Positions 1 through 64,000 of a stretch of 64,000 nt of DNA are shown piece by piece (position 1 is the stretch's first letter; every line of letters begins with the position of its first letter). Location of the stretch: contig CM075101.1 of the NCBI GenBank assembly GCA_037576195.1, positions 5,084,001 through 5,148,000 on the forward strand, in the 5' to 3' direction. The notes beneath the pieces are model-generated. The model made no database searches, was not told the origin of the DNA, and was given only the letters and a program-made list of their open reading frames with translations. Position numbers and translations under genes: made by a program. Origin of the DNA: Phytoseiulus persimilis (lineage: Eukaryota; Arthropoda; Arachnida; Mesostigmata; Phytoseiidae).

Positions 1-3000
1 CAACAAATGGAAACCAACCAACCGAGCAAGCAACCAACCCACCTAGCTCTGTTCAGTAAAGCTTCCCATCTACGGATTTTTCCTCAACAAGCCATCACAA
101 GCATCATTTCATTTATCGATTGATCTTTCGATTGTGATAATGGCTGCGATGGAATGTGTTAAACTTTTCGTCCTTGGAATCCGTTCCGAGAGCGTTCTCA
201 CATCCAAACTGAATCAAACATGACGTGAACCTAACAACGGAAACTCTAGTCTTCATTGTTTCCTTCGACTTTTTTCCTATTTGGCATCCACCCGCTGCAG
301 TCCATGTGTCTGCTAAAGCTGACCTCGCGCCATACGCATGAATGTGAATGTTTTTCCAATAACTCCAAGTCGATCATTGCGATCTTTTTCAAGAGGATAG
401 GGAGGACAGGGAGGGAAGCCGCGAGAACTCCATGTGACCATTAGCCATGGAGTCGTCCGATCAACTCATCGCCGACAGGTTGAACACGTAAGGGGTAAAC
501 AAGGAGGATTTCTAAGCCCACATCGGCAGGGGCTGGTCGATGGGGATGTGGGCAAGCAAGAACGGGAGGAACGCATCGCGTGTTCAGGCACTTAAGGTCT
601 CATTGGTTTTGGCGTTTCTTAGGAGATACTCACATCGGTTTCACTCAATAAATGTTTAGCAGGATACATGGATCGAGTGGTTTGTGAACGAATCTGAGGA
701 ATGAATGATGAAACATCTGGTGAACAACTGTAGAGCAATCATTGTGAGTGTTGTGTTTTTCCCAAAAAAAAAAAACAGAGCGGGAGAGCCGGGTAGTGCA
801 AAGACTAGTCTACACTCGTCGAGTTCTGGCAGTCTAAATTGCGTGTAGCACGCAGGGTGCGGACTCACCTGAATGTTCTGACGTTCATAACGACTATCAA
901 TTGAGACGGAGACGATCATAACTATTCGAGATAATTCGAAACTCTGTTCGGAAAGATGTGATACTAACGAAAACTACCGATAAGCTAAGAACACCACCTT
1001 CGACGGCCCGCACAGAGTCGAACCGCACCCTGCGTTGGACATCACAAGCGCTACAAAACATCATTGAAGGAGTATCCATGTAAACTTGTTTGCGAGTTAG
1101 GTAACTGAGGCGCCATTGTACTCTACATGAAGTGAAAGCAGTAGTCGACTAAGTGACACAAATCATGAAGACCTTGATGATGGAAAAAAGATAAAACAGC
1201 AAAGACCTTCAGAACCTCCGATGGCGGTCGAGATGAAGAACCAATTCATTGCCTGCGTGGCCAGCGAGTGAGAGCGAAGAGGTGATGTAGAACTGAAAAA
1301 GGAGAAGGACGACAGCTCCTATCTGTCAGCTCAGCGCCTTCGGGATCTGGATCCTTTTTGAGGCATCTCTTCTAGATAGATAGAACCACCCGTCGATGAA
1401 GTGATTGATCGATTGATTGATTGGTTGGTTGACTCCTTGAAAGATGGCTGACGACGATGCGCCAGACTCCTCGCTTCCAATTGTAAGCGTGCCGCATGCG
1501 TCGGATCTGAAAGATGTTCATGCCGATCGAGAGGAGTAGAAAAACTTGAAGCGGGGTCTCCCTTGGAGTGCGCACATACCCGCGTAACGACTGAGATGAT
1601 CAAATAAACCGTGGATTGTGAGTCGGATCAAGTGTGCTCCTTTGAAACCAGGATCTAGCTTATATTTCGACCATCGACTCAGGGGCGCGCGCGAGCATGA
1701 TCGGCCATTGTTAGAGCGGTCCTCCTTTCGGTTTGCGTTACCGTACGATCCTTTGAGGTCCGTTTTCTGGACTCGATCATGGAGGGTGGATCTTTCTCGT
1801 TTGGCTCATGCCTCGACCATTAGTTGAGCAGAGACAATTGTCGCATGGGGTGTTCGAGGAAGGAGAAACTCCGGAAAGCGAATCATCCCGTGGAAGAAGG
1901 CGCCCTCCGATTGGGATGTCCTCGCGGAACGCGATACATGTAGCGGCCATTGGACCATTGAATGAGTATGGTTTCTCATCAAATGGAGACCGTTGAGCGT
2001 TTCTCCTCAATGTGGAGGAGGAAGATATCAACCGAGGGGTTCGGTTCGAATCGCCTGAGATTATACCTCAAGTTTCGGAGAAGATTTCCATGCGACGGCT
2101 CGGAAGAGGCGACGGCGCGCTGTCGGCGACTTGTCTCGCAGAATCTGAGCGAAAAATTGGTTGTTCTCTCCATCGGCGGAAATCGGGCCATTCGAGAGCG
2201 AGTTCTGGAGGTTTTCCCACCTCTCCCTCCGAAAACAAGAATCTATTGTTCATCAATGACGCGTCAAGGTTTTCGGCGGTTGGAAAGAGTCAGCTTGTGC
2301 AGAGGCTTAATCATCGAGTGATCTTGAACAGAGGCTTTATCACCGGGCTCAAAAGCCAAACCCCGATCCGATTGAGCGTAGCATTGCGATGAAACCTCCT
2401 CCCTAGAGCCGAGAATGGTGCCTGCGTTACTAAACTCTTGAATATGCTTTGATGGTCCCAATAAACTCACCTCGTCCCACGGATTAACGTTCCTATGGGT
2501 TGCTGATCTTTTGGGGGACTGTTATGGACGCACTGGGCAGAGTTCCGTGGATTGGGAAGATCACCGATACATACAATCGGACCCCTATATACATATATAA
2601 ATGAATATATAGGATAGCGTAGATAGACAAACAATTATGTAACTAAATTATCTCAACGCATTTCGTGCCAATAAAAGGTGCATTGAACTCTGGATGAACC
2701 GCCCCATGTTTCTGTAAGAATCATCTCCAGCCAGAGAGTCGTGTTCGAGGCTATCTCCAGCTAAGAAGGAAAACGTTCCGAAACATGCGTTCCAAGACCT
2801 TGAGGGCGATTATTAGCTGCTGATGATAGCTCCTCAAGGAACGCGGTCTCGGTCGCATGAACTCGTTTTTCGACAGCGTTGTTGTTCGATCGTTCTTCGG
2901 CTCGAGACTCGGGAAAACACTTACCCATGTCGGGGCAAGGTGCAATCATTCCCGGGGCTTAAAGGAAATCGCGGGAGTCCTAATCATTCCCTATGGATAT

Positions 3001-4789
3001 CATACGGCGAGGATTCGATCTCTAGCTGACCGCACGTATGTTACAATCGATCAGCCGTCCTCGCAACGATCCGTTTGCTCCAGAGACGACACGGCTCTTG
3101 ATGAGATCTGATCACGTATTCATTCAAAGGCGCGTATAACTGAGGAAGGAGCTCGACACTCCCAACCGACGTCGGTTATCGCATCCCATCGCCCCTCGGT
3201 GTTCGAGTTCCCAAATACCCTCATGTTCCGCAGGCGGAAATCGGACGGGAAATCCAAGACTGCCAAAACCAACGGATGCTCAGACTCGATAGCAACGTGA
3301 GCTGGCAAAATTCGTGTCGCTAAGCTCCGACAGACTTTGACTCTGCGTGAAGTGTAACTTCACGTATGAAACTCTGTTCCGAACTTGGAGAACCATCGCT
3401 TCAGTTTGGTTATCGTGGACGGAGTAAGAGCGAAACGAGAACGTGACGCATCTCATGGCATCGAATTCTGCCGGGGAGTTCAGGAGTTTTATGAGTCCAT
3501 CATCGGTCTCTCGATGACCAGTGAAGCGATACATCCGGATAAGCACCAGATAACGTTACTTTCAGCGAGGAGTTCCGCAATAACTTGGCGCAGATCTCGG
3601 GATCCTTGCTCATTGGACCTATATGGTTTTCTGCCAATATCAGAGCACAGGAGGAAGAACGCACGACGCAAACATCTCTCTCACTGGGCGTAGCCCTTGC
3701 CTGAGATCATCGTCGTGTGCGCCTCGGCAGGACCTTGAGACGGCAGTTCCAGGGAAGCACAACGAGGTGGAGGCACCACTCAGGTTCAGTTGCAAGGGTT
3801 GGGAGCGTGCCTGGAGCGTGGCAAGGGCTAGGGTCGGAAATCTGATAAGACCGAGGCGAGATCTCCACAGCGTCGCTACCGGGGGCGTGCCCAGAACGTG
3901 CCCGGGTCAGCCCGCAGTGCAACCGGAGCTGATGAACACTCGACCAGACTTACCTTCTCACCGTACGGTCCGAGGGGAAATAACATGCTGATGGATTTTC
4001 GACATTGGATACGGTACGCGTTCGAGGGCAGTGTGCGGAAACTCTGTTATAACTGCGCTGCGCTTCCCGTAAAATATAGTCATTAATTCGCACGTTGGAT
4101 TCTGGAGCCTTATCGAATCGCAGACGTGATGGTCCAACGAAACGAATACCGCTGGCTGTGGCGCACTCCCCGGGGAAGGACAACATGATATCGGCGCTAA
4201 CCGACTCAGCTCGCCGTGCTCGAATGTCAGAACCGAAATGGGCAGGTTCTTTCGAAACGTCGTCGCTCGTGCAAACAAGACAAGTTTGACGCAATACAAG
4301 CAGACATCCTCACTAGAACAGACGACGTTTCGTTCCTGAACGTTGGGGCCAACTCCATGAGCCACTTCTGGGTTCGGCATTAGGCGACAAACAGTGATGC
4401 TCCTGTGAAAGCTCCTTATTGCACAACTAAGCGGAATAATTTATGCTCCTGGCTTGCTACCAGAAAAGGTTGTGCCTCCCAGTGGGACCTCTGAATGCCC
4501 GGCAAACCTGCGAATCACGCCCCCACTTTTTCCCAGCAACCCGTGGTGAAACGTTCTCTTTCCCCAGCCCGCACGAGGTGCGCCGGGTTCCCGTTAACCA
4601 TCCGTTCCGGTGAAATGAAACCTCGAGAGAAAGGTCCACGCACTTTCCCGCTGTTCCGGTTGGGCTTTTGAAAGGAATGATCCACGTCCCGTGTTTTCCT
4701 GTTGAAGAGCGCCGCTGTTCTCTAGGATGCAAACCGTGGCCGCTCCCTTCGACTGGCCGCAGCTGCCTCCCCCTCTCCATCCTTCCCCC

Positions 4790-4850
4790 TCTCTTGATCC
4801 CTCCCCTCTCTTTCTCTCTCACACACTCTCTCTATCTCTCTCTCGCAACG
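4790..4850. repeat. CT-rich low-complexity tract
   Basis: Imperfect CT/CCCT repeat with a short CACACA interruption. Confidence 0.85.
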
Positions 4851-5480
4851 GTTGGATGATTTCAGCTTTCGACGCAAAGTTCTCAGGCTGGCTTGGCCGT
4901 CTCCGTTTGGAGGTTGACTTGCATGAATCCAAGATGTGGTTGAGCCCGCTCCATGTTCTCCAGGTGTATGGGACACGATAGTCTCACGGGAATCTCCAAA
5001 CTGGAGCACACCGCCTCTCCCAAGTTTCAAGCACGTCACCTAGCGGTGTCCACCGGGAATCCGCAAGACCGCCCTTCGCGTTGCCAGGAAAACCACGGCC
5101 TACTCGATGGAAATCTGGGAAACAGCACGATTCCGCCCGTGAGGGCTCCGGGGACTGTTTCAACGACGATTGGAGCCCCCTTCGATTTTCGAGAAACCTG
5201 TTCGCTCACTTAGCGAGTTTTTGCAACTCACGCTCTCAAAATGAAAATAAAATATCGTGACCGAGTCGAAGAATTCTGTCGTCTCTCGACTCGTCTGCCT
5301 CGTTTCGGGAAATGTTAGGGGGCTCGCATCAGCTTGGGGCATCAGCTCTTCTATCATCGCCGTTGTTCAGGAGAAGATTCGTAAGGAATTTCATCGAAAC
5401 TACCTGGATTCCGCCCGAGAACATCGTCTGTTTCATAGGGCTGCATTTGAAGATTATCGTCATCGATCGCCCTCGCTTCA

Positions 5481-5503
5481 CCCCCCCCCCCCCCCCCCCC
5501 CCC
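5481..5503. repeat. Poly-C homopolymer, 23 nt
   Basis: An uninterrupted run of 23 cytosines. Confidence 0.95.
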
Positions 5504-6822
5504 ATTCGAAACGTATCGAGGCAATATGGAGCCCAAAGTTGGATGTGGAGTGCAGACGCTCAGAACGACATCCCCAACGATTGCAATGTTTTCCTGCGTT
5601 TAGAATCTTCCGAGGAATTCCGGGGACACTTCCCGCTCTTCACTTCCGGTCTTCGCTATCGACTAGCTCCGATTGTTCGTTAGTGATGCCTGCAGGGTCA
5701 CTCTCTGTAATATCGGCGACTGTGGGAGGAGAGATGTCGATGTGATCATCGAACCTTGATGAAAATTCCAGGAGCGTTCCGGGTGAAGCGGCATCTAACA
5801 TCAGAAAGGAAGTGTTCCAAGTCGGGACTCAAGACCCTAAGGTCATATTTGCAATTCAAGAGAGCTCGATGTCCAAGTGTACGGAGGGACACAACGATCG
5901 CCGCCTACCTGATCCAGAATCCCGAGACTGCGTGTGCTTGGACTGTATGAAATGATGAGAGTACCCATGAAAGAACTTCATCTTGATGAGATCAGACGCT
6001 ACTTCTTTACCCTCGAACCTGGAGAGATAAGGGGAACGTGGAGGCTGACGGCACCTAGCTTGCCATCCTCTAAGGTTTGCCATCGAATTTTTCGGAAGTC
6101 GGACGACATTCCGGTCTGTTTCCATGCATTTTTGACCAGTGAAACGCTGTCAACTAGAGTTGAGCCGTGTATTACGCTCTTCCATGGGTTTGTCTCTCCA
6201 TTCCGAAACGGCACCGCCATGCCTTCACGGCACTCATGTCAGGTTACTGGCTACAGCGGAGTTAGCGCAGTAGACATCAATTCGGAAAGGAAGTTCAATC
6301 CAACCGAAGATCTTGGAGTCAGGATCAATAGTGCAAACATTTTGAAACGAGCAAGCTCTGCTGAGCAAAAAAAAAAGAGTCCCAGAGAACTGGGAGAAAG
6401 GAGTAAATCTGATCCGCGAAAGCGCCCGACATGGAAAGCAGAGAGAGAGTCAATGTAAATATACGAGTCGCTCCAATCTGGATGGATGAAGACACATATC
6501 CGACACCCTCACGAATCGGCTGCGCTCTACTCACCGTAAGCCGTTCACGTCTCCCATGTTCTCCGTTGGAGACAAAAAATAACGAACGATACGCACCCCG
6601 GATCCCGAGCCAGGCTCCCCAGAGGAAAACAGGCGAATATATGGTACTCGCTGCATCATCTCTAAATTCCGAGCGAGTTTGATGTGTATAAAGCGAAGCA
6701 TTCACCGGGAAGCGGCCCCGCGAATTGTATTCCATCATGGACACAACATCTTCATCGATCAGAACTGGAGCCTCGAATCAACCGAGACGGATCAAGCGGA
6801 AGATTCTGAGAGAACAAGAATG

Positions 6823-6828
6823 TTTATT
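6823..6828 (-). promoter_or_regulatory. Poly(A) signal AATAAA (minus strand)
   Basis: The plus strand reads TTTATT. It is placed 170 nt downstream of the candidate stop at 6996, in an AT-rich patch, as expected for the 3' end of a minus-strand transcript. Confidence 0.4.
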
Positions 6829-6995
6829 TTCCATTACTTTACAACATGTATATATCAATTGGTTAGACATTCAGCTTATGTACACACGATAAATAGTTGG
6901 ATAGACAGTTAGTTAGTGAATCAGTCGGTCCGTCGGATGGGGAGACAGATAGCTATGCTGGTTGATTGATAGACAGTTATGTGTTTGAATTATAT

Positions 6996-7143
6996 TTAGA
7001 GGAAATACAGTCGCTCATTCACAGACCGCAGATAGCTCGGGTAGAGGGCCTGGGCGTTGAGACGCCTCGTTTGCAGTTGAATGAAGTCCAGCAGCTGCTG
7101 AATCAACGGCATGTGATGAACCGTGTGCACTGTGCTTGGTCGA
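6996..7143 (-). CDS. Candidate 3'-terminal exon of an unidentified gene
   Basis: The open frame ends in TAA at 6996-6998 and is preceded by the acceptor GGTTCCCCGCAG with a good branch-like CTGATTAAC about 20 nt upstream. It encodes HMPLIQQLLDFIQLQTRRLN, then ends SVNERLYFL. Codons are biased to C or G in the third position, unlike the surrounding DNA. An AATAAA lies about 170 nt past the stop. I could not find convincing upstream exons between 7.2 and 9.7 kb. It might be a distal exon of the Q-rich gene, but the phase does not join directly to exon 12. Confidence 0.35.
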
Positions 7144-9742
7144 CTGCGGGGAACCCTCGTCGTAGTTAATCAGTGAGCTTTTCTTCCGCTTTGTATGTTG
7201 GCCTCCGTTTGTGCGTTGCCCTTGCAAAGCTATCTGCGTGGGGTCCGTTGCCTCCGGCGACCATAAATGATGACGTCTGTTGCCATCCGTAGCTCGTGTA
7301 TTTCATCTCGAACTCTTGAGAACACGGAGCTCGTCCCGCTCCTTACTATTACTTAATTCAATAGTTTTCGAGAGGCTCTCGCTTGTATCCGTCTCCAAAA
7401 ACGTACTACATGGCTCCGATGCTCCATGTCGTCGGAACAAAAGTGCGCCTTCCGCAACGGTGCATTGACATCACGACGTCGGGCCAACAGCACCGCTGCA
7501 TGAAACGCATCGGAATCAACTTTTCAGTATCACGCCTATGAGAGATTCTAGCCTCGTCGTTAGCCTCAGAGCCATTGTTCTCCGTATCCAACCGTCGGAG
7601 AACCCAAGATGATGATCAAACCAAAATTGACACAAAATCGCTGGAGTGAATATTGAGTTTGAACGATAGCCGATAGTCGATGAACGACATCGCTCTTTGG
7701 GAGGCATCCTCTTTGAAGTTATCCTCTGGAGCGCCTATCGCTCATCAACGGAATCGATCATGGCATTTCCGGAACCTTTCATCCGACCTCCGTGTCATGG
7801 AAATTTGGACAAGCCTCGGAGCGGTCCGCTTGGTTCGAATACTGAGAAGGGTTCGAGCTGCGTCCATTGAGAATCCGCCGGGTTTTATCCGCAGCATGAA
7901 GAGCTCGGACAGCACCCTTCGATGAGAATAGAGTAGCTGAAACGTCTCACGCCAACCAACCCACAGGTTTCATATCACATCCCCCAAACGACTGTGAAGG
8001 TTTTCAAAGCTATATCTTCCACTCAGCCCATGAATAGAACGTCCACTCTCCAACTCAAATGATGATGCCGTTTGTGAAGTGAGTTCCGACTAGAAATACT
8101 GAAGTTCGTCATCTTGGGTCCTCGCAGTCGTTGTCGAAAACATACTGTCGCTTTCTATTTTTGTTGTATAAATCTATATTCATGATAACTTTGCTCCATT
8201 CTGGGAAAGCACAAACTCAATTTTTCGCCTATTCAAATTCTATTCCTACAGAGAACAAATCCGCGAAACAAGTGACTTTCAAGAAAACTTTCCGCCAACT
8301 CAAAAGTCACAAGTGTTACGGGTGAACATCAACGACGATCAGATCGTCAAACTGGATGATGATAATAATAATCATATCGCGTGTCACACCTTCGAGGTGA
8401 CAGCCTTGCTTCCATAACTGATGTAACCGCCAACTACTGAATCGGAGGATTCATCCGAGACTAACCTGATCAATCGGGAGCAAACTTAATAGTTTATGTA
8501 CCTCATGGTGTTGCTGAATGAGGTTCTGCCGTTGGATCGAGATCTGCGAACATGCTTTGGTAGACTTCTAGAGCTCTGCGATGGATCCGTCTCAGGTCCT
8601 CGCTCGATCTGACGGTTCTGTGATTCGATCCCTATGTACACACGTCACGCAAACAACGTCCTTAGATTATCAGAAGTTCCCGATCCCGCCAAGAAGGAAC
8701 GGTTACCAAGGATTTTTGGTAGCGAATTAATGCTTCCACTTGGATGTGTTTCTCGCTTCTTGTTCGTCTGCTTCAACAGCTATTTCAGTCTCACTCGATC
8801 ACGGAGAGCTAGATGTGTATTGTTATTACTGAGAGTTCAATTTCACATGAACGCATGCCCCCCGTCTCATAGAGATCGGGTCCGATTCTGTAGAAGGGTC
8901 AACTTACGGCTCCGAGGCAGCTCATTCGTTCCAGGGTCACCGATAAGTTCGCCGAACAGGCAATGCGTCAAAGTTGACGCTAGTAATCTTTTAGCCATGA
9001 TTCCTTTTCTAGATATGCGATCCTAAGCCAGCAGTAGCTTTCAATACTGGAGCACAGCACGACAGAGTTGGTTTCGTAGGCGCTCCTGTGGACCCACGGC
9101 AGGAAAATCTCGAATTCTCGATCAGAGCAACGGCCCTCAATGTCACAATATTTCTAGATTTCCGCAGGTCCACTGATCAGCCAGCTGCAGACGACCTGCA
9201 TCAACTCATCTCGTTCCAATAGGAACTGCGCCCGGGTTTTAAGACTTCAACTTCGGAATCAATTGATATTCCAATGCCTATCCACGGAAGAGTCTGAATG
9301 TCGCAGTTAGTTGAAGTTTATCTCCGCCTTGGACGCCGGTAGCACCGACAACCTGCTTGTCTGCGAGCTTCTCGAATCGTTCTTCCGCTTCTATTTTCTT
9401 TCAACTCGGTCTGCAGGTTCAGACAGCTCCAAGTTTTCCGAGTAAGGTATTTGATGATTCCTATGGCTTTTTTCTCACCACTAGATGCATTTCTTCCGGT
9501 TCATTATAACATTTTGTTTGTCGTCTTCTGGCAAATTGAGCACTCCGAATGGTCACCGTCAGACTATCCAGTTCCTCCCGAGAGCGCTCTCGATTCCTGG
9601 ATCAGTCGAAATATATCCTGTGGCCAACAATGCACAACCCCTTGAAGTCAAGTAGATATCCCATCTCTGAAACATCGGAGTAAGGACATCATTTCCCGGA
9701 TCTATTGAGTCGTTGACCAGAAATCAAGAATTTTTAATTCAC
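7144..9742. other. Gap between candidate terminal exon and Q-rich gene
   Basis: This may be 3' untranslated region of the Q-rich gene or introns of the gene ending at 6996. Several minus-strand frames look protein-like (for example about 7360-7530) but lack good splice sites, so none is called. Confidence 0.4.
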
Positions 9743-10160
9743 CTAGCAAACTTGCTGCTGCGCATGCTGGGGTTGCTGTTTCGCAGCAGTCTGCTGCTGG
9801 GAGGGCTGTTGTTTTGGCTGCGCCTGCTGCGGTTGTTGATGCTGTGAATTCGGCGTCGGGGGTTGCTGTTGTTTGCTCGGATCCTGCATTTGGCACTTTG
9901 ACGAGTCCATCGGCGCACCTGGACTCTCTTCTTGCAATCGAGGTAGCACCATGAGTTTCAGTTGCTGGTGGCTGCCCATCGCGTGCATTTGCTGCAGTTG
10001 GATGTGTTCACCACTTTGCCACATTTGGCTGGGATCTCCTCCGGTCAATTGAGCGAGGGAGACTCCGGCTGGAAGCGTCATATATCCTGGAATTAGATGA
10101 AAATCCATTGGTTTGCGGTAAATGCGATACTCGTTTCGCGGGCAGCCTGAAACTCCTGTG
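9743..10160 (-). CDS. Q-rich gene exon 12 with stop
   Basis: The acceptor CCAACATTCAG is chosen because it keeps phase with exon 11; a second good acceptor, CATCTAATTCCAG before 10108, is also in this frame. It encodes NEYRIYRKPMDFHLIPGYMT, LPAGVSLAQLTGG and a Gln/Pro-rich tail ending QQQVC and TAG. No AATAAA was found within about 2 kb downstream. Confidence 0.65.
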
Positions 10161-13100
10161 CTGAATGTTGGAGGTGATCATCGTCGACTGTTTCTGCCCC
10201 TCCCAGTGACAAGGGAGAGGGGCGTCACCACTCCGACGACACCTGCATCTTAGACATTTGTGATTTCCACAGCGATGACAAATGAACGTGCATTCGTATT
10301 CACAAACTTGATAAGATACAAGGAGGCAGGACCTATGAAAGGATCCTCCCGAATCGGAGCGAATCCTTCTCATAACATGCCGAGGGCCAATGTTTGATAC
10401 CAGATTCTGGCCGAATCAATCAAGTGATTCTTGCCTTGCGGTGGTTGGTTCTGATAAATTTGTTGCTGTTGCTGCTGCTGATGGGTCTGCTTGCTCTGGG
10501 GAGCGGTCTGGGAGGCGGCAGACTGTGGCAGCTGCGGTAACGCTGGAGGTTGAGGCGGCGGTACCGCAACAGGACCTTTACCGATGGGGTGACAGTGGAG
10601 ACCTTTGGCTGGTCCCAGTTTGACGGTCATGTTGTTGAGATCAGTTTGCGAAGCGAACCGTTGCCGGATCCCTTTCACAGAAGGTCTCCTAGCGAAACCG
10701 AAAGTCGGGTCCTCCTCTTCAGTAACGCTGTACCGCTTCCTGATCCGTTCAGACCTAAGTTAGAAAGTTTCCACATCTGAAGTTCGTTAAGGACATCGCG
10801 ATCGAGCTATACAGCTCCATTGAAAATATCGGAGAGACGCGAAAACGGGAGAAATGCTAACCGGTCCAGTTCTTGCTGGTTCTGATACTTCTCGAATTCT
10901 TCGTATTCGCATTTCGCGTCTGCCCTGTGTTGCTGCTGTAACGCTTGAGCTTGTTGGATTGCCTGCAGAGAGTAAGGAACCCGTGACCGAGGTTTGGACG
11001 TCGGAGCGGCACGAGTCTTCTCACTGATCTACCACGATGGTATCCGCTCGCACGGTACCGCACCAGCGACGGAATGTACCATTCCTAAGATGAGGAGCGC
11101 CCTCGGGCGAGAGCATTGATGCTTACCTGCTGCTGCGCAGCGTGGATTACCGCCTGCTGCTGCTGCATCTGCATCTGTTGCAAGGCGATTTGGTTTTGGA
11201 TTTGTTGAACAGCAGCCTGCACCACCGGCGGAGGCGATGTGGCCGCCTGTATAGTGTGTTGTGTCTGAGCGAGCAAATGTGCGTTTGCAGCTTGCAGATG
11301 CTGTCCTTGATGGGTTTGATTTGCTGCTGGGGGCGTCGGCGAGGAAGACGGTTGAGGTGATGAATGTCCCGCGGGCAGCTGCACCGTCAATTGTGACGTC
11401 ATGGAGTGATACTGCATGTTGGCTGGAATTGGGAGTCGAAAAAATCTAACCAAACACGCGAAGAGCATCGTTGCCGGTGAATTCGCAATCCCCCCGTCCC
11501 TCGAAGACTGGGTCCTATTCACTGTACCTGGTAAAGTGGCGTACTGATGCTGCAAAGTGATCTGAATCTGTTGCATCTGCTGCAACTGATGAGTCGGGAT
11601 GGGCCGCCTCAAGTCTCCGGGGTATGCCTCGCCCGGGATCCGTCGCAGCATACGATAGTCTCTGGGCACGATGGGAATCATCTGACCGCCGCCTCCGCCT
11701 ATCGGCCTCCCGTTCTCGTAGTAAATTGGACGACCGGGAATGCCGTTCCGTTGCTGTTGCAGCTGTTGTAGTTGCTGTTGCTGGAGTTGCTGCTGTTGTA
11801 AATGTTGTTGTTGTTGCTGCTGCTGCTGTTGTGAATGTTGTTGTTGCTGCTGCTGCGGCTGTTGTTGCTGCTGCTGTAAATGTTGCTGCTGTTGCTGTAA
11901 ATGTTGCTGCTGTTGCTGTAAATGTTGCTGCTGTTGCTGCAAATGTTGCTGCTGCTGTAGTTGTTGTTGCTGCTGGAGCTGTTGTTGTTGATGTTGCTGC
12001 TGCTGCTGTTGAGGGGGCTGCTGAGTTTGTTGTTGAATTTGTTGAGTATGTAGGGGAAGATTCATGTAAATCTGTTGGCTTGTGGGAGTCGGAGATGACT
12101 GTGGTGCCAGGTTCTGGGGCGTCGGGGGTATCGGAATCGTTCTAATATAGTTCTTGGCTGTGTTGATCTGGAACATTTATTAGACGCGAAAAATTAGACA
12201 CTGAGCTCGAATGATCTGATTTGCCCTAGAGATGTTCTGAATAACGATAGATTCACTCACCGGCTTCTGAGCTGCAGCGATTTGAGCATTGCTTATTCCA
12301 CTATCGTCCGTCGAAAGCCAACGCATCTTTTCATTGAGCGCGTCAGAGCTCTGACCCGGGCTAGGGTTAGCGGCCCCAGACTGATTGACAGCGGGCGACT
12401 CCTGCTCTGGGACGCTGTTTGAATGGAGGATAGTCCTGCGAGCGTTGGTCACGTGATTCTTGCGTACCGAATTACCTGAGCTGACCGACCATGTGTCATC
12501 ATCATCCTCCTCGACGTAGCTGGAACGGTACGATAGGGGATTCGCTCAGGTTCCCGAAGCTAGTACGCGACTTCCGCTGAAGACTTTTGTGAACACGGGT
12601 CAACGCACGCGAAACACGAGTGCTCAACTCCTTCTGAACATGCCCATCTTCAAGATGACCACTTAATCACTCACCCATCATCTAGTTGCTCTTGCGGCGG
12701 CTGGGCCGGCGGCTGCGGTTGACTCACAGATTGTGACAGCCTGTGCTGCTGGAGTTGTTGTTGCAGCTGCTGTTGATGCTGCGCCTGCAACTGCTGAAGC
12801 TGCTGCTGTTGCAGATGCTGCTGATGTTGTTGCTGTAACTTCTGGTGATGCTGTCTCAACAGTTGCTGCTGTCGTTGTTGAAGCAGCTGCTGCTGCTGAT
12901 GCGCATGTAGCTGCTGTTGATGTTGCTGTTGCAGTTTCAGTTGCTGCTCATAGAGCGTGGCGGAATTCTCACTAGCCTCGGAGCTCGAAGTCGGTAGGCC
13001 TGAGTCCGTGTTGCCGGTGGCTGGGCCCTCGCTTGAGGAAGAGCTAACAGAATCCCGATCCGAATCTGTTACCTTGTTCACTGCAACTTCTTGATCTGTG

Positions 13101-15754
13101 GAGAATCATTAGATTCTGAGCTGCTCGAGAAAATGAGACAGGCTTCAGGGAGACTTCAATATCGTCTGTTCCGTTCACTTCCGTTTTGAACTCCAATGTG
13201 AAATAGCGGCGTCTCAGGATAAATGTTCCCAGTGCTTTCGGGGAAAAATGTTCCTCAACACCTACCTCCAGTTCCGTTCTTGACGGGTCTTTTGGCATTC
13301 TTGTCAGCATCGATAACCTTGACCTGAACCAGGCGTTCAGTGTTGCCCTGCTGCAGCCTTTGCAGCATCTGCTGCTGCTGCTGCTGCTGTCCATGATTGA
13401 GATGATTTGCCACGGTTGCGTCCTGGGAGTTGTCAGACTCGTTCCGGGTCAGGCGGCTCGACTTCATCTCGGCCCCGTCCTCTATTTCGCCTACTTTGAC
13501 ATTTTCATGGGTTTCTGGCTGATCGTCGATGACTGTCACGTTGAAAGACACCCGTTTCCTATTGGCAGCTGCGGCCGCAGCGACCGCCATCGCAGAGTTC
13601 GGTTGAACTCCCGGCTGGAGCCCTGCGGGTTTCGGTGGGGGCGCCGGCTTCTCTGCTTTTTCGCTGGCTGGTGGGGGTTTGTCGTCAGTCTTCTGAGAAC
13701 CGCGGCCGCCCTTCGATTTGACATTTTCATAGACGATCTCCTGAGGCACCTGGGTCGGTATTCCGCGAGGAAGCAGCTCAGCCAGTTGAGCCTCAAGTTC
13801 TGCTTCGTTGGCTGCGCTCTGCACTCCTGTGAATATGATTTCGTTGGAATCAGGCACGAGCTACATTCGCGCGACTGAGACTTCAACCCCAAGCCACAGA
13901 ATGGCACCTCACCGAGTCGCTTCTTGAGCTCCGCCAAGATCGGGTCCTCCTCATCTTCCTTTTTCGTGCTGTTATCCTGTTTTTCCTGGGCCAGACGCAC
14001 TTGAGCTTTCATGTCCTTGTAAGCCTCGGGCGGCTCGAACGGTAGTTCGAGACTGTCCTGCTTGGCGAACCGAACTCTCATGTTAAGGCGATAAGCGATT
14101 GCTATGAAGGGTCGAATTGAGAACTACGGACGTGCGCGGTTCGTGGATCAAAACCAATCGGGCTCGTACCTGATATTCGGGGGGTGGGTCGAACATATCG
14201 GCGAAGTCGATTTGCTCTGGCGGTCGCATCACGTATAGCTGTGCATCAGGATATTCTTCGGAGAAGACGGTCAGCGTATCGGAAAATCTCACTCGGAAAT
14301 TTCTCCGTTTGGATGGCACTGGTGTGGTGACGATGAAGCTCCCTGAGAGAAGTCAACGAGTTCGAAAGACGGGAAAAAACACACGACCGTTGCGCCGCCA
14401 TCGAAAACCCAGCTCGGCCCCCGACGACCACCATGTCCGAAGGTCTATGACTTTTCGACCCTCTTCACGGGAGCCTCGATAAGCTTCTGTCTGAAGAAGT
14501 TTCAGTGTCGATCAGTGAGAAGGTCTAGGGGAAACCACGACCGTGGACTGGGGGGCCGCGCATGCCGGAAACTTGGAACCGGAAAAGGAAAACACTGAAC
14601 GCAAACTTCTGTACGTGCACACAGTGTTGACGGCATCTGAGTTATTGGTTTTCGAGGCCGTTGTCAAATATGTACGCACCGGCGACCTGGGTCGCACTCG
14701 CCGACTCGAATGCACAAGTCGCCCATAATGGACGCGGACTGCTGTCAACAATTTAGAGTTCGCTGTGTCCGCGCTCTGAAAGACTTTTCGTAGTCCCGAA
14801 GGCCACCGGATCCGCCACCGACGAGCTTGATGCACTCTGGCAGGTTATATAAATGGATTTCCATCCGAGGTACTCGAAATAGAACACTCCGCCCCGATAA
14901 CGGAGATCATCAAATTCTCTCAGAAGCGCGCAAGGATTCTCGGGGATCGGGAACGCATGATAGAATTAGCGCGATCTCAAATGTTCGCCGGGAAATTCTG
15001 AGTTCCTCATCCAGAGTCGGAAATAATATCTGGATTAAAGTCATCTTTCGTGTTTGCAGTTGCTCCGAGGGGTAGTCGTTGGATCAGAACTCTAGTTTTC
15101 CAGGGCTCGTCCCCCCGGTCCTGCCCAGCTCTTCGGATCCCTTTCCGAGAGTCCCAAACGCCCAACGGAGATCACGACTACTCTCCTTATGAATGAAAAA
15201 ATAGAGTTTCCCGAATCGCAACCATGCTCGCCCGCCCACGCCATGTCCTCGGCATCCTCTATTCCGGTGGGATCGTCGCCAGCGGTAATTGATGAGAGAA
15301 ACTCTCGCCGACCTGCCTAGGCTGAACATCCGGGACCAGGTCCCGTGGATAGCTACGATGGTTGATTTTTGACTCACCTGATATAGGATCTCGTCGTTTT
15401 AGGAGGCCCTTGATTGGTTTCTGGGCATGCAGAATTTTGTGTAGCCATTGCGATGGACACCCGCAGTGGTCCTTGGAACAGGGCCCAACAGGCTGTTGAG
15501 CGGGGCCGCTCTGGGTTCCTTGGGGTCGTCGCATGTTTGCTACACAGTCTTTTAGCGACGAATCACATCCGCAGCCCGCGAAATGGCATTGGGCCGCCAT
15601 TTTTCTGCAGCCAACCTCAGCTGTTAAGCTGTGAGCCCTTAAAATCGATTGGGGAGCGAGCTTTGCGTCGACGGCAGCGCCCCCTTCGCAACGTAAAGGG
15701 CCTCCGCTTGGTGGAGGACCTCTTTCGACAACGAGGTGTTCCGACAAACCCCTC
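9743..15754 (-). CDS. Glutamine-rich protein with three RVxF motifs; 12 exons assembled, 5' end provisional
   Basis: I do not recognise the family. The exons, in transcription order, are 15378-15754, 14170-14342, 13913-14123, 13266-13826, 12675-13095, 12261-12519, 11528-12167, 11127-11422, 10862-10962, 10401-10754, 10243-10332 and 9743-10160. Every junction keeps phase. From the ATG at 15600 the sum is 3,747 nt, or 1,248 residues plus TAG. Seen in order: a Cys/His-containing N-terminus; RVRF at residues 91-94; RVRF at 148-151; RVSF at 294-297 after a poly-Ala run; an acidic/Ser-rich stretch; polyglutamine in exons 5, 7, 8, 10 and 12; a basic KRYS/RRPS segment near 970-995; and two CxxC knuckles near 1098-1109. 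RVxF is the known docking motif for protein phosphatase 1, so a scaffold or regulatory role is an inference. Most junctions have strong consensus sites; the exon 2/3, 10/11 and 11/12 joins are weaker. A donor-like site near the stop leaves open a longer 3' end. Confidence 0.72.
10243..10332 (-). CDS. Q-rich gene exon 11, cysteine cluster
   Basis: The acceptor CTTTCATAG and the donor ATGCAG|GTGTCG bound 90 nt that encode C-x3-C-x3-C-x2-C-x4-C-x2-C, with one further cysteine supplied by the next exon. The spacing of the two CxxC pairs would suit a zinc-binding knuckle. Phase agrees on both sides, but there is no family match, so the exon could be optional. Confidence 0.45.
10401..10754 (-). CDS. 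Q-rich gene exon 10
   Basis: The acceptor TTTCTAACTTAG joins in phase 2, completing an Arg codon. The exon encodes a basic segment with phosphorylation-like KRYSV and RRPSV sites, then Pro/Gln-rich sequence, ending RIW at donor TG|GTATCA. A GC-type donor (CAAG|GCAAGA) about 30 nt earlier is an alternative end. Confidence 0.6.
10862..10962 (-). CDS. Q-rich gene exon 9
   Basis: The acceptor TTACTCTCTGCAG and the donor GACCG|GTTAGC bound a 101-nt exon. It encodes AIQQAQALQQQHRADAKCEY and a following charged helix-like segment, ending in phase 2. Confidence 0.7.
11127..11422 (-). CDS. Q-rich gene exon 8
   Basis: The acceptor CCCAATTCCAG and the donor CAGCAG|GTAAGC bound an exon encoding ANMQYHSMTSQLTVQLPAG, a Pro/Ser stretch and a Gln/Ala/Ile-rich end (IQNQIALQQMQMQQQQ). 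The latter is likely helical or coiled. Confidence 0.8.
11528..12167 (-). CDS. Q-rich gene exon 7, main poly-Q block
   Basis: The acceptor AAATGTTCCAG and the donor CCAG|GTACAG bound the largest exon. After a Pro/Thr-rich start it encodes about 110 residues dominated by Gln, with a 21-bp repeat giving HLQQQQQ four times. It then resumes with non-repetitive sequence (GIPGRPIYYENGRPIGGGGG, RDYRMLRRIPGEAYPG). Confidence 0.8.
11876..11962. repeat. 21-bp coding minisatellite, about 4 copies
   Basis: The plus-strand unit AAATGTTGCTGCTGTTGCTG(T/C) repeats about four times inside exon 7. On the coding strand each unit reads HLQQQQQ. It sits inside a longer CTG/TTG-rich tract (about 11755-12045). Confidence 0.85.
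12261..12519 (-). CDS. Q-rich gene exon 6
   Basis: The acceptor ACCGTTCCAG and the donor AAGCCG|GTGAGT bound a non-repetitive, conserved-looking exon. It has an acidic start (YVEEDDDDTWSVSSG), a basic patch (VRKNHVTNARR) and a Ser/Pro-rich middle. Confidence 0.8.
12675..13095 (-). CDS. Q-rich gene exon 5, Ser-rich then poly-Q/H
   Basis: The acceptor GATTCTCCACAG and the donor GATGG|GTGAGTG bound the exon. It encodes an acidic serine cluster (SVSSSSSEG) followed by about 80 residues made mostly of Gln with Leu and His, then a Pro/Gln end. The CAG/CAA mixture indicates a long-standing repeat rather than a pure CAG expansion. Confidence 0.8.
13266..13826 (-). CDS. Q-rich gene exon 4, third RVxF motif and first poly-Q
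   Basis: The acceptor ATATTCACAG and the donor GGAG|GTAGGT bound 187 codons. They encode an acidic helix-like segment (EAELEAQLAELL), a Lys/Pro-rich linker, a poly-Ala run, KRVSFNVTV (RVSF at 13543-13554) and a run of glutamines followed by a basic tail. Confidence 0.8.
13913..14123 (-). CDS. Q-rich gene exon 3, second RVxF motif
   Basis: The donor CTCG|GTGAGG is clear. The acceptor is chosen as CCGTAG before 14123 because it is the one that keeps phase 0 with the previous exon; this makes a 46-nt intron. The exon encodes LNMRVRFAKQ (motif at 14067-14078), a proline/acidic patch, then a charged segment EEDPILAELKKRLG. An alternative is that translation of a shorter isoform starts at the ATG at 14081. 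Confidence 0.6.
14170..14342 (-). CDS. Q-rich gene exon 2, first RVxF motif
   Basis: The acceptor TGACTTCTCTCAG lies before 14342 and the donor CAG|GTACGA after 14170. It starts in phase 1, joining the previous exon as a glycine codon. It encodes SFIVTTPVPSKRRNFRVRF and then an acidic, aromatic segment ending PPPEYQ. RVRF is encoded by 14284-14295. Confidence 0.7.
15378..15754 (-). CDS. Q-rich gene exon 1 (first recognised; start ATG at 15600)
   Basis: The donor CAG|GTGAGTC ends the exon in phase 1 at 15378. An acceptor-like TTCTTTTGTTGCAG precedes 15754 and the frame is open across the whole exon. The ATG at 15598-15600 has a strong context (A at -3, G at +4) and begins MAAQCHFAGC. Either the exon starts upstream as coding and belongs to a longer protein, or the part above 15600 is 5' untranslated. 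The peptide has ten cysteines in its later two thirds, including CGC twice. Confidence 0.6.
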
Positions 15755-18700
15755 CTGCAACAAAAGAACTTCGTGGATTCCGAGTAGGATCGACTGTATG
15801 ATCCCATTATTCAGAACGCGCGTGCCCACACTAAGAATGCCTGCTCAAGGCAATTCGTGGCTCGCAACGAGCCGAGCAGGACCTGAGGGCTCGTGGACTC
15901 GGAGCGCGCCAAGGGCCCTGGGGGCGAGAGTTCACTACCCGTCCCACGCGCCAAATTCAAAGCTTCCGAAAGATGCTGCTCGGTGACAGACCATCGTAGT
16001 TCGGAGATATCCCAACGAGCGCGGTGAGGGACGATACCCGAAGCGCCGTTCCAAGAGGTTCAGCTCCAGCGAAGTCTGGAGTTTTACAACGCCTTGACTT
16101 GAGATCTTGAGATTGTAGAAATGGAGTGGTATCCGCGAGATCGCCAACGAGATCAAGGGATAGAGTGCTCTGACAGATACCTGAACCGATAAAAGAAAAA
16201 CCTAACGGAATGGAACAGTGCAGAGGATACAGCAATATCCAGCTCGCCCACATTTCTGAATGCCGTGTATTCACGAAAGCACTCCCAGTATAAAGAACTC
16301 CTGCGCACCGATCTAACGAAGGTTTTGAAATCTGATGTTCGAACACGATGTTCAGAGCCAGATATGTTTACAGAAACCCTCGGAGGGTTTCTCCGAGCGC
16401 AACCGATCTCTGTTTGAATCTGTGTTCATGAGATCAATGAAAACGGCTTTCATCTATATCCGCGCCATTGATAGCATAGCGAGTGTGCATCCGTTAGCCG
16501 CGATGTTTAGAATGGGAGACCATTCCTCTCGAAATCCATTGATCTCGTCGAACTTCTCTGTCGGAACCCCCAGGTTGTTTCATGATCTCCTATATTCCCA
16601 TCGACGCCGGAAAGTCGGAGCTCCACGGAACGAGACCGACGGGAGGTCACGAATTGCTCCGAAAGCTCCGCTCTGTGCCAAGAAACCTCGCCTGGTCGAG
16701 GCGTTCACCGCGGCTGGTCAACCAGGCTTCCAGGTCGCTTGCGTTTCTTATGTGAGACACGTCGTTTCCAACCACGACGTTGCCGCTGACGGATGGTTCC
16801 AATGTGGAGGCTGCAGCCTGGACTAGTTCGAGAGAAAGATCGCCGCGGTCTTGATCGATATATCCTACGCGGCCCGACGTTCAACTCAGTTCAGCCATTC
16901 GAATTGGTTTCCAGATGTCCGCATAGGGATCGACAGACTCCCGATCGTCCCTCGCTCGAGCGGCAACAATCACTTCAGAGTTTATGCCTGCTCCTCCACG
17001 GCGACACACGATAGTATCTGGATTTCTGTTGAGTCCCGTTCCAGCACATGCCTCGGGGGTCTCTTCTCAGGAAGAACACGCATCGCAGAGATATGTACTC
17101 ATTATACTGCTCATTTGCAGAGGTTTTCGAGTCCTGAGATCGGCGGTGCCCGAATTTCCTAGGCTGGCGGCGCCATTCGACTCAGGGCGTTCGCAAAACT
17201 TTCTGAGTAGAGAGTGGGTACGGGCCTTGAGGCTCAACGACCCTCGATCCAGAATAATCCCAGTTCGAGACGTCGATGGATCTCCTTACCATCAAAAATT
17301 CCTCTGTTGGAGTGAACGTTCAGCGGCCAGCCATCGATGCGATCCGAGCTACTGCGCTCGAAATTGCCGGCGTTAGGATACGTGTCTCATCCATCCCGCT
17401 GCTCTGTCGGCTCTGTGGTTTCTTCCGACTTGATTCAGCATGCTCTCGATCTTCCCCGCACTATTTTCAACGAAGATCGATCCAGGAATTCCGTTTCTAC
17501 CGATGTGATGTCCCGAAAGTCCCCGAATGGTCTCACCCGTTTTACACGACTGTTCCAATTCGGAGCAACCTCAGGGATGGGCCATGCTCGAGGAGCGCGG
17601 TAGAATATCATACACGGCACCCGAGCTCAAAGGTTTGAACATCGTAGCGCTCGGCGGGCTCCGATCCGGATTCGCTCGAGCTCGTGAAGTGTCGATGCGG
17701 GTGATCGAGAAACGGAAGGATACACGAGTCCGCGGAGAGCCTCCTCGCGGCAGGAAGTACCCAATCTCCCCAGTCCACGAAATTCTCCTTACCTCCACCA
17801 CCGGCCCCGGCGACCCCTAGATACCCCTCGCCGGAAAATCTCAGCCAGTCTCAGATGAATTATCTGCTTTCATTGCTGCTTTCACAACTACGAAAAAAGT
17901 GGAAGCTACTGTGCGAGCTGGGCCGTCCCCGCAGACGTATCGTCGACTAGGCTCGCGGCTCACTCGAGAATGAGCGATTTGAGCGCGTATGTCGCCGAAC
18001 AGATTCCCAACTCGGGCTGAAACTCACATCGTTGACGTCAAAGCCCGCAGCCTCCCACAACCAGCACCTGAGTCCGCTCTCACGCTGCGGTATACCTCTG
18101 ACAGGCTCGAATCGGAGGAGACCCTGTTCTCAGGAAGGTGAGCTGTATTCCACTAGCGTGTCAGCAGTTGGGCGGCATTGACGGCTCACATAGGAAGCGC
18201 ACTGTGTAGCGTAATTGAGTTATAGCCGGAGAGAGTCTCCAGTTTCGAAACCCGTGGGAAGTTGGAACTGTTCGAAGATTCTCCAATGTTGCGACAAACG
18301 TTTTCCGAGGCCGGAGCTCAGTCGAGCTCAATCCTCGGCGGCAAGTTGATTTCTCGGGCGTTCTAAGGCCCAGACGTTCTCACTTTGTTGATATAGATTT
18401 AGCGGGAGAACAGTGTCCGCATGGGAACTGAATGATCCAGACAACGACGAATAGAATTTCTCCTTCCGTGAGAGCAACGGGACCGATTTCATAGCATTCT
18501 TCCGTTCGCGCGCGACCTCGCTCAACCCAAAGGCGGATTGAACCATCACGGAGTCCGGAATGCGGGTGGGAACATCCGAGGTCTATGAATATCGATCGGT
18601 GGACAGCTGGGCCGACGAACTTTGGAAATGAAATTCCCGTCAATTGTCAGCGCGTCCAACTTCCCGACCGCGATCTGAAAATTCAATCAGCCCTGGACGG

Positions 18701-21548
18701 CTGCTGGTGGGCAGGGAGGCGAAACCGGCCGGGGAAAGAGCGATCATGAGAGAAATATCTCCTTCACGTGTGATGATTACAACTCGCACTTTGCTCATTG
18801 ACCCACACGCTAAACGTGACTCCTCAAGCTGGGGATAGCTGAGGCTCGTTTGCCAACAGTATTCGAGTTTTCCATCGCTCCTGCACTTCTCAGTTCGACC
18901 GCCATCGTTCATACACGAAAAATTCACGATATATCCCCCGCTCCAGGACTCGTTCAGGATCGAGATCGACATCCCACCACCAGAACATTGGAAACGAAGC
19001 ACATCGGCTGTCCCGTCTCGAACCCTCCCCTCAAATTAATACTCGGGCTTTCATCCAGAGCTGTTCTCGTTTATCAATGCGCCGTCGAATGCGTTTCCAC
19101 AATCTTCTCAGCTCTGAGCATCGGGGCTCGAATCGGGCCTCCAAACATCTTAGCGACGGTTGGAAGCATTGCCCAGCATCAAACAAGCACGGAACGAAGA
19201 GAATCGTAGAATCTTTCAAATGATCGAGAGCTGGACATCGAAATAAGACGTGCGACCGATTGTTGCTAGTTCTGCATCGAAGCGTTCCGGAGAATCAATC
19301 AAACCTTCATATTTGAGTAATTATTCGAGCAAATCGAGAGCTCCATTCCGAACAGCAGCTCGTGATCTGGCAGTTGCTCTTCTCCTCGAAAGGACGCGTC
19401 ACGTCGAGTCGAGATTTCTCGGCTTTATTCCGATATTATCTGAACGAGTTTTCCTTCCTCTGTGAAGGACCCCGGAAATTGTTGAGGCGTTATTCCGGGA
19501 TCCGCAGTTCTCGATTCACGTTGCTACACTCTCCAAACAGCTTCCTCTCAATCGGGATACAGAGCACAGATTCATAGCCGTTGACTCATTTTATTCTCCT
19601 ATCGAGTTTGTTTTCACATTCGCTCCACTGATCAGCAGCTCAGTGGATGTTACATTCTATATTCGATTTATCTCCATCATCTACGACCTTTTTGACGAGT
19701 GCGGGTCTCGCCGGCTCTCTCCGCGCTCGAAATTTGAATAACTCCATCTACTCAAAACTATTACATTTTCTTACATTTATTACACAAGGAGGCCTAACAG
19801 CCGAGTCACAAACATGGTTGCGATTGTACGTCTCAGTGATATGTTTCGAGGTGTTCGCCCTTGATCCAAGAATAATTGTCATAGGTCGCTAGAGATTGTT
19901 CATAAGATCATTGGAAGCGCAGAACTCCGCTGCACCGAAAAGTTCGGGCAATTAAAAAAACATGGTGGTCTCCGATTGAAGATAGTTGCGAACACTACTG
20001 GAAGGGATATTCTACACGGCTCTTCCTGCACGGAGCTTTCATGAACACAGCGAGAACCTGACCGGCTGCATGTTTTTCGATGTTTCCATCGATGAGCGTT
20101 CGGATCGGTTTCTAGACAATTGACGGAACTGGCTTCGACTCTCGTGAATTGGCTCCAGCCGATGGATATTCGTTCCCATACCGATGCGGCTGACAGCTGA
20201 ACGGAGGCGACTCGATTTCGCGGAGGAGCATTGTGCTGAATTGACGCAATCGATGAGCCGATCCGATCTGAGTTAATACACGCTTTGTCGCGGCCATCCA
20301 TCCGTCCGCCTGTCTCAGCACCAGACACCTCGCTCGCTTCAAAATAGCCCCGATTTACATTTGGAGACAGCTTGTGTGCTTTACGCGCGGGTGGTCGGGC
20401 TGGTTCAAGGGCATAGAAGATGAAGTTCGCGAGATCATTCATTGCTGCGGCTGTTTCCCGTAAGCGTCGACTGACTCATTGGCGGCCGAGAGTCTCCTAT
20501 TGAAGAGCTGGAAGCTTTTTCTGGTTGTGCGCCGTTCCGGTCGGAGAGGATTGATGCCCACTGAATGACGCTACGCTGCCAGAGTTCCCGTCCGAAATGT
20601 AACTGTTCCGGAGTTGACCAGCGTCGTTTAGGATCACAGAAAAAAAAAGCTGTCGGTTCTCGCAGGAGCGGGCGGCGCCCACATTATTCTGATGATTATT
20701 TTGATGACACTAAGAGCCGGTGAGCCACCGTTCCGCCACTACGATCGGAGTCAACGAGGAGAATCGCTCCAAGGTTTACACTGTTCAGACTACGCCAGGC
20801 TGTTTCGGGACACGCGCTCCACGGATCGGATGCTCTGGCCGCCAGCGGCGGTAGGTTTCACTTCCGTCAGCCCAGACGAGAGAACGAAGGCCGTGTCAGT
20901 GTGCCTGAACGCAGACACTGTTCACAAAAGAACGGCAACAGCAGAACTTTCGAACAGCATCGAGGGCATCGTCTTCGCAAACCGAGACACGACTCTACAC
21001 GGACGGAGAGCCACTTCACCGATGCTCACCGACGACTCGGCTCTGCACACACGCATCATCAAGGTTGGCAGGGAACACGAGAGACGTCCAATCTTCATAA
21101 AAATTTGTACTCAAAATACTCTCTATCTGACTTCATAGTCCCGCGGGATTGGGAACCTAACGATGGTAAACTGATTTAGAAGCTTCTGTATACGGGTCCA
21201 AGCTGAGGAAATTACGGAACTATCGAGGGTTGCACGGTTTCCGAGATTCGAGGCAACTATCTAAGCAAAACTAGATGGGTACACGTCGATCCACTGCCAT
21301 TTGTCTCTGAACCGGGATTTGTCGACTACCGAATGACCCGGTTACAGGCAGCATCGGATGCCAATCCCTTCGAAAATCGCTTTCGCAGGTTGGGAAGCAA
21401 ACTCTAATTGCTAGCCTTCATGGAATTACATCATCGCGATGTTCGAACAGCGAGCTGCGGGTAGTTATTGACAATCAGGCTGACAATGAGTTTTCTGAGC
21501 TATGGATAACGTTTTCGTTCTCCTGGGATCAAGTTGGACGACGGACGG
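15755..21548. other. Region between Q-rich gene and zinc transporter, no gene supported
   Basis: This stretch holds the unresolved 5' end of the Q-rich gene, the possible retroelement fragment, and an AT-rich patch at 19580-19790 with two minus-strand AATAAA motifs (19590-19595 and 19776-19781). Those motifs could mark a distant 3' end for the zinc transporter transcript. Open frames here are short and have no recognisable domain. Confidence 0.5.
17155..17640 (+). pseudogene. Possible decayed BEL/Pao retroelement fragment
   Basis: In one frame, 17155-17290 reads APFDSGRSQNFLSREWVRAL, which resembles the D-S-G active site region of the DUF1758-type aspartic protease of BEL/Pao elements. In shifted frames, about 17350 reads ATALEIAG, about 17490-17560 reads STDVMSRKSPNGLTRF, and about 17575 reads QGWAML. 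These fall in the order of the protease-to-reverse-transcriptase linker of such elements. Several frame changes and the lack of a reverse transcriptase show it is dead if real. The match rests on pattern memory, not a search. Confidence 0.3.
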
Positions 21549-22925
21549 TTAAAGTTTACAGTCTTCGCAGACGGCGATCGCCTGACGGTTGTACAGTTCG
21601 AGTTGAACTGTGACGTCGGCAATCTTGAATTTGCGTCGGAGAAGACGTTGTGCGGCTCGCAGAACTTTGTCGCGGTCGGCAGTCGGGTCGACGGCCAGAT
21701 GAACACAGAGCGCGATGCGTTCCATCGAGAGATTCCAGGCACGAAGGCTGTGCACGTGATGCACGTGCTCCAGCGACTCCAGGGCGAGTCTTATGGCAGC
21801 GTAGTTAAGTTTCGACGGGAAGGCCTCCATCAAGATCGACACAGCGTCGCGTATGATGCCGAATGTCGTGCACAGCACCAGCGCCGAGAACACAAACGTG
21901 CAAATCGGATCGGCCATTTTGAGATTCGGATCCTTCTTGATGAGGTATGCCGAGACAAGAACTCCGAAAGATTGCAGGAGATCGCCGAGCACGTGCACCA
22001 TGGCGGCCCGAACGTTTATGTTGGTATCGTGAGAGGCTCCGCCACCATGCGAGTGGCCGTGGGACATCGCCGGCATTTTCGGTACACACGGGAGACTTCC
22101 ATGAAGTACCAGGCCCATGACGGCGTTCATCACCACTCCCAGAGCACTGACAATCATCATGGTGTTGGCATCTATTTCAAAATCGTTCGTCTGGAGCCGT
22201 TTGATCGAAGCGTACACCAGGATGCCCGTGACGACCCATATGAGCAAGACGGACGAAACCGCTCCGAGAATCTCAGCGCGGTAGAAGCCGAACGGAAGTT
22301 TCCGCGTGGCTTTCCGCTCACTGATGAATATTGCGGCTATCGAGAGACCGAATCCCGTTAGGTCGGTCAGCATATGCGCCGCGTCCGAGTAAATGGCCGT
22401 GCTGTTCGAAACGTACGCTCCGATCATTTCGGCGATCATGAAGCACATGCAGAGAACGAAAGCACACGAGAGCTGCCATTTGGCTCGTCGGGTGGCTTCT
22501 GATGAACAACTGCCCTGATTCGACTGATGGCAATGATGCTGAAGAGAGTGCGATTCCCCGCCGTTAACCTCATCATCTCCGCTCGAGTCGTCCAGGAGCG
22601 AAGTCGATTCAGAGGAGGCTACGTCTTCGATCAGCTGATCGTGCTTGATGATCCCAACGCCTGGGCTGACATCGACCCCGACGTTGTCCAACTGGCTGCG
22701 GTGCGGCATCGTCGATCCGGAATCTGCCGCTGCCTCGTCCATGAGAGCTAGTCGAGTTCTGGCGTGATAACCGGTATCCAGAACGTCGATGAGTTCATCG
22801 TCTCGAAAGAGATTTGTCAGATCGCCGTCTGATCTGTCTGCTCCTGCGCTACTGACTAGAACGCCTCCGCGAACCATCGACGCGTTTGAATCGTGAACTC
22901 GTAAAGCTCTACGTAGTGCGTTCAT
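21549..22925 (-). CDS. SLC30A-like: Zinc transporter, SLC30A2/3/8 (ZnT) group, intronless
   Basis: This is a single uninterrupted exon of 458 codons encoding a cation diffusion facilitator that exchanges Zn2+ for protons to load zinc into vesicles or secretory granules. A cytosolic N-terminus of about 145 residues carries an HHCH motif (130-133), as in ZnT2/3/8. Six membrane segments follow (roughly 152-174, 180-200, 218-240, 254-276, 306-328, 340-360). Both zinc-site HxxxD motifs are present: H184-D188 in TM2 and H311-D315 in TM5. The TM4-5 loop has a short His-rich run (HGHSHGGGASHD). The cytosolic C-terminal domain ends CEDC, as in ZnT8. The ATG has G at -3 and is the first in the frame. 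Length and all key residues fit a functional protein. The absence of introns is unusual for this group. Which ZnT paralogue it corresponds to cannot be settled here. Confidence 0.95.
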   Translation of the reverse strand: MNALRRALRVHDSNASMVRGGVLVSSAGADRSDGDLTNLFRDDELIDVLDTGYHARTRLALMDEAAADSGSTMPHRSQLDNVGVDVSPGVGIIKHDQLIEDVASSESTSLLDDSSGDDEVNGGESHSLQHHCHQSNQGSCSSEATRRAKWQLSCAFVLCMCFMIAEMIGAYVSNSTAIYSDAAHMLTDLTGFGLSIAAIFISERKATRKLPFGFYRAEILGAVSSVLLIWVVTGILVYASIKRLQTNDFEIDANTMMIVSALGVVMNAVMGLVLHGSLPCVPKMPAMSHGHSHGGGASHDTNINVRAAMVHVLGDLLQSFGVLVSAYLIKKDPNLKMADPICTFVFSALVLCTTFGIIRDAVSILMEAFPSKLNYAAIRLALESLEHVHHVHSLRAWNLSMERIALCVHLAVDPTADRDKVLRAAQRLLRRKFKIADVTVQLELYNRQAIAVCEDCKL

Positions 22926-23173
22926 GTCCCTCTTGCGTTTCTGCCTCTTTGCGCTCAGCCGAACGAAATCCGCTTCGAACCGCGGAAGACCTTCATTTTC
23001 AGCCGCCTAACTGAGGTAGGTTCCGATGCAACTGCAGCCGAGATCTCCCCTTCCCGTGCTCTTGCGGTCGATGGAAATTTTTCTGTCGCAGGACTGGTAA
23101 CCGGTGCAGCTTCACGAGTTACCGTAGCGTGAACGGCACTTCACTCATTGAACTTGACTGACTTCGGCTGATT

Positions 23174-23974
23174 TTGATTGCTGAATTCAGAGAACACAGT
23201 AGGCTTCCTCGCTCGGAGCCGGAACGGCTGCTGGAAACCACGACGAAATTTCCATCAATTGCCGACGGAGATACACAACAGCATCGGATGTTGCTTCCAC
23301 ACGACAGCGAGGGGACACTCTCTCGATTTCGCTGCGCTAGCTGCCTTGCCTTCCTGGTGTTAGTGGCTGCCTTCTCTTTTGTCGTCTGGCGTTGTTGCTG
23401 TTGTCGCCCGCTCTCATTGTGGTTGTGTTGTGAAGGGAATGATGTCACTGATCCTCAACCATTTTTGGCTGCTGTCCCTTTCAGCAGGGAGAGGGACTGC
23501 GCGGCAAAGTTCAAAATGAGTGGCAACTCATGTCTGCGTTGGAACCTCGCGTTCTCGACACGTTTCCAACTCATGTCACGGAAACTGTCCGATTCGAGTG
23601 GTTCTGGAATCCTGGGCTGCCCCGGACAACCGAGACAGATATGGCTCCGTGAAGCTCTTGGCTTCCATGTCGGGAGAGAAGACGAGGGCCCACAGTTCAG
23701 GCCTGGAACAACTCCTTTCAGGGATGAGCTGTGTCTCGCTCCCAACAACGAGATCGGTTGGCTGGCCAACATTCCCGATTCGTCAACAAGGAACATTCCG
23801 CGTGAATCTTCGCTACGAAGCGACCGCCTCTGCGGTTTTACTCGATCCTCTCTATTCGACACTGGCGAAGAAATCAGTCCTTCGAGGAACAGTTCAGCTG
23901 AAGACAGGAATATTTACTTGCTGGCGATGGTCAGCAGCGGTCGTAGGTTCACGTCTCGAACCAGTAATACGTAG
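23174..23974 (+). other. Long open frame upstream of the zinc transporter, coding status doubtful
   Basis: A 266-codon frame starts about 250 nt from, and divergent to, the zinc transporter start. It contains a hydrophobic stretch (CLAFLVLVAAFSFVVW) followed by a Cys-rich run. No domain is recognised, and overlapping open frames exist on both strands (for example 23455-23862 minus), which suggests low stop density rather than selection. It probably overlaps the promoter and 5' untranslated region of the transporter. Confidence 0.2.
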
Positions 23975-26900
23975 CCTCAATTGAGGGTAACCTTATTACC
24001 TTGGATCTCGTTCTCCCGTACACAGACTAACCGGAAACACTCGACTTGGTGACGGAAGTCGGGACGAAGATCACTTACCATCGCTTCGCGAAGATATCCG
24101 TGAGGCAGCCTTTCCGGCGCCGCATCAAGGGACGTCCAGATCTAACCGAGGAGCAGAATGTCTCGCACCACAATTACTTCTCCGAGAGGTTTCGGGACCA
24201 ACAATGTTCGCTTCCCGAGATCATAGAGGTCCGATCTCAGATGAAACATCTCCAGTTACATAGAGTTGACCATGGACAGCGGAACTGCCACACCGTCGAC
24301 CCCCTTTGCTTGAACGTAACTCGGTTTGCGTTGACGTGCGCGAAGTAACATAGTAGGGTCGTAGGTTAGCACTCGATACAGATCATATGGTCTTGAGGCG
24401 TCCTGTAGCGTTGCTTGGAACTCTCTCCCTGCTAAAGTGAGAGACCTATCTCAAGGCCGGAGTGGCCACGGGCCAGAACGCCGCTATAGAATGCACCCGA
24501 CATCAAAGTCTGGCACAGGTGACCGGCGACCGCCGCCCCCGAGCGCGGCTAGCGCAATATGTCGAATGGACGCTGCGCTCGGGCGGTTCCCGAGAGCTTC
24601 CTGCAGCCGTTCCCCTCTCCGAATGAGGTTCTGCCCGAAGAATATCCATGTGAATCCCAGCCTGGAGGTGTCATCGGGAAACACCGCCAGGGGAGAAATT
24701 GCTTTGACGTGAAAATCGGTCAGAGATCCGGTTCACGTCCTCCACTACGAGCCAATCAGAAATCTCCGCTTGCAGTGAACGGGAGGGATGTGCCGCCGCG
24801 CTCCTCGAATCCGAACATGGTGTCTCCTAGACACTGACGCATGTGCCCTCGGGGACAGGAAAGACAGACTTCGGCAATATCACTCAGAATTGAAGAATCT
24901 CTTGATGCAGCGGCTCCTTCAAACCTCTCGGAATTTCGACTTTATAATTTGCAGTGAGTGCAATTCATCGCTCTGGAGGACTGATCGTGGTAACGTCGAT
25001 TCACGGATCATCACAGAGAAAAACTGCGCATCGAACGTTTACAATGTTTCATTTATTTTCATATTTAATATCGGAATCGAGATATCCATCGACAATATCA
25101 TTGATAATACTCTTCTATTTTTATCGGAATAAATCATGAGGAATGATATCCTTCGTATTCAATTATGTGATGATGGCTCTGGAATAATGGCACATATGAT
25201 ATGAAGGCGTTATCATACACGGCTTTCGCTATTATTATTGTGAGAATGGATTCTTCTCGTTATTTCGGACTCTCACTTCCCAAACTTCAATGTGAATGAA
25301 GCCTTTTTCGGTTCTGACTCTGTAGCTCGGGACTCGTTACCACCTTTCAGTCCCATGTTCTGCATCCCTTCTTGAACAACCACAAACGTTTGGAATAGTC
25401 CTCAATCAGGTTCCCTCTATAGATAGATCCAAGCGTCAAGGCAATGCTGTGTTCATATGGTTAGTTTCGCGGCAATCTCTGAGCACAGTAACCCGCAAAT
25501 TCGTTTGAGAGATTCTATTCTTTCATACATCTCGTACACAAGGAAATGTGTAACTAAATGGAAATCAATCATTGAAACAGGAGTCAGGAGTCGATATTAA
25601 CAAAGTGGTTTCTCAACTCCGGCCCGGGGAGCTCTCGGAGTTGTGAAGATCGATGCTAGAATTTCTTGTCTGATTTTGGTAGCCTCTTGCGAAAAAGATG
25701 GTGGATGGAAGTGCGCTCCAATAGAAGACCAAATTGGAAGTCGGCAGTGATCGATGCATTGGAGTTCAAAAAACCAAGAAATTGTTGCCTCGGAATTCTA
25801 TCTGTGTTCACATGTTCCCAAACTAACTCAGGGGGATGCAAAAGTTCCTTCCGATTAGGGAATCCAAGATTCTGTCGTCGGATCAGCTACGGCGGAAGAA
25901 TTAAACACTGAACTGCCTGACAGGATGGAGTGTTTGCTCAGGCCCAGTTCGTCGTTTCTGTTCGGTACGCCCTGATATCAGAATCAGACAAGAGTTCGCA
26001 TGACTCACTAATTGCACCGTTGTAAATGAATGGGCGCGCAGACTCACTCACACAGGAAACCAACGTAGCGATACACATGTGATGAAGATACTCAATATCA
26101 CAGACATATTATGGTATCATGTTTTAAAATATACTGTTTTTACCGTAGCCGTATTCATCGCTTTCCAATAGACCTGCTGCATGGATAGAGGGGAAGAGTA
26201 TATTGAGAAGCGGATAGATTCTGCGCAGAGGTTCTACATTTGCCTGACGGAAAGTCTGCTTCCATCTTCGAGGTCCCATCCGATTCGAGCCTGGATTACG
26301 GTTGTTCCGTGTCTGATTGATCCGCCTGCTTTGCACAGGAAACAAGCAATATTCTCCAGGAGTGAGGCAAGGTCTGAAAGCCCAGCATAGGGTTCGAACC
26401 AATAGCCTTCCGCGTTTCAAAGACAGGTTTGCTGGATCGAATATTCCAACAAAGAAATTTCTTGCACTAAATGATCAGATGTCATGTACTGCAGTGCAAC
26501 AGCCTCACTAAAGCCTCAATGATGAGCTGCAATCGCACGTTGATTCAATGGATTCGGGTGTTTTTCTCTCTTATAGCATCCCGTTCAAACTATAGGCTCC
26601 CAGGCTTCCTCAGGGATTGATGGATCTGATCTCACGCGGCCGCGCTCGGGGCTCAAGTTTGAAGCCAAATCTCAGGTTTTGAATCATGATTGACTACTCG
26701 CTCTCTTTTCTTGCTGTTGTGAGCTTTGGGTTCTATCTGGAGAGCCGTCGGTTTGCAGGTTCGCTGAGACCTCAGACTTCATATCGGAAGCGTGGATCGG
26801 ATACTATCTCGCTAGGATTCCTTCTAGACTCTTATGTGGATTTCGATCTGATCAAGCAGTCGACTCCTTGGAATGAAGCCCCCTTCGTCGGCTCGGCATA

Positions 26901-28883
26901 GCTCCCCATTCGAGGCCATAATGAGAGCTTCGTTCAGAATATTTCTGTGACAACTAACCAGATTTTCGGTTTCCATAAGATTCGTTGTAGCGCGGTTCAC
27001 GTCGCAATTTGAGAGCATTGCGCTCAGGATATGTTTACCTGCCTCAACAACACTTCTCCACCGCGGCTAAGATCCGCTTGGAGCACACCGGAGATATGTG
27101 ACACTGTCTAGATGAAAAAAGTCTCACGGGCCGCAGAATCCTCCGACGCTCGAACCGTCGACGCGTGTAGAACAGTGATTAATACCAAGACCGTAAATGC
27201 AAGGTGGCATCGTTTGACACGGAACGGTTTGCCTTCGGAATCGTGGGAGTAGGTGTGCAGTCACGTTTTGAGGAAGCTCTGCCACCCGCGTGACGTATCA
27301 TTCGACATCTCTATTATATTTAGTCGAAGCTTGCGATAACATTAGGATGCGATAAGGTATACTCTGCTGCCGAGGTGTTGTGTGCTCTGTACAAACAACC
27401 GAGTCCGATCAAACCGAAATAGGGCACCCGAGGCAAAGTTCGATGTCGAGGTCGGTTATGCGTAAAAGGATGTTGGAGAATCGGCGTCATGCAAAGCTAA
27501 AACTGCTTGCTGGCTTGTTGCTCATCCGCTAGCCAGGTTGTTTCGGGAGGAGTTATCTTCGCGTTGTCCGGGATGAATTTGGAGTGGCTGAGCTTTGTGT
27601 AGGTCAGTAATCGCTCGGCCCTGGACAAGCTGTGGGTGTTCGGTTGGGAATCGAGGTTTCCGCTGACAGATCGCAAGGTCGGTTTAGATTGGAGACCGAC
27701 CGACGTCGTCACAGCCTATATCTGTTGTGCGCATGGATGCGGGCGACCAGTTTCCTGCGCCTGAGCGGTCTGCACAGGTCAGGACAACGGAGAGGTCTTC
27801 GGCGATGGCAACACAGGGGTACCATATGTCATTTCGGGAAGCTCCAGCACGGTACCGACCAGTTTTGGTCCGCAAGCCGCAAAGTCGTTACTCGTGCTCT
27901 TCACTCGTGCGCCAACTGTTCAACAACCGTCTGTATGTATGTATGTGTGTTTATCATTTTTTGTAATAGTCGTAATCCTTGCTTACATCTCATCTCAACT
28001 CCAGGCACCACCGTCGGTCTCCCGTCGATAGCGACATCATTCTCATCATCACCTCCATCGTTTTCCCACGATAGATGAACAAGCTACCCACACATTCGCA
28101 AGCTCGCACGCAAAACCACATCCAAAGAATCACATAGTCTCATCACCCTTTCCTCGTTTCAGAGGCGGTTAGAATGCTTCTCGATCCTCACACATCCTCT
28201 TCCCGGAAAGTATAGGGATGAATATCAGTATCTTTCAGCCTATGGCTCAGCCGCCGCACCCAGCTCCTTCTGCAGCAACTAGTTCTTGCTCCTCCATGGC
28301 TTTTTTAGTTGTTCGTCGACGCCTAACTTAGCAACAAGTGTCGTCAGAGCACGAAGCCCCGAATAATTAACCACACGGGCGCTCCAACCGAAGGCGAACA
28401 GCTACCTACAACATATTAACCTCAACGAAAGTCAACTTTAGATAACAATGACTCACTAGTTTTCTCGATCAGCTTCACCGGATTTCGCTATTGGTGGGAC
28501 AAGTCAGAGTAGTATCCTGCTCAAGATACCCAAATTCTGCCACTATTATCCCGCAATCTGCCAGAGAATCACCGGAATATATCAAGAGCGCCGGCACACA
28601 GGGTGCGCAAAATGCCAAGTTACTCTGAGCATCTGTCCGAAATTTAGTGGGAGGTCATCTTGTTTTCTCGTTCGGCCATGCTTATCGCAGTGTTTTGAAC
28701 TGGCGCCATTTCGGTTCAGATTGCCCGTTGTCGGGATCGGCGATCGAGCCTGCGGTAGTCGGAAATTGATGCGTCAGGATCTCTGTCCCCCCATATTCAC
28801 ACCACTTGGCCGTGTGCAGAGTGTTTGACGCCGTGGTCAGGGACATTACCTCCGAACGTAGTCCGAATTTTAGAAAAGATCGC
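23975..28883. other. Non-coding region downstream of the SLC7A14-like gene
   Basis: No gene is supported. An AT-rich patch at 25020-25140 carries AATAAA on both strands (plus near 25127; minus near 25053). A short GTAT/GT tract lies at 27935-27955. A minus-strand open frame at 27497-27712 looks protein-like but has no start, partner exon or domain. The 3' untranslated region of the SLC7A14-like gene must lie in the upper part, but no canonical poly(A) signal was found near the stop. Confidence 0.5.
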
Positions 28884-29236
28884 CTAATCGAAAGTTGTCC
28901 AACCGGTTTTTTCTCTTGAGGCAGCCCTCTGAACTGTAGTCGTAACGACCGTCCCGTTCCCGGTGGCGCTGGTAACTGCCTCAGTCAGGCTGGTAGTGAT
29001 ATTGGTATTCATGTTGAGGAACGGATTCGTGAGGGGATTCATGACTGGGGATCCAGGCTGGATTGTTGGCTTCGGAGGACGAGGAGGGACAGGCGCGGAG
29101 GTTCCTGATTTTGGCTTGTTGGAAACGGAGCCAATTCCCCTTCCCATTTGTGTTGGCACTTTCAGTTCGATTCGCTCTTCACAGCCAGGTTCCAGATTGC
29201 TCTCCTTTATTCCGTACCCGAAGTACATGAACATGC
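28884..29236 (-). CDS. SLC7A14: SLC7A14-like exon 11 with stop
   Basis: Residues 658-774: [10 protein letters not shown] ends the last membrane segment. The cytosolic tail contains a proline-rich PVPPRPPKP motif and a Thr/Asn-rich stretch. The acceptor is CGTTACAG and the stop is at 28884. Confidence 0.95.
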
Positions 29237-32200
29237 CTGTAACGGATCGTTGTTCACGGTTACTTGAAGTCGAGGAATGTTCTCAAGGACAGGGCTCTAC
29301 TCAGGCTGCGAGGCAGTCAACGATCCAAACTCTGTGCCGGGAGAGTGTGACCGAGGGGTTCGAGCTCCAGAGTGGGGACTCTTTCATTCATTCCATGATC
29401 ATCAACTAACCGAAAGTCATCCAGACCACGAATCGGATCAACGTGAGGTATGAAAGCTTCAGAATGAGATAAATGTTCACAGTGATTGCGATCGCGGGCA
29501 CTATCGGAACCGCTGGAGCCTTGAATTTCAGGTCACATCTGCAAAGAATGCCCTGGTGAGAGATGATCCCGGTGGCGTCATTCAGGTTGAACGACGCTTG
29601 AATCGGAGGTTGCGGCGACGTATTATGTTTCGACGGACCATGTCAAGTTGATCGTGTGCCGGACGGCACACGATATTCTGCGCCGAGGCCGTATGGTTAT
29701 GACGGCGCATGAGCACGTGCGTACGGGAGCGATTGGACACGTAGGTGCCTTGCTATCGAATGCATCTTACTTGGCCTGAGGCTGTTTCCCAATCAGAAAG
29801 ACGGTGACGACGATGCCAACGAGGCATCCGAGGCTTATCAGTGTCAGAACTACGGAGCCTTCGCCGAGTGCTTCCTGGCCTCTCACGGCCACGAGGTCGA
29901 AGAGCAGAGCGAAACCGTAGAGAGCCCCAGTCAGACGGATGACGTGGGTTCCGGTGGAGTCGGTCGCTGGACCAGGATTCTGCATCAAGAACGGAAACAT
30001 GTAACCAATTTGACGTCGTTTCAAATCCCAGTAGGACGGCTGTTGGAAGAGGTCTTCTTCTTCCTCGAGCGACTCCTCCTGCATGGAGCCGTATAGGTCC
30101 TGTCGGTTCTTCCATTGGGCTGCCACTCCTGAAACAAGCGTCGCTTGCATTATTCAGCATGTTGTGTTTTGTCCGATGCAGGGGAGAGGTGGGGGGGGGG
30201 GGTGCTTGTCGGCCGTCTGTGTTCCTGTTTTGTTAGCGAGCAAGCCCGTCCCTCGCCACCGGACATACGTCGTCACGGTCGTTCCGAGCCCGGGCTTCGC
30301 TGTGCTCACCTGGAAAGCGGTGTCCCATCCCCATGCCTGTGAATCCATCTTCGTCGTCGCTGTCTGGACTCATGACTCGATTCGAGCGCTTCATTGTGAC
30401 AATCGTATTGTTGATGAATGGATTAGCGCTCATGGGCTGGCCCACGGGCTTCGGATATTCCCGCGTCGGCGTGGCGCAAGCCGATCTGACAGATTCAGGC
30501 AACATGTCCACGACGGTCTTGTTGCCGGGCTGATAGCGCAACAGTAGCACGCACGTCGAAACCAGGGTGTAGGCCATCAGCGTTCCTGGAATTATCCTGT
30601 TGGTGAGCACGGTTGTGACAAGCATGATCAGCGCCCACTCCCGAGGACACGTCAACGATTCGCAACTTCCCCCTCCGCTGGGGATTCCTCCGAAATCACT
30701 CGGTGTGCGCGACGGAGCGAATGTTTTGGTACTTCATCAAGCCCCATGTGCTTAGCGCGGGATCGCGACGAACCGCAAAAAGAGTGCTGCGCAATCGAGC
30801 GTGAGCCGCTTCACCCGGAGATTGGGCGGCCCAATCAACAAACGCTGTGGAAACAGACTGAGAGGCTTGACAGCAGGTAGAAAGCAGGCGAGTCACTCAC
30901 CGATTGACATCATTTCGACGAGAACGTCGAGTCCCATAATTGTGGCAACAAAAGCCGTCGCGCCGCCGAGCATTACGGTTGCCATGGCGGGAGTCTCCGT
31001 AATAGGCCACACTTTCGAGAGAGCTCTGTGATGTAAGAACTCTCATCACTGATTTGTCGCATCCGTTCAACAACAACGGCAAGATTCACTCAACTCCCAG
31101 ATTGACGGAGGATTGTTCACGATCGCGACTCACCTGAAAATGAGGCCGTCCTTCGCCATCGCGTACACCACGCGAGGCATTGGGAACATCGAGCCGAACA
31201 TGGACACAACCAAGCCGGCCAACGCTCCGATCGCAACAATATATTGGCAGCCAGGTGAGCCTCGGTGAGCAAACATATCGACAAGACCGGCGCCACGATC
31301 TACCTCATAGTAAGGCACAACCAAAGTGACCTGTGAATAATTGACTTTATTCATCAGCTGCATTGAGGTTGCCGTCGCGTCTTCATCCTGAGAGACCATC
31401 GAGAGAAATCTGACGTGCATCATAATTCATCATTTATTCGGTCCCCGCCAGACTCAAGTCTTCTCCCTCCCTACGGGAATCGGGTTGTTGAACGAATTCC
31501 GGGCCGCTCCGGTCTGGGATTCCGGAGGCTTGGGTTACATGATTTTTGAGAGAGAAATAAGAAAAACGAACACAGACGTGAGGCCAATTCGACGATCCTT
31601 GAGGTCAAACCCGGGAAGGTCTGGCATTGATGAATGATATCAATGATCGGGCAGCGCTGCCCGATCACGTCCGCTGGTGCTCTCTATTACGTTTCAGCTT
31701 CCAAAGTTAATATTTGTCATCACAAACCCTCGGCCCGACCCCCGCAACCGACAAGTCTGGAGACGAGTGCTGGCGATGATGGGCAGCTCGAGCCGGAGCG
31801 TCGTGGTTCGGTCAAGAGTTCGTTTACTACTTACGACGACGCTCGACGTGATGTAGGCTGTGAGTACGATAATGAGGCTCCACGTGATGGCCTTTGGTAT
31901 GTCTCTCGTGGGGTTCTCGGCCTCCTCCCCCGTCGTGGCGATGATATCGAACCCGATGAAGGCGTAGAAACAGGTTGCCGCTCCAGACAATACCCCCGAC
32001 CAGCCGAATGGTAGGAAGCCTCCTGAAAGTTGGATGGTTGGAGAGCAATCCACCCTCAGAAGCCTGGAACTCCACTGGCTCTGCCGCCACGCGAGCCTAC
32101 GTGGCGCCTACAAACCTTCCTTGTTCCAGTTGCTAAAGTCTATGAAGAACGGGGACGCGAACATTATGAAACACCACACAACGAAGTTAACAACATTCAG

Positions 32201-35200
32201 GAAGTTGTTGAAAGCGAGACTTTTCTTCACTCCGGCGACCATCAGAGCAGTCATCAAGCACGTGATCAGGCCCGCCAAGAAATCTGGAGTGTGACCTGCA
32301 ATCGAGAGAGGGAGCGATGAAGTCCAGCGCGGGTATCGCCGCGACGGAAACAGCCGCTAGCCAATTAACGCCTGCAGAATAGTAGCGTGAGTGTTTTTCG
32401 TTTAGCGCCGTAATTACTGTGCTCACCTATGAAGGTTCCGAACGAATCCCTTATCGAGTTGTGTATGGCTCCCCCGAACATTGCGTTCAAACACGCGCTA
32501 ATGGCACAAGCACCCGCCGCAGAGCCAATCAGGTATTCCAGAATCATGTTCCAACCAACAACGAACGCCACGAATTCACCCACTGTTACGTAGCTGTACA
32601 TGTATGCGGACCCCGAAGTGTTGGGAACGCGCACGCCGAACTCCGCATAGCAAACGCCTGGAAAATAAGCCAGTCCATAAGTTTTCTTCTTCTCTCGATT
32701 ATTCGGGGGGTAGGCTTGCAGCCCCGACAAATTGCCGCTTGCAGAGCGGCGGTTTTGCAAAGTAGTCACGCGAAAACGCTTCGATGTCTTCCGGGCCACC
32801 TCTCGGAGCCATGCAACATGATACAAGAGCGGGGCGCTGTGAAACACCGAACGTGAACGCACTCCTTTTCCGGAACGGCGCCAAGCTAAGGAGCGACACA
32901 GAATTCCAGTTCAAAGAACTGAATGAGATTTCTTGCCCGGAACCGTCTGGACCCTCTGCTACACGAACTCATAGTCTTATCGAACTGCAGTTGCGCTCGA
33001 ATCGCGATCGTCCTCACATTCCGCCGCAAGTTTTCTGCAAGCTCGAAGTTTCCGAGGAACACGATGCGCAGCAGCCATCGAGAGTGGTTGTTCCCTTGGC
33101 CCAGTCATCGAAGTTCCCTCCGACGCCACTCGCTGGTGCGCGCGGAATATCGAGGAGGAGTTCAACTTTGTCCCGGAGTTTCTCCAGCTGGGACCTCGGT
33201 GGACGCAGGCGGACGATGATAGTGTTCGCGACTGCACGTGATAGTTTTCAATGCAGAAGCATATCTGAACTCTCTGGCACAGCGTAGGCGCCAACTCGAG
33301 CCGCCCCGGTAGCTGACAAGGCTTTGCTGGAGCTCAGTGCGAGTTTTCGCTGCGGCGCTCGCACGAAATGCTCCTCATTTTCTCCCCAGTTACGAATGGA
33401 ATCGGCCCCATCTCATTGGAAACGGGGGACGGGGAGCGGAGTGCAAAATATCTGGCTTCCTCAATCAGAACGTACATATATTTATACGGGAGATCCGAAT
33501 GATCCCCGCTACGGCCGTTATAAGAAATTCTTCTCGTCGTCTCCCTTTAGAATCTTACGAGCAAGCCAATCGGCGCGGAGAGCCTCTATTTCATCGCGAA
33601 ATGTGCCGCCTGCCCTAATCCATAGGCCGAGATGACGAATAATTTTCGAAGATCCGCGTTCTCCGCTTCTCGGGAAAATGGAAATCCTCGGATGGAAGGC
33701 ACGAAACTCAGTCTCAGGGCGGAGCGGGGTGAGGGAGATCCTGGCACTACGCCGGAAACTCGTTGTTGCAGAACAACGTCACGAGGGGGGCAGATGACGC
33801 GAGAACAAAAAACACGGTTCAAGGTAGGACGGCGACGGGAAACGCCGCAGGCGGATTTTCGCAACTATAGTTGGAACTCGTGTCTCGAAGCAGCAATCCC
33901 TCTCTTGTGAGTTGTGGAGCATATGTGCCGCATCGACGAACGTAACAGCTGGGAACACGACCACGGAAGATCGATGATGATGCACTCTGACTGACAGCTC
34001 GATGAACGCCTCCCACTGCACCGCTGACGATGCCGTTATCACTTATTGAGAGCGTAGGCCAGGTGGGAGCCTTATTTCAACAATCATGCGAGACTGGATC
34101 TTTTGCTCGTAGCAGCCGTGAACATACATGAGTTCGCTCGCACAGCTGTATCGAACATCTCTGAAACCCGTCTATCGACCGAGTGTTCAGTGACCTAATC
34201 AGCGGCTCTATTGTAATACGCCGGTTCTATTTTTTGCCGGGATCGATGAAACGAATTGCTCATAGGAGCGGCTCTCCACGAGCAACCAAGCGAACCACGA
34301 GTTCAGCCCCCGGTTAAATCTCTATCATAAGATCCAAGCGGGCTAGCTGAATAACAGGAGTCGAAGCCGGCGCCGCGGCGTTATGATTCGAAAATTTGAT
34401 CATGGTTTATTCTTTGGTAGAAACTTCGCGCGTGACTTCGATCGGCTGAATTCCAGCGTGGGAACTTTCCGACCTCGATTGCAGGTGAGTTCGCTCGGCT
34501 CAAGGAATTCCAACAAAACGTGTTTGCTTCTGTCTTCCATCCGAATCGACAAACCCGGAAATTCGGTTCATCAAGAACCCTTCAGATAGCGAACCCACGA
34601 GATAACCCCGAATCGCAGCGCAAAGACCCGAATGGAAGAAAAAGGTTCGTTTTTCGAATTCCAGGGTGGTCACGAACTCCGTTTAGGTCCAGAGGCGGCA
34701 CCATAGGAATCACGAAAGACCTCTTCGATTGCACGGACGTGGATGTCGATTCGGTAGCTCGTGGCGGAGGGGCACGAGGACCAAAGCGATCTGTCTCCAT
34801 CAACCAACAAAAGGCCTGAAGGAAACGTTGGTCGGTCATATTTCTCCGACAGAGCGTTCTAGGAAGCTTGACAAGGATTCAAGTCCCAGAGCGGTGATAG
34901 TCAAGGAGAGAACAGTACAAGCTCAAGTGGAACCCAGGAACTTCCCGCGTGTATCCCGCGCCCCAGGTGCCCGGGGGGAACGCTGTGTTTGAAGTAAAAT
35001 CTTGAGGCGACTCCCTTAGCCCCAACGGCCGAAGGCGAGTCGTTCGCGGGAGGGGGCGGACCTTTAGCGGCCATCGCTGATCGAGCTTACGCAAGCATCA
35101 GGAAAAGGAAGTCGTGACCCAGTGTTTGACTCGGTGACAAAAGTCGGGAAGCCCGAGCTAACGCGAGCGGGGGTCCACGTTGTGTCCCTCGTTGGTTGAA

Positions 35201-38200
35201 GCCCTGCACGAGTGGCATCGGGTCTTCGCTCGTTGTCACCGTTATGACGACAACGGGGAATAGAGCAGGAGTCAAGTGGAGCAATCTCTTGATGCGACTT
35301 GTATTTACACTTTTTAGCCCCTGGGCTCAGCGCCCGCGGGATCGATTCCACGAAAAACAACGGAGCCTCATCGTCCTCCCCCACACGCCGTTATTAACTT
35401 GTCGCAGAGCGCTCTGTTCTGCAATGTAAGAAATGCGCCGCGCCACTCCGGATTGTACAGGATCTGATTCATCCATCATGACCAGCCATGCGTTAAGAAC
35501 AACGACCCTATTCAGGCCGAGAGCCTTATTCGGCGAGCTATGAACCGGAGAGAGGACGAAGATGGAGGCAGAATGTTTGTGAGGATCCCACTTTCGATCT
35601 GCTCACAAAAACCTCCGAGCGGCTTGCGACCTTATCCACTGTGGCACGTGCTGTTTTTCTCCTCTGTTATTTCACCAGGAGCTCCCATTCGGGTATCAGA
35701 ACAGACGACCGCGGCCGATTGGAGCCACGAAACCCTTCGAGCTCTCCATGGGGCGAGTTGGAACCGATGGGGTAGAAACGGGAAATAGAGGCGGGAATCG
35801 GAGAGCGTTTTGGACAACGTCTCGAACGGCGAACGTTCTGAGTACTAAAAGCCTCCTTCCACCTTCTATACATACAATGGAAGCGATGTACCATGTTGCC
35901 CAGACCAGTTGTCTCCTTAGACCTCTCGTCGGCCGTGGTGTGGAAAATCCGGATTCGAACTGATGACACGAAATCGGAGTTTCGTAACTCCTTGCGATAA
36001 TGATGACCGCGACTCCGTTTCGCTGACCTTTCCCAGACCATTTGTTCCACCCAGAGCGGGGATAACTAGTTCTTCAGCTGACAGGTGGAAGCCCATAAAT
36101 TATCGGAATAGAGTGAGGAGCCCGCCATGCCTTGACTCGTCAACACTTCCCTCCGAGATAACTATCCGTTGGTCCTAATGAAGGGTCGCACATAAGGCTC
36201 GTGATGCTCGACGGTAATTTTTCACAAGATTGAAAACTGCGACGAAAAATTAGGGAGCTACGAACAGCAACCGTGACTCCAGCTGCACCACGTGTCCATT
36301 CGCTTCGCGTGCCCTGGATGCAGTCACCTGTCAACAGTGATCCACGCTAACAGACGCAGGTGTCTGTAGAGAGTTCTCTATGTCCTTCTTGCTCCTATCA
36401 CATACGATGCATTGACAGTGTCCGATGTCACCGAGTTCCCATTCTCTGGGCTCGGATCCTACTACTCAGTAAATCGCCTCCGGCAGAATGAAACGACCAA
36501 CACAAATGTGTCATTGTTGGTAAAGTCACGCGCGCGGCTTAATTCCGTCGAAAGAAATTACTGTCTCGCCCCGAGTCGAGAGCTCCAGCAATCTACAAAG
36601 CTCGAATCCTATCGGAGCTCTCATTCCACACATCCAATTGATGCGTTGGGAGATGAAACGGGAAACTCTGACTCGTCGTACGACTAAATCCTTCGAGCTC
36701 AAGTTCTCGGAACTCGATCGCTCCCCAGGGAGTGATTCCATCAGGAGCTCCTGATCTCTAAGTGATGGCTGGAAGTATGTCCGGAGGATTCATAAGGAGA
36801 TCGTGGAGATTCGGGGAACCCGATAACGTAATCGAAAACGAAACCAGCTGGAAAATCTCAAGACCTCTGATCCTCTAGTTTGGAGGGTAATCGGAAGCAT
36901 CGACACGGCTTTGCACGACTCCCATCAGCCGTCTCTACAACATGGGATCCGATCGCAGATGGATCCCGGTCGGGGACGAGCAGCATCATGCCCGGAACGG
37001 AATAAAAAAAAAACAACAAAACTCGTGGAACGAACAACGAAGAGAAGATTCGTTTTATTTCACCCCGATATCATGGCACGGATGTCGGGGAACGTTCGCT
37101 AGCTCGCATTTTCATCCAAACTGTTTTACACGAGCACCCGTTGACGTTGCATCCTCGTAGAGAAAAGCTTCGACCTTTGAAACAGTTTATGGCCCCTGTT
37201 CCACCGATACGCCTTGGGCTCTCGGAAGCCTACCCTCGATGGCGATAACGAGGATGAGGAAAGATACAATGCATGCTAGGGAAGCGGAAAGTGGAAATAT
37301 TACGCTGTCAGCTGACGGAAAAGCTCCGTAAATACTTCCCGCGACATTGCCTGCATTCGTCAGTCACGTGGTGGATGACACCTGCTCGATATTCCCGCTA
37401 CGAAGAGTTTTCCGTCCCGGGCTCCGAGTGACGTATCGCTGCCTGGCGTCGCTTTCGAGCCAGGATTCCGGCAGAATCGCCCGTATCGTTTGAGCCAAAA
37501 ACTCACCTGAGAGTAATGAGGCGAGGGCGGCAAAACAGAATGAAAATATCACCCCCGGCCCCGCTGTATTTCGAGCCACCATTCCAGCCACGAGGTACAT
37601 CCCGGTGCCCACGCACGACCCGACGCCTAACGACGTCAGGTCCCAAGCTGTCAAGCATTTCTGCAAGGCAAAAGCATGTTTTCAGTCGTTGAAGTAATTA
37701 GTCTTTGTGTGGAAATGAACGAGACCGCGGTATATCCCGCCTCACAGGGAATGAAGCAAACTTTTCAGCCTCAGGGTCGGTGGGCCCGAGTTTTCGAGAC
37801 CTACGCGGGCCTATCATCATCATCTGAATAAGCGGATCGTCAAACGAGCAAGAGTGTCAACTTAGTTAGCCGGGACGAGGAAGATGATCACAAGAAAACA
37901 AGAAGGGTCAAAGTGGCAAGGTAGGCACTTCACGCTTTCGGTCCGAATACAGCGCTCGGTTACCGCCTCTGGCGTGGGAAGAAGTCAAGAAACATCGCCC
38001 CAGAGCGCTGTGACCGTGCTCCCGAAGTGTGGTACTCGCGAGCGCAGCGAACACTCAATTCTAGAAAGAGACGGAAAGGAGGAACTTTCTCGCCTCCAAC
38101 ACGCGAGAGTTCCGCGGCTTCGAAAAATCCGTGGGTCCCGCCGCACAATGCGAGACGTCGAACGAAAACATTCCGATTCTCTTCCTCGATGTCAGAGTTT

Positions 38201-38599
38201 ACATTGAATCATGGAAGAAAAGGAGAGTTCCTAGCGAGACGCTTCGATCTTGGAGTGAGTGGATTCTTCGCGTCCGATCCTGGAAACGCCTCGTTCAGAC
38301 TGACAGCATTTTGAGGGCTGAAGCCACGTCGCGAACAAGAATCTCGAATGTGGGGAGGGAGCCTGCTCTTCTGAGAAGATGAGTCAGTCGCTTCGGCTGA
38401 GCACGGGAGCAATGCTAGTGGAACTACAGTACTAGCGGTAAAAGTACTCCGTTGCATGACTTGCCTTGAGATGGCCGGCTTTGGCTTCGGTGGATGCGTT
38501 TATGCCGTCGCATGATGAATCTTCTGGGCGCGCAGTTTTTGTCCTCACCAAACGTCCAATTAGTGGAAGTACCTTATCCTTGGACAGACCGGCTATCAT
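28884..38599 (-). CDS. SLC7A14: SLC7A14-like cationic amino acid transporter, 11 coding exons, complete
   Basis: The exons join in phase to 2,325 nt (774 residues), close to the length of vertebrate SLC7A14. The family belongs to the APC superfamily (CAT subfamily), with about 14 membrane segments, and SLC7A14 has been linked to basic amino acid transport in lysosomal membranes. The order matches SLC7A14 throughout: N-terminal RLVRTK; TM1 [11 protein letters not shown] (57-67); [49 protein letters not shown] followed by [50 protein letters not shown] with LLRYQP; a long hydrophilic loop; and the CAT C-terminal block ending YFGYGI. The tail is proline-rich (PVPPRPPKP). The start ATG at 38597-38599 (A at -3) follows a splice acceptor, so a 5' untranslated exon lies further upstream. 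Intron 1 has a GC donor. The orthology call is strong; the transported substrate is inferred. Confidence 0.93.
29411..29538 (-). CDS. SLC7A14: SLC7A14-like exon 10
   Basis: Residues 615-658: [20 protein letters not shown] and the following segment, the CAT C-terminal domain. The acceptor is CATTCTTTGCAG and the donor is TTCG|GTTAGT. Confidence 0.92.
29771..30128 (-). CDS. SLC7A14: SLC7A14-like exon 9
   Basis: Residues 496-615: the rest of the cytosolic loop (acidic [10 protein letters not shown]) and two membrane segments. The donor AA|GTAAGA overlaps an in-frame TAA, so read-through of the donor would end the protein right after QPQAK. Confidence 0.92.
30191..30202. repeat. Poly-G tract in SLC7A14-like intron 8
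   Basis: Twelve guanines in a row on the plus strand, within the intron between exons 8 and 9; on the transcript it is a C-rich run. Confidence 0.9.
30310..30585 (-). CDS. SLC7A14: SLC7A14-like exon 8
   Basis: Residues 404-496: [20 protein letters not shown], then a hydrophilic loop with an acidic DSDDEDG cluster. The acceptor is AGGATAATTCCAG and the donor is CCAG|GTGAGC. Confidence 0.95.
30901..31025 (-). CDS. SLC7A14: SLC7A14-like exon 7
   Basis: Residues 362-404: TETP followed by one membrane segment and EMMSIG. The acceptor is CTTACATCACAG and the donor is ATCG|GTGAGT. Confidence 0.93.
31134..31330 (-). CDS. SLC7A14: SLC7A14-like exon 6
   Basis: Residues 297-362: [21 protein letters not shown] and the [18 protein letters not shown] block. 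The acceptor is TTATTCACAG and the donor is TTCAG|GTGAGT. Confidence 0.95.
31835..32022 (-). CDS. SLC7A14: SLC7A14-like exon 5
   Basis: Residues 234-296: the most conserved block of the family, [20 protein letters not shown] and [11 protein letters not shown]. The acceptor is ATCCAACTTTCAG and the donor is GTC|GTAAGT. Confidence 0.97.
32116..32295 (-). CDS. SLC7A14: SLC7A14-like exon 4
   Basis: Residues 174-234: two membrane segments around [19 protein letters not shown]. The acceptor is CGATTGCAG and the donor is the weak G|GTTTGT, fixed by phase and by the following exon. Confidence 0.9.
32427..32657 (-). CDS. SLC7A14: SLC7A14-like exon 3
   Basis: Residues 97-174: [20 protein letters not shown], then TM3 with [11 protein letters not shown]. 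The acceptor is TTATTTTCCAG and the donor is CATAG|GTGAGC. Confidence 0.95.
32658..37506 (-). other. SLC7A14-like intron 2, 4.85 kb
   Basis: This is by far the longest intron inside the coding part of the gene. I see no nested gene, transposon ends or conserved exon in it on either strand; open frames are short and without domains. Confidence 0.8.
37507..37660 (-). CDS. SLC7A14: SLC7A14-like exon 2
   Basis: Residues 46-97: TM1 with the unwound [11 protein letters not shown] substrate-site motif, AGPGVI, and the start of TM2. The acceptor is TTTTGCCTTGCAG and the donor is TCAG|GTGAGT. Confidence 0.95.
38463..38464 (-). promoter_or_regulatory. GC splice donor of SLC7A14-like intron 1
   Basis: The coding strand reads AAG|GCAAGT. 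Protein homology on both sides (RLVRTK before, [11 protein letters not shown] after) and phase 0 fix the join. The flanks match the tight consensus known for GC-AG introns. Confidence 0.85.
38465..38599 (-). CDS. SLC7A14: SLC7A14-like exon 1 (start codon, GC donor)
   Basis: Residues 1-45, cytosolic. The exon itself begins at 38617 after the acceptor TCTCTTTGCAG, so 18 nt of leader precede the ATG. RLVRTK matches the position of the RILRTKP-type motif of the family. It ends in phase 0 at AAG|GCAAGT, a consensus GC donor. Confidence 0.85.
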
Positions 38600-41500
38600 C
38601 TTAAAGGTCCGGATGTCCTGCAAAGAGACATATGGCTCAAGCTAAAACGATTTCTGTTGATAGCATCTCAGGCAGCCAGCGTTTAATATCGTCGGCCGCT
38701 CCGTGGCGAGGCATACCGAATTGCCGTCGCCTATCCGGCACGATGCTCGGTTACCATACGACAGGACACACTATGTCGCCACGGGGAAATTCTCCCAGCC
38801 CAACTCGGGGAGATTCATTGCGCTTCCGAGCTTCGGAACTCTCAGACGGAATGGTCCATCCTTATCCCGCCGGCTCCCAGGCCGAGAACCGGATAAACGT
38901 CCAAGTAATCGAACAACTAAATTGAATCCCTAATCAGATTTTTTCGCTATCGAGGAAAAAACTCAGAACCGCTCAAGATTTGACGAGGAATCGAGAGTCT
39001 CGCTTCCAGACCACTCCGTCACCTCAAATGGTCCGAGAAAAACGAATGCCAAACGAACAGGGAGTTCCAACTCCGGAGTCCCGAGGCCGGTCAGAGTCGA
39101 GCACGACGTCGAAGCGCGAATGGTATCAAAAGGGGCAGAGTTTTGGAGAGCACTCCACGAGAGACTTGAACCTGCAGAAACGAGCCTGTCGAGGGTCGCT
39201 CCGACCTACCGACCCCTCTGACCGTTCTTCTCTGACTATCAACCATTTCGCTTTTGTGTTAACAACGAAAAGGAGAACGAACTAAGTGAAACTCCAGAAT
39301 ACGCTGTGCCTCGGACGAGAGCGTTATCTCACGCCGCCGCCGCTGAATTCGTCGTTCCGACGGAAAAGTGCAACGCTTTAATCTTTTGAATCTTTTACTG
39401 GCTTCCGTCGCCTGGAAGTGTTGTGGCCGTCGACGTCGAGGAATTCGCACATGGTGTCCCGCGAGAGAGAAGATCAACGTCGAGCTGGATTTATGGCGAT
39501 CGATGAATTCCCGTCTTCGCGAATTCTTCGGCCCAAACGCTCGCGCGAAAACACGTAACGACTTCTGAACTGTCGCGGAGGGATCCAGCGAGCCGCCTGA
39601 TTGTCAGCTTCGGTTCGGCACCCCCTCATTCGTTCCACTCTCCGCTCCCTCGTTCGAATCGTAGCATTGATTCACTAAGGAGAAGCGAAGGAGTCCCCCT
39701 CCTGGTTCTTACAGGCGAACAAGTGTTTGATTACGTCGACCGAATCCGAATCCTGAGCCCGCAGTTGAAGCCACTGAAACCGCTCCATCGTAAGATTTCC
39801 TTCGTCCAGAAGGAAAATTGATGTTCGCAGAGCCAGACTATTCATCCGTTGAGCGCCTTTTCTCAACACGCTGTGACAAGCCCGCTCGGACCCGAACGAT
39901 TCCGCACGCTCAGCATTCCTGCGTCGGCGTTGTTATCGAGACGCGTCACCAGGAAAAATTGCTCTTCGCCGGAATTCGCCGGCATCGCTCCGTTTCGGAT
40001 TGCGGCAGAGCGTCTTCGAAAACAATTTCAGTTCGAGAGAAAGCGCAAATATTTGCTGGAGAACAGGTTTGATGATTCATATTCAGTTATCAGCTCTTCA
40101 TTGGGGATCGCTGCCGCGCTCGAGAGCGGCCGTAGAGCAATGGCTTGCGTTCCCTCAGATCGTACAACGATTTCTCTCCCCGGAGGTATATTGTTATGCA
40201 AATTGTTTGACTAATATCGGCCACTCGTTCAGAGGCCTCAGAAACTACGCGCAGGTGGACATGGGCTTCGGGAGCGCTGTTTATTCAAACAAGCGACCGT
40301 AGAACACCTTCCGGACCCGTGAAGCCTTTGTGCACTCTGTGTCCGTTCGGGGCGCCTTCAGGGCGATCCGACACGAGGCGAAAAGATCTGACCATTCGCC
40401 CGAAATATCTCCTCTCCACTGAGGCGAGAACGCGGATCCTCACAACTTTCCGTTCGTGGATCGCATTCCGAGTGCAATGGAAGTTTCGAGTTTCAATGCG
40501 GCCGGGACTCGCCAACGACCGAAGGAGGAGTACGACATGCGATGAGCGAAAAACCACGACATTTTTGTGTCGTGACGTACGGCACCCGAACATCATAAAT
40601 TTCTGCCACAGGCGTGTACACGACAGCGGCTTCCATAGATGTCGGGTGAAGCCATAAATTATGAGAAGCTTGTTGAGAGCGAGCAGACGGTAGGGCGAGC
40701 CGAAGTATATTCATTGAAAACGGCCCGGATCCGCCGAGCTACATCGAACGTCTCGGAGTTGGGCACTATACGAAGGCTTCAGTCCTGGCGTTGCGCTAAC
40801 ATTCATGAGGTTTATCTCTCGTTAGAACGCGCTCCTCGGGCCGAAAGAGGAGTGAGCACGGTGAGTTGATGATTTCCCGAGATTCCCTTGTGCTCTGTTC
40901 ACACACAATCCCTGTTCCTGGTCCAGCGTTCCTTTCCTATCTTGTCCACTTCTCATCAAGTTACTGTTTTCCCTCCATCGGAATCCTCGGCTTGGGTTGG
41001 GGCCGCCTATTTTCTGATTAGGTTCCCTGCTTTCGACCATCTTCCCCGCTCGACCGGGCTCTCTTGTCTTCGCTCAAGTCTTCTACACGCGTCGTTCCCT
41101 CCCTGAATGATTTATACTGTTGAGCTGTCCGGGTTTCGCGGGAAATGGAAATTTCGTCCACTCTCTCCCAACTATTTCCTTGTTCCGAGTGTCATTCGAC
41201 TGGACAAATACGTCCCCAGACGGCAACGCTGATTCTCTCTCCCTGAGATCAACTTTGCAATCAGGAGAGCTTTCGAAGATGTTGGTCTGAGAGGCAATCG
41301 TGCGGCAGACGCTGCTCGCCTTGGAAACAATCGACACCTACGGAGGTGTGGAAAGGGGCGGGAAACTCCTTTCCCGGTGGAACCGTGAAAACCGACATTC
41401 GATCGACAACTTTCATGGGATCTCTCGATCTGCCACCGTCAGATGCCCCACGAGCGATCGATGCTTTATTGACGGCGCTCGGTGGGAGCATCTGGAAGTG

Positions 41501-44500
41501 GGATTAGATCGTTGTCATCTCGACGGGCCGCACCTGGTCGGAGGGAAGCTCTTGTTGTCCCGGTGGACGTTGCCTGGAGCCGCGTAATGATATCACGCTC
41601 GGGAGGCCCAATTCTCGCTGAAAGCTCTCGCACATCACACGCAATCGGTTTCGAGAAATTCCACCTGGTACCGGTTTCGCGCCGAGCCAAGACGGCGCTG
41701 GAATCGATTGATACTCTGGGGACTCGGGATCCGTTACGGACCAAACGCGCGTGAGATTTCATTGAGGTTCGCGAAGGATGCGGTGACGGCAACGATACCC
41801 GGCCTTGGCGGGCCTTGAGATAAATCCGTTCCTTTCAAACTCACGACGAGCGGTTTCTGCTGAGCTGGCCGCCGAGCACGCGTGGCGATCAAAAATGAGA
41901 GATACTCTCTCGGACCAACACGGACCAAGCGTTCCAAACCATCTCAGATTCATTCCTGGTTGACGATGAGCTCAGCCTCGTCGAAACCGTATCGTGAACC
42001 CTGGCGGAATCCTGCGATAGCTCGTCTGGGCTGCGTCTCACCGACCGGAGGAATGACGGGAAGCGTTTTCATCAGCAGATTCCGGCTCACGCGTCCTTGG
42101 TCTCTGCGAATCTGCCCGGCTCCCGTCGCCGCACGCTATGTTCCCGCCCAGATTCCCGCAGCGGGGAACCCAGACGAACGCACGCGGAGGACGACGCCGC
42201 GAGCGACCTCGGAATGAATGCGACAACCGTTGGAATCCTGATAATGCGTTGGTCGTTAGTGTTAACGCGAGCAGCTGGAAGTTGGACGGACGTTGTTGTG
42301 AGCGCCCGATTCCGACGAGCCCACCGACAAGAATGCATGAAGTCGATGCGCATCGCCGAGAGTCGCATAAGATATCGGGAAATGATAACTCCTACGTCGT
42401 CCTCGCACCGAGGAGCCCTTGATTGGTCGTCAGCAACGTCGCATGGGATGCCACCGTCCCGCTCCGCAGTATTTCCAAAACATCTCTGCTGCTGTTCCTC
42501 TGTCTCCCGCTGTGGTCCGAACCTCTCCGATGGGGGAACTCTCCGAACATTCGCATCAATGAAGCGGGAAAGTCCAGCTAAGCTCGGGGGCGTTCCGAAA
42601 AACGATCATCCCACCGCGGGCTTCACTCAATCAGCCTCCGTTCTGGGAACGAGAGGAGCTGAGTTCCCGGGCCTCGAACTGACATTTCGCTGCCTAACTG
42701 GAATTGTAAAATCGAGCTAAAACTGAGGGAACAGGTGGGCGAAAAGAAGAGCGCGCTGCCAAATCCCTCCGGAGCGGATGGGATTCGCTCCGCGCGGAAA
42801 ACTCGCTTGAACCATTGACCCGAGCGACGATGGAAGCGGGCGACGACGGAGCGACATTAATGTGGGATTAGGGAGAGAGAACGGCTTCGAGAGGACAGGG
42901 GTTTGGGGTTGGGGGGCACTGAGCTGAGGAGGAACTCTCGGAAGGGCTGAGCTGGGTGAAGCAAGAGGGCTCCCCTCCATGCTGTTCCACGACGCCTCCG
43001 GAAGAGTGGAAACTCCGCAGACAAGGTGTGCCTCGGACGTCGTTGACAGGAGGTCCAGTCTTGCGACTGCCTGCGGTTGCGGTCGTTGCACGAACGAAAG
43101 CTGGACGTTGTTGGGTTTCCCGCCGGCATCCGATAGGGCATGTGTTCAATCATTCGAGTGGAATGTCGAGCGCGAACAGCATTTCTTTGTGACGGAAACA
43201 AGGAAATGGCAGTGGCTCGGCAAGACGGACGATGTTCGATATCTCATCGTTTCAGGTGAACTCGGCACATCCCACGACGGCGGGAATGCGGCAGAATGAA
43301 CGGGTTGCGATACTCCCGGACGTGATCGTATTGTTCAACCGCCTCCTCGACAAACAAGTGAAAAGACACGTCTGCAGATGATCCAAGAGCAGCTCCGAAT
43401 CCCCTGCTTCTGGGTCGTTCTTTCTCGTGCTCGCTCCGGCCACTCTTCGTCAGTGCACTTAGTCGAACCTCAACCTAATCACATCTCCATCCGGTCCGAA
43501 CACATCCCACCAGACGGGATTGTGAATAACTAGCTAAGTATCGTCTTGGAGAAAAGAATATGCTCCTGAGAGGGCCGAACGTGAGAGGGCGGGGAATCGG
43601 GGAACATCCGCAAGTTTCCCCGGGATCCTGAGATCCGAGCGTGGTTCCCTTTCCAGCTCACTCGGAATTCATTCCGGGAGCACAATCCTGCCGTCGGTTT
43701 CGAGTGACAATTTTTCACGCTTCTTGAGCGCCCTTCCGAGACTATCTCAATCAACGGCCGGACCCCGTCCCTCGCGGAAAACCCAAGCGAACAGCGGTGA
43801 GTCCCGCATTCAGGCGTTGCCAATGCGGACGTCGTTGCTGCCTCTCTGCGACTGCTCTATCCATAAACATGGCTCACATCGCAGCGTCGCGCGGGGAGAG
43901 GAACTCATTAGTGCGTTCGCAGCCGCACTAACGAGATTCCTGCGATACTGACGCAAAACTCTGCGTTCAGTGGAATCGTGGAAAACGACAAAAACCTGGG
44001 GGGAGGCGGGTGCCGCACAGCACCTACAGCGAAAACAGGGAAATGGTAGGAGCACTCGAATGGGTGTGGCATGGAGAAGACCATCCCGTTCAAACTTGGA
44101 GCAATGGATCGTGATAGCGCGGACCTCTCGAATAAGCTCCCGATCGAGACCCCGAAGTCGTCGAGCGTTTGACTGGCTGCGATAGCCCACTGGAGCAACG
44201 GCCACCGTACGAAGGTGCCGCACGGGAGCACGTTGCCGCTCGAACGGACCGTTCAGGAGGCAGTGACTCCTTACCTCTCCGGTGGCCAACGGCGTCATCG
44301 GAGGCCACCAGAATGGCGGGGAAACTTTTCGGTCGACAGCAGGATGCATTCGCGGAAGATTGACGGTAAGTGATCCGACCGTGGGGACGCCGTTGAAGGG
44401 GAGTGTCACAGCACCATTCCTCACCGACAGATCCCCAGATTTCGACCGCAAATACTTCAGCGACAAGTTGCAGCTCCTCCGCATCTTTACGCACGGGATA

Positions 44501-46173
44501 ACATAACTCGCTGGGGATCTACATACCGGGTCGCTCCGAAACGACGTTTGCTGGGATCTCGATCCCAAATCTGTTGTTCTCTGGCCCAAGTGAGCAATCC
44601 GGGAAAACATCTACCACGCGCATAAACAATTGGATTCCCACGTCCACCGTCTCGAACACGTCTTTCGAGATCAGACAGTGCGTCCAATAAAAAGCTAATG
44701 ATTTCCTTGCTCCCCGTGGGATGTCGCTTCCTCTCGGTCAAAAAATATCCCGTTGCATGAATGTTGTCGACGTACAATACGTCGACTGGCGTTGCTCGGG
44801 CCCAGAGGTGGAGCGGTTTGCTTGGGCATACATTCAACGGGCTCTCGTCGCTGAGAGCTCGAGCGCGGGGAATGCGGCGTCTCCGAGTGAACTCGCATGC
44901 GTAATGTCCTCTTCCTCCTCTCCCCTCGTTCCTTGCGGAGCGAGCAGTGAGCCCCGGGGCTAGTGTCCAGCCCGGCCTGCACGGCTCCAGAAGCGTGCGT
45001 CGTTACCCATCGTTAGCTAGCCCTCGATTTCGTTCGCGCTCGGGAGCTGAGACGATTGAATGAGGAGGATTCCTATCTCCGAAACGATAGTTTCGACGTT
45101 GCTCTCTATGAGTTAGAAGTCCCTCGTCCTGAATCACAGTGGCCGATGTATTTTTCCACCGCCAAGGGTTTCCGGAGTTCGAGTCCACGAGATGGTCGAC
45201 GGGGAGGACGGAACAGGACCCGAGATCGCGCTACGAAGATCATTGGAAGCCTTCGAGTCCTAATTGTGCAGAACATACAGTTTTGATCTTTCCAAAACCC
45301 TTTCGTGTACAAATTGGCCGAACCGTCTGCAGAATCGCGGGATTCGACTGGAGTCATGTCTCGGCCACATTCCATCGTACGAAGTCTTTTGCGAAATGTG
45401 CAACGGAGCGTGTCGTAGCGGCTATTCCTTCCAGAAGAGTTCGCTGTAGAAGTAGCAGAAGGAATAGCACCGAGTGGTCTTAATGCGCTGCAGTTCCTGA
45501 ACCCGGAACCAGCGAGATCGTGAATCCTCATGGTTCCAGGGTCTGTTCCGTGTGCCGGTTCCGTCGTTGCGAGGAGCCGGATACCACGCGAAAGAAGGCT
45601 GCGATTGTCTGTTGGTGAGTAACTCCATCGATCTCCATATCGTGGGAAACAAGCGCTGGTGGATCCCCGAGTTCCTAGAATCGCTCCAAGGATATTCATA
45701 TGAAGACGTTTGCTCCGATTCTCCAAAGGTTTCTCTCCACGGGCCCTCGCACGGGTGTTTCCGCGCTTTTCAAACGATTGTGGAGATCCGACCAGAGATC
45801 ATCTCAAAGAGCAAACAGTGGCCCAGAATTGGAAGATGAGAGACGCCTCGTTCAGATGAGAAGCAGCTGCGGCTATTTTCAGCCGGACTGCTCGTCGGAG
45901 GATTGGATACCAATCATTCGTATCGTTTACTCTCAAACCCATAATTTCAGCCGTCCTTGAGGGATTGAGGAAATTTCGCCGCCAACAGCCCTCGAGGTTT
46001 CGCTCTTCGGGCGAGAGCTTCCGGAAGAGAGTCAGTGGTCGGGAAGTACGGAAATATTTCCTCCGACGATCGGCTGGGGGGAAGGAAGTGCAGTTTGACA
46101 TCGAAACAAGTCATGGGTTCGATTTGATTGACTCAACAACGTCACCAGCGTAGAAGGGAAGTCGGGTGTGGGA

Positions 46174-46194
46174 GGGGGGGGGGGGGGGGGGGGG
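46174..46194. repeat. Poly-G homopolymer, 21 nt
   Basis: An uninterrupted run of 21 guanines, preceded by GGGTGTGGGA. Confidence 0.95.
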
Positions 46195-48704
46195 CTGGCA
46201 TTGACAAGCGACCTTGCGACGCACCTAACTGTCAGACGTAACCGCTCACTTCTTCATCTCTCTGTGTATGCTCGAAGCTTGCTCGAATACGCTCGAGTTG
46301 TTACTTGATGACGTATCCGGGAGCATACCATTTCCATGTCCCTCAATCGGAGGAAAACTTTGCAGGGAAGTGCCGAAACTCCGTGGTTTCCGAAGAGACC
46401 TTGGAAGATTCCAAAAAAAAGGGAGCGGAATAGTCTCCGGCTTTCGAGTGAAAACAATGTTCCGAGCAACGAAGTCGGAAAGTGTCCACTCATCCAGCGT
46501 CGAATGAGGTTCAACGCCAGCAGAAGAAGATTTCCCGCTCCCGGACTAGCTTCTCCAAGTGTCAAAGCTTAAGGTCATCCTTGCAATGCTAGCTAGGAAA
46601 CTTTCTATCCCTCTTCCCAGAGCGTTCGATTGCTTCTTCCAGCTGATCAACTCCCAACTTTTGACCGATCGCGTGAGCTTCCCCGACTTTAACGAAACGG
46701 GCGTTGCATAGACTCAAAAAAGGAACGTTTTCGATCGCTGGCTCGCCGATAATGCCGCGGCTGCCTCAAACTGGAGCCAATCTAATGAGAAGCGAAAGGA
46801 CTAATCTCAGCGTGGGTATCTTTCGGAGCGGACTGAGGGCGGAGGACGAACCTCGCTCATTCCCAGAGTTCGGACGAGAAGAAGAAGAGGAGTGAAGTTC
46901 CCGTTGTCGTCGCCGTTGTTCTTGCATCCATCAGACCCTATGTCGTTCTGACTCGGAGGCGCGTTGGCAGAGAATAAGGCGGAGTATCCGAGCATCTCCT
47001 TCAAAGAGCAGGAGGATTGTTCCCGAGGATTCGAGAGTTTCCACATCGGAGGTTCTTTGGTCATGAACATCTACACTGCCAGTTTGCGCAGCCGCGACCG
47101 AGCTCATTGTTGCCCGAAACAGCGGGCTCGATGCAAGCCGAAATTGAAATTCCATAGAGCTGCCTATCGCTTCGTTCCTCCGCATTAGCGAATCGCGATG
47201 AGGACGGAGTGGGAACATGGGCCTGACGTCGCGGTAAGAGTCCGGTCAGGCGGAAGATCAATTGGTCCCAGAACCGAATCAAAGCAGAGGAGCGAAAGCC
47301 AACGATCGTAACTCCCTATGTCGCTCCACCCCCCCCCCTCTCTCTTCCGCAGCCGGTCAAGCCGAGCGCAACGAGGAGAAGAAACTGCTACAGATGCTGA
47401 TTGCTCCCACCAATTAAATCGCGGTGTTCGCATCGGCGCCGTCCGCCCACTGGACGCAGATCGTCTTTTCCTGCCTCCATAACCGTAACGCTCGAAGTGA
47501 GAAACAGCGGGCTGGGGGGAGCTGCCTCCTAGAAGCGTATGCATGTCCACGTCGACAACAGAACTGAAGTGCGGGAGCACGAAAAGGAATACTTTGCGCA
47601 TCGCTCGACTGGCGATTTCCCTCGGAGCTCAGCTTACGCCGCTGCCGGACTGTGTCGAGGTGACTCACGATTACAACTCGGTAGGTCTTGCCAGGACTCA
47701 GAGTCTGGGTAATTAGGTTGCACTTGGCAGATTGATTTCGTTTAAGGAGTCCAGGTGCTGGATTCCACCTGGCTCATCTAATAAACTAGTCTGAGCTCCG
47801 ACCTTCGAGGAAAGCAAACGTCTCTGAGATCGACGACTCTTCGTTTCGTTGGTCGTTCATCAAACAGGCCCTTGGATCAATAAAAATCAGGAGGGGAATA
47901 AATCAACACGATTCGGAACGCTGTCGAACGTCACGCAACATCGATAGAGCAAGCAGCTTCACTCATCGTTAATCGACCCGACGCGACGTTTTCGATGAAG
48001 GAGGGAAGTCTGCTCGAGACCGACGGACGGAGAACACTTTCGAGGACTCTCATCGATTCCCCAAAAACAAAGTCTCTGATGGGCTGGCTCGTTCAGGTAT
48101 CGCGAAAGCCGAGGACTCGGGCTCGCCTCCTGCTTTCCGAGAACACAAGCAAACTCTGCTCAGCCTCATTGAAATCCAGGGAGTCCAGACCTATAAACTC
48201 TTCCTCATCGCTCTCCCTTCGCTCTGTGGAGTGAATGAATTGAAGCCACTCCGCTGGCTGTGCATGCCATCCTTTTAAGAGTTTCTCCGAGCTCAATAAA
48301 ACTGAATGCAAGGCCCCAGACTTCACACTCTAGAACAACGAACCCGCCTGTCACTGGAGAATTTCTACTGCCGGCCCGCACGGATCGACGAGCGACAGGC
48401 AAGCTGTATAAGGTTCTATGGATACGCTCCTCGTGCTCCGTCCTGGCAGCCGGAAGGCGCAGCTCGTTGCAACAACCGATCGATCAAATTAGGCATAAGA
48501 TCTGAGACCTTTTTTGAGGCGTGGAGAAGTTTCTCAGGCCGTTGAAAAACTTCCCGACAAGATTCCGGGAATCGCCGTCAAGGCGGATCTATCCGCAAAG
48601 TTCGGTGGATCGCACTGCGGGAACAGTTTCCAGTGTTTGTGGCTGATTGAATAACTTCCTTCGATTATTGCCGAACGAGTGTCGAGCTCGAAACACATAT
48701 TTCG

Positions 48705-48724
48705 CTCTCTCTCTCTCTCTCTCT
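48705..48724. repeat. CT dinucleotide microsatellite
   Basis: About ten perfect CT units. Confidence 0.95.
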
Positions 48725-49949
48725 TCCTCGCCTGTGATTCCGGATTGATCCGACTTCCTCTTGGATGAAACGCGTCCGAGAGACTTGGCCGAAGGTCGAC
48801 AATCGCGAATAATACCACTCGACGAAAACAGACGGGAAGTCCGGGCAAACAACTTGAATCTCGGGAATACATCTCAGGAAACCAGCCGCCGCAATGGGAG
48901 TGCGTGCACGTGACGTGTTCGCAGAAACGGAGCCATCTGGGGGCAGATTCGGTGCTGCTGTCTGCTCTCCCGTTGGATCACTCGAGTGTTACTCGTTTGT
49001 CCATTCATTCATCAATTATACCGAAACAATTCGTGGGCGGGGAGGAGCGAAGAGGGCTCCACCGAGAACACGCTATAAAAAGCCGACGTTGTACAACAAG
49101 ACGGTGCTCAAGTTTGCGCGGTGACCCGAGTCTTCTCTGTTTACTTCATCCCCGCTGCTCGGTGTTGGCTATTCCGTGAGCTCGAGGGCGAGGTCTGACC
49201 AGAGGAGTGGGCGAGAAAATGGTCAAGTGAATTACCGGACCACGGCGCGTGTTTTGTATTCAACCAGAGTTCTCCGCTCGTTCTTCGGGGCGGGGCACGG
49301 AAAACAAGATTCTTCACGATCCGAATGCTTCAAATCTCTTCGACGTCGTTCCGCACAGCAGCCAAGCTGACACTTGTTCCAGGACCGAGGTTGAGCGAGC
49401 TCGTGTATCCGTACATACTGGCCGTGTCGCAGAAGTCTACCAATCGACGGCGATCTTTTGTCTTCCGATTTGTTCACAGGATGGACAGCTCCGCCCTTCA
49501 GGAGTGCGGCGGCCTGTGTGCTCGTTGTGTACGTTGTTACCGTCGATGCTTTCGTCGATGCTGTTGTTCGCGTCGGCCTTCCAGAGGCATTGTTGCAGGG
49601 AGGCCGTGGCGATCCGCGGAATTCATTCGCTAGTTTGTTGTTCCCGATGTGCGTAAGTGACACACAGCCGGCGCTGGAAAGCCGCATCACAGGGGGGGAA
49701 ACGCCCACGCGGCTCCCCCCGGAAGACAGACGTTACAAGCTCTACGTGAACGCCAGGATTGAAAGTTCATTCGGGCTGAATGCCGCGGAAAAAAGAACAA
49801 TTCCCGAACCCACACACGTCCAGGTTCACCCCGCCTCATGATGCGCGGAGAGTTGATGAGACTTCTGATCCGACGAGAAAAATAGTTGCGTGCCGCCCCG
49901 CGATCAGGAACCGCGCTCCCGGGGTTTTTGTGTTGTCGCGGGCTAAAAA

Positions 49950-49987
49950 AGGCCGCTCATCGCCAGATTTAATGCCTTGAGCGGCCT
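49950..49987. repeat. Short perfect inverted repeat flanked by A- and T-runs
   Basis: AGGCCGCTCA (49950-49959) and TGAGCGGCCT (49978-49987) form a 10-bp stem with an 18-nt loop. The left side is preceded by AAAAAA and the right side followed by ATTTT. Confidence 0.7.
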
Positions 49988-50720
49988 ATTTTGAGCAGCG
50001 TTTTGTTCCGGCTGTATACGTGACGCCTACGTAGCGATTACCTCACGCGAGCTAACAATGGTTCCGCCAAACGCTCCCCGCAACCAGGTACGCCGGCGGA
50101 GTGCGGTTACCTTCTCGATTTCTTTGGCTCGACACCTCAGACCAATCAATCGCTGTTGATCGGGTTTTCTGAGCCGGGCACCCGTCGCCTCGTTTTTTCG
50201 CTCTTTTCGATCCGCGACACTGCGGCCCAGACCCGCCCCGAACGGGTATTGAAGCGCGTCGGGCAACTGAAGCCACATTCCACGCACGCCAGGACGTGTG
50301 ACCGCGCGACCCATCCCGACGACGTGCTAATCTCATTTCGACTGTAACCGTTTCGGATGGTCCTCGGCAGTTTCACTTTCTGGTCGAACTCGATCCCCGG
50401 GAGCGCAGAGCGTCACGAAAAGAAAACAGACAGCGGGCAGAATTCGGTGATGTTGAGGGGATCCCGAGCTGACTCCATCAGTCTGTTGTGGAGTTCCATC
50501 TGTTGCTCGTTCCAGTCGACTTCCGCTGACTCTCCCAATTCGCCGAGTAACTGGAGCTCCGTCTTGGCCCTTCGTCGGACGGCTCGCACCACGAGAGGCC
50601 GAACTGGCTTCGGATGCTCTCGGCGAGCTGTTGTCTCAGGCAAGGCTTAAAACAAACTCTCCGATCGAAGATGAGCTCGCCCGGTACAGAAATGCCCCGA
50701 TCAGCGATGAAACAGAGTGA

Positions 50721-50728
50721 ATCTCGAG
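50721..50728. repeat. Left target-site duplication ATCTCGAG
   Basis: Identical to the 8 bp immediately after the right end of the element. Confidence 0.92.
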
Positions 50729-50739
50729 CAGAGTTGGGC

Positions 50740-50994
50740 AGATTCGAATCATTTTGATTCGAATCGTTGGATTCGAATCAGATCGCATCAGATGTGATTC
50801 GAATCGTCCTGATTCGATAGCTTCTGAGTCGAATCATTCTGATTCGAATCATTTCTGATTCGAATCAAGTGATTCGATGATCCTGATTCGAATCATTTTT
50901 GATTCGAACCAGAGGATTCGAATCATGTTCTGATTCGAATCATTTTCTGATTCGAATCATTTTCTGATTCGAATCATTTTCTGATTCGAATCCC
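50740..50994. repeat. Left array of GATTCGAATC palindromes
   Basis: About twelve exact and four variant copies, with spacers of 3 to 12 nt. The last few have a regular ATTTTCT spacer, which suggests local tandem duplication. Confidence 0.9.
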
Positions 50995-51045
50995 AACTAT
51001 ATATGATCGGCTTAGTTTGTCAGTTTGTCCGCACATTACTTTCCA

Positions 51046-51190
51046 ACTCTGGAGGGGTGATTCCGAGACCAATCTAGCCATTACTTCCCAACTCTGGAGG
51101 GGTGATTCCGTGACCAATCTGAGCATTACTTCCCAACTCTGGGAACTACTGGGAAGTAATGCTCAGATTGGTCTCGGAATCACCCCTCCA
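51046..51190. repeat. Central hairpin of the foldback element
   Basis: A unit of about 53 bp (ACTCTGGAGGGGTGATTCCG, then GACCAATCT and CATTACTT) occurs twice in tandem on the left. It then meets its inverted copy (TGGGAAGTAATGCTCAGATT onward) across a loop of about 14 nt, giving a near-perfect stem of about 43 bp. Confidence 0.88.
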
Positions 51191-51244
51191 GCTTTTGAAA
51201 AGTATGGTCAGACTGGTCCCGGACTAAGCCGAGTATATGTAGTA

Positions 51245-51430
51245 AGGATTCGAATCAGAGTGATTCGAATCGTGTGATTCGAATCAGATGATCGATCCTG
51301 ATTCGAATCAAAATGATTCGAATCACTTTTGGTTCGAATCAGCCTGATTCGACGGTTTTTGATTCGAATCACTTTTGATTCGATGTTTTTCGATTCGAAT
51401 CAGGTGATTCGAATCAAAGTGATTCGAATC
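51245..51430. repeat. Right array of GATTCGAATC palindromes
   Basis: Nine exact copies and three variants, with irregular spacers. Confidence 0.9.
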
Positions 51431-51442
51431 TGCCCAACTCTG

Positions 51443-51450
51443 ATCTCGAG
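51443..51450. repeat. Right target-site duplication ATCTCGAG
   Basis: Identical to the 8 bp immediately before the left end of the element. Confidence 0.92.
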
Positions 51451-54400
51451 GAAACCGAACCGACCAGGTCGTCCGCGCATCCGTTCATCTCGCGCTTCAG
51501 GCGGAGGAAAACGCAGCTAATATTGACTCTCGACCGACCGACACGAGCAGTAGGACCCTCGGCGACAAGGACACGTGAGCGGATCGCGATGTTCCGCGGA
51601 GAACGACATTGCTGCCGATTCACTCCGATCACGGCGGCGTTCCAGCCCTGGTCATAGCTGCGGCGGGATGCCGCTGCGCGCGGTCCCAAGAGAAATGCAT
51701 CGTTCATCACTGTCACCCGATCTCAAACAATGCTCCGTGCGGCCAGGATGTGAGGTTGGAAAAAATTGATGAACTCCCTGAATGCAAGCGTGATCGATAC
51801 CTGGAGGACGGCGCGCCGCTTCGTGAAGATGGCTCGGTCGGAACCCCGCGCCGTTAATCCAAAGTTGCGTCATCCAGGCACGTCCGAGCCATCGCGGACC
51901 GGGAACGTTTCGCTGTCCCCCCCCCCAGACAGCTGTAACCACCGCGATGCGGTGTTCCCCGAGTGTTCCCTCGATCAGCAGAGGAGATCATCGGGAGCGG
52001 AGGAAGAACGAACAGCGCGTCGTGGAGGATGCTCGCGACACTTTGTCGATGTCGCTGTTTGTGAGCGGCATCAACTCAGTTGACATTGCTGCGACACGCA
52101 CCTCATCCTTTCGGTTACCGGCTGTCGTTCGCTTCGGATGATTTCAATCCGTGCGTTGGAGGCAGCTCCGATCGAAGCCCGACAGGAATGGAAACAGGTT
52201 CCGGCGGATCCTTTCCGAACTGGATTTCGTCTGTCCGGACATTTAACAGACGGCGCGGTCGCCTGTCTATCCGCCTGTTCGACTGACTGCCTCGCAGTGC
52301 ACCAACCGAGCGTTCAGTACTTCGATGGCTTTTCCAGCGCTTTGTCTCGAACAGCCCACGGGTGAGCCACTTCGGAATTCGATTAGAGACTGTCACACGA
52401 CGACATGGTCGCGTCGGGCGCTCGCGTCTCCGTGAAGCGGAGCTGCGGCCAACGCTCAAGGACAGGGAGACGGGGACACCGCGCACCTCCGCTGAGAAGC
52501 TTTCGGAACTTCGAACAACGCGTCGAATTCGGGCCTCTGCCCATGAGCGGTGGGGATCGCGCGGGCTGGTGAGGGGTCCTCCACCAATGGTCGCGATGAG
52601 TTTTGAGAAATTTGTTCTATTTCAGGCCGAGTGTTCGCACCGTGCTATCAGACGCAGCGGTGAGAGTCTCCGAGCTCACGCCTCACTGGAACCCGCGCGG
52701 ATGAGTTTCCCTCGGCAACAAGCGAGTCGGCGAAGAAGCGAGCAAATAGGAGTTGATCGTCGCCAGCGGAGCATTCCTCATCGGAATCCGCGCACGGGCT
52801 CTTCGGTGAGGAATTTTTGCTCGATAACCGAAGTCACCTCCGTCGTATCGGTTTCCCGCAACCAGCATCCACCCTCCTGCTGATCGCCCCCGATTCCTAG
52901 CCCCCCTGATCGTCGTCGTCTTCTCTCGGAAGGTGCGAGCCAGCTCCTCGTTGCGAAAGCAGAACTTCCGTGGTAAACCATTTCTGACGCGGCTTCGTCT
53001 CTGGGCTCGGCCGCGAAAGTGTCGATCGAGCTTAGATTCATCTGAGCTTCCGTCCCCCGCCAGGAGGTACTGAAGTGATCGCGAGAGGCTCTTCGTCCTT
53101 GTTCGCGAAGAGAGTTCTCACTCCAGTGCCGGGTCCGGGCTCCCGTACTCGGAGCTAGTACATGTTTGCTGTGAGAGGAACGCGGGGTCGCAGTCGGGTT
53201 GCGACGTGAGCTCAGGAATAACGACTGAGGGCTGAATTTCTGATCGCGGCCGACAAGGAGACTTCACCACAACTGAAGGCGGAGAGATGGTTCGACGGAT
53301 GCTCTGCTCGAGAGCGAAACCCGCGAACGGACGGAGTGATTGCAATTTCAGACGAGAGGCGTCGTGATTGCAACTCTGCAGAAACCCCCGTCATTGGGAT
53401 CCAATGACGGAGGTTTCTGCATTCGAGCGCCGCCGTCGACTTCGGTGTCCGAGAGATTCCGGCTCTCGGATGTTGTGGACCCGGGGCCGAGAACAATCCC
53501 GAAGGCATGCGCGAGCCTCGGTCCCGTAGCTCGACCGTCGAATAAACGAGTGAGACGGTCGGCGACCGGCTCTGCTCAAAAAGTCTGCATTCTGCGTCAA
53601 TGGTTCTCGGAGGGGTTTGCCAATGCCTCAGATCGGGCCGACTTTTCGAGCCTCTGTTTCGAACGACATCATCATTCTCCAGAGCCCGGACTGCTGCGAA
53701 TGACTCGGATTTGGAACGGATTCCACCGTTCGATGTCTCAGCGGAGCAGGGGCTGGGACAACGTGTCTGTCAAGGTGTTCGGATCCTCTGCTTGCCAAAG
53801 GACTCTCCAATCAGGGTGGGTCCTCTGGGAGGTATTCGCGGCCGAACTGATGTCCCCCGCAGCCGAAAGGTTGAGAAAGTCCGCTGGAGATTCGCAAAGA
53901 CAGTTTGATGAGCGCGGATCACGTTCGAAGAAGAAACAGCACAGCGTAAGACCGCGTGGGCTGAGCTCCCGGACGGGGGCGACTCGCAGGGGGGGAGGGG
54001 GGGTTCCCGGATTTGTGATCGAAAACGAACGGCGTTAGCGACACGAGGCACCTCGGTTTCGTTTTCTCGCGTTCAAGTCTCCCGTGCATCCCATCATTCA
54101 AGTGCTCCTCTGGGATATGATGATTGGGGTATTTCTGATGACCTCGCCGATACTTGATCACACGTCGCCTGTTCGCGACGAGGGCTGAACCCAAAATCAA
54201 TTCGTTCTCCGAGAGCTCCGCACCAACTCGATCGTCGATCACTCCGTGACCACGGAGGCCCGCGATCGCCAGCGGTGAAGAGATTGATTTCCTTTGTCGT
54301 TTCGGTGAGATGGATCCCGCTGAGGTCAGTCGATTCCTGCATGCGCGGGACGGGAGGAAAGGGATTCCTCCCGAGCCGCGGCTCGACATTGTCCCGCGCG

Positions 54401-57400
54401 AAGAGCTGCGCGGTCCTCTTCGCGTGACACCACTTCGGTTTGTTTTTCCGTTAGAAACCCACGCGAACTTCGTCATCTTCGTGGGGCGGAGCGTTTGCGA
54501 GCTCGTGACAAAGAGCTCCTCTGACGGCTGAGGAGGGCGGGAGGAGCGACGGCCAGATGAGCGAGAGGTTTTTGTCATCCTGAATGCACAGCTAAATGAA
54601 GCTTCGTGCCCGAACGAACGAACGCGTGGCTGGGGCCACCGTGTCGATGTGGACGGGAACGACTCGGTTTTAACGAACACGCGTCCTCACTCTCGAACGA
54701 AGCCCCACGTCGAGCAAGTTTTATCAGCTAGCTCAACATTCCGCCAAAAGGTTCTCCTGGAGCCGAGGGCAAAAGACGACCGGGGCACTTCAACAACTTG
54801 TGGCGCAACTTTGTGTTCTGCTTGGGAGTGCGGCTCTGACTGTTCAGCTTGTGTGTTCAACAGGCGGATGTCCCAACCATGGAGGCATGTGCGAGGAGCA
54901 TACATATTCCGGTCGGAGAGGCGTTGCTCCCCCAGGGTGTGACGTCCTCGAGGAATATCGCTTCTTGAAGCTTCGACCGAGGAAGGAGTTGTGCGTCATA
55001 ACGTCTGTCACACGAGTGCGGAGACGTTTGTTCCGGCCAACACTTCCAGGCGATCAGAAGGAGGGCTCGCTAAGAACCACTGAACACGGTATCGAGCGTA
55101 GCGGTGATCGCCTCCGGGCAGCTTTGGACGAATGAATCGAGCTGAATCCATGGTTCCGAGACGTCGAAAAGAGCAACAACGACAGCGACCACGACGACCG
55201 CCCGGCCAGTCGGTCGGCTTCTGCAAAGCCCTCCAAGCGAAACAAACTAAACGGCGGAGACTGAACTCTGCGCAGGAAAGCGTGCTCCTGCTGCAAAATG
55301 GTCGCGCGGGACAAAGGACCAACTTTGAAGAGCACTCGATTAGATCTCTCCTGGTGCTAGCGGGTTCCTTGAAGATAAACTCCGCGCCCGTCTCGTTCGC
55401 TCCGAGTCTACCGGAAGTTCTCGACCGCAAAGAGTTCCGTACGGACGGCACCTACCGCCGCGGTGGTCGTCGATGGCTTTCGATCTCCATGCGCTCGTTT
55501 AGAGACGGGGGAGGGGGACGCGTCCCGTCAAACGTTGACAACAGACAACTTGTGGTCGGACATCCGCGTTCGCTCGGAGGCGAAACGTCGAATACTAAAG
55601 TAGAAGCGTAAGCGACACCAGTCAGCCAGTCAGTTTGCGAGTGAGGCAACAAACAAGAACGCGAACGGGTGAGAGCTCCACTCGGCACGCAATGTAGTCG
55701 GGATAGAGGTCGTTAGGGCTCTTGCCGTGTCCCGAGGTTCCAGTGGGAGGGTTTCACGCGACGCTCGGGTCCCGGTGAAGCTGTCCGCGTGAAAGCGTTT
55801 TGAATCCAGAGGAACAGTGTTCCGCGGGGAATCGTTCCGGGCTGCCAGGTTCGGCGAGAGTTTCATCGCGGGCTCTGAGGCGGGCTCGGGGCCTGAACTC
55901 ACAGAAAATCATCGACTGCATCGCCACGGGAGGAAGGCAAGACGAGGCGGTGTGTGGATGTCGTCTTCGTCTTCCGAATATATTCCGACGCTCCGTTCAG
56001 AAGCTTTCCCGGGAACAGCAGTCGCTCTGCGAACCGAGCTCCCCGCCAGTCGAAAGGAGCAAGCGACCTGTTCAAACATCGGCAGAGAACTTCTCGGGAA
56101 GGAGCCGGAGGCCTGCACGCTGGGTTCGTTCCACGCAGCCACACTTATTATGAGATAACACGAGGTATTACAACACTTCGACGTCTTGACACGCCGGCGA
56201 AGAATCCTTCACGACAACGATGACTCCCGGCCGCGAACAAGGCTAGGAAGGCCAACGTCCTGACGCATGCACGCGCCGACCGGGCCGGCGAGGACAGAAG
56301 GACACAGCATGAGCCCCTCCCCGGTTCTCGGAGTTCCCTTGGGAAGAGGGGAAAACGAATTGGCGTGGCAGGAACACGATCTGAACTTGGGAGCAGCGCT
56401 CGAAACTTGTTTGTAGCGTTCGCAGACGTTTGTGAAGTTTGCTGCTGCCCGCGAGAAATCAGACATCATTAGAGCATGGCTCTCCGTTTCCTGTGGTAGA
56501 GGGAAAGGGCAGCTGGCGCAGCGCCCCAGGTCCAAAAACTTCGAATGACAGGAAACTATTTGTCTTCCGCCGGCGAGCCGTGTGCGCTCGCCAACGGACG
56601 CCGCTCCGCGTCTCACAAGTTTGATGAAGAATCAAATTGCTGTCCTGTGTTCGCTGGACGCCGTTCTTCAAGGAACATGATAGTTGCGAGTTCCCGCAGC
56701 CTGGGAACACTTATGCGAGAGACCCGTTCCAGGGGGGAATAGGTTCGCTGATCCAGGAAAGCTCCCCTAGATAATTGTATCTTGCACGGCGTCATTCCCG
56801 GCGACCTGAATTGGAAACTTGCGAAAACAGGACGGGCTGGAATGAAGATGCGAACGACGTTTCGATCTCGCAGCATTGATGACACTCGAGTGGGCTTGTG
56901 GAGCCAATGACGGCACCGCAATTATTTCGAGAGACACTGCACCGCTACCTGATTGCCGGCGTTCAGTTAGGGTCCACATGAAATAGCCGGGTGCGGCAAT
57001 GGCATTCCGTCCGATTGTCGTCAATGCCTCGCGGGATCGGATTGGTAAGTGACCGAAATGTCGAGGGTTTGTATGTCGGACGAGAATCCTCATGAGACCG
57101 CGGAGAGCCATCCCTTCGATTTCGACGCGAGTTCGCGAGGACAACCTTCTCGGATTGCACGCGGCTGCGCACGCGGAGTCCCGGCTCGCCGCCCGAACAG
57201 ACTCGAGTCGCCCATATCTCTCCCCGAAAAAGGAGGATATCGCGTCCCTTCAGCCTTCGTCATAGTTCGTGACTCCTGTGTTCAGGGCGTTGTTGGAAGA
57301 GACAATCGATTCCTATGGAGTCAGCTTTCCTGCGAGGGATCGAACGCCATCGATCTCTGAAGGGAAGTGCAGACGGCTCTGCCCCGTTGGCCGACACGAG

Positions 57401-60400
57401 AGGGGCGGGAAAACGCGCTCAACCGAGCCGTATTCAATATTCGGAGTCTTTCACGCACTCTCTCGACGGGTGGAAGCGCGTTACGTTCACGCCCGGATTT
57501 CACGCTAGAGCTGAACTGGATGCGCCTCCTTGAAAATACTACGTCTCAGGAACGGGCGCTCTCACGAGACACTCGAGTCAACACGCTCGAGGCGTTAGAG
57601 CTCAGAAGCCCGACTCCCCCGAGACTGCGGGAGTCGCCCGTTGGCAACATACGTTCGCCCGAAAACTCAACCGCCCGCCGCCACCGCCATGCGGAATGCG
57701 TTTGTGCGCTCTGGCCCGCGCTCCGTATGGAAATCAAGACAGGCTCCAGCCCGCCCCCCATTTCAAAGCTCTGGTTCGAAAACATCTCTTACGCCCTCAC
57801 GCTCTGGAGCGCACGCGAAGTCGTTCTCCACATGGAATTTTCCCCACCAAGAAAAGTCTATCGCGATAAGTCCGAGTCGTTGCTGGTCGAAAGGCCTCGC
57901 CGGAAGCTTCCGCCGAGGATTTGGGAACAAAGCCTCCCCGCCTCGAGTCTGTGAGTCAATTGTAGATCTAAGTGTGCAGCGCCCGAGAACGCCGTGTGTA
58001 GCCGAGGGCGAGTCATTGGTACGGCGGTTCCGCGAACTTTTATGACAATGCTGTTTCGTTGTGTGAATATTCAGAGGTCCGGATGGAGGACGACCGGAGT
58101 CCGAGATATGATGAAAACCAGAAGCGACGGGATGGGAAAGTTCGCCGACGGAACTCTAATCTCCGATTGCAACTTCGATGACGAGACCTTGGGATTCCAA
58201 CCCATGTGCCTGTCTGCGTGTCACTGGAGCGCTCCAGAATGTGATAAGGAACACGCTGCGGAGAGAACAACGACAGATTGAAGCAGAACGGGCGGCAATC
58301 ATCGGCGGCTGCCTCTTGTTTTCGAACGGCAACCGGCACTCTGCTCGCATCAAGCAGATATTGATTTCCAAGATATTGCAAAGAAGGATGGAGTTCAGAG
58401 TCGGGGTCTTCGATGAGGTGCTCGCCGTCAGGTTCTGTGCATCGCATCGGGCACGTCAGCCTTTTTCAACGATAACTCGTGCACGTCAGACTACGTACCG
58501 TGTCGCCACGCACCACTGCTGACAGGATGGAGTCGGCCGGCGGCTACTTGAAATTCGCAGCCCGGAGATGAATCGGGGGACGTCTGACGGCTTTCTATGG
58601 GGAGGGACAACGGGTTGCGCTATTTCAAGGAGCTCGGCGCGAATCACGACAAATGAACGCGACAACAGTGGACAATCCAACAGAAGACGCAGCAACATCT
58701 GAGATTTAGCTGAGGCTGGTATCGACCTGCTAGGACCTCCACCGAACCTGCAGACTATAAGAGCTGGAGCGACGCAACTGAGAGCGGAATTCATTTGCGA
58801 ACGCTGTCGCTGCGGGGCTCGGATTCGATTCGAATTCTCGATGACTTTCCTCCGAAGATCCCGAGAGTTCCTAGCAAACTCGTTGGCAAAGACAAAAACA
58901 CCGTTGTTTTCGGAACCAACTTGCCCAGGTTGATTGGAGCGCCACGAACAGTGTCGGCGACGACCTCGTAGTCTTCGTTCTCTTCGAAGTAAAGTAGCTT
59001 CTCACACAGCTCCAGCAGAGAATGCAGCTGCCTGGGACGCCTGTCTCATCATCACCATTGTGATCAACAACTCCAGCAGCCTGGGCGCGGCGAGACTGAG
59101 GTAATATCGCTGCGAAATAATTCGAATTCCGACAGGGTCGAGCGGGAACGAGACAGCGGGCTCTATGCAGCAGCTCATGGACGCCCTTCCACTGAATTAC
59201 GTAGACAGCCGAGTCAGGAGCTCACGTGCGCGGGAGTCAAACGAAATGACGTAGCAATGCCGCGGGCTTCTGACCCCGAATCCACCTCTGCTTGATGCCC
59301 ATTCTCTCTGTCAGGAGCAGCAACAGCGGCGAGCTCCTGGTTCCTCCCGGAGAGCTCGACGCCAATCGGAGACACCGTCGAGGTCGTACCCAGTCCGCGT
59401 GGTAGACAACTCGTTCGTTCGTCTGAGAATTTGATCTCAAAATCAGTCGTCAGCGGAGAGTGATACACGAGCAGGAAATTGTGGGGCAGGAAATCCATCG
59501 GGTTCGTTCAAAAGCCTGGGCTCCGGATCGGATACGGGAGCGGCCCTCCGATTTCTTGATTACGAATGTTTGCCGGAACATCTGAACCAAACAGACCGCA
59601 GACAGGAGCAACATGTCAGCTACGTGTGGGCTGGTGAATAAATCAAACGCTTTGTCCTTGGAAGGCGTCTCAAATTCTCGGTTCTCATCCGCTCGCTCCA
59701 GCCCTGTGGGGAGGAGGGTGCATCGCGCTCTGCATCTCGCACGGCTCATCCGTCTTCTATTTCGAGTGAGGCGATATGGTTCATTATTGATGCGGCCGAG
59801 CGTAAGATATTTCCGCGGCGTTTCGGGGCGTTGCGGAACACATATGTATTTCTCGATTATACGTCGACCAGCTCAGTGTTGATGCCTCCTCGGCCGTTCT
59901 CTCCCCGGAACGGATCGCGGCCGACGGATCCTAATGGGAGAACTAGTTCTGCGATCAGGAATCGACATCCGGAGTCCCTCCCCGTATCGGGAGTTTGTAT
60001 TCGACCCCAGCTGTGGCTAATTAAGCTCAAAGGGTGAGATTTCGCGGCCAGTCTGACTCGGGGCTGGAGGATCCTCGTTTGGGAATCAATGGACAACGAA
60101 CGCCTGTTCGCGCGTCGGGAGAGAGCAAACGAAGAAGATGAGGGAAAGCTTAGAGAATTTGCCAAGAGATCCATTCTTGAGCAAGGTCGGCCTTTTGTGA
60201 GCCAGCCAGCCGGCCGGCCGGCCAGCCCGCCAACCGGCCGCCCCGACTGACCAGAGGTCCCCAGGAGGTGAGGAACTTCTTCGAGTCCTTGCAGCTGCCG
60301 CCGTCATCGCCGGCGCCGACGCCGCCGCTGCTGCTAACTGGACCTTTTTCTCTCGTCTGATCGGCTTTGGCATTGTCCGAGTTTTATTGAGAGCTCCAGC

Positions 60401-63200
60401 GGAATCGAACGCGCCACTCTCAATGCCGGGGGTTGACGAATCAAGCACACTACACAACACAGACTCCCACACACAGAGCGAGGGTTCCTCGCAAACGTCC
60501 AGGAGTTCTGTCAAGTTCCTTTGATTCGATGAGACCCAGGCCGCGACCGAGCGGTGATCGCACTGGCTGCATCAGCAACATCATCATCATCACCATCGAC
60601 TTTCAATCATATCCACTGAGCTGCGGGATATTTGATGTGCTAACGAAATCCTCGACCCGGTTGCATCCCTAGCCCCTCATTAGGATTTCGCAAGGGAGGC
60701 AGGACAGAAAAAATAGTGGATCAGGGACCTGCAGTCACCTAAGCCTCCTGAAACCGGGTAATAACGCTTCAACACGTTGGTGCGCCGCCTCCCGACGAAC
60801 TCAAACCGCGTCGCTCAGCGGATGGCGCTCCAGGTACCCGTGGGAAACGTCGAGGAATGCGGGGTTTGTGGATCTGTCGCAGCTACATCTGTGCGAAAGA
60901 GAACAGCCGAAGGGGAACTCATGGAGAAAAGCTCGCGGCGCGAGAATTTACGACTGCCGCCGTGAATGTTCTGATCACCATACAAATATGCATATAAAAC
61001 CAGCTTTTATTGTCAGGGCCCTCCGGCTCGGGCCGCCGAAACGAACTGGTCGAGGCTAATTCGCAGCAGTTCATTTTCTCTCGACTGTGTTTCAATCATC
61101 GTGAATCCGGCTGCCTCAAGGGACCGCACTGCTGACAAATCTCATCGATTCAATCTGGGGCTTCCCATGAACGCATCCCGTTGCGAAAAGATTTGAATGT
61201 GAATATTTCATCCAAGGGAGCGCGTCCCGCACAGTATGAATTATGCGAAATCCTCGCTCGGGAGTGACCGCAACCGCTTTTGGCGCTGCATCATGAGTCG
61301 GGGCCGATCTGAGCCTGGCGTCGGTTCCTCAACCACACATCACGCAATTCGGCCCCGAGCTCTAGCGCTTTCCTCTGGACACAAAAGCCGTTGGGTCGAA
61401 ACGTTTCCCTCGGAGAGATACGGGACAAGTCAGAACACGTACACTTGAAAGCTCTCGAAAATTTCAATGCCCAGCCACGTACTATTCACGCCGTTCCTCT
61501 AGGTGGAAAGATGAAACACCGGGAAGGACTCTCGTGCGATTTCCATGGTCACAGTGCTCCGTGTCTCGAAACCGAGTTGGCCGCGCTGATGAACGTCGCG
61601 TTCCATTATCCTGCCTGACAGGATCAGAAAATTACTCAGAGTCGACTGCAGCAGGTGACCCTGGAGCTCCGGGACCGGGTTCGAGGAAAATGCATCTCGC
61701 TCCAGTTCTCGGCCGCTGAAAACTCTGACCGTTAACAGTGACTTCTTTTGTGGAAATTTTTCATGCTGCGAGCCCTCGAATCAGGAAGCGGAGTTTCTCT
61801 CCGTCTGCAGCATCCGTTCCACCGAGCGCTCGATCGCTAATTGGCTCTTGACGTTTGGCGGAGATCCGATCGCGCAACGAAAATTCGCGCTCGACAGCGG
61901 AGCCGGCAAACATCGTTTCGTTTCGATGCGCTCGATCCTTATCTTCACGCTGTATTTGTTTCCAACGGTCCCGGCAGCGCGGAGCGTTTTCAACTGAGCT
62001 CCCTGAAACAAGAGATCAGTGTCTAACGCTTTCTCGAGCTGCACGAAGCGTTAGCTCGTTGGGCAATCGGTTTCCCTCGTTCGTCGATGCCGGAGATACT
62101 CCGCATCGAAAATTGAAACGGTTTGGTGTCCGGAGGCGATGGAATCTGTTCAGAGCGGAAGGGAAAACTTTTGGGAAACACCGCGGGCAAGGTCGATTTC
62201 CGCAGAACTCTCTGATAATTGACGTGCTGGTACAGTTCAGGTATGATGAGAGGTCGGATTGCGGCGGCTGAAACCACGGCGAACGAGCTACGACGGCTTC
62301 GACCCGTGGCGCGGGCGTTTGGCTGAAGCATTTAGCCGAGGGGGAAATCGCCGCGGATCTCGTCATCGAATTCCGAGCGGAGCCGGCGACGAACTTCCCC
62401 GGTTGAATGAATCCCGAACTTTTGGAGAAGCGATTTCGCGCCGCTGCTTCGAGCCATTGATTGTTGGCCCCAGGAGCCAACAGGTATCCAACCTGTTAGA
62501 TACGCGCTCGGACAACGAGGTTTCGACGTTTGGTCAATTATACTCGGCCGAGGCAACTTTATTGCTCTGGCGACCTCGTTCACTGTTCGGCCACCACACG
62601 ATGCGGAGTCTTTGTGATGACAGTCGGCGCAACCATCGGGGCGCAGCCGCGAAGGAAGTGCGCAAATCTTTCGAGGGCCGAGCTCGTCGTATGCGCCGGA
62701 GGTCATCGCCAAGCGGGCGCTGCGGTGTTGTTCCGAAGGAAGTGATTCGGAACTTCAGAGAACTCGTGAGACAGAACAAACAGCCGGGAGGACGCTCGTT
62801 AGAGCGAGACTGGGACGGAGTCGGACGGGGGAGAAGATTCTGGCGGGCGCTGCGTTTGGGAGTCGGAACTGTTTCGAATTGTTTTAATTGTGTCGATGCT
62901 ATGGCCGCGAATTTTACAACCTGAAGCAGCGCCTCCGTGCCAGTAGGCGTCGCACGAGTTCCCGCTCGAATAAAATCGTAGAAACGTGCAGCAAAACTCG
63001 TGTGCCGCAATGTGGGCGCATCGTTCAGGGAGCGGGAAAAGGCCCACGCTCCCCAACAATTCGCAATGGTGAATGTTCTTCCAGCGAGTTTTTGTGCTCA
63101 CGTGGTCGAGCCTGGTACCCAGCGAACGGTCGGTGGCGGAGGGAAAAGAGGGACGCGCGCGGTACCTTGAGCAGTGAGCATTTTTCCCCCGCATCAAAGT
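51451..63200. other. About 12 kb with no gene supported
   Basis: GC-rich in parts, which lengthens chance open frames on both strands (for example 53340-54038 plus, 53919-54680 minus, 62259-62924 plus); none shows a domain. It contains the hairpin at 53377-53421 and a GGCC/AGCC-rich tract at 60205-60245. Confidence 0.5.
53377..53421. repeat. Near-perfect 45-nt hairpin
   Basis: TGCAGAAACC-C-CCGTCATTGG pairs with CCAATGACGG-A-GGTTTCTGCA around a 3-nt GAT loop, with one mismatch. It is shorter and tighter than a usual microRNA precursor. Confidence 0.85.
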
Positions 63201-63267
63201 GATTCTCAAGAGACGCGGGCGCGATCAATGCGGTGAGCGACTCCCGTGAGGTACGTTCTACCTACTC

Positions 63268-63272
63268 ACCTG
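63268..63272 (-). promoter_or_regulatory. Candidate minus-strand splice donor of a 5' exon
   Basis: The minus strand reads CTTCAG|GTGAGTAGG, a strong donor in a CpG-rich setting. It could end a non-coding first exon of a minus-strand gene; the SLC7A14-like gene needs such an exon, but the distance (24.7 kb) makes the link speculative. A plus-strand donor-like GAG|GTACGT lies beside it at about 63250. Confidence 0.2.
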
Positions 63273-64000
63273 AAGAGTTGCCTTCTGCAGGTAGACGACA
63301 CTCGGCACACACTCAGTGTAGCGTGCGCGCGTGCACTCGACCTGCTGAATAACAAGTGGTGGTGGTCGTCGTCGTCGTTGTGGTGGTGGTTGTGGCGGCT
63401 GCGATCCTTAGGCAGGTGGCAGTGGCTGCGGGATTCCTCGTCGACGAGCCGTCCAATACCAAACGAGGATTATCATCAACAAACGGCACAAACCCCTCAC
63501 TTCACTCGATGGATTGGTCGCAACGAGCTCCGAATCGGCGGCACGGATTCGTTAGTGCAGAGATCGTCCTAGTCGTTGCGAACGTCGTTGTTCTGAGGCT
63601 GCTCCCCTGTTCCTGCAAGGGCTCCTTCCCGCGGCTCCGATGCTCGAGTGCTCTGGATTAGCGGGACAGTTGGTTGTTGATTTTTCCTCCTCCGGCCCAC
63701 TGGTCACAATCCGGGGAGCCCAGAAACGATTCTGCAGCAGCACTAGCCAAGTGCAGCACAAGCACTATTGTTATTGGAGGCGCGCACGCGTGCGTGCGTT
63801 CGAATAACCGCCGCCGGCGCTCTCAGAGTTCGAGATCTACCTCTCCTCTAGCGGCTACAGCGAAGGCTGCTGTGCATGTGCCGACTCCGGTCGGGAACCT
63901 TCAGCGGCCACCAATGGGGGAGCCCAGCTCTACACTCTCCGCTGCTGCAACAAGAGGTCCCCGCGAGGAAAGGGACCGTTGGCTGGGGCCAGTGCGGCAC
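63273..64000. other. CpG-rich end of window, no gene supported
   Basis: Contains a GTGGTGGTCGTCGTCGTCGT-type tract near 63356-63400 and a GCGTGCGTGCG run near 63785. Composition suits a promoter region, but no start site can be fixed. Confidence 0.35.

Follow-up and report, generated by a model that had tools for sequence, protein, structure and literature searches.

Transposons of the hAT superfamily carry short ends of 10-25 bp, and MITEs belonging to the superfamily are known (PMC3942097). Among its described members, Hermes prefers nTnnnnAn targets, makes 8-bp duplications and has BED domains that bind a subterminal quasi-palindrome, according to the account in PMC10368747. MITEs that harbour internal satellites have likewise been reviewed (PMC9659126). 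Here we consider an element that combines traits of these systems and lies in a window of 64,000 nucleotides from Phytoseiulus persimilis (the whole stretch of DNA analysed; contig CM075101.1, positions 5,084,001 to 5,148,000). No published account of it was found in a search of mainly open-access literature.

A sequence-only reading of the window had pointed to a foldback hAT-type MITE at 50721-51450, coordinates that take in both target-site duplications along with the element, and had credited it with inverted ends, an exact 8-bp duplication on both flanks, no coding capacity and a fully foldable interior. All four properties are borne out. The element proper is 714 bp long (50729-51442), starts with CAGAGTTGGGCAGATTCGAATC at 50729, finishes with GATTCGAATCTGCCCAACTCTG at 51442 and is bracketed by exact copies of ATCTCGAG. 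The outermost 22 bases at each end form a perfect inverted repeat (the longest ungapped outer pairing spans 54 nt at 89%, counting three flanking bases per end). Only one stop-to-stop frame of at least 80 codons lies wholly inside (108 codons, 50951-51277), and this frame has no Pfam match. Folded as DNA, the element strand reaches -241.7 kcal/mol, where 20 shuffled sequences average -90.3 (sd 4.69; z -32), with the arms pairing via arrays of palindromes and the core made up of different DNA. With its long inverted arms built of repeats and its strong self-folding the element is a foldback element, and, being short, non-coding, multi-copy and flanked by terminal inverted repeats, it is also a MITE. 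Beyond what the sequence-only reading had noted, the arms are palindrome arrays, the core is captured satellite DNA, and there are sister MITE families with the same end. Elsewhere in the window (11750-12011) there is an imperfect TGTTGC-rich tandem repeat with periods of 21-42.

Features of the element and its flanks, in window coordinates
Feature	Position	Strand
Left target-site duplication ATCTCGAG	50721..50728	
Left terminal inverted repeat CAGAGTTGGGCA, 12 bp (22 bp including the first palindrome)	50729..50740	+
Left arm, GATTCGAATC palindrome array, 12 exact	50741..50992	
3' tail of the satellite-bearing element, inverted; reverse strand reads TGCGGACAAACTGACAAACTAAGCCGATCATATATAGTTGG	50993..51033	-
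45-bp minisatellite unit, ~2.4 copies, reverse orientation	51034..51142	-
Central hairpin, arms of 81 nt, 81% complementary, 14-nt gap at 51136-51149	51055..51230	
Partial 45-bp unit DNA, then the same 3' tail GGACTAAGCCGAGTATATGTAGTAAG (forward piece)	51150..51246	+
Right arm, GATTCGAATC palindrome array, 9 exact	51247..51430	
Right terminal inverted repeat TGCCCAACTCTG	51431..51442	-
Right target-site duplication ATCTCGAG	51443..51450	

Searching the genome (181.0 Mb in 127 contigs) with the 22-bp end returns 97 forward and 96 reverse matches with up to three mismatches, compared to 0 and 0 for a reversed control, and the whole element returns at least 176 matches (40 of 1540 candidates scored). 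We assembled a set of 41 loci, made up of the window copy and 40 loci taken from the whole-element and 22-bp-end matches. Two-ended copies, 60-1441 bp long, are present at 39 of them, and in 36 of these 39 the 8-bp duplication is perfect. Taking all 49 loci that hold such an end, we find both ends at 44, and at 40 of these 44 the duplication is perfect. Note that this count starts at L009, L001-L008 being repeats of loci already counted, and leaves out L084, which was caught by its right end and belongs to a sister family. The imperfect duplications have one mismatch (L029, L042) or two (L035, L069), and five loci show one end only in the stretch read (L010, L054, L065, L071, L072). Further copies with duplications of their own, which the sequence-only reading had named as the confirming observation, are thus present in number. 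Since these loci were picked by their matching ends, conservation of the ends must not be taken for selection.

The duplications also reveal a target preference: 32 of 40 copies have T at position 2, and as many have A at position 7, with both found jointly in only 21 of 36. CAG is the consensus start of hAT terminal inverted repeats. The family therefore displays three hAT traits, an 8-bp duplication, nTnnnnAn targets of the Hermes/Ac type and short CAG...CTG ends, and it is on the length of the duplication, the 12-bp end starting with CAG and the T2/A7 targets that we base the assignment: the window element is very probably a non-autonomous (MITE-type) transposon of the hAT superfamily in foldback form. 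Might it instead belong with the foldback elements of a different superfamily, be it Mutator-like or P/Galileo-like? Duplications of 8 bp are also made by P elements, and no coding partner was found at the hAT loci read. However, Mutator-like elements make duplications of about 9 bp or more, whereas 40 of 44 copies of the family have exact 8-bp duplications; together with the T2/A7 preference, the CAG...CTG 12-bp end and the presence in the same genome of intact hAT elements that end in CAGRGGTGGGCA, this renders an origin in another superfamily very improbable.

To identify empty sites, we joined flanks without the element and compared them against the sampled loci. The joined flanks of L064 align over 345 bp, at 89% and through the junction, to positions 1318-978 of L010, which carries a single TTCCACAT and no element where L064 has TTCCACAC twice. 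The L010 stretch is a paralogous empty site of the L064 copy. Two weaker alignments across junctions (L042, 73% over 214 bp; L049, 36 bp) were not used. Copies are mostly well diverged, with a median identity to the best partner of 89.0% (range 82.2-99.75%, 36 copies), and part of the movement is recent: L034 and L043 share 99.75% of their bases over 813 bp and have the duplications GATTGTAC and CTTCACGC, and L063 and L067 are 97.25% identical over 800 bp, again with differing duplications. As near-identical copies with different duplications imply recent movement, and as the L034/L043 pair at two loci and the one empty site show insertion as a unit, the MITE family is genuine and in part recently active. 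These observations also bear on whether the locus might be a tandem-repeat or microRNA-like hairpin region rather than a mobile element. The strong fold of the element strand and a number of microRNA matches in Rfam below threshold speak for such a region. Yet all 44 Rfam matches score under the gathering cut-offs, and dispersed copies with distinct duplications, alongside an empty site, are decisive against it, so that we attach practically no probability to a mere hairpin. The same dispersed copies, their own 8-bp duplications and the empty site support the reading as a foldback hAT-type MITE.

Both arms of the element are arrays of the palindrome GATTCGAATC. All 21 exact occurrences in the window fall inside the element, and pooling 39 copies gives 754 exact occurrences, a further 114 that differ at one base and 13 that differ at two. 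The commonest distance between successive exact sites is 14-17 bp; less frequent distances cluster at about 24-31 and 44 bp. Pairs of GATTCGAATC 4-7 bp apart occur at 593 places in the genome; among 50 of these places that were listed, 49 sit in copies already known from the 22-bp end. In an alignment of 31 copies, with the ascertained 22-bp ends excluded, palindromes show a mean pairwise diversity of 1.7%, arm spacers one of 5.3% and the core one of 4.3% (circular shifts as low: 0 of 327). The contrast weakens on restricting the comparison to columns with at least 90% occupancy, which gives 1.8% for palindromes versus 2.7% for spacers (30 of 122 shifts as low) and, at 97% occupancy, 0.3% versus 7.3% (2 of 32). 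Keeping in mind that alignments of repeat arrays can mislead, these values are suggestive of constraint on the palindromes. One-mismatch palindromes are clustered by position. However, many copies carry each of the commonest forms roughly once; these forms look inherited and do not constitute independent evidence.

What might the arrays be for? We consider the chances about evenly balanced that they are putative subterminal binding sites, be it for the DNA-binding domain of a transposase or for a host protein. Of the two, binding by a hAT zinc finger is preferred because the BED domains of Hermes bind in a comparable setting (PMC10368747). The idea that the palindromes are B boxes of tRNA genes (via GGTTCGAATC variants) was rejected, as the common form has A at a position where the B box requires G. 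A scan of the window with ARAGORN under the bacterial code gave no tRNA, and Rfam had no match at gathering cut-offs for six loci (L018, L069, L075, L077, L078, L079). We doubt that the arms are an inverted duplication of one half. Compared to the divergent copy L069, the left arm of the window element scores 94.2 bits against the left arm and 68.0 bits against the right, and for the right arm the two scores are too close to tell (60.8 and 57.2 bits). One copy (L030, 374 bp) consists of arms only. It could represent the state prior to capture of a core; a deletion between palindromes is as likely.

The core itself (approximately 50993-51246) consists of two inverted pieces of another repeat, which is built from a 45-bp unit containing CAGAGTTGGGAAGTAATG and ends in a tail (for example, GCGGACAAACTGACAGACAAACTGACAAACTGACAGACTAAGCCGATTATATATAGTAAGGATA in L077). 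A 24-base stretch of the unit finds 23,634 plus 22,476 matches (46,110 in all, up to three mismatches, those inside the MITE included; control 0 and 0). If each match equals one 45-bp unit, this amounts by simple arithmetic to about 2.1 Mb or 1.1% of the genome. Given approximately four units per MITE copy, the great majority of the 46,110 matches must lie outside the MITE. Arrays that we read fully or in part contain 48 (L075), 42 (L076), 29 (L077) and 6 (L078) recognised forward units, with one additional reverse unit in L076, and GATTCGAATC is absent from all four. The repeat has boundaries of its own. The pattern at its 5' boundary matches the genome 283 plus 299 times and the pattern at its 3' boundary 203 plus 190 times, MITE cores included; a 161-base query spanning the 5' end finds 94-100% identity in all 40 of 910 candidates that were scored, the query itself among them, and 27 of these 40 alignments start at query base 18 or 19. 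Judged by such shared boundaries, the 45-bp repeat looks like a separate mobile element with its own ends. Its tail presumably recalls that of RTE-type retrotransposons.

Inside the MITE, the core comprises three units in one direction and one in the other in 16 of 39 copies, lacks units altogether in 4 of 39 and reaches a maximum of nine plus one. The divergent copy L069 has a long array in a single direction, at which the 5' boundary could still be recognised by eye. We also observed that the unit contains CAGAGTTGGGAA, identical to the MITE end at 11 of 12 positions, both in the window (51034-51142) and genome-wide, and that a 45-bp array at L018:4220-7000 is free of stops in one frame, where an open frame of 15-residue repeats continues for at least 927 codons, as far as the DNA was read. 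Because the unit length is divisible by three, this long frame is probably a by-product.

The end of the element is not confined to its own family. With A, C or T as the next base, the 12-bp end is present at 34 plus 35 sites (control 2 plus 7), and CAGAGTTGGGCATRATCATGR has 109 plus 113 matches with up to three mismatches (control 1 plus 1). Three of seven paired cases (L083, L085, L086) are flanked by perfect 8-bp duplications; among the remaining four, one has one mismatch, one has two and two have three. In these sister families the 12-bp end is identical or nearly so to that of the window MITE and the arms are different, consisting of repeats resembling ATCATGAT or ATGATCAT; TTCGAA is absent from six of the seven paired cases and occurs once in L088. 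One member (L086, ends CAGAGATGGGCG) has near-full-length relatives that are 96-97% identical. Taken together, MITE families of the hAT type that have ATCATGAT-like arms, and ends equal or related to those of the window MITE, are located at L082-L088 and at C1:2484165-2484958.

Do the sister families carry the satellite as well? Compared to the satellite DNA, L086 matches over 193 bp (76%, E 6e-34) and L084 over 60 bp (83%). Matches are limited to 29-31 bp (E 1e-6 to 1e-4) in L082, L083 and L085, there is no match at E 1e-4 in L087 and L088, and none in the 360 bp tested of L081. At L079, where only one end is seen, satellite DNA starts about 90 bp inside a ATCATGAT-type end. By similarity, satellite-related DNA is clear in one other family (L086) and weak or absent elsewhere.

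Which transposase moves the family? The sequence-only reading had suggested looking for an autonomous hAT element with the same ends. With 150 of 444 candidates scored, a PF05699 profile identifies hAT domains at no fewer than 145 places in the genome, and we read the DNA around 21 of these 145 places (20 loci and L074) without encountering an autonomous hAT that shares the MITE ends; other end sites were compared to the hAT list by eye, among the matches listed. The CAGAGTTGGGCA end does occur close to a hAT domain at L009, L010, L011 and L074, cases that look like neighbours or a nested insertion. An open frame at L074 resembles a hAT remnant, but we make no such claim: Pfam returns nothing for it at E 0.1, and phmmer, run against the open frames of 20 loci, reaches E 0.76 at best. 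Among other hAT loci scanned, 4 of 13 have a candidate pair of ends (for example, CAGTGGCGTA) and 9 of 13 have none.

One family deserves closer scrutiny as a candidate. Six copies (L012-L016, L024) of an intact hAT element, 2.45-2.49 kb long with ends CAGAGGTGGGCA/CAGGGGTGGGCA, are mutually 98.3-99.8% identical, and a 626-aa frame is open in five of the six (split in two pieces in L016). In the protein, Pfam recognises a hAT dimerisation region and a zinc finger; a search for a solved relative by sequence, with E up to 1, found none. The family looks to have been active recently, and its CAGAGGTGGGCA end shares 11 of 12 bases with the 12-bp end of the MITE. However, ends of the CAGRGGTGGGCA type are common among animal hATs, and GATTCGAATC is absent from all six loci. 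In addition, 5 of 7 copies of the 626-aa hAT have TA at positions 4-5 of the target, versus 5 of 36 copies of the MITE, small numbers that include a more diverged L009 copy with TA on one side only (flank duplications differ between sides at both L009 and L012). As the target patterns differ, we doubt that the 626-aa hAT is the mover and regard this scenario as unlikely.

Drawing on hAT biology, we envisage that a hAT transposase encoded elsewhere would cut at the 12-bp ends and that the MITE would insert with an 8-bp stagger at nTnnnnAn-like targets, with the GATTCGAATC arrays perhaps serving as subterminal sites for transposase or host protein in a position comparable to the subterminal repeats of Hermes. 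The core would be a passenger: a satellite-bearing mobile element may have ended up between the arms and taken on its head-to-head inverted arrangement prior to the spread of most copies in the sample, with the number of core units varying afterwards. A bolder version holds that one 12-bp hAT end is combined with interchangeable palindromic arms (GATTCGAATC or ATCATGAT-like) in a modular system, that the 45-bp minisatellite entered the cores of at least two families, that selection favoured the arrays as platforms with many binding sites, used by the transposase or by a host factor, and that MITEs and satellite spread as a package. We put this forward tentatively, as a whole more probably wrong than right; if true, a satellite making up about 1% of the genome and the MITEs would have spread as one package. 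Either way, ends (shared), arms (family-specific) and core (a foreign mobile element) can be told apart in a single well-replicated family. The family thus lends itself to testing which share of a MITE, apart from the ends, is relevant to transposition, and how mobile minisatellites and DNA transposons contribute to one another in the build-up of satellite DNA.

How does the element compare to known systems? As described for Hermes (PMC10368747), it has 8-bp duplications, nTnnnnAn targets and subterminal repeats past the ends, and with the Drosophila hAT MITEs mar (PMC3517528) and BuT2 it shares short ends and the character of a hAT-type MITE. Unlike Hermes and these hAT MITEs, it is flanked in its subterminal regions by long arrays of a single palindrome and has a captured satellite core, and no autonomous parent was found for its family at the hAT loci read. 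Tetris of Drosophila virilis is, by the account in PMC4079207, likewise a non-autonomous foldback element with internal tandem repeats and a link to satellite DNA, and it shares its end with the MITE DAIBAM much as the window MITE does with its sister families. However, the authors of that account suggest Mutator, with duplications of 8-10 bp, and derive the satellite from the arms (PMC4079207), whereas the satellite units of the window MITE lie in the core. In miDNA4 of Xenopus tropicalis, too, satellite units lie within a MITE; this is a Tc1/mariner MITE, presented as a source of satellite DNA (PMC9659126). Since the satellite units considered here are part of a different mobile element that has a 5' end of its own, the window MITE looks like a receiver instead. 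With its arms of palindrome arrays and its captured satellite core, it represents a novel aspect of a known kind.
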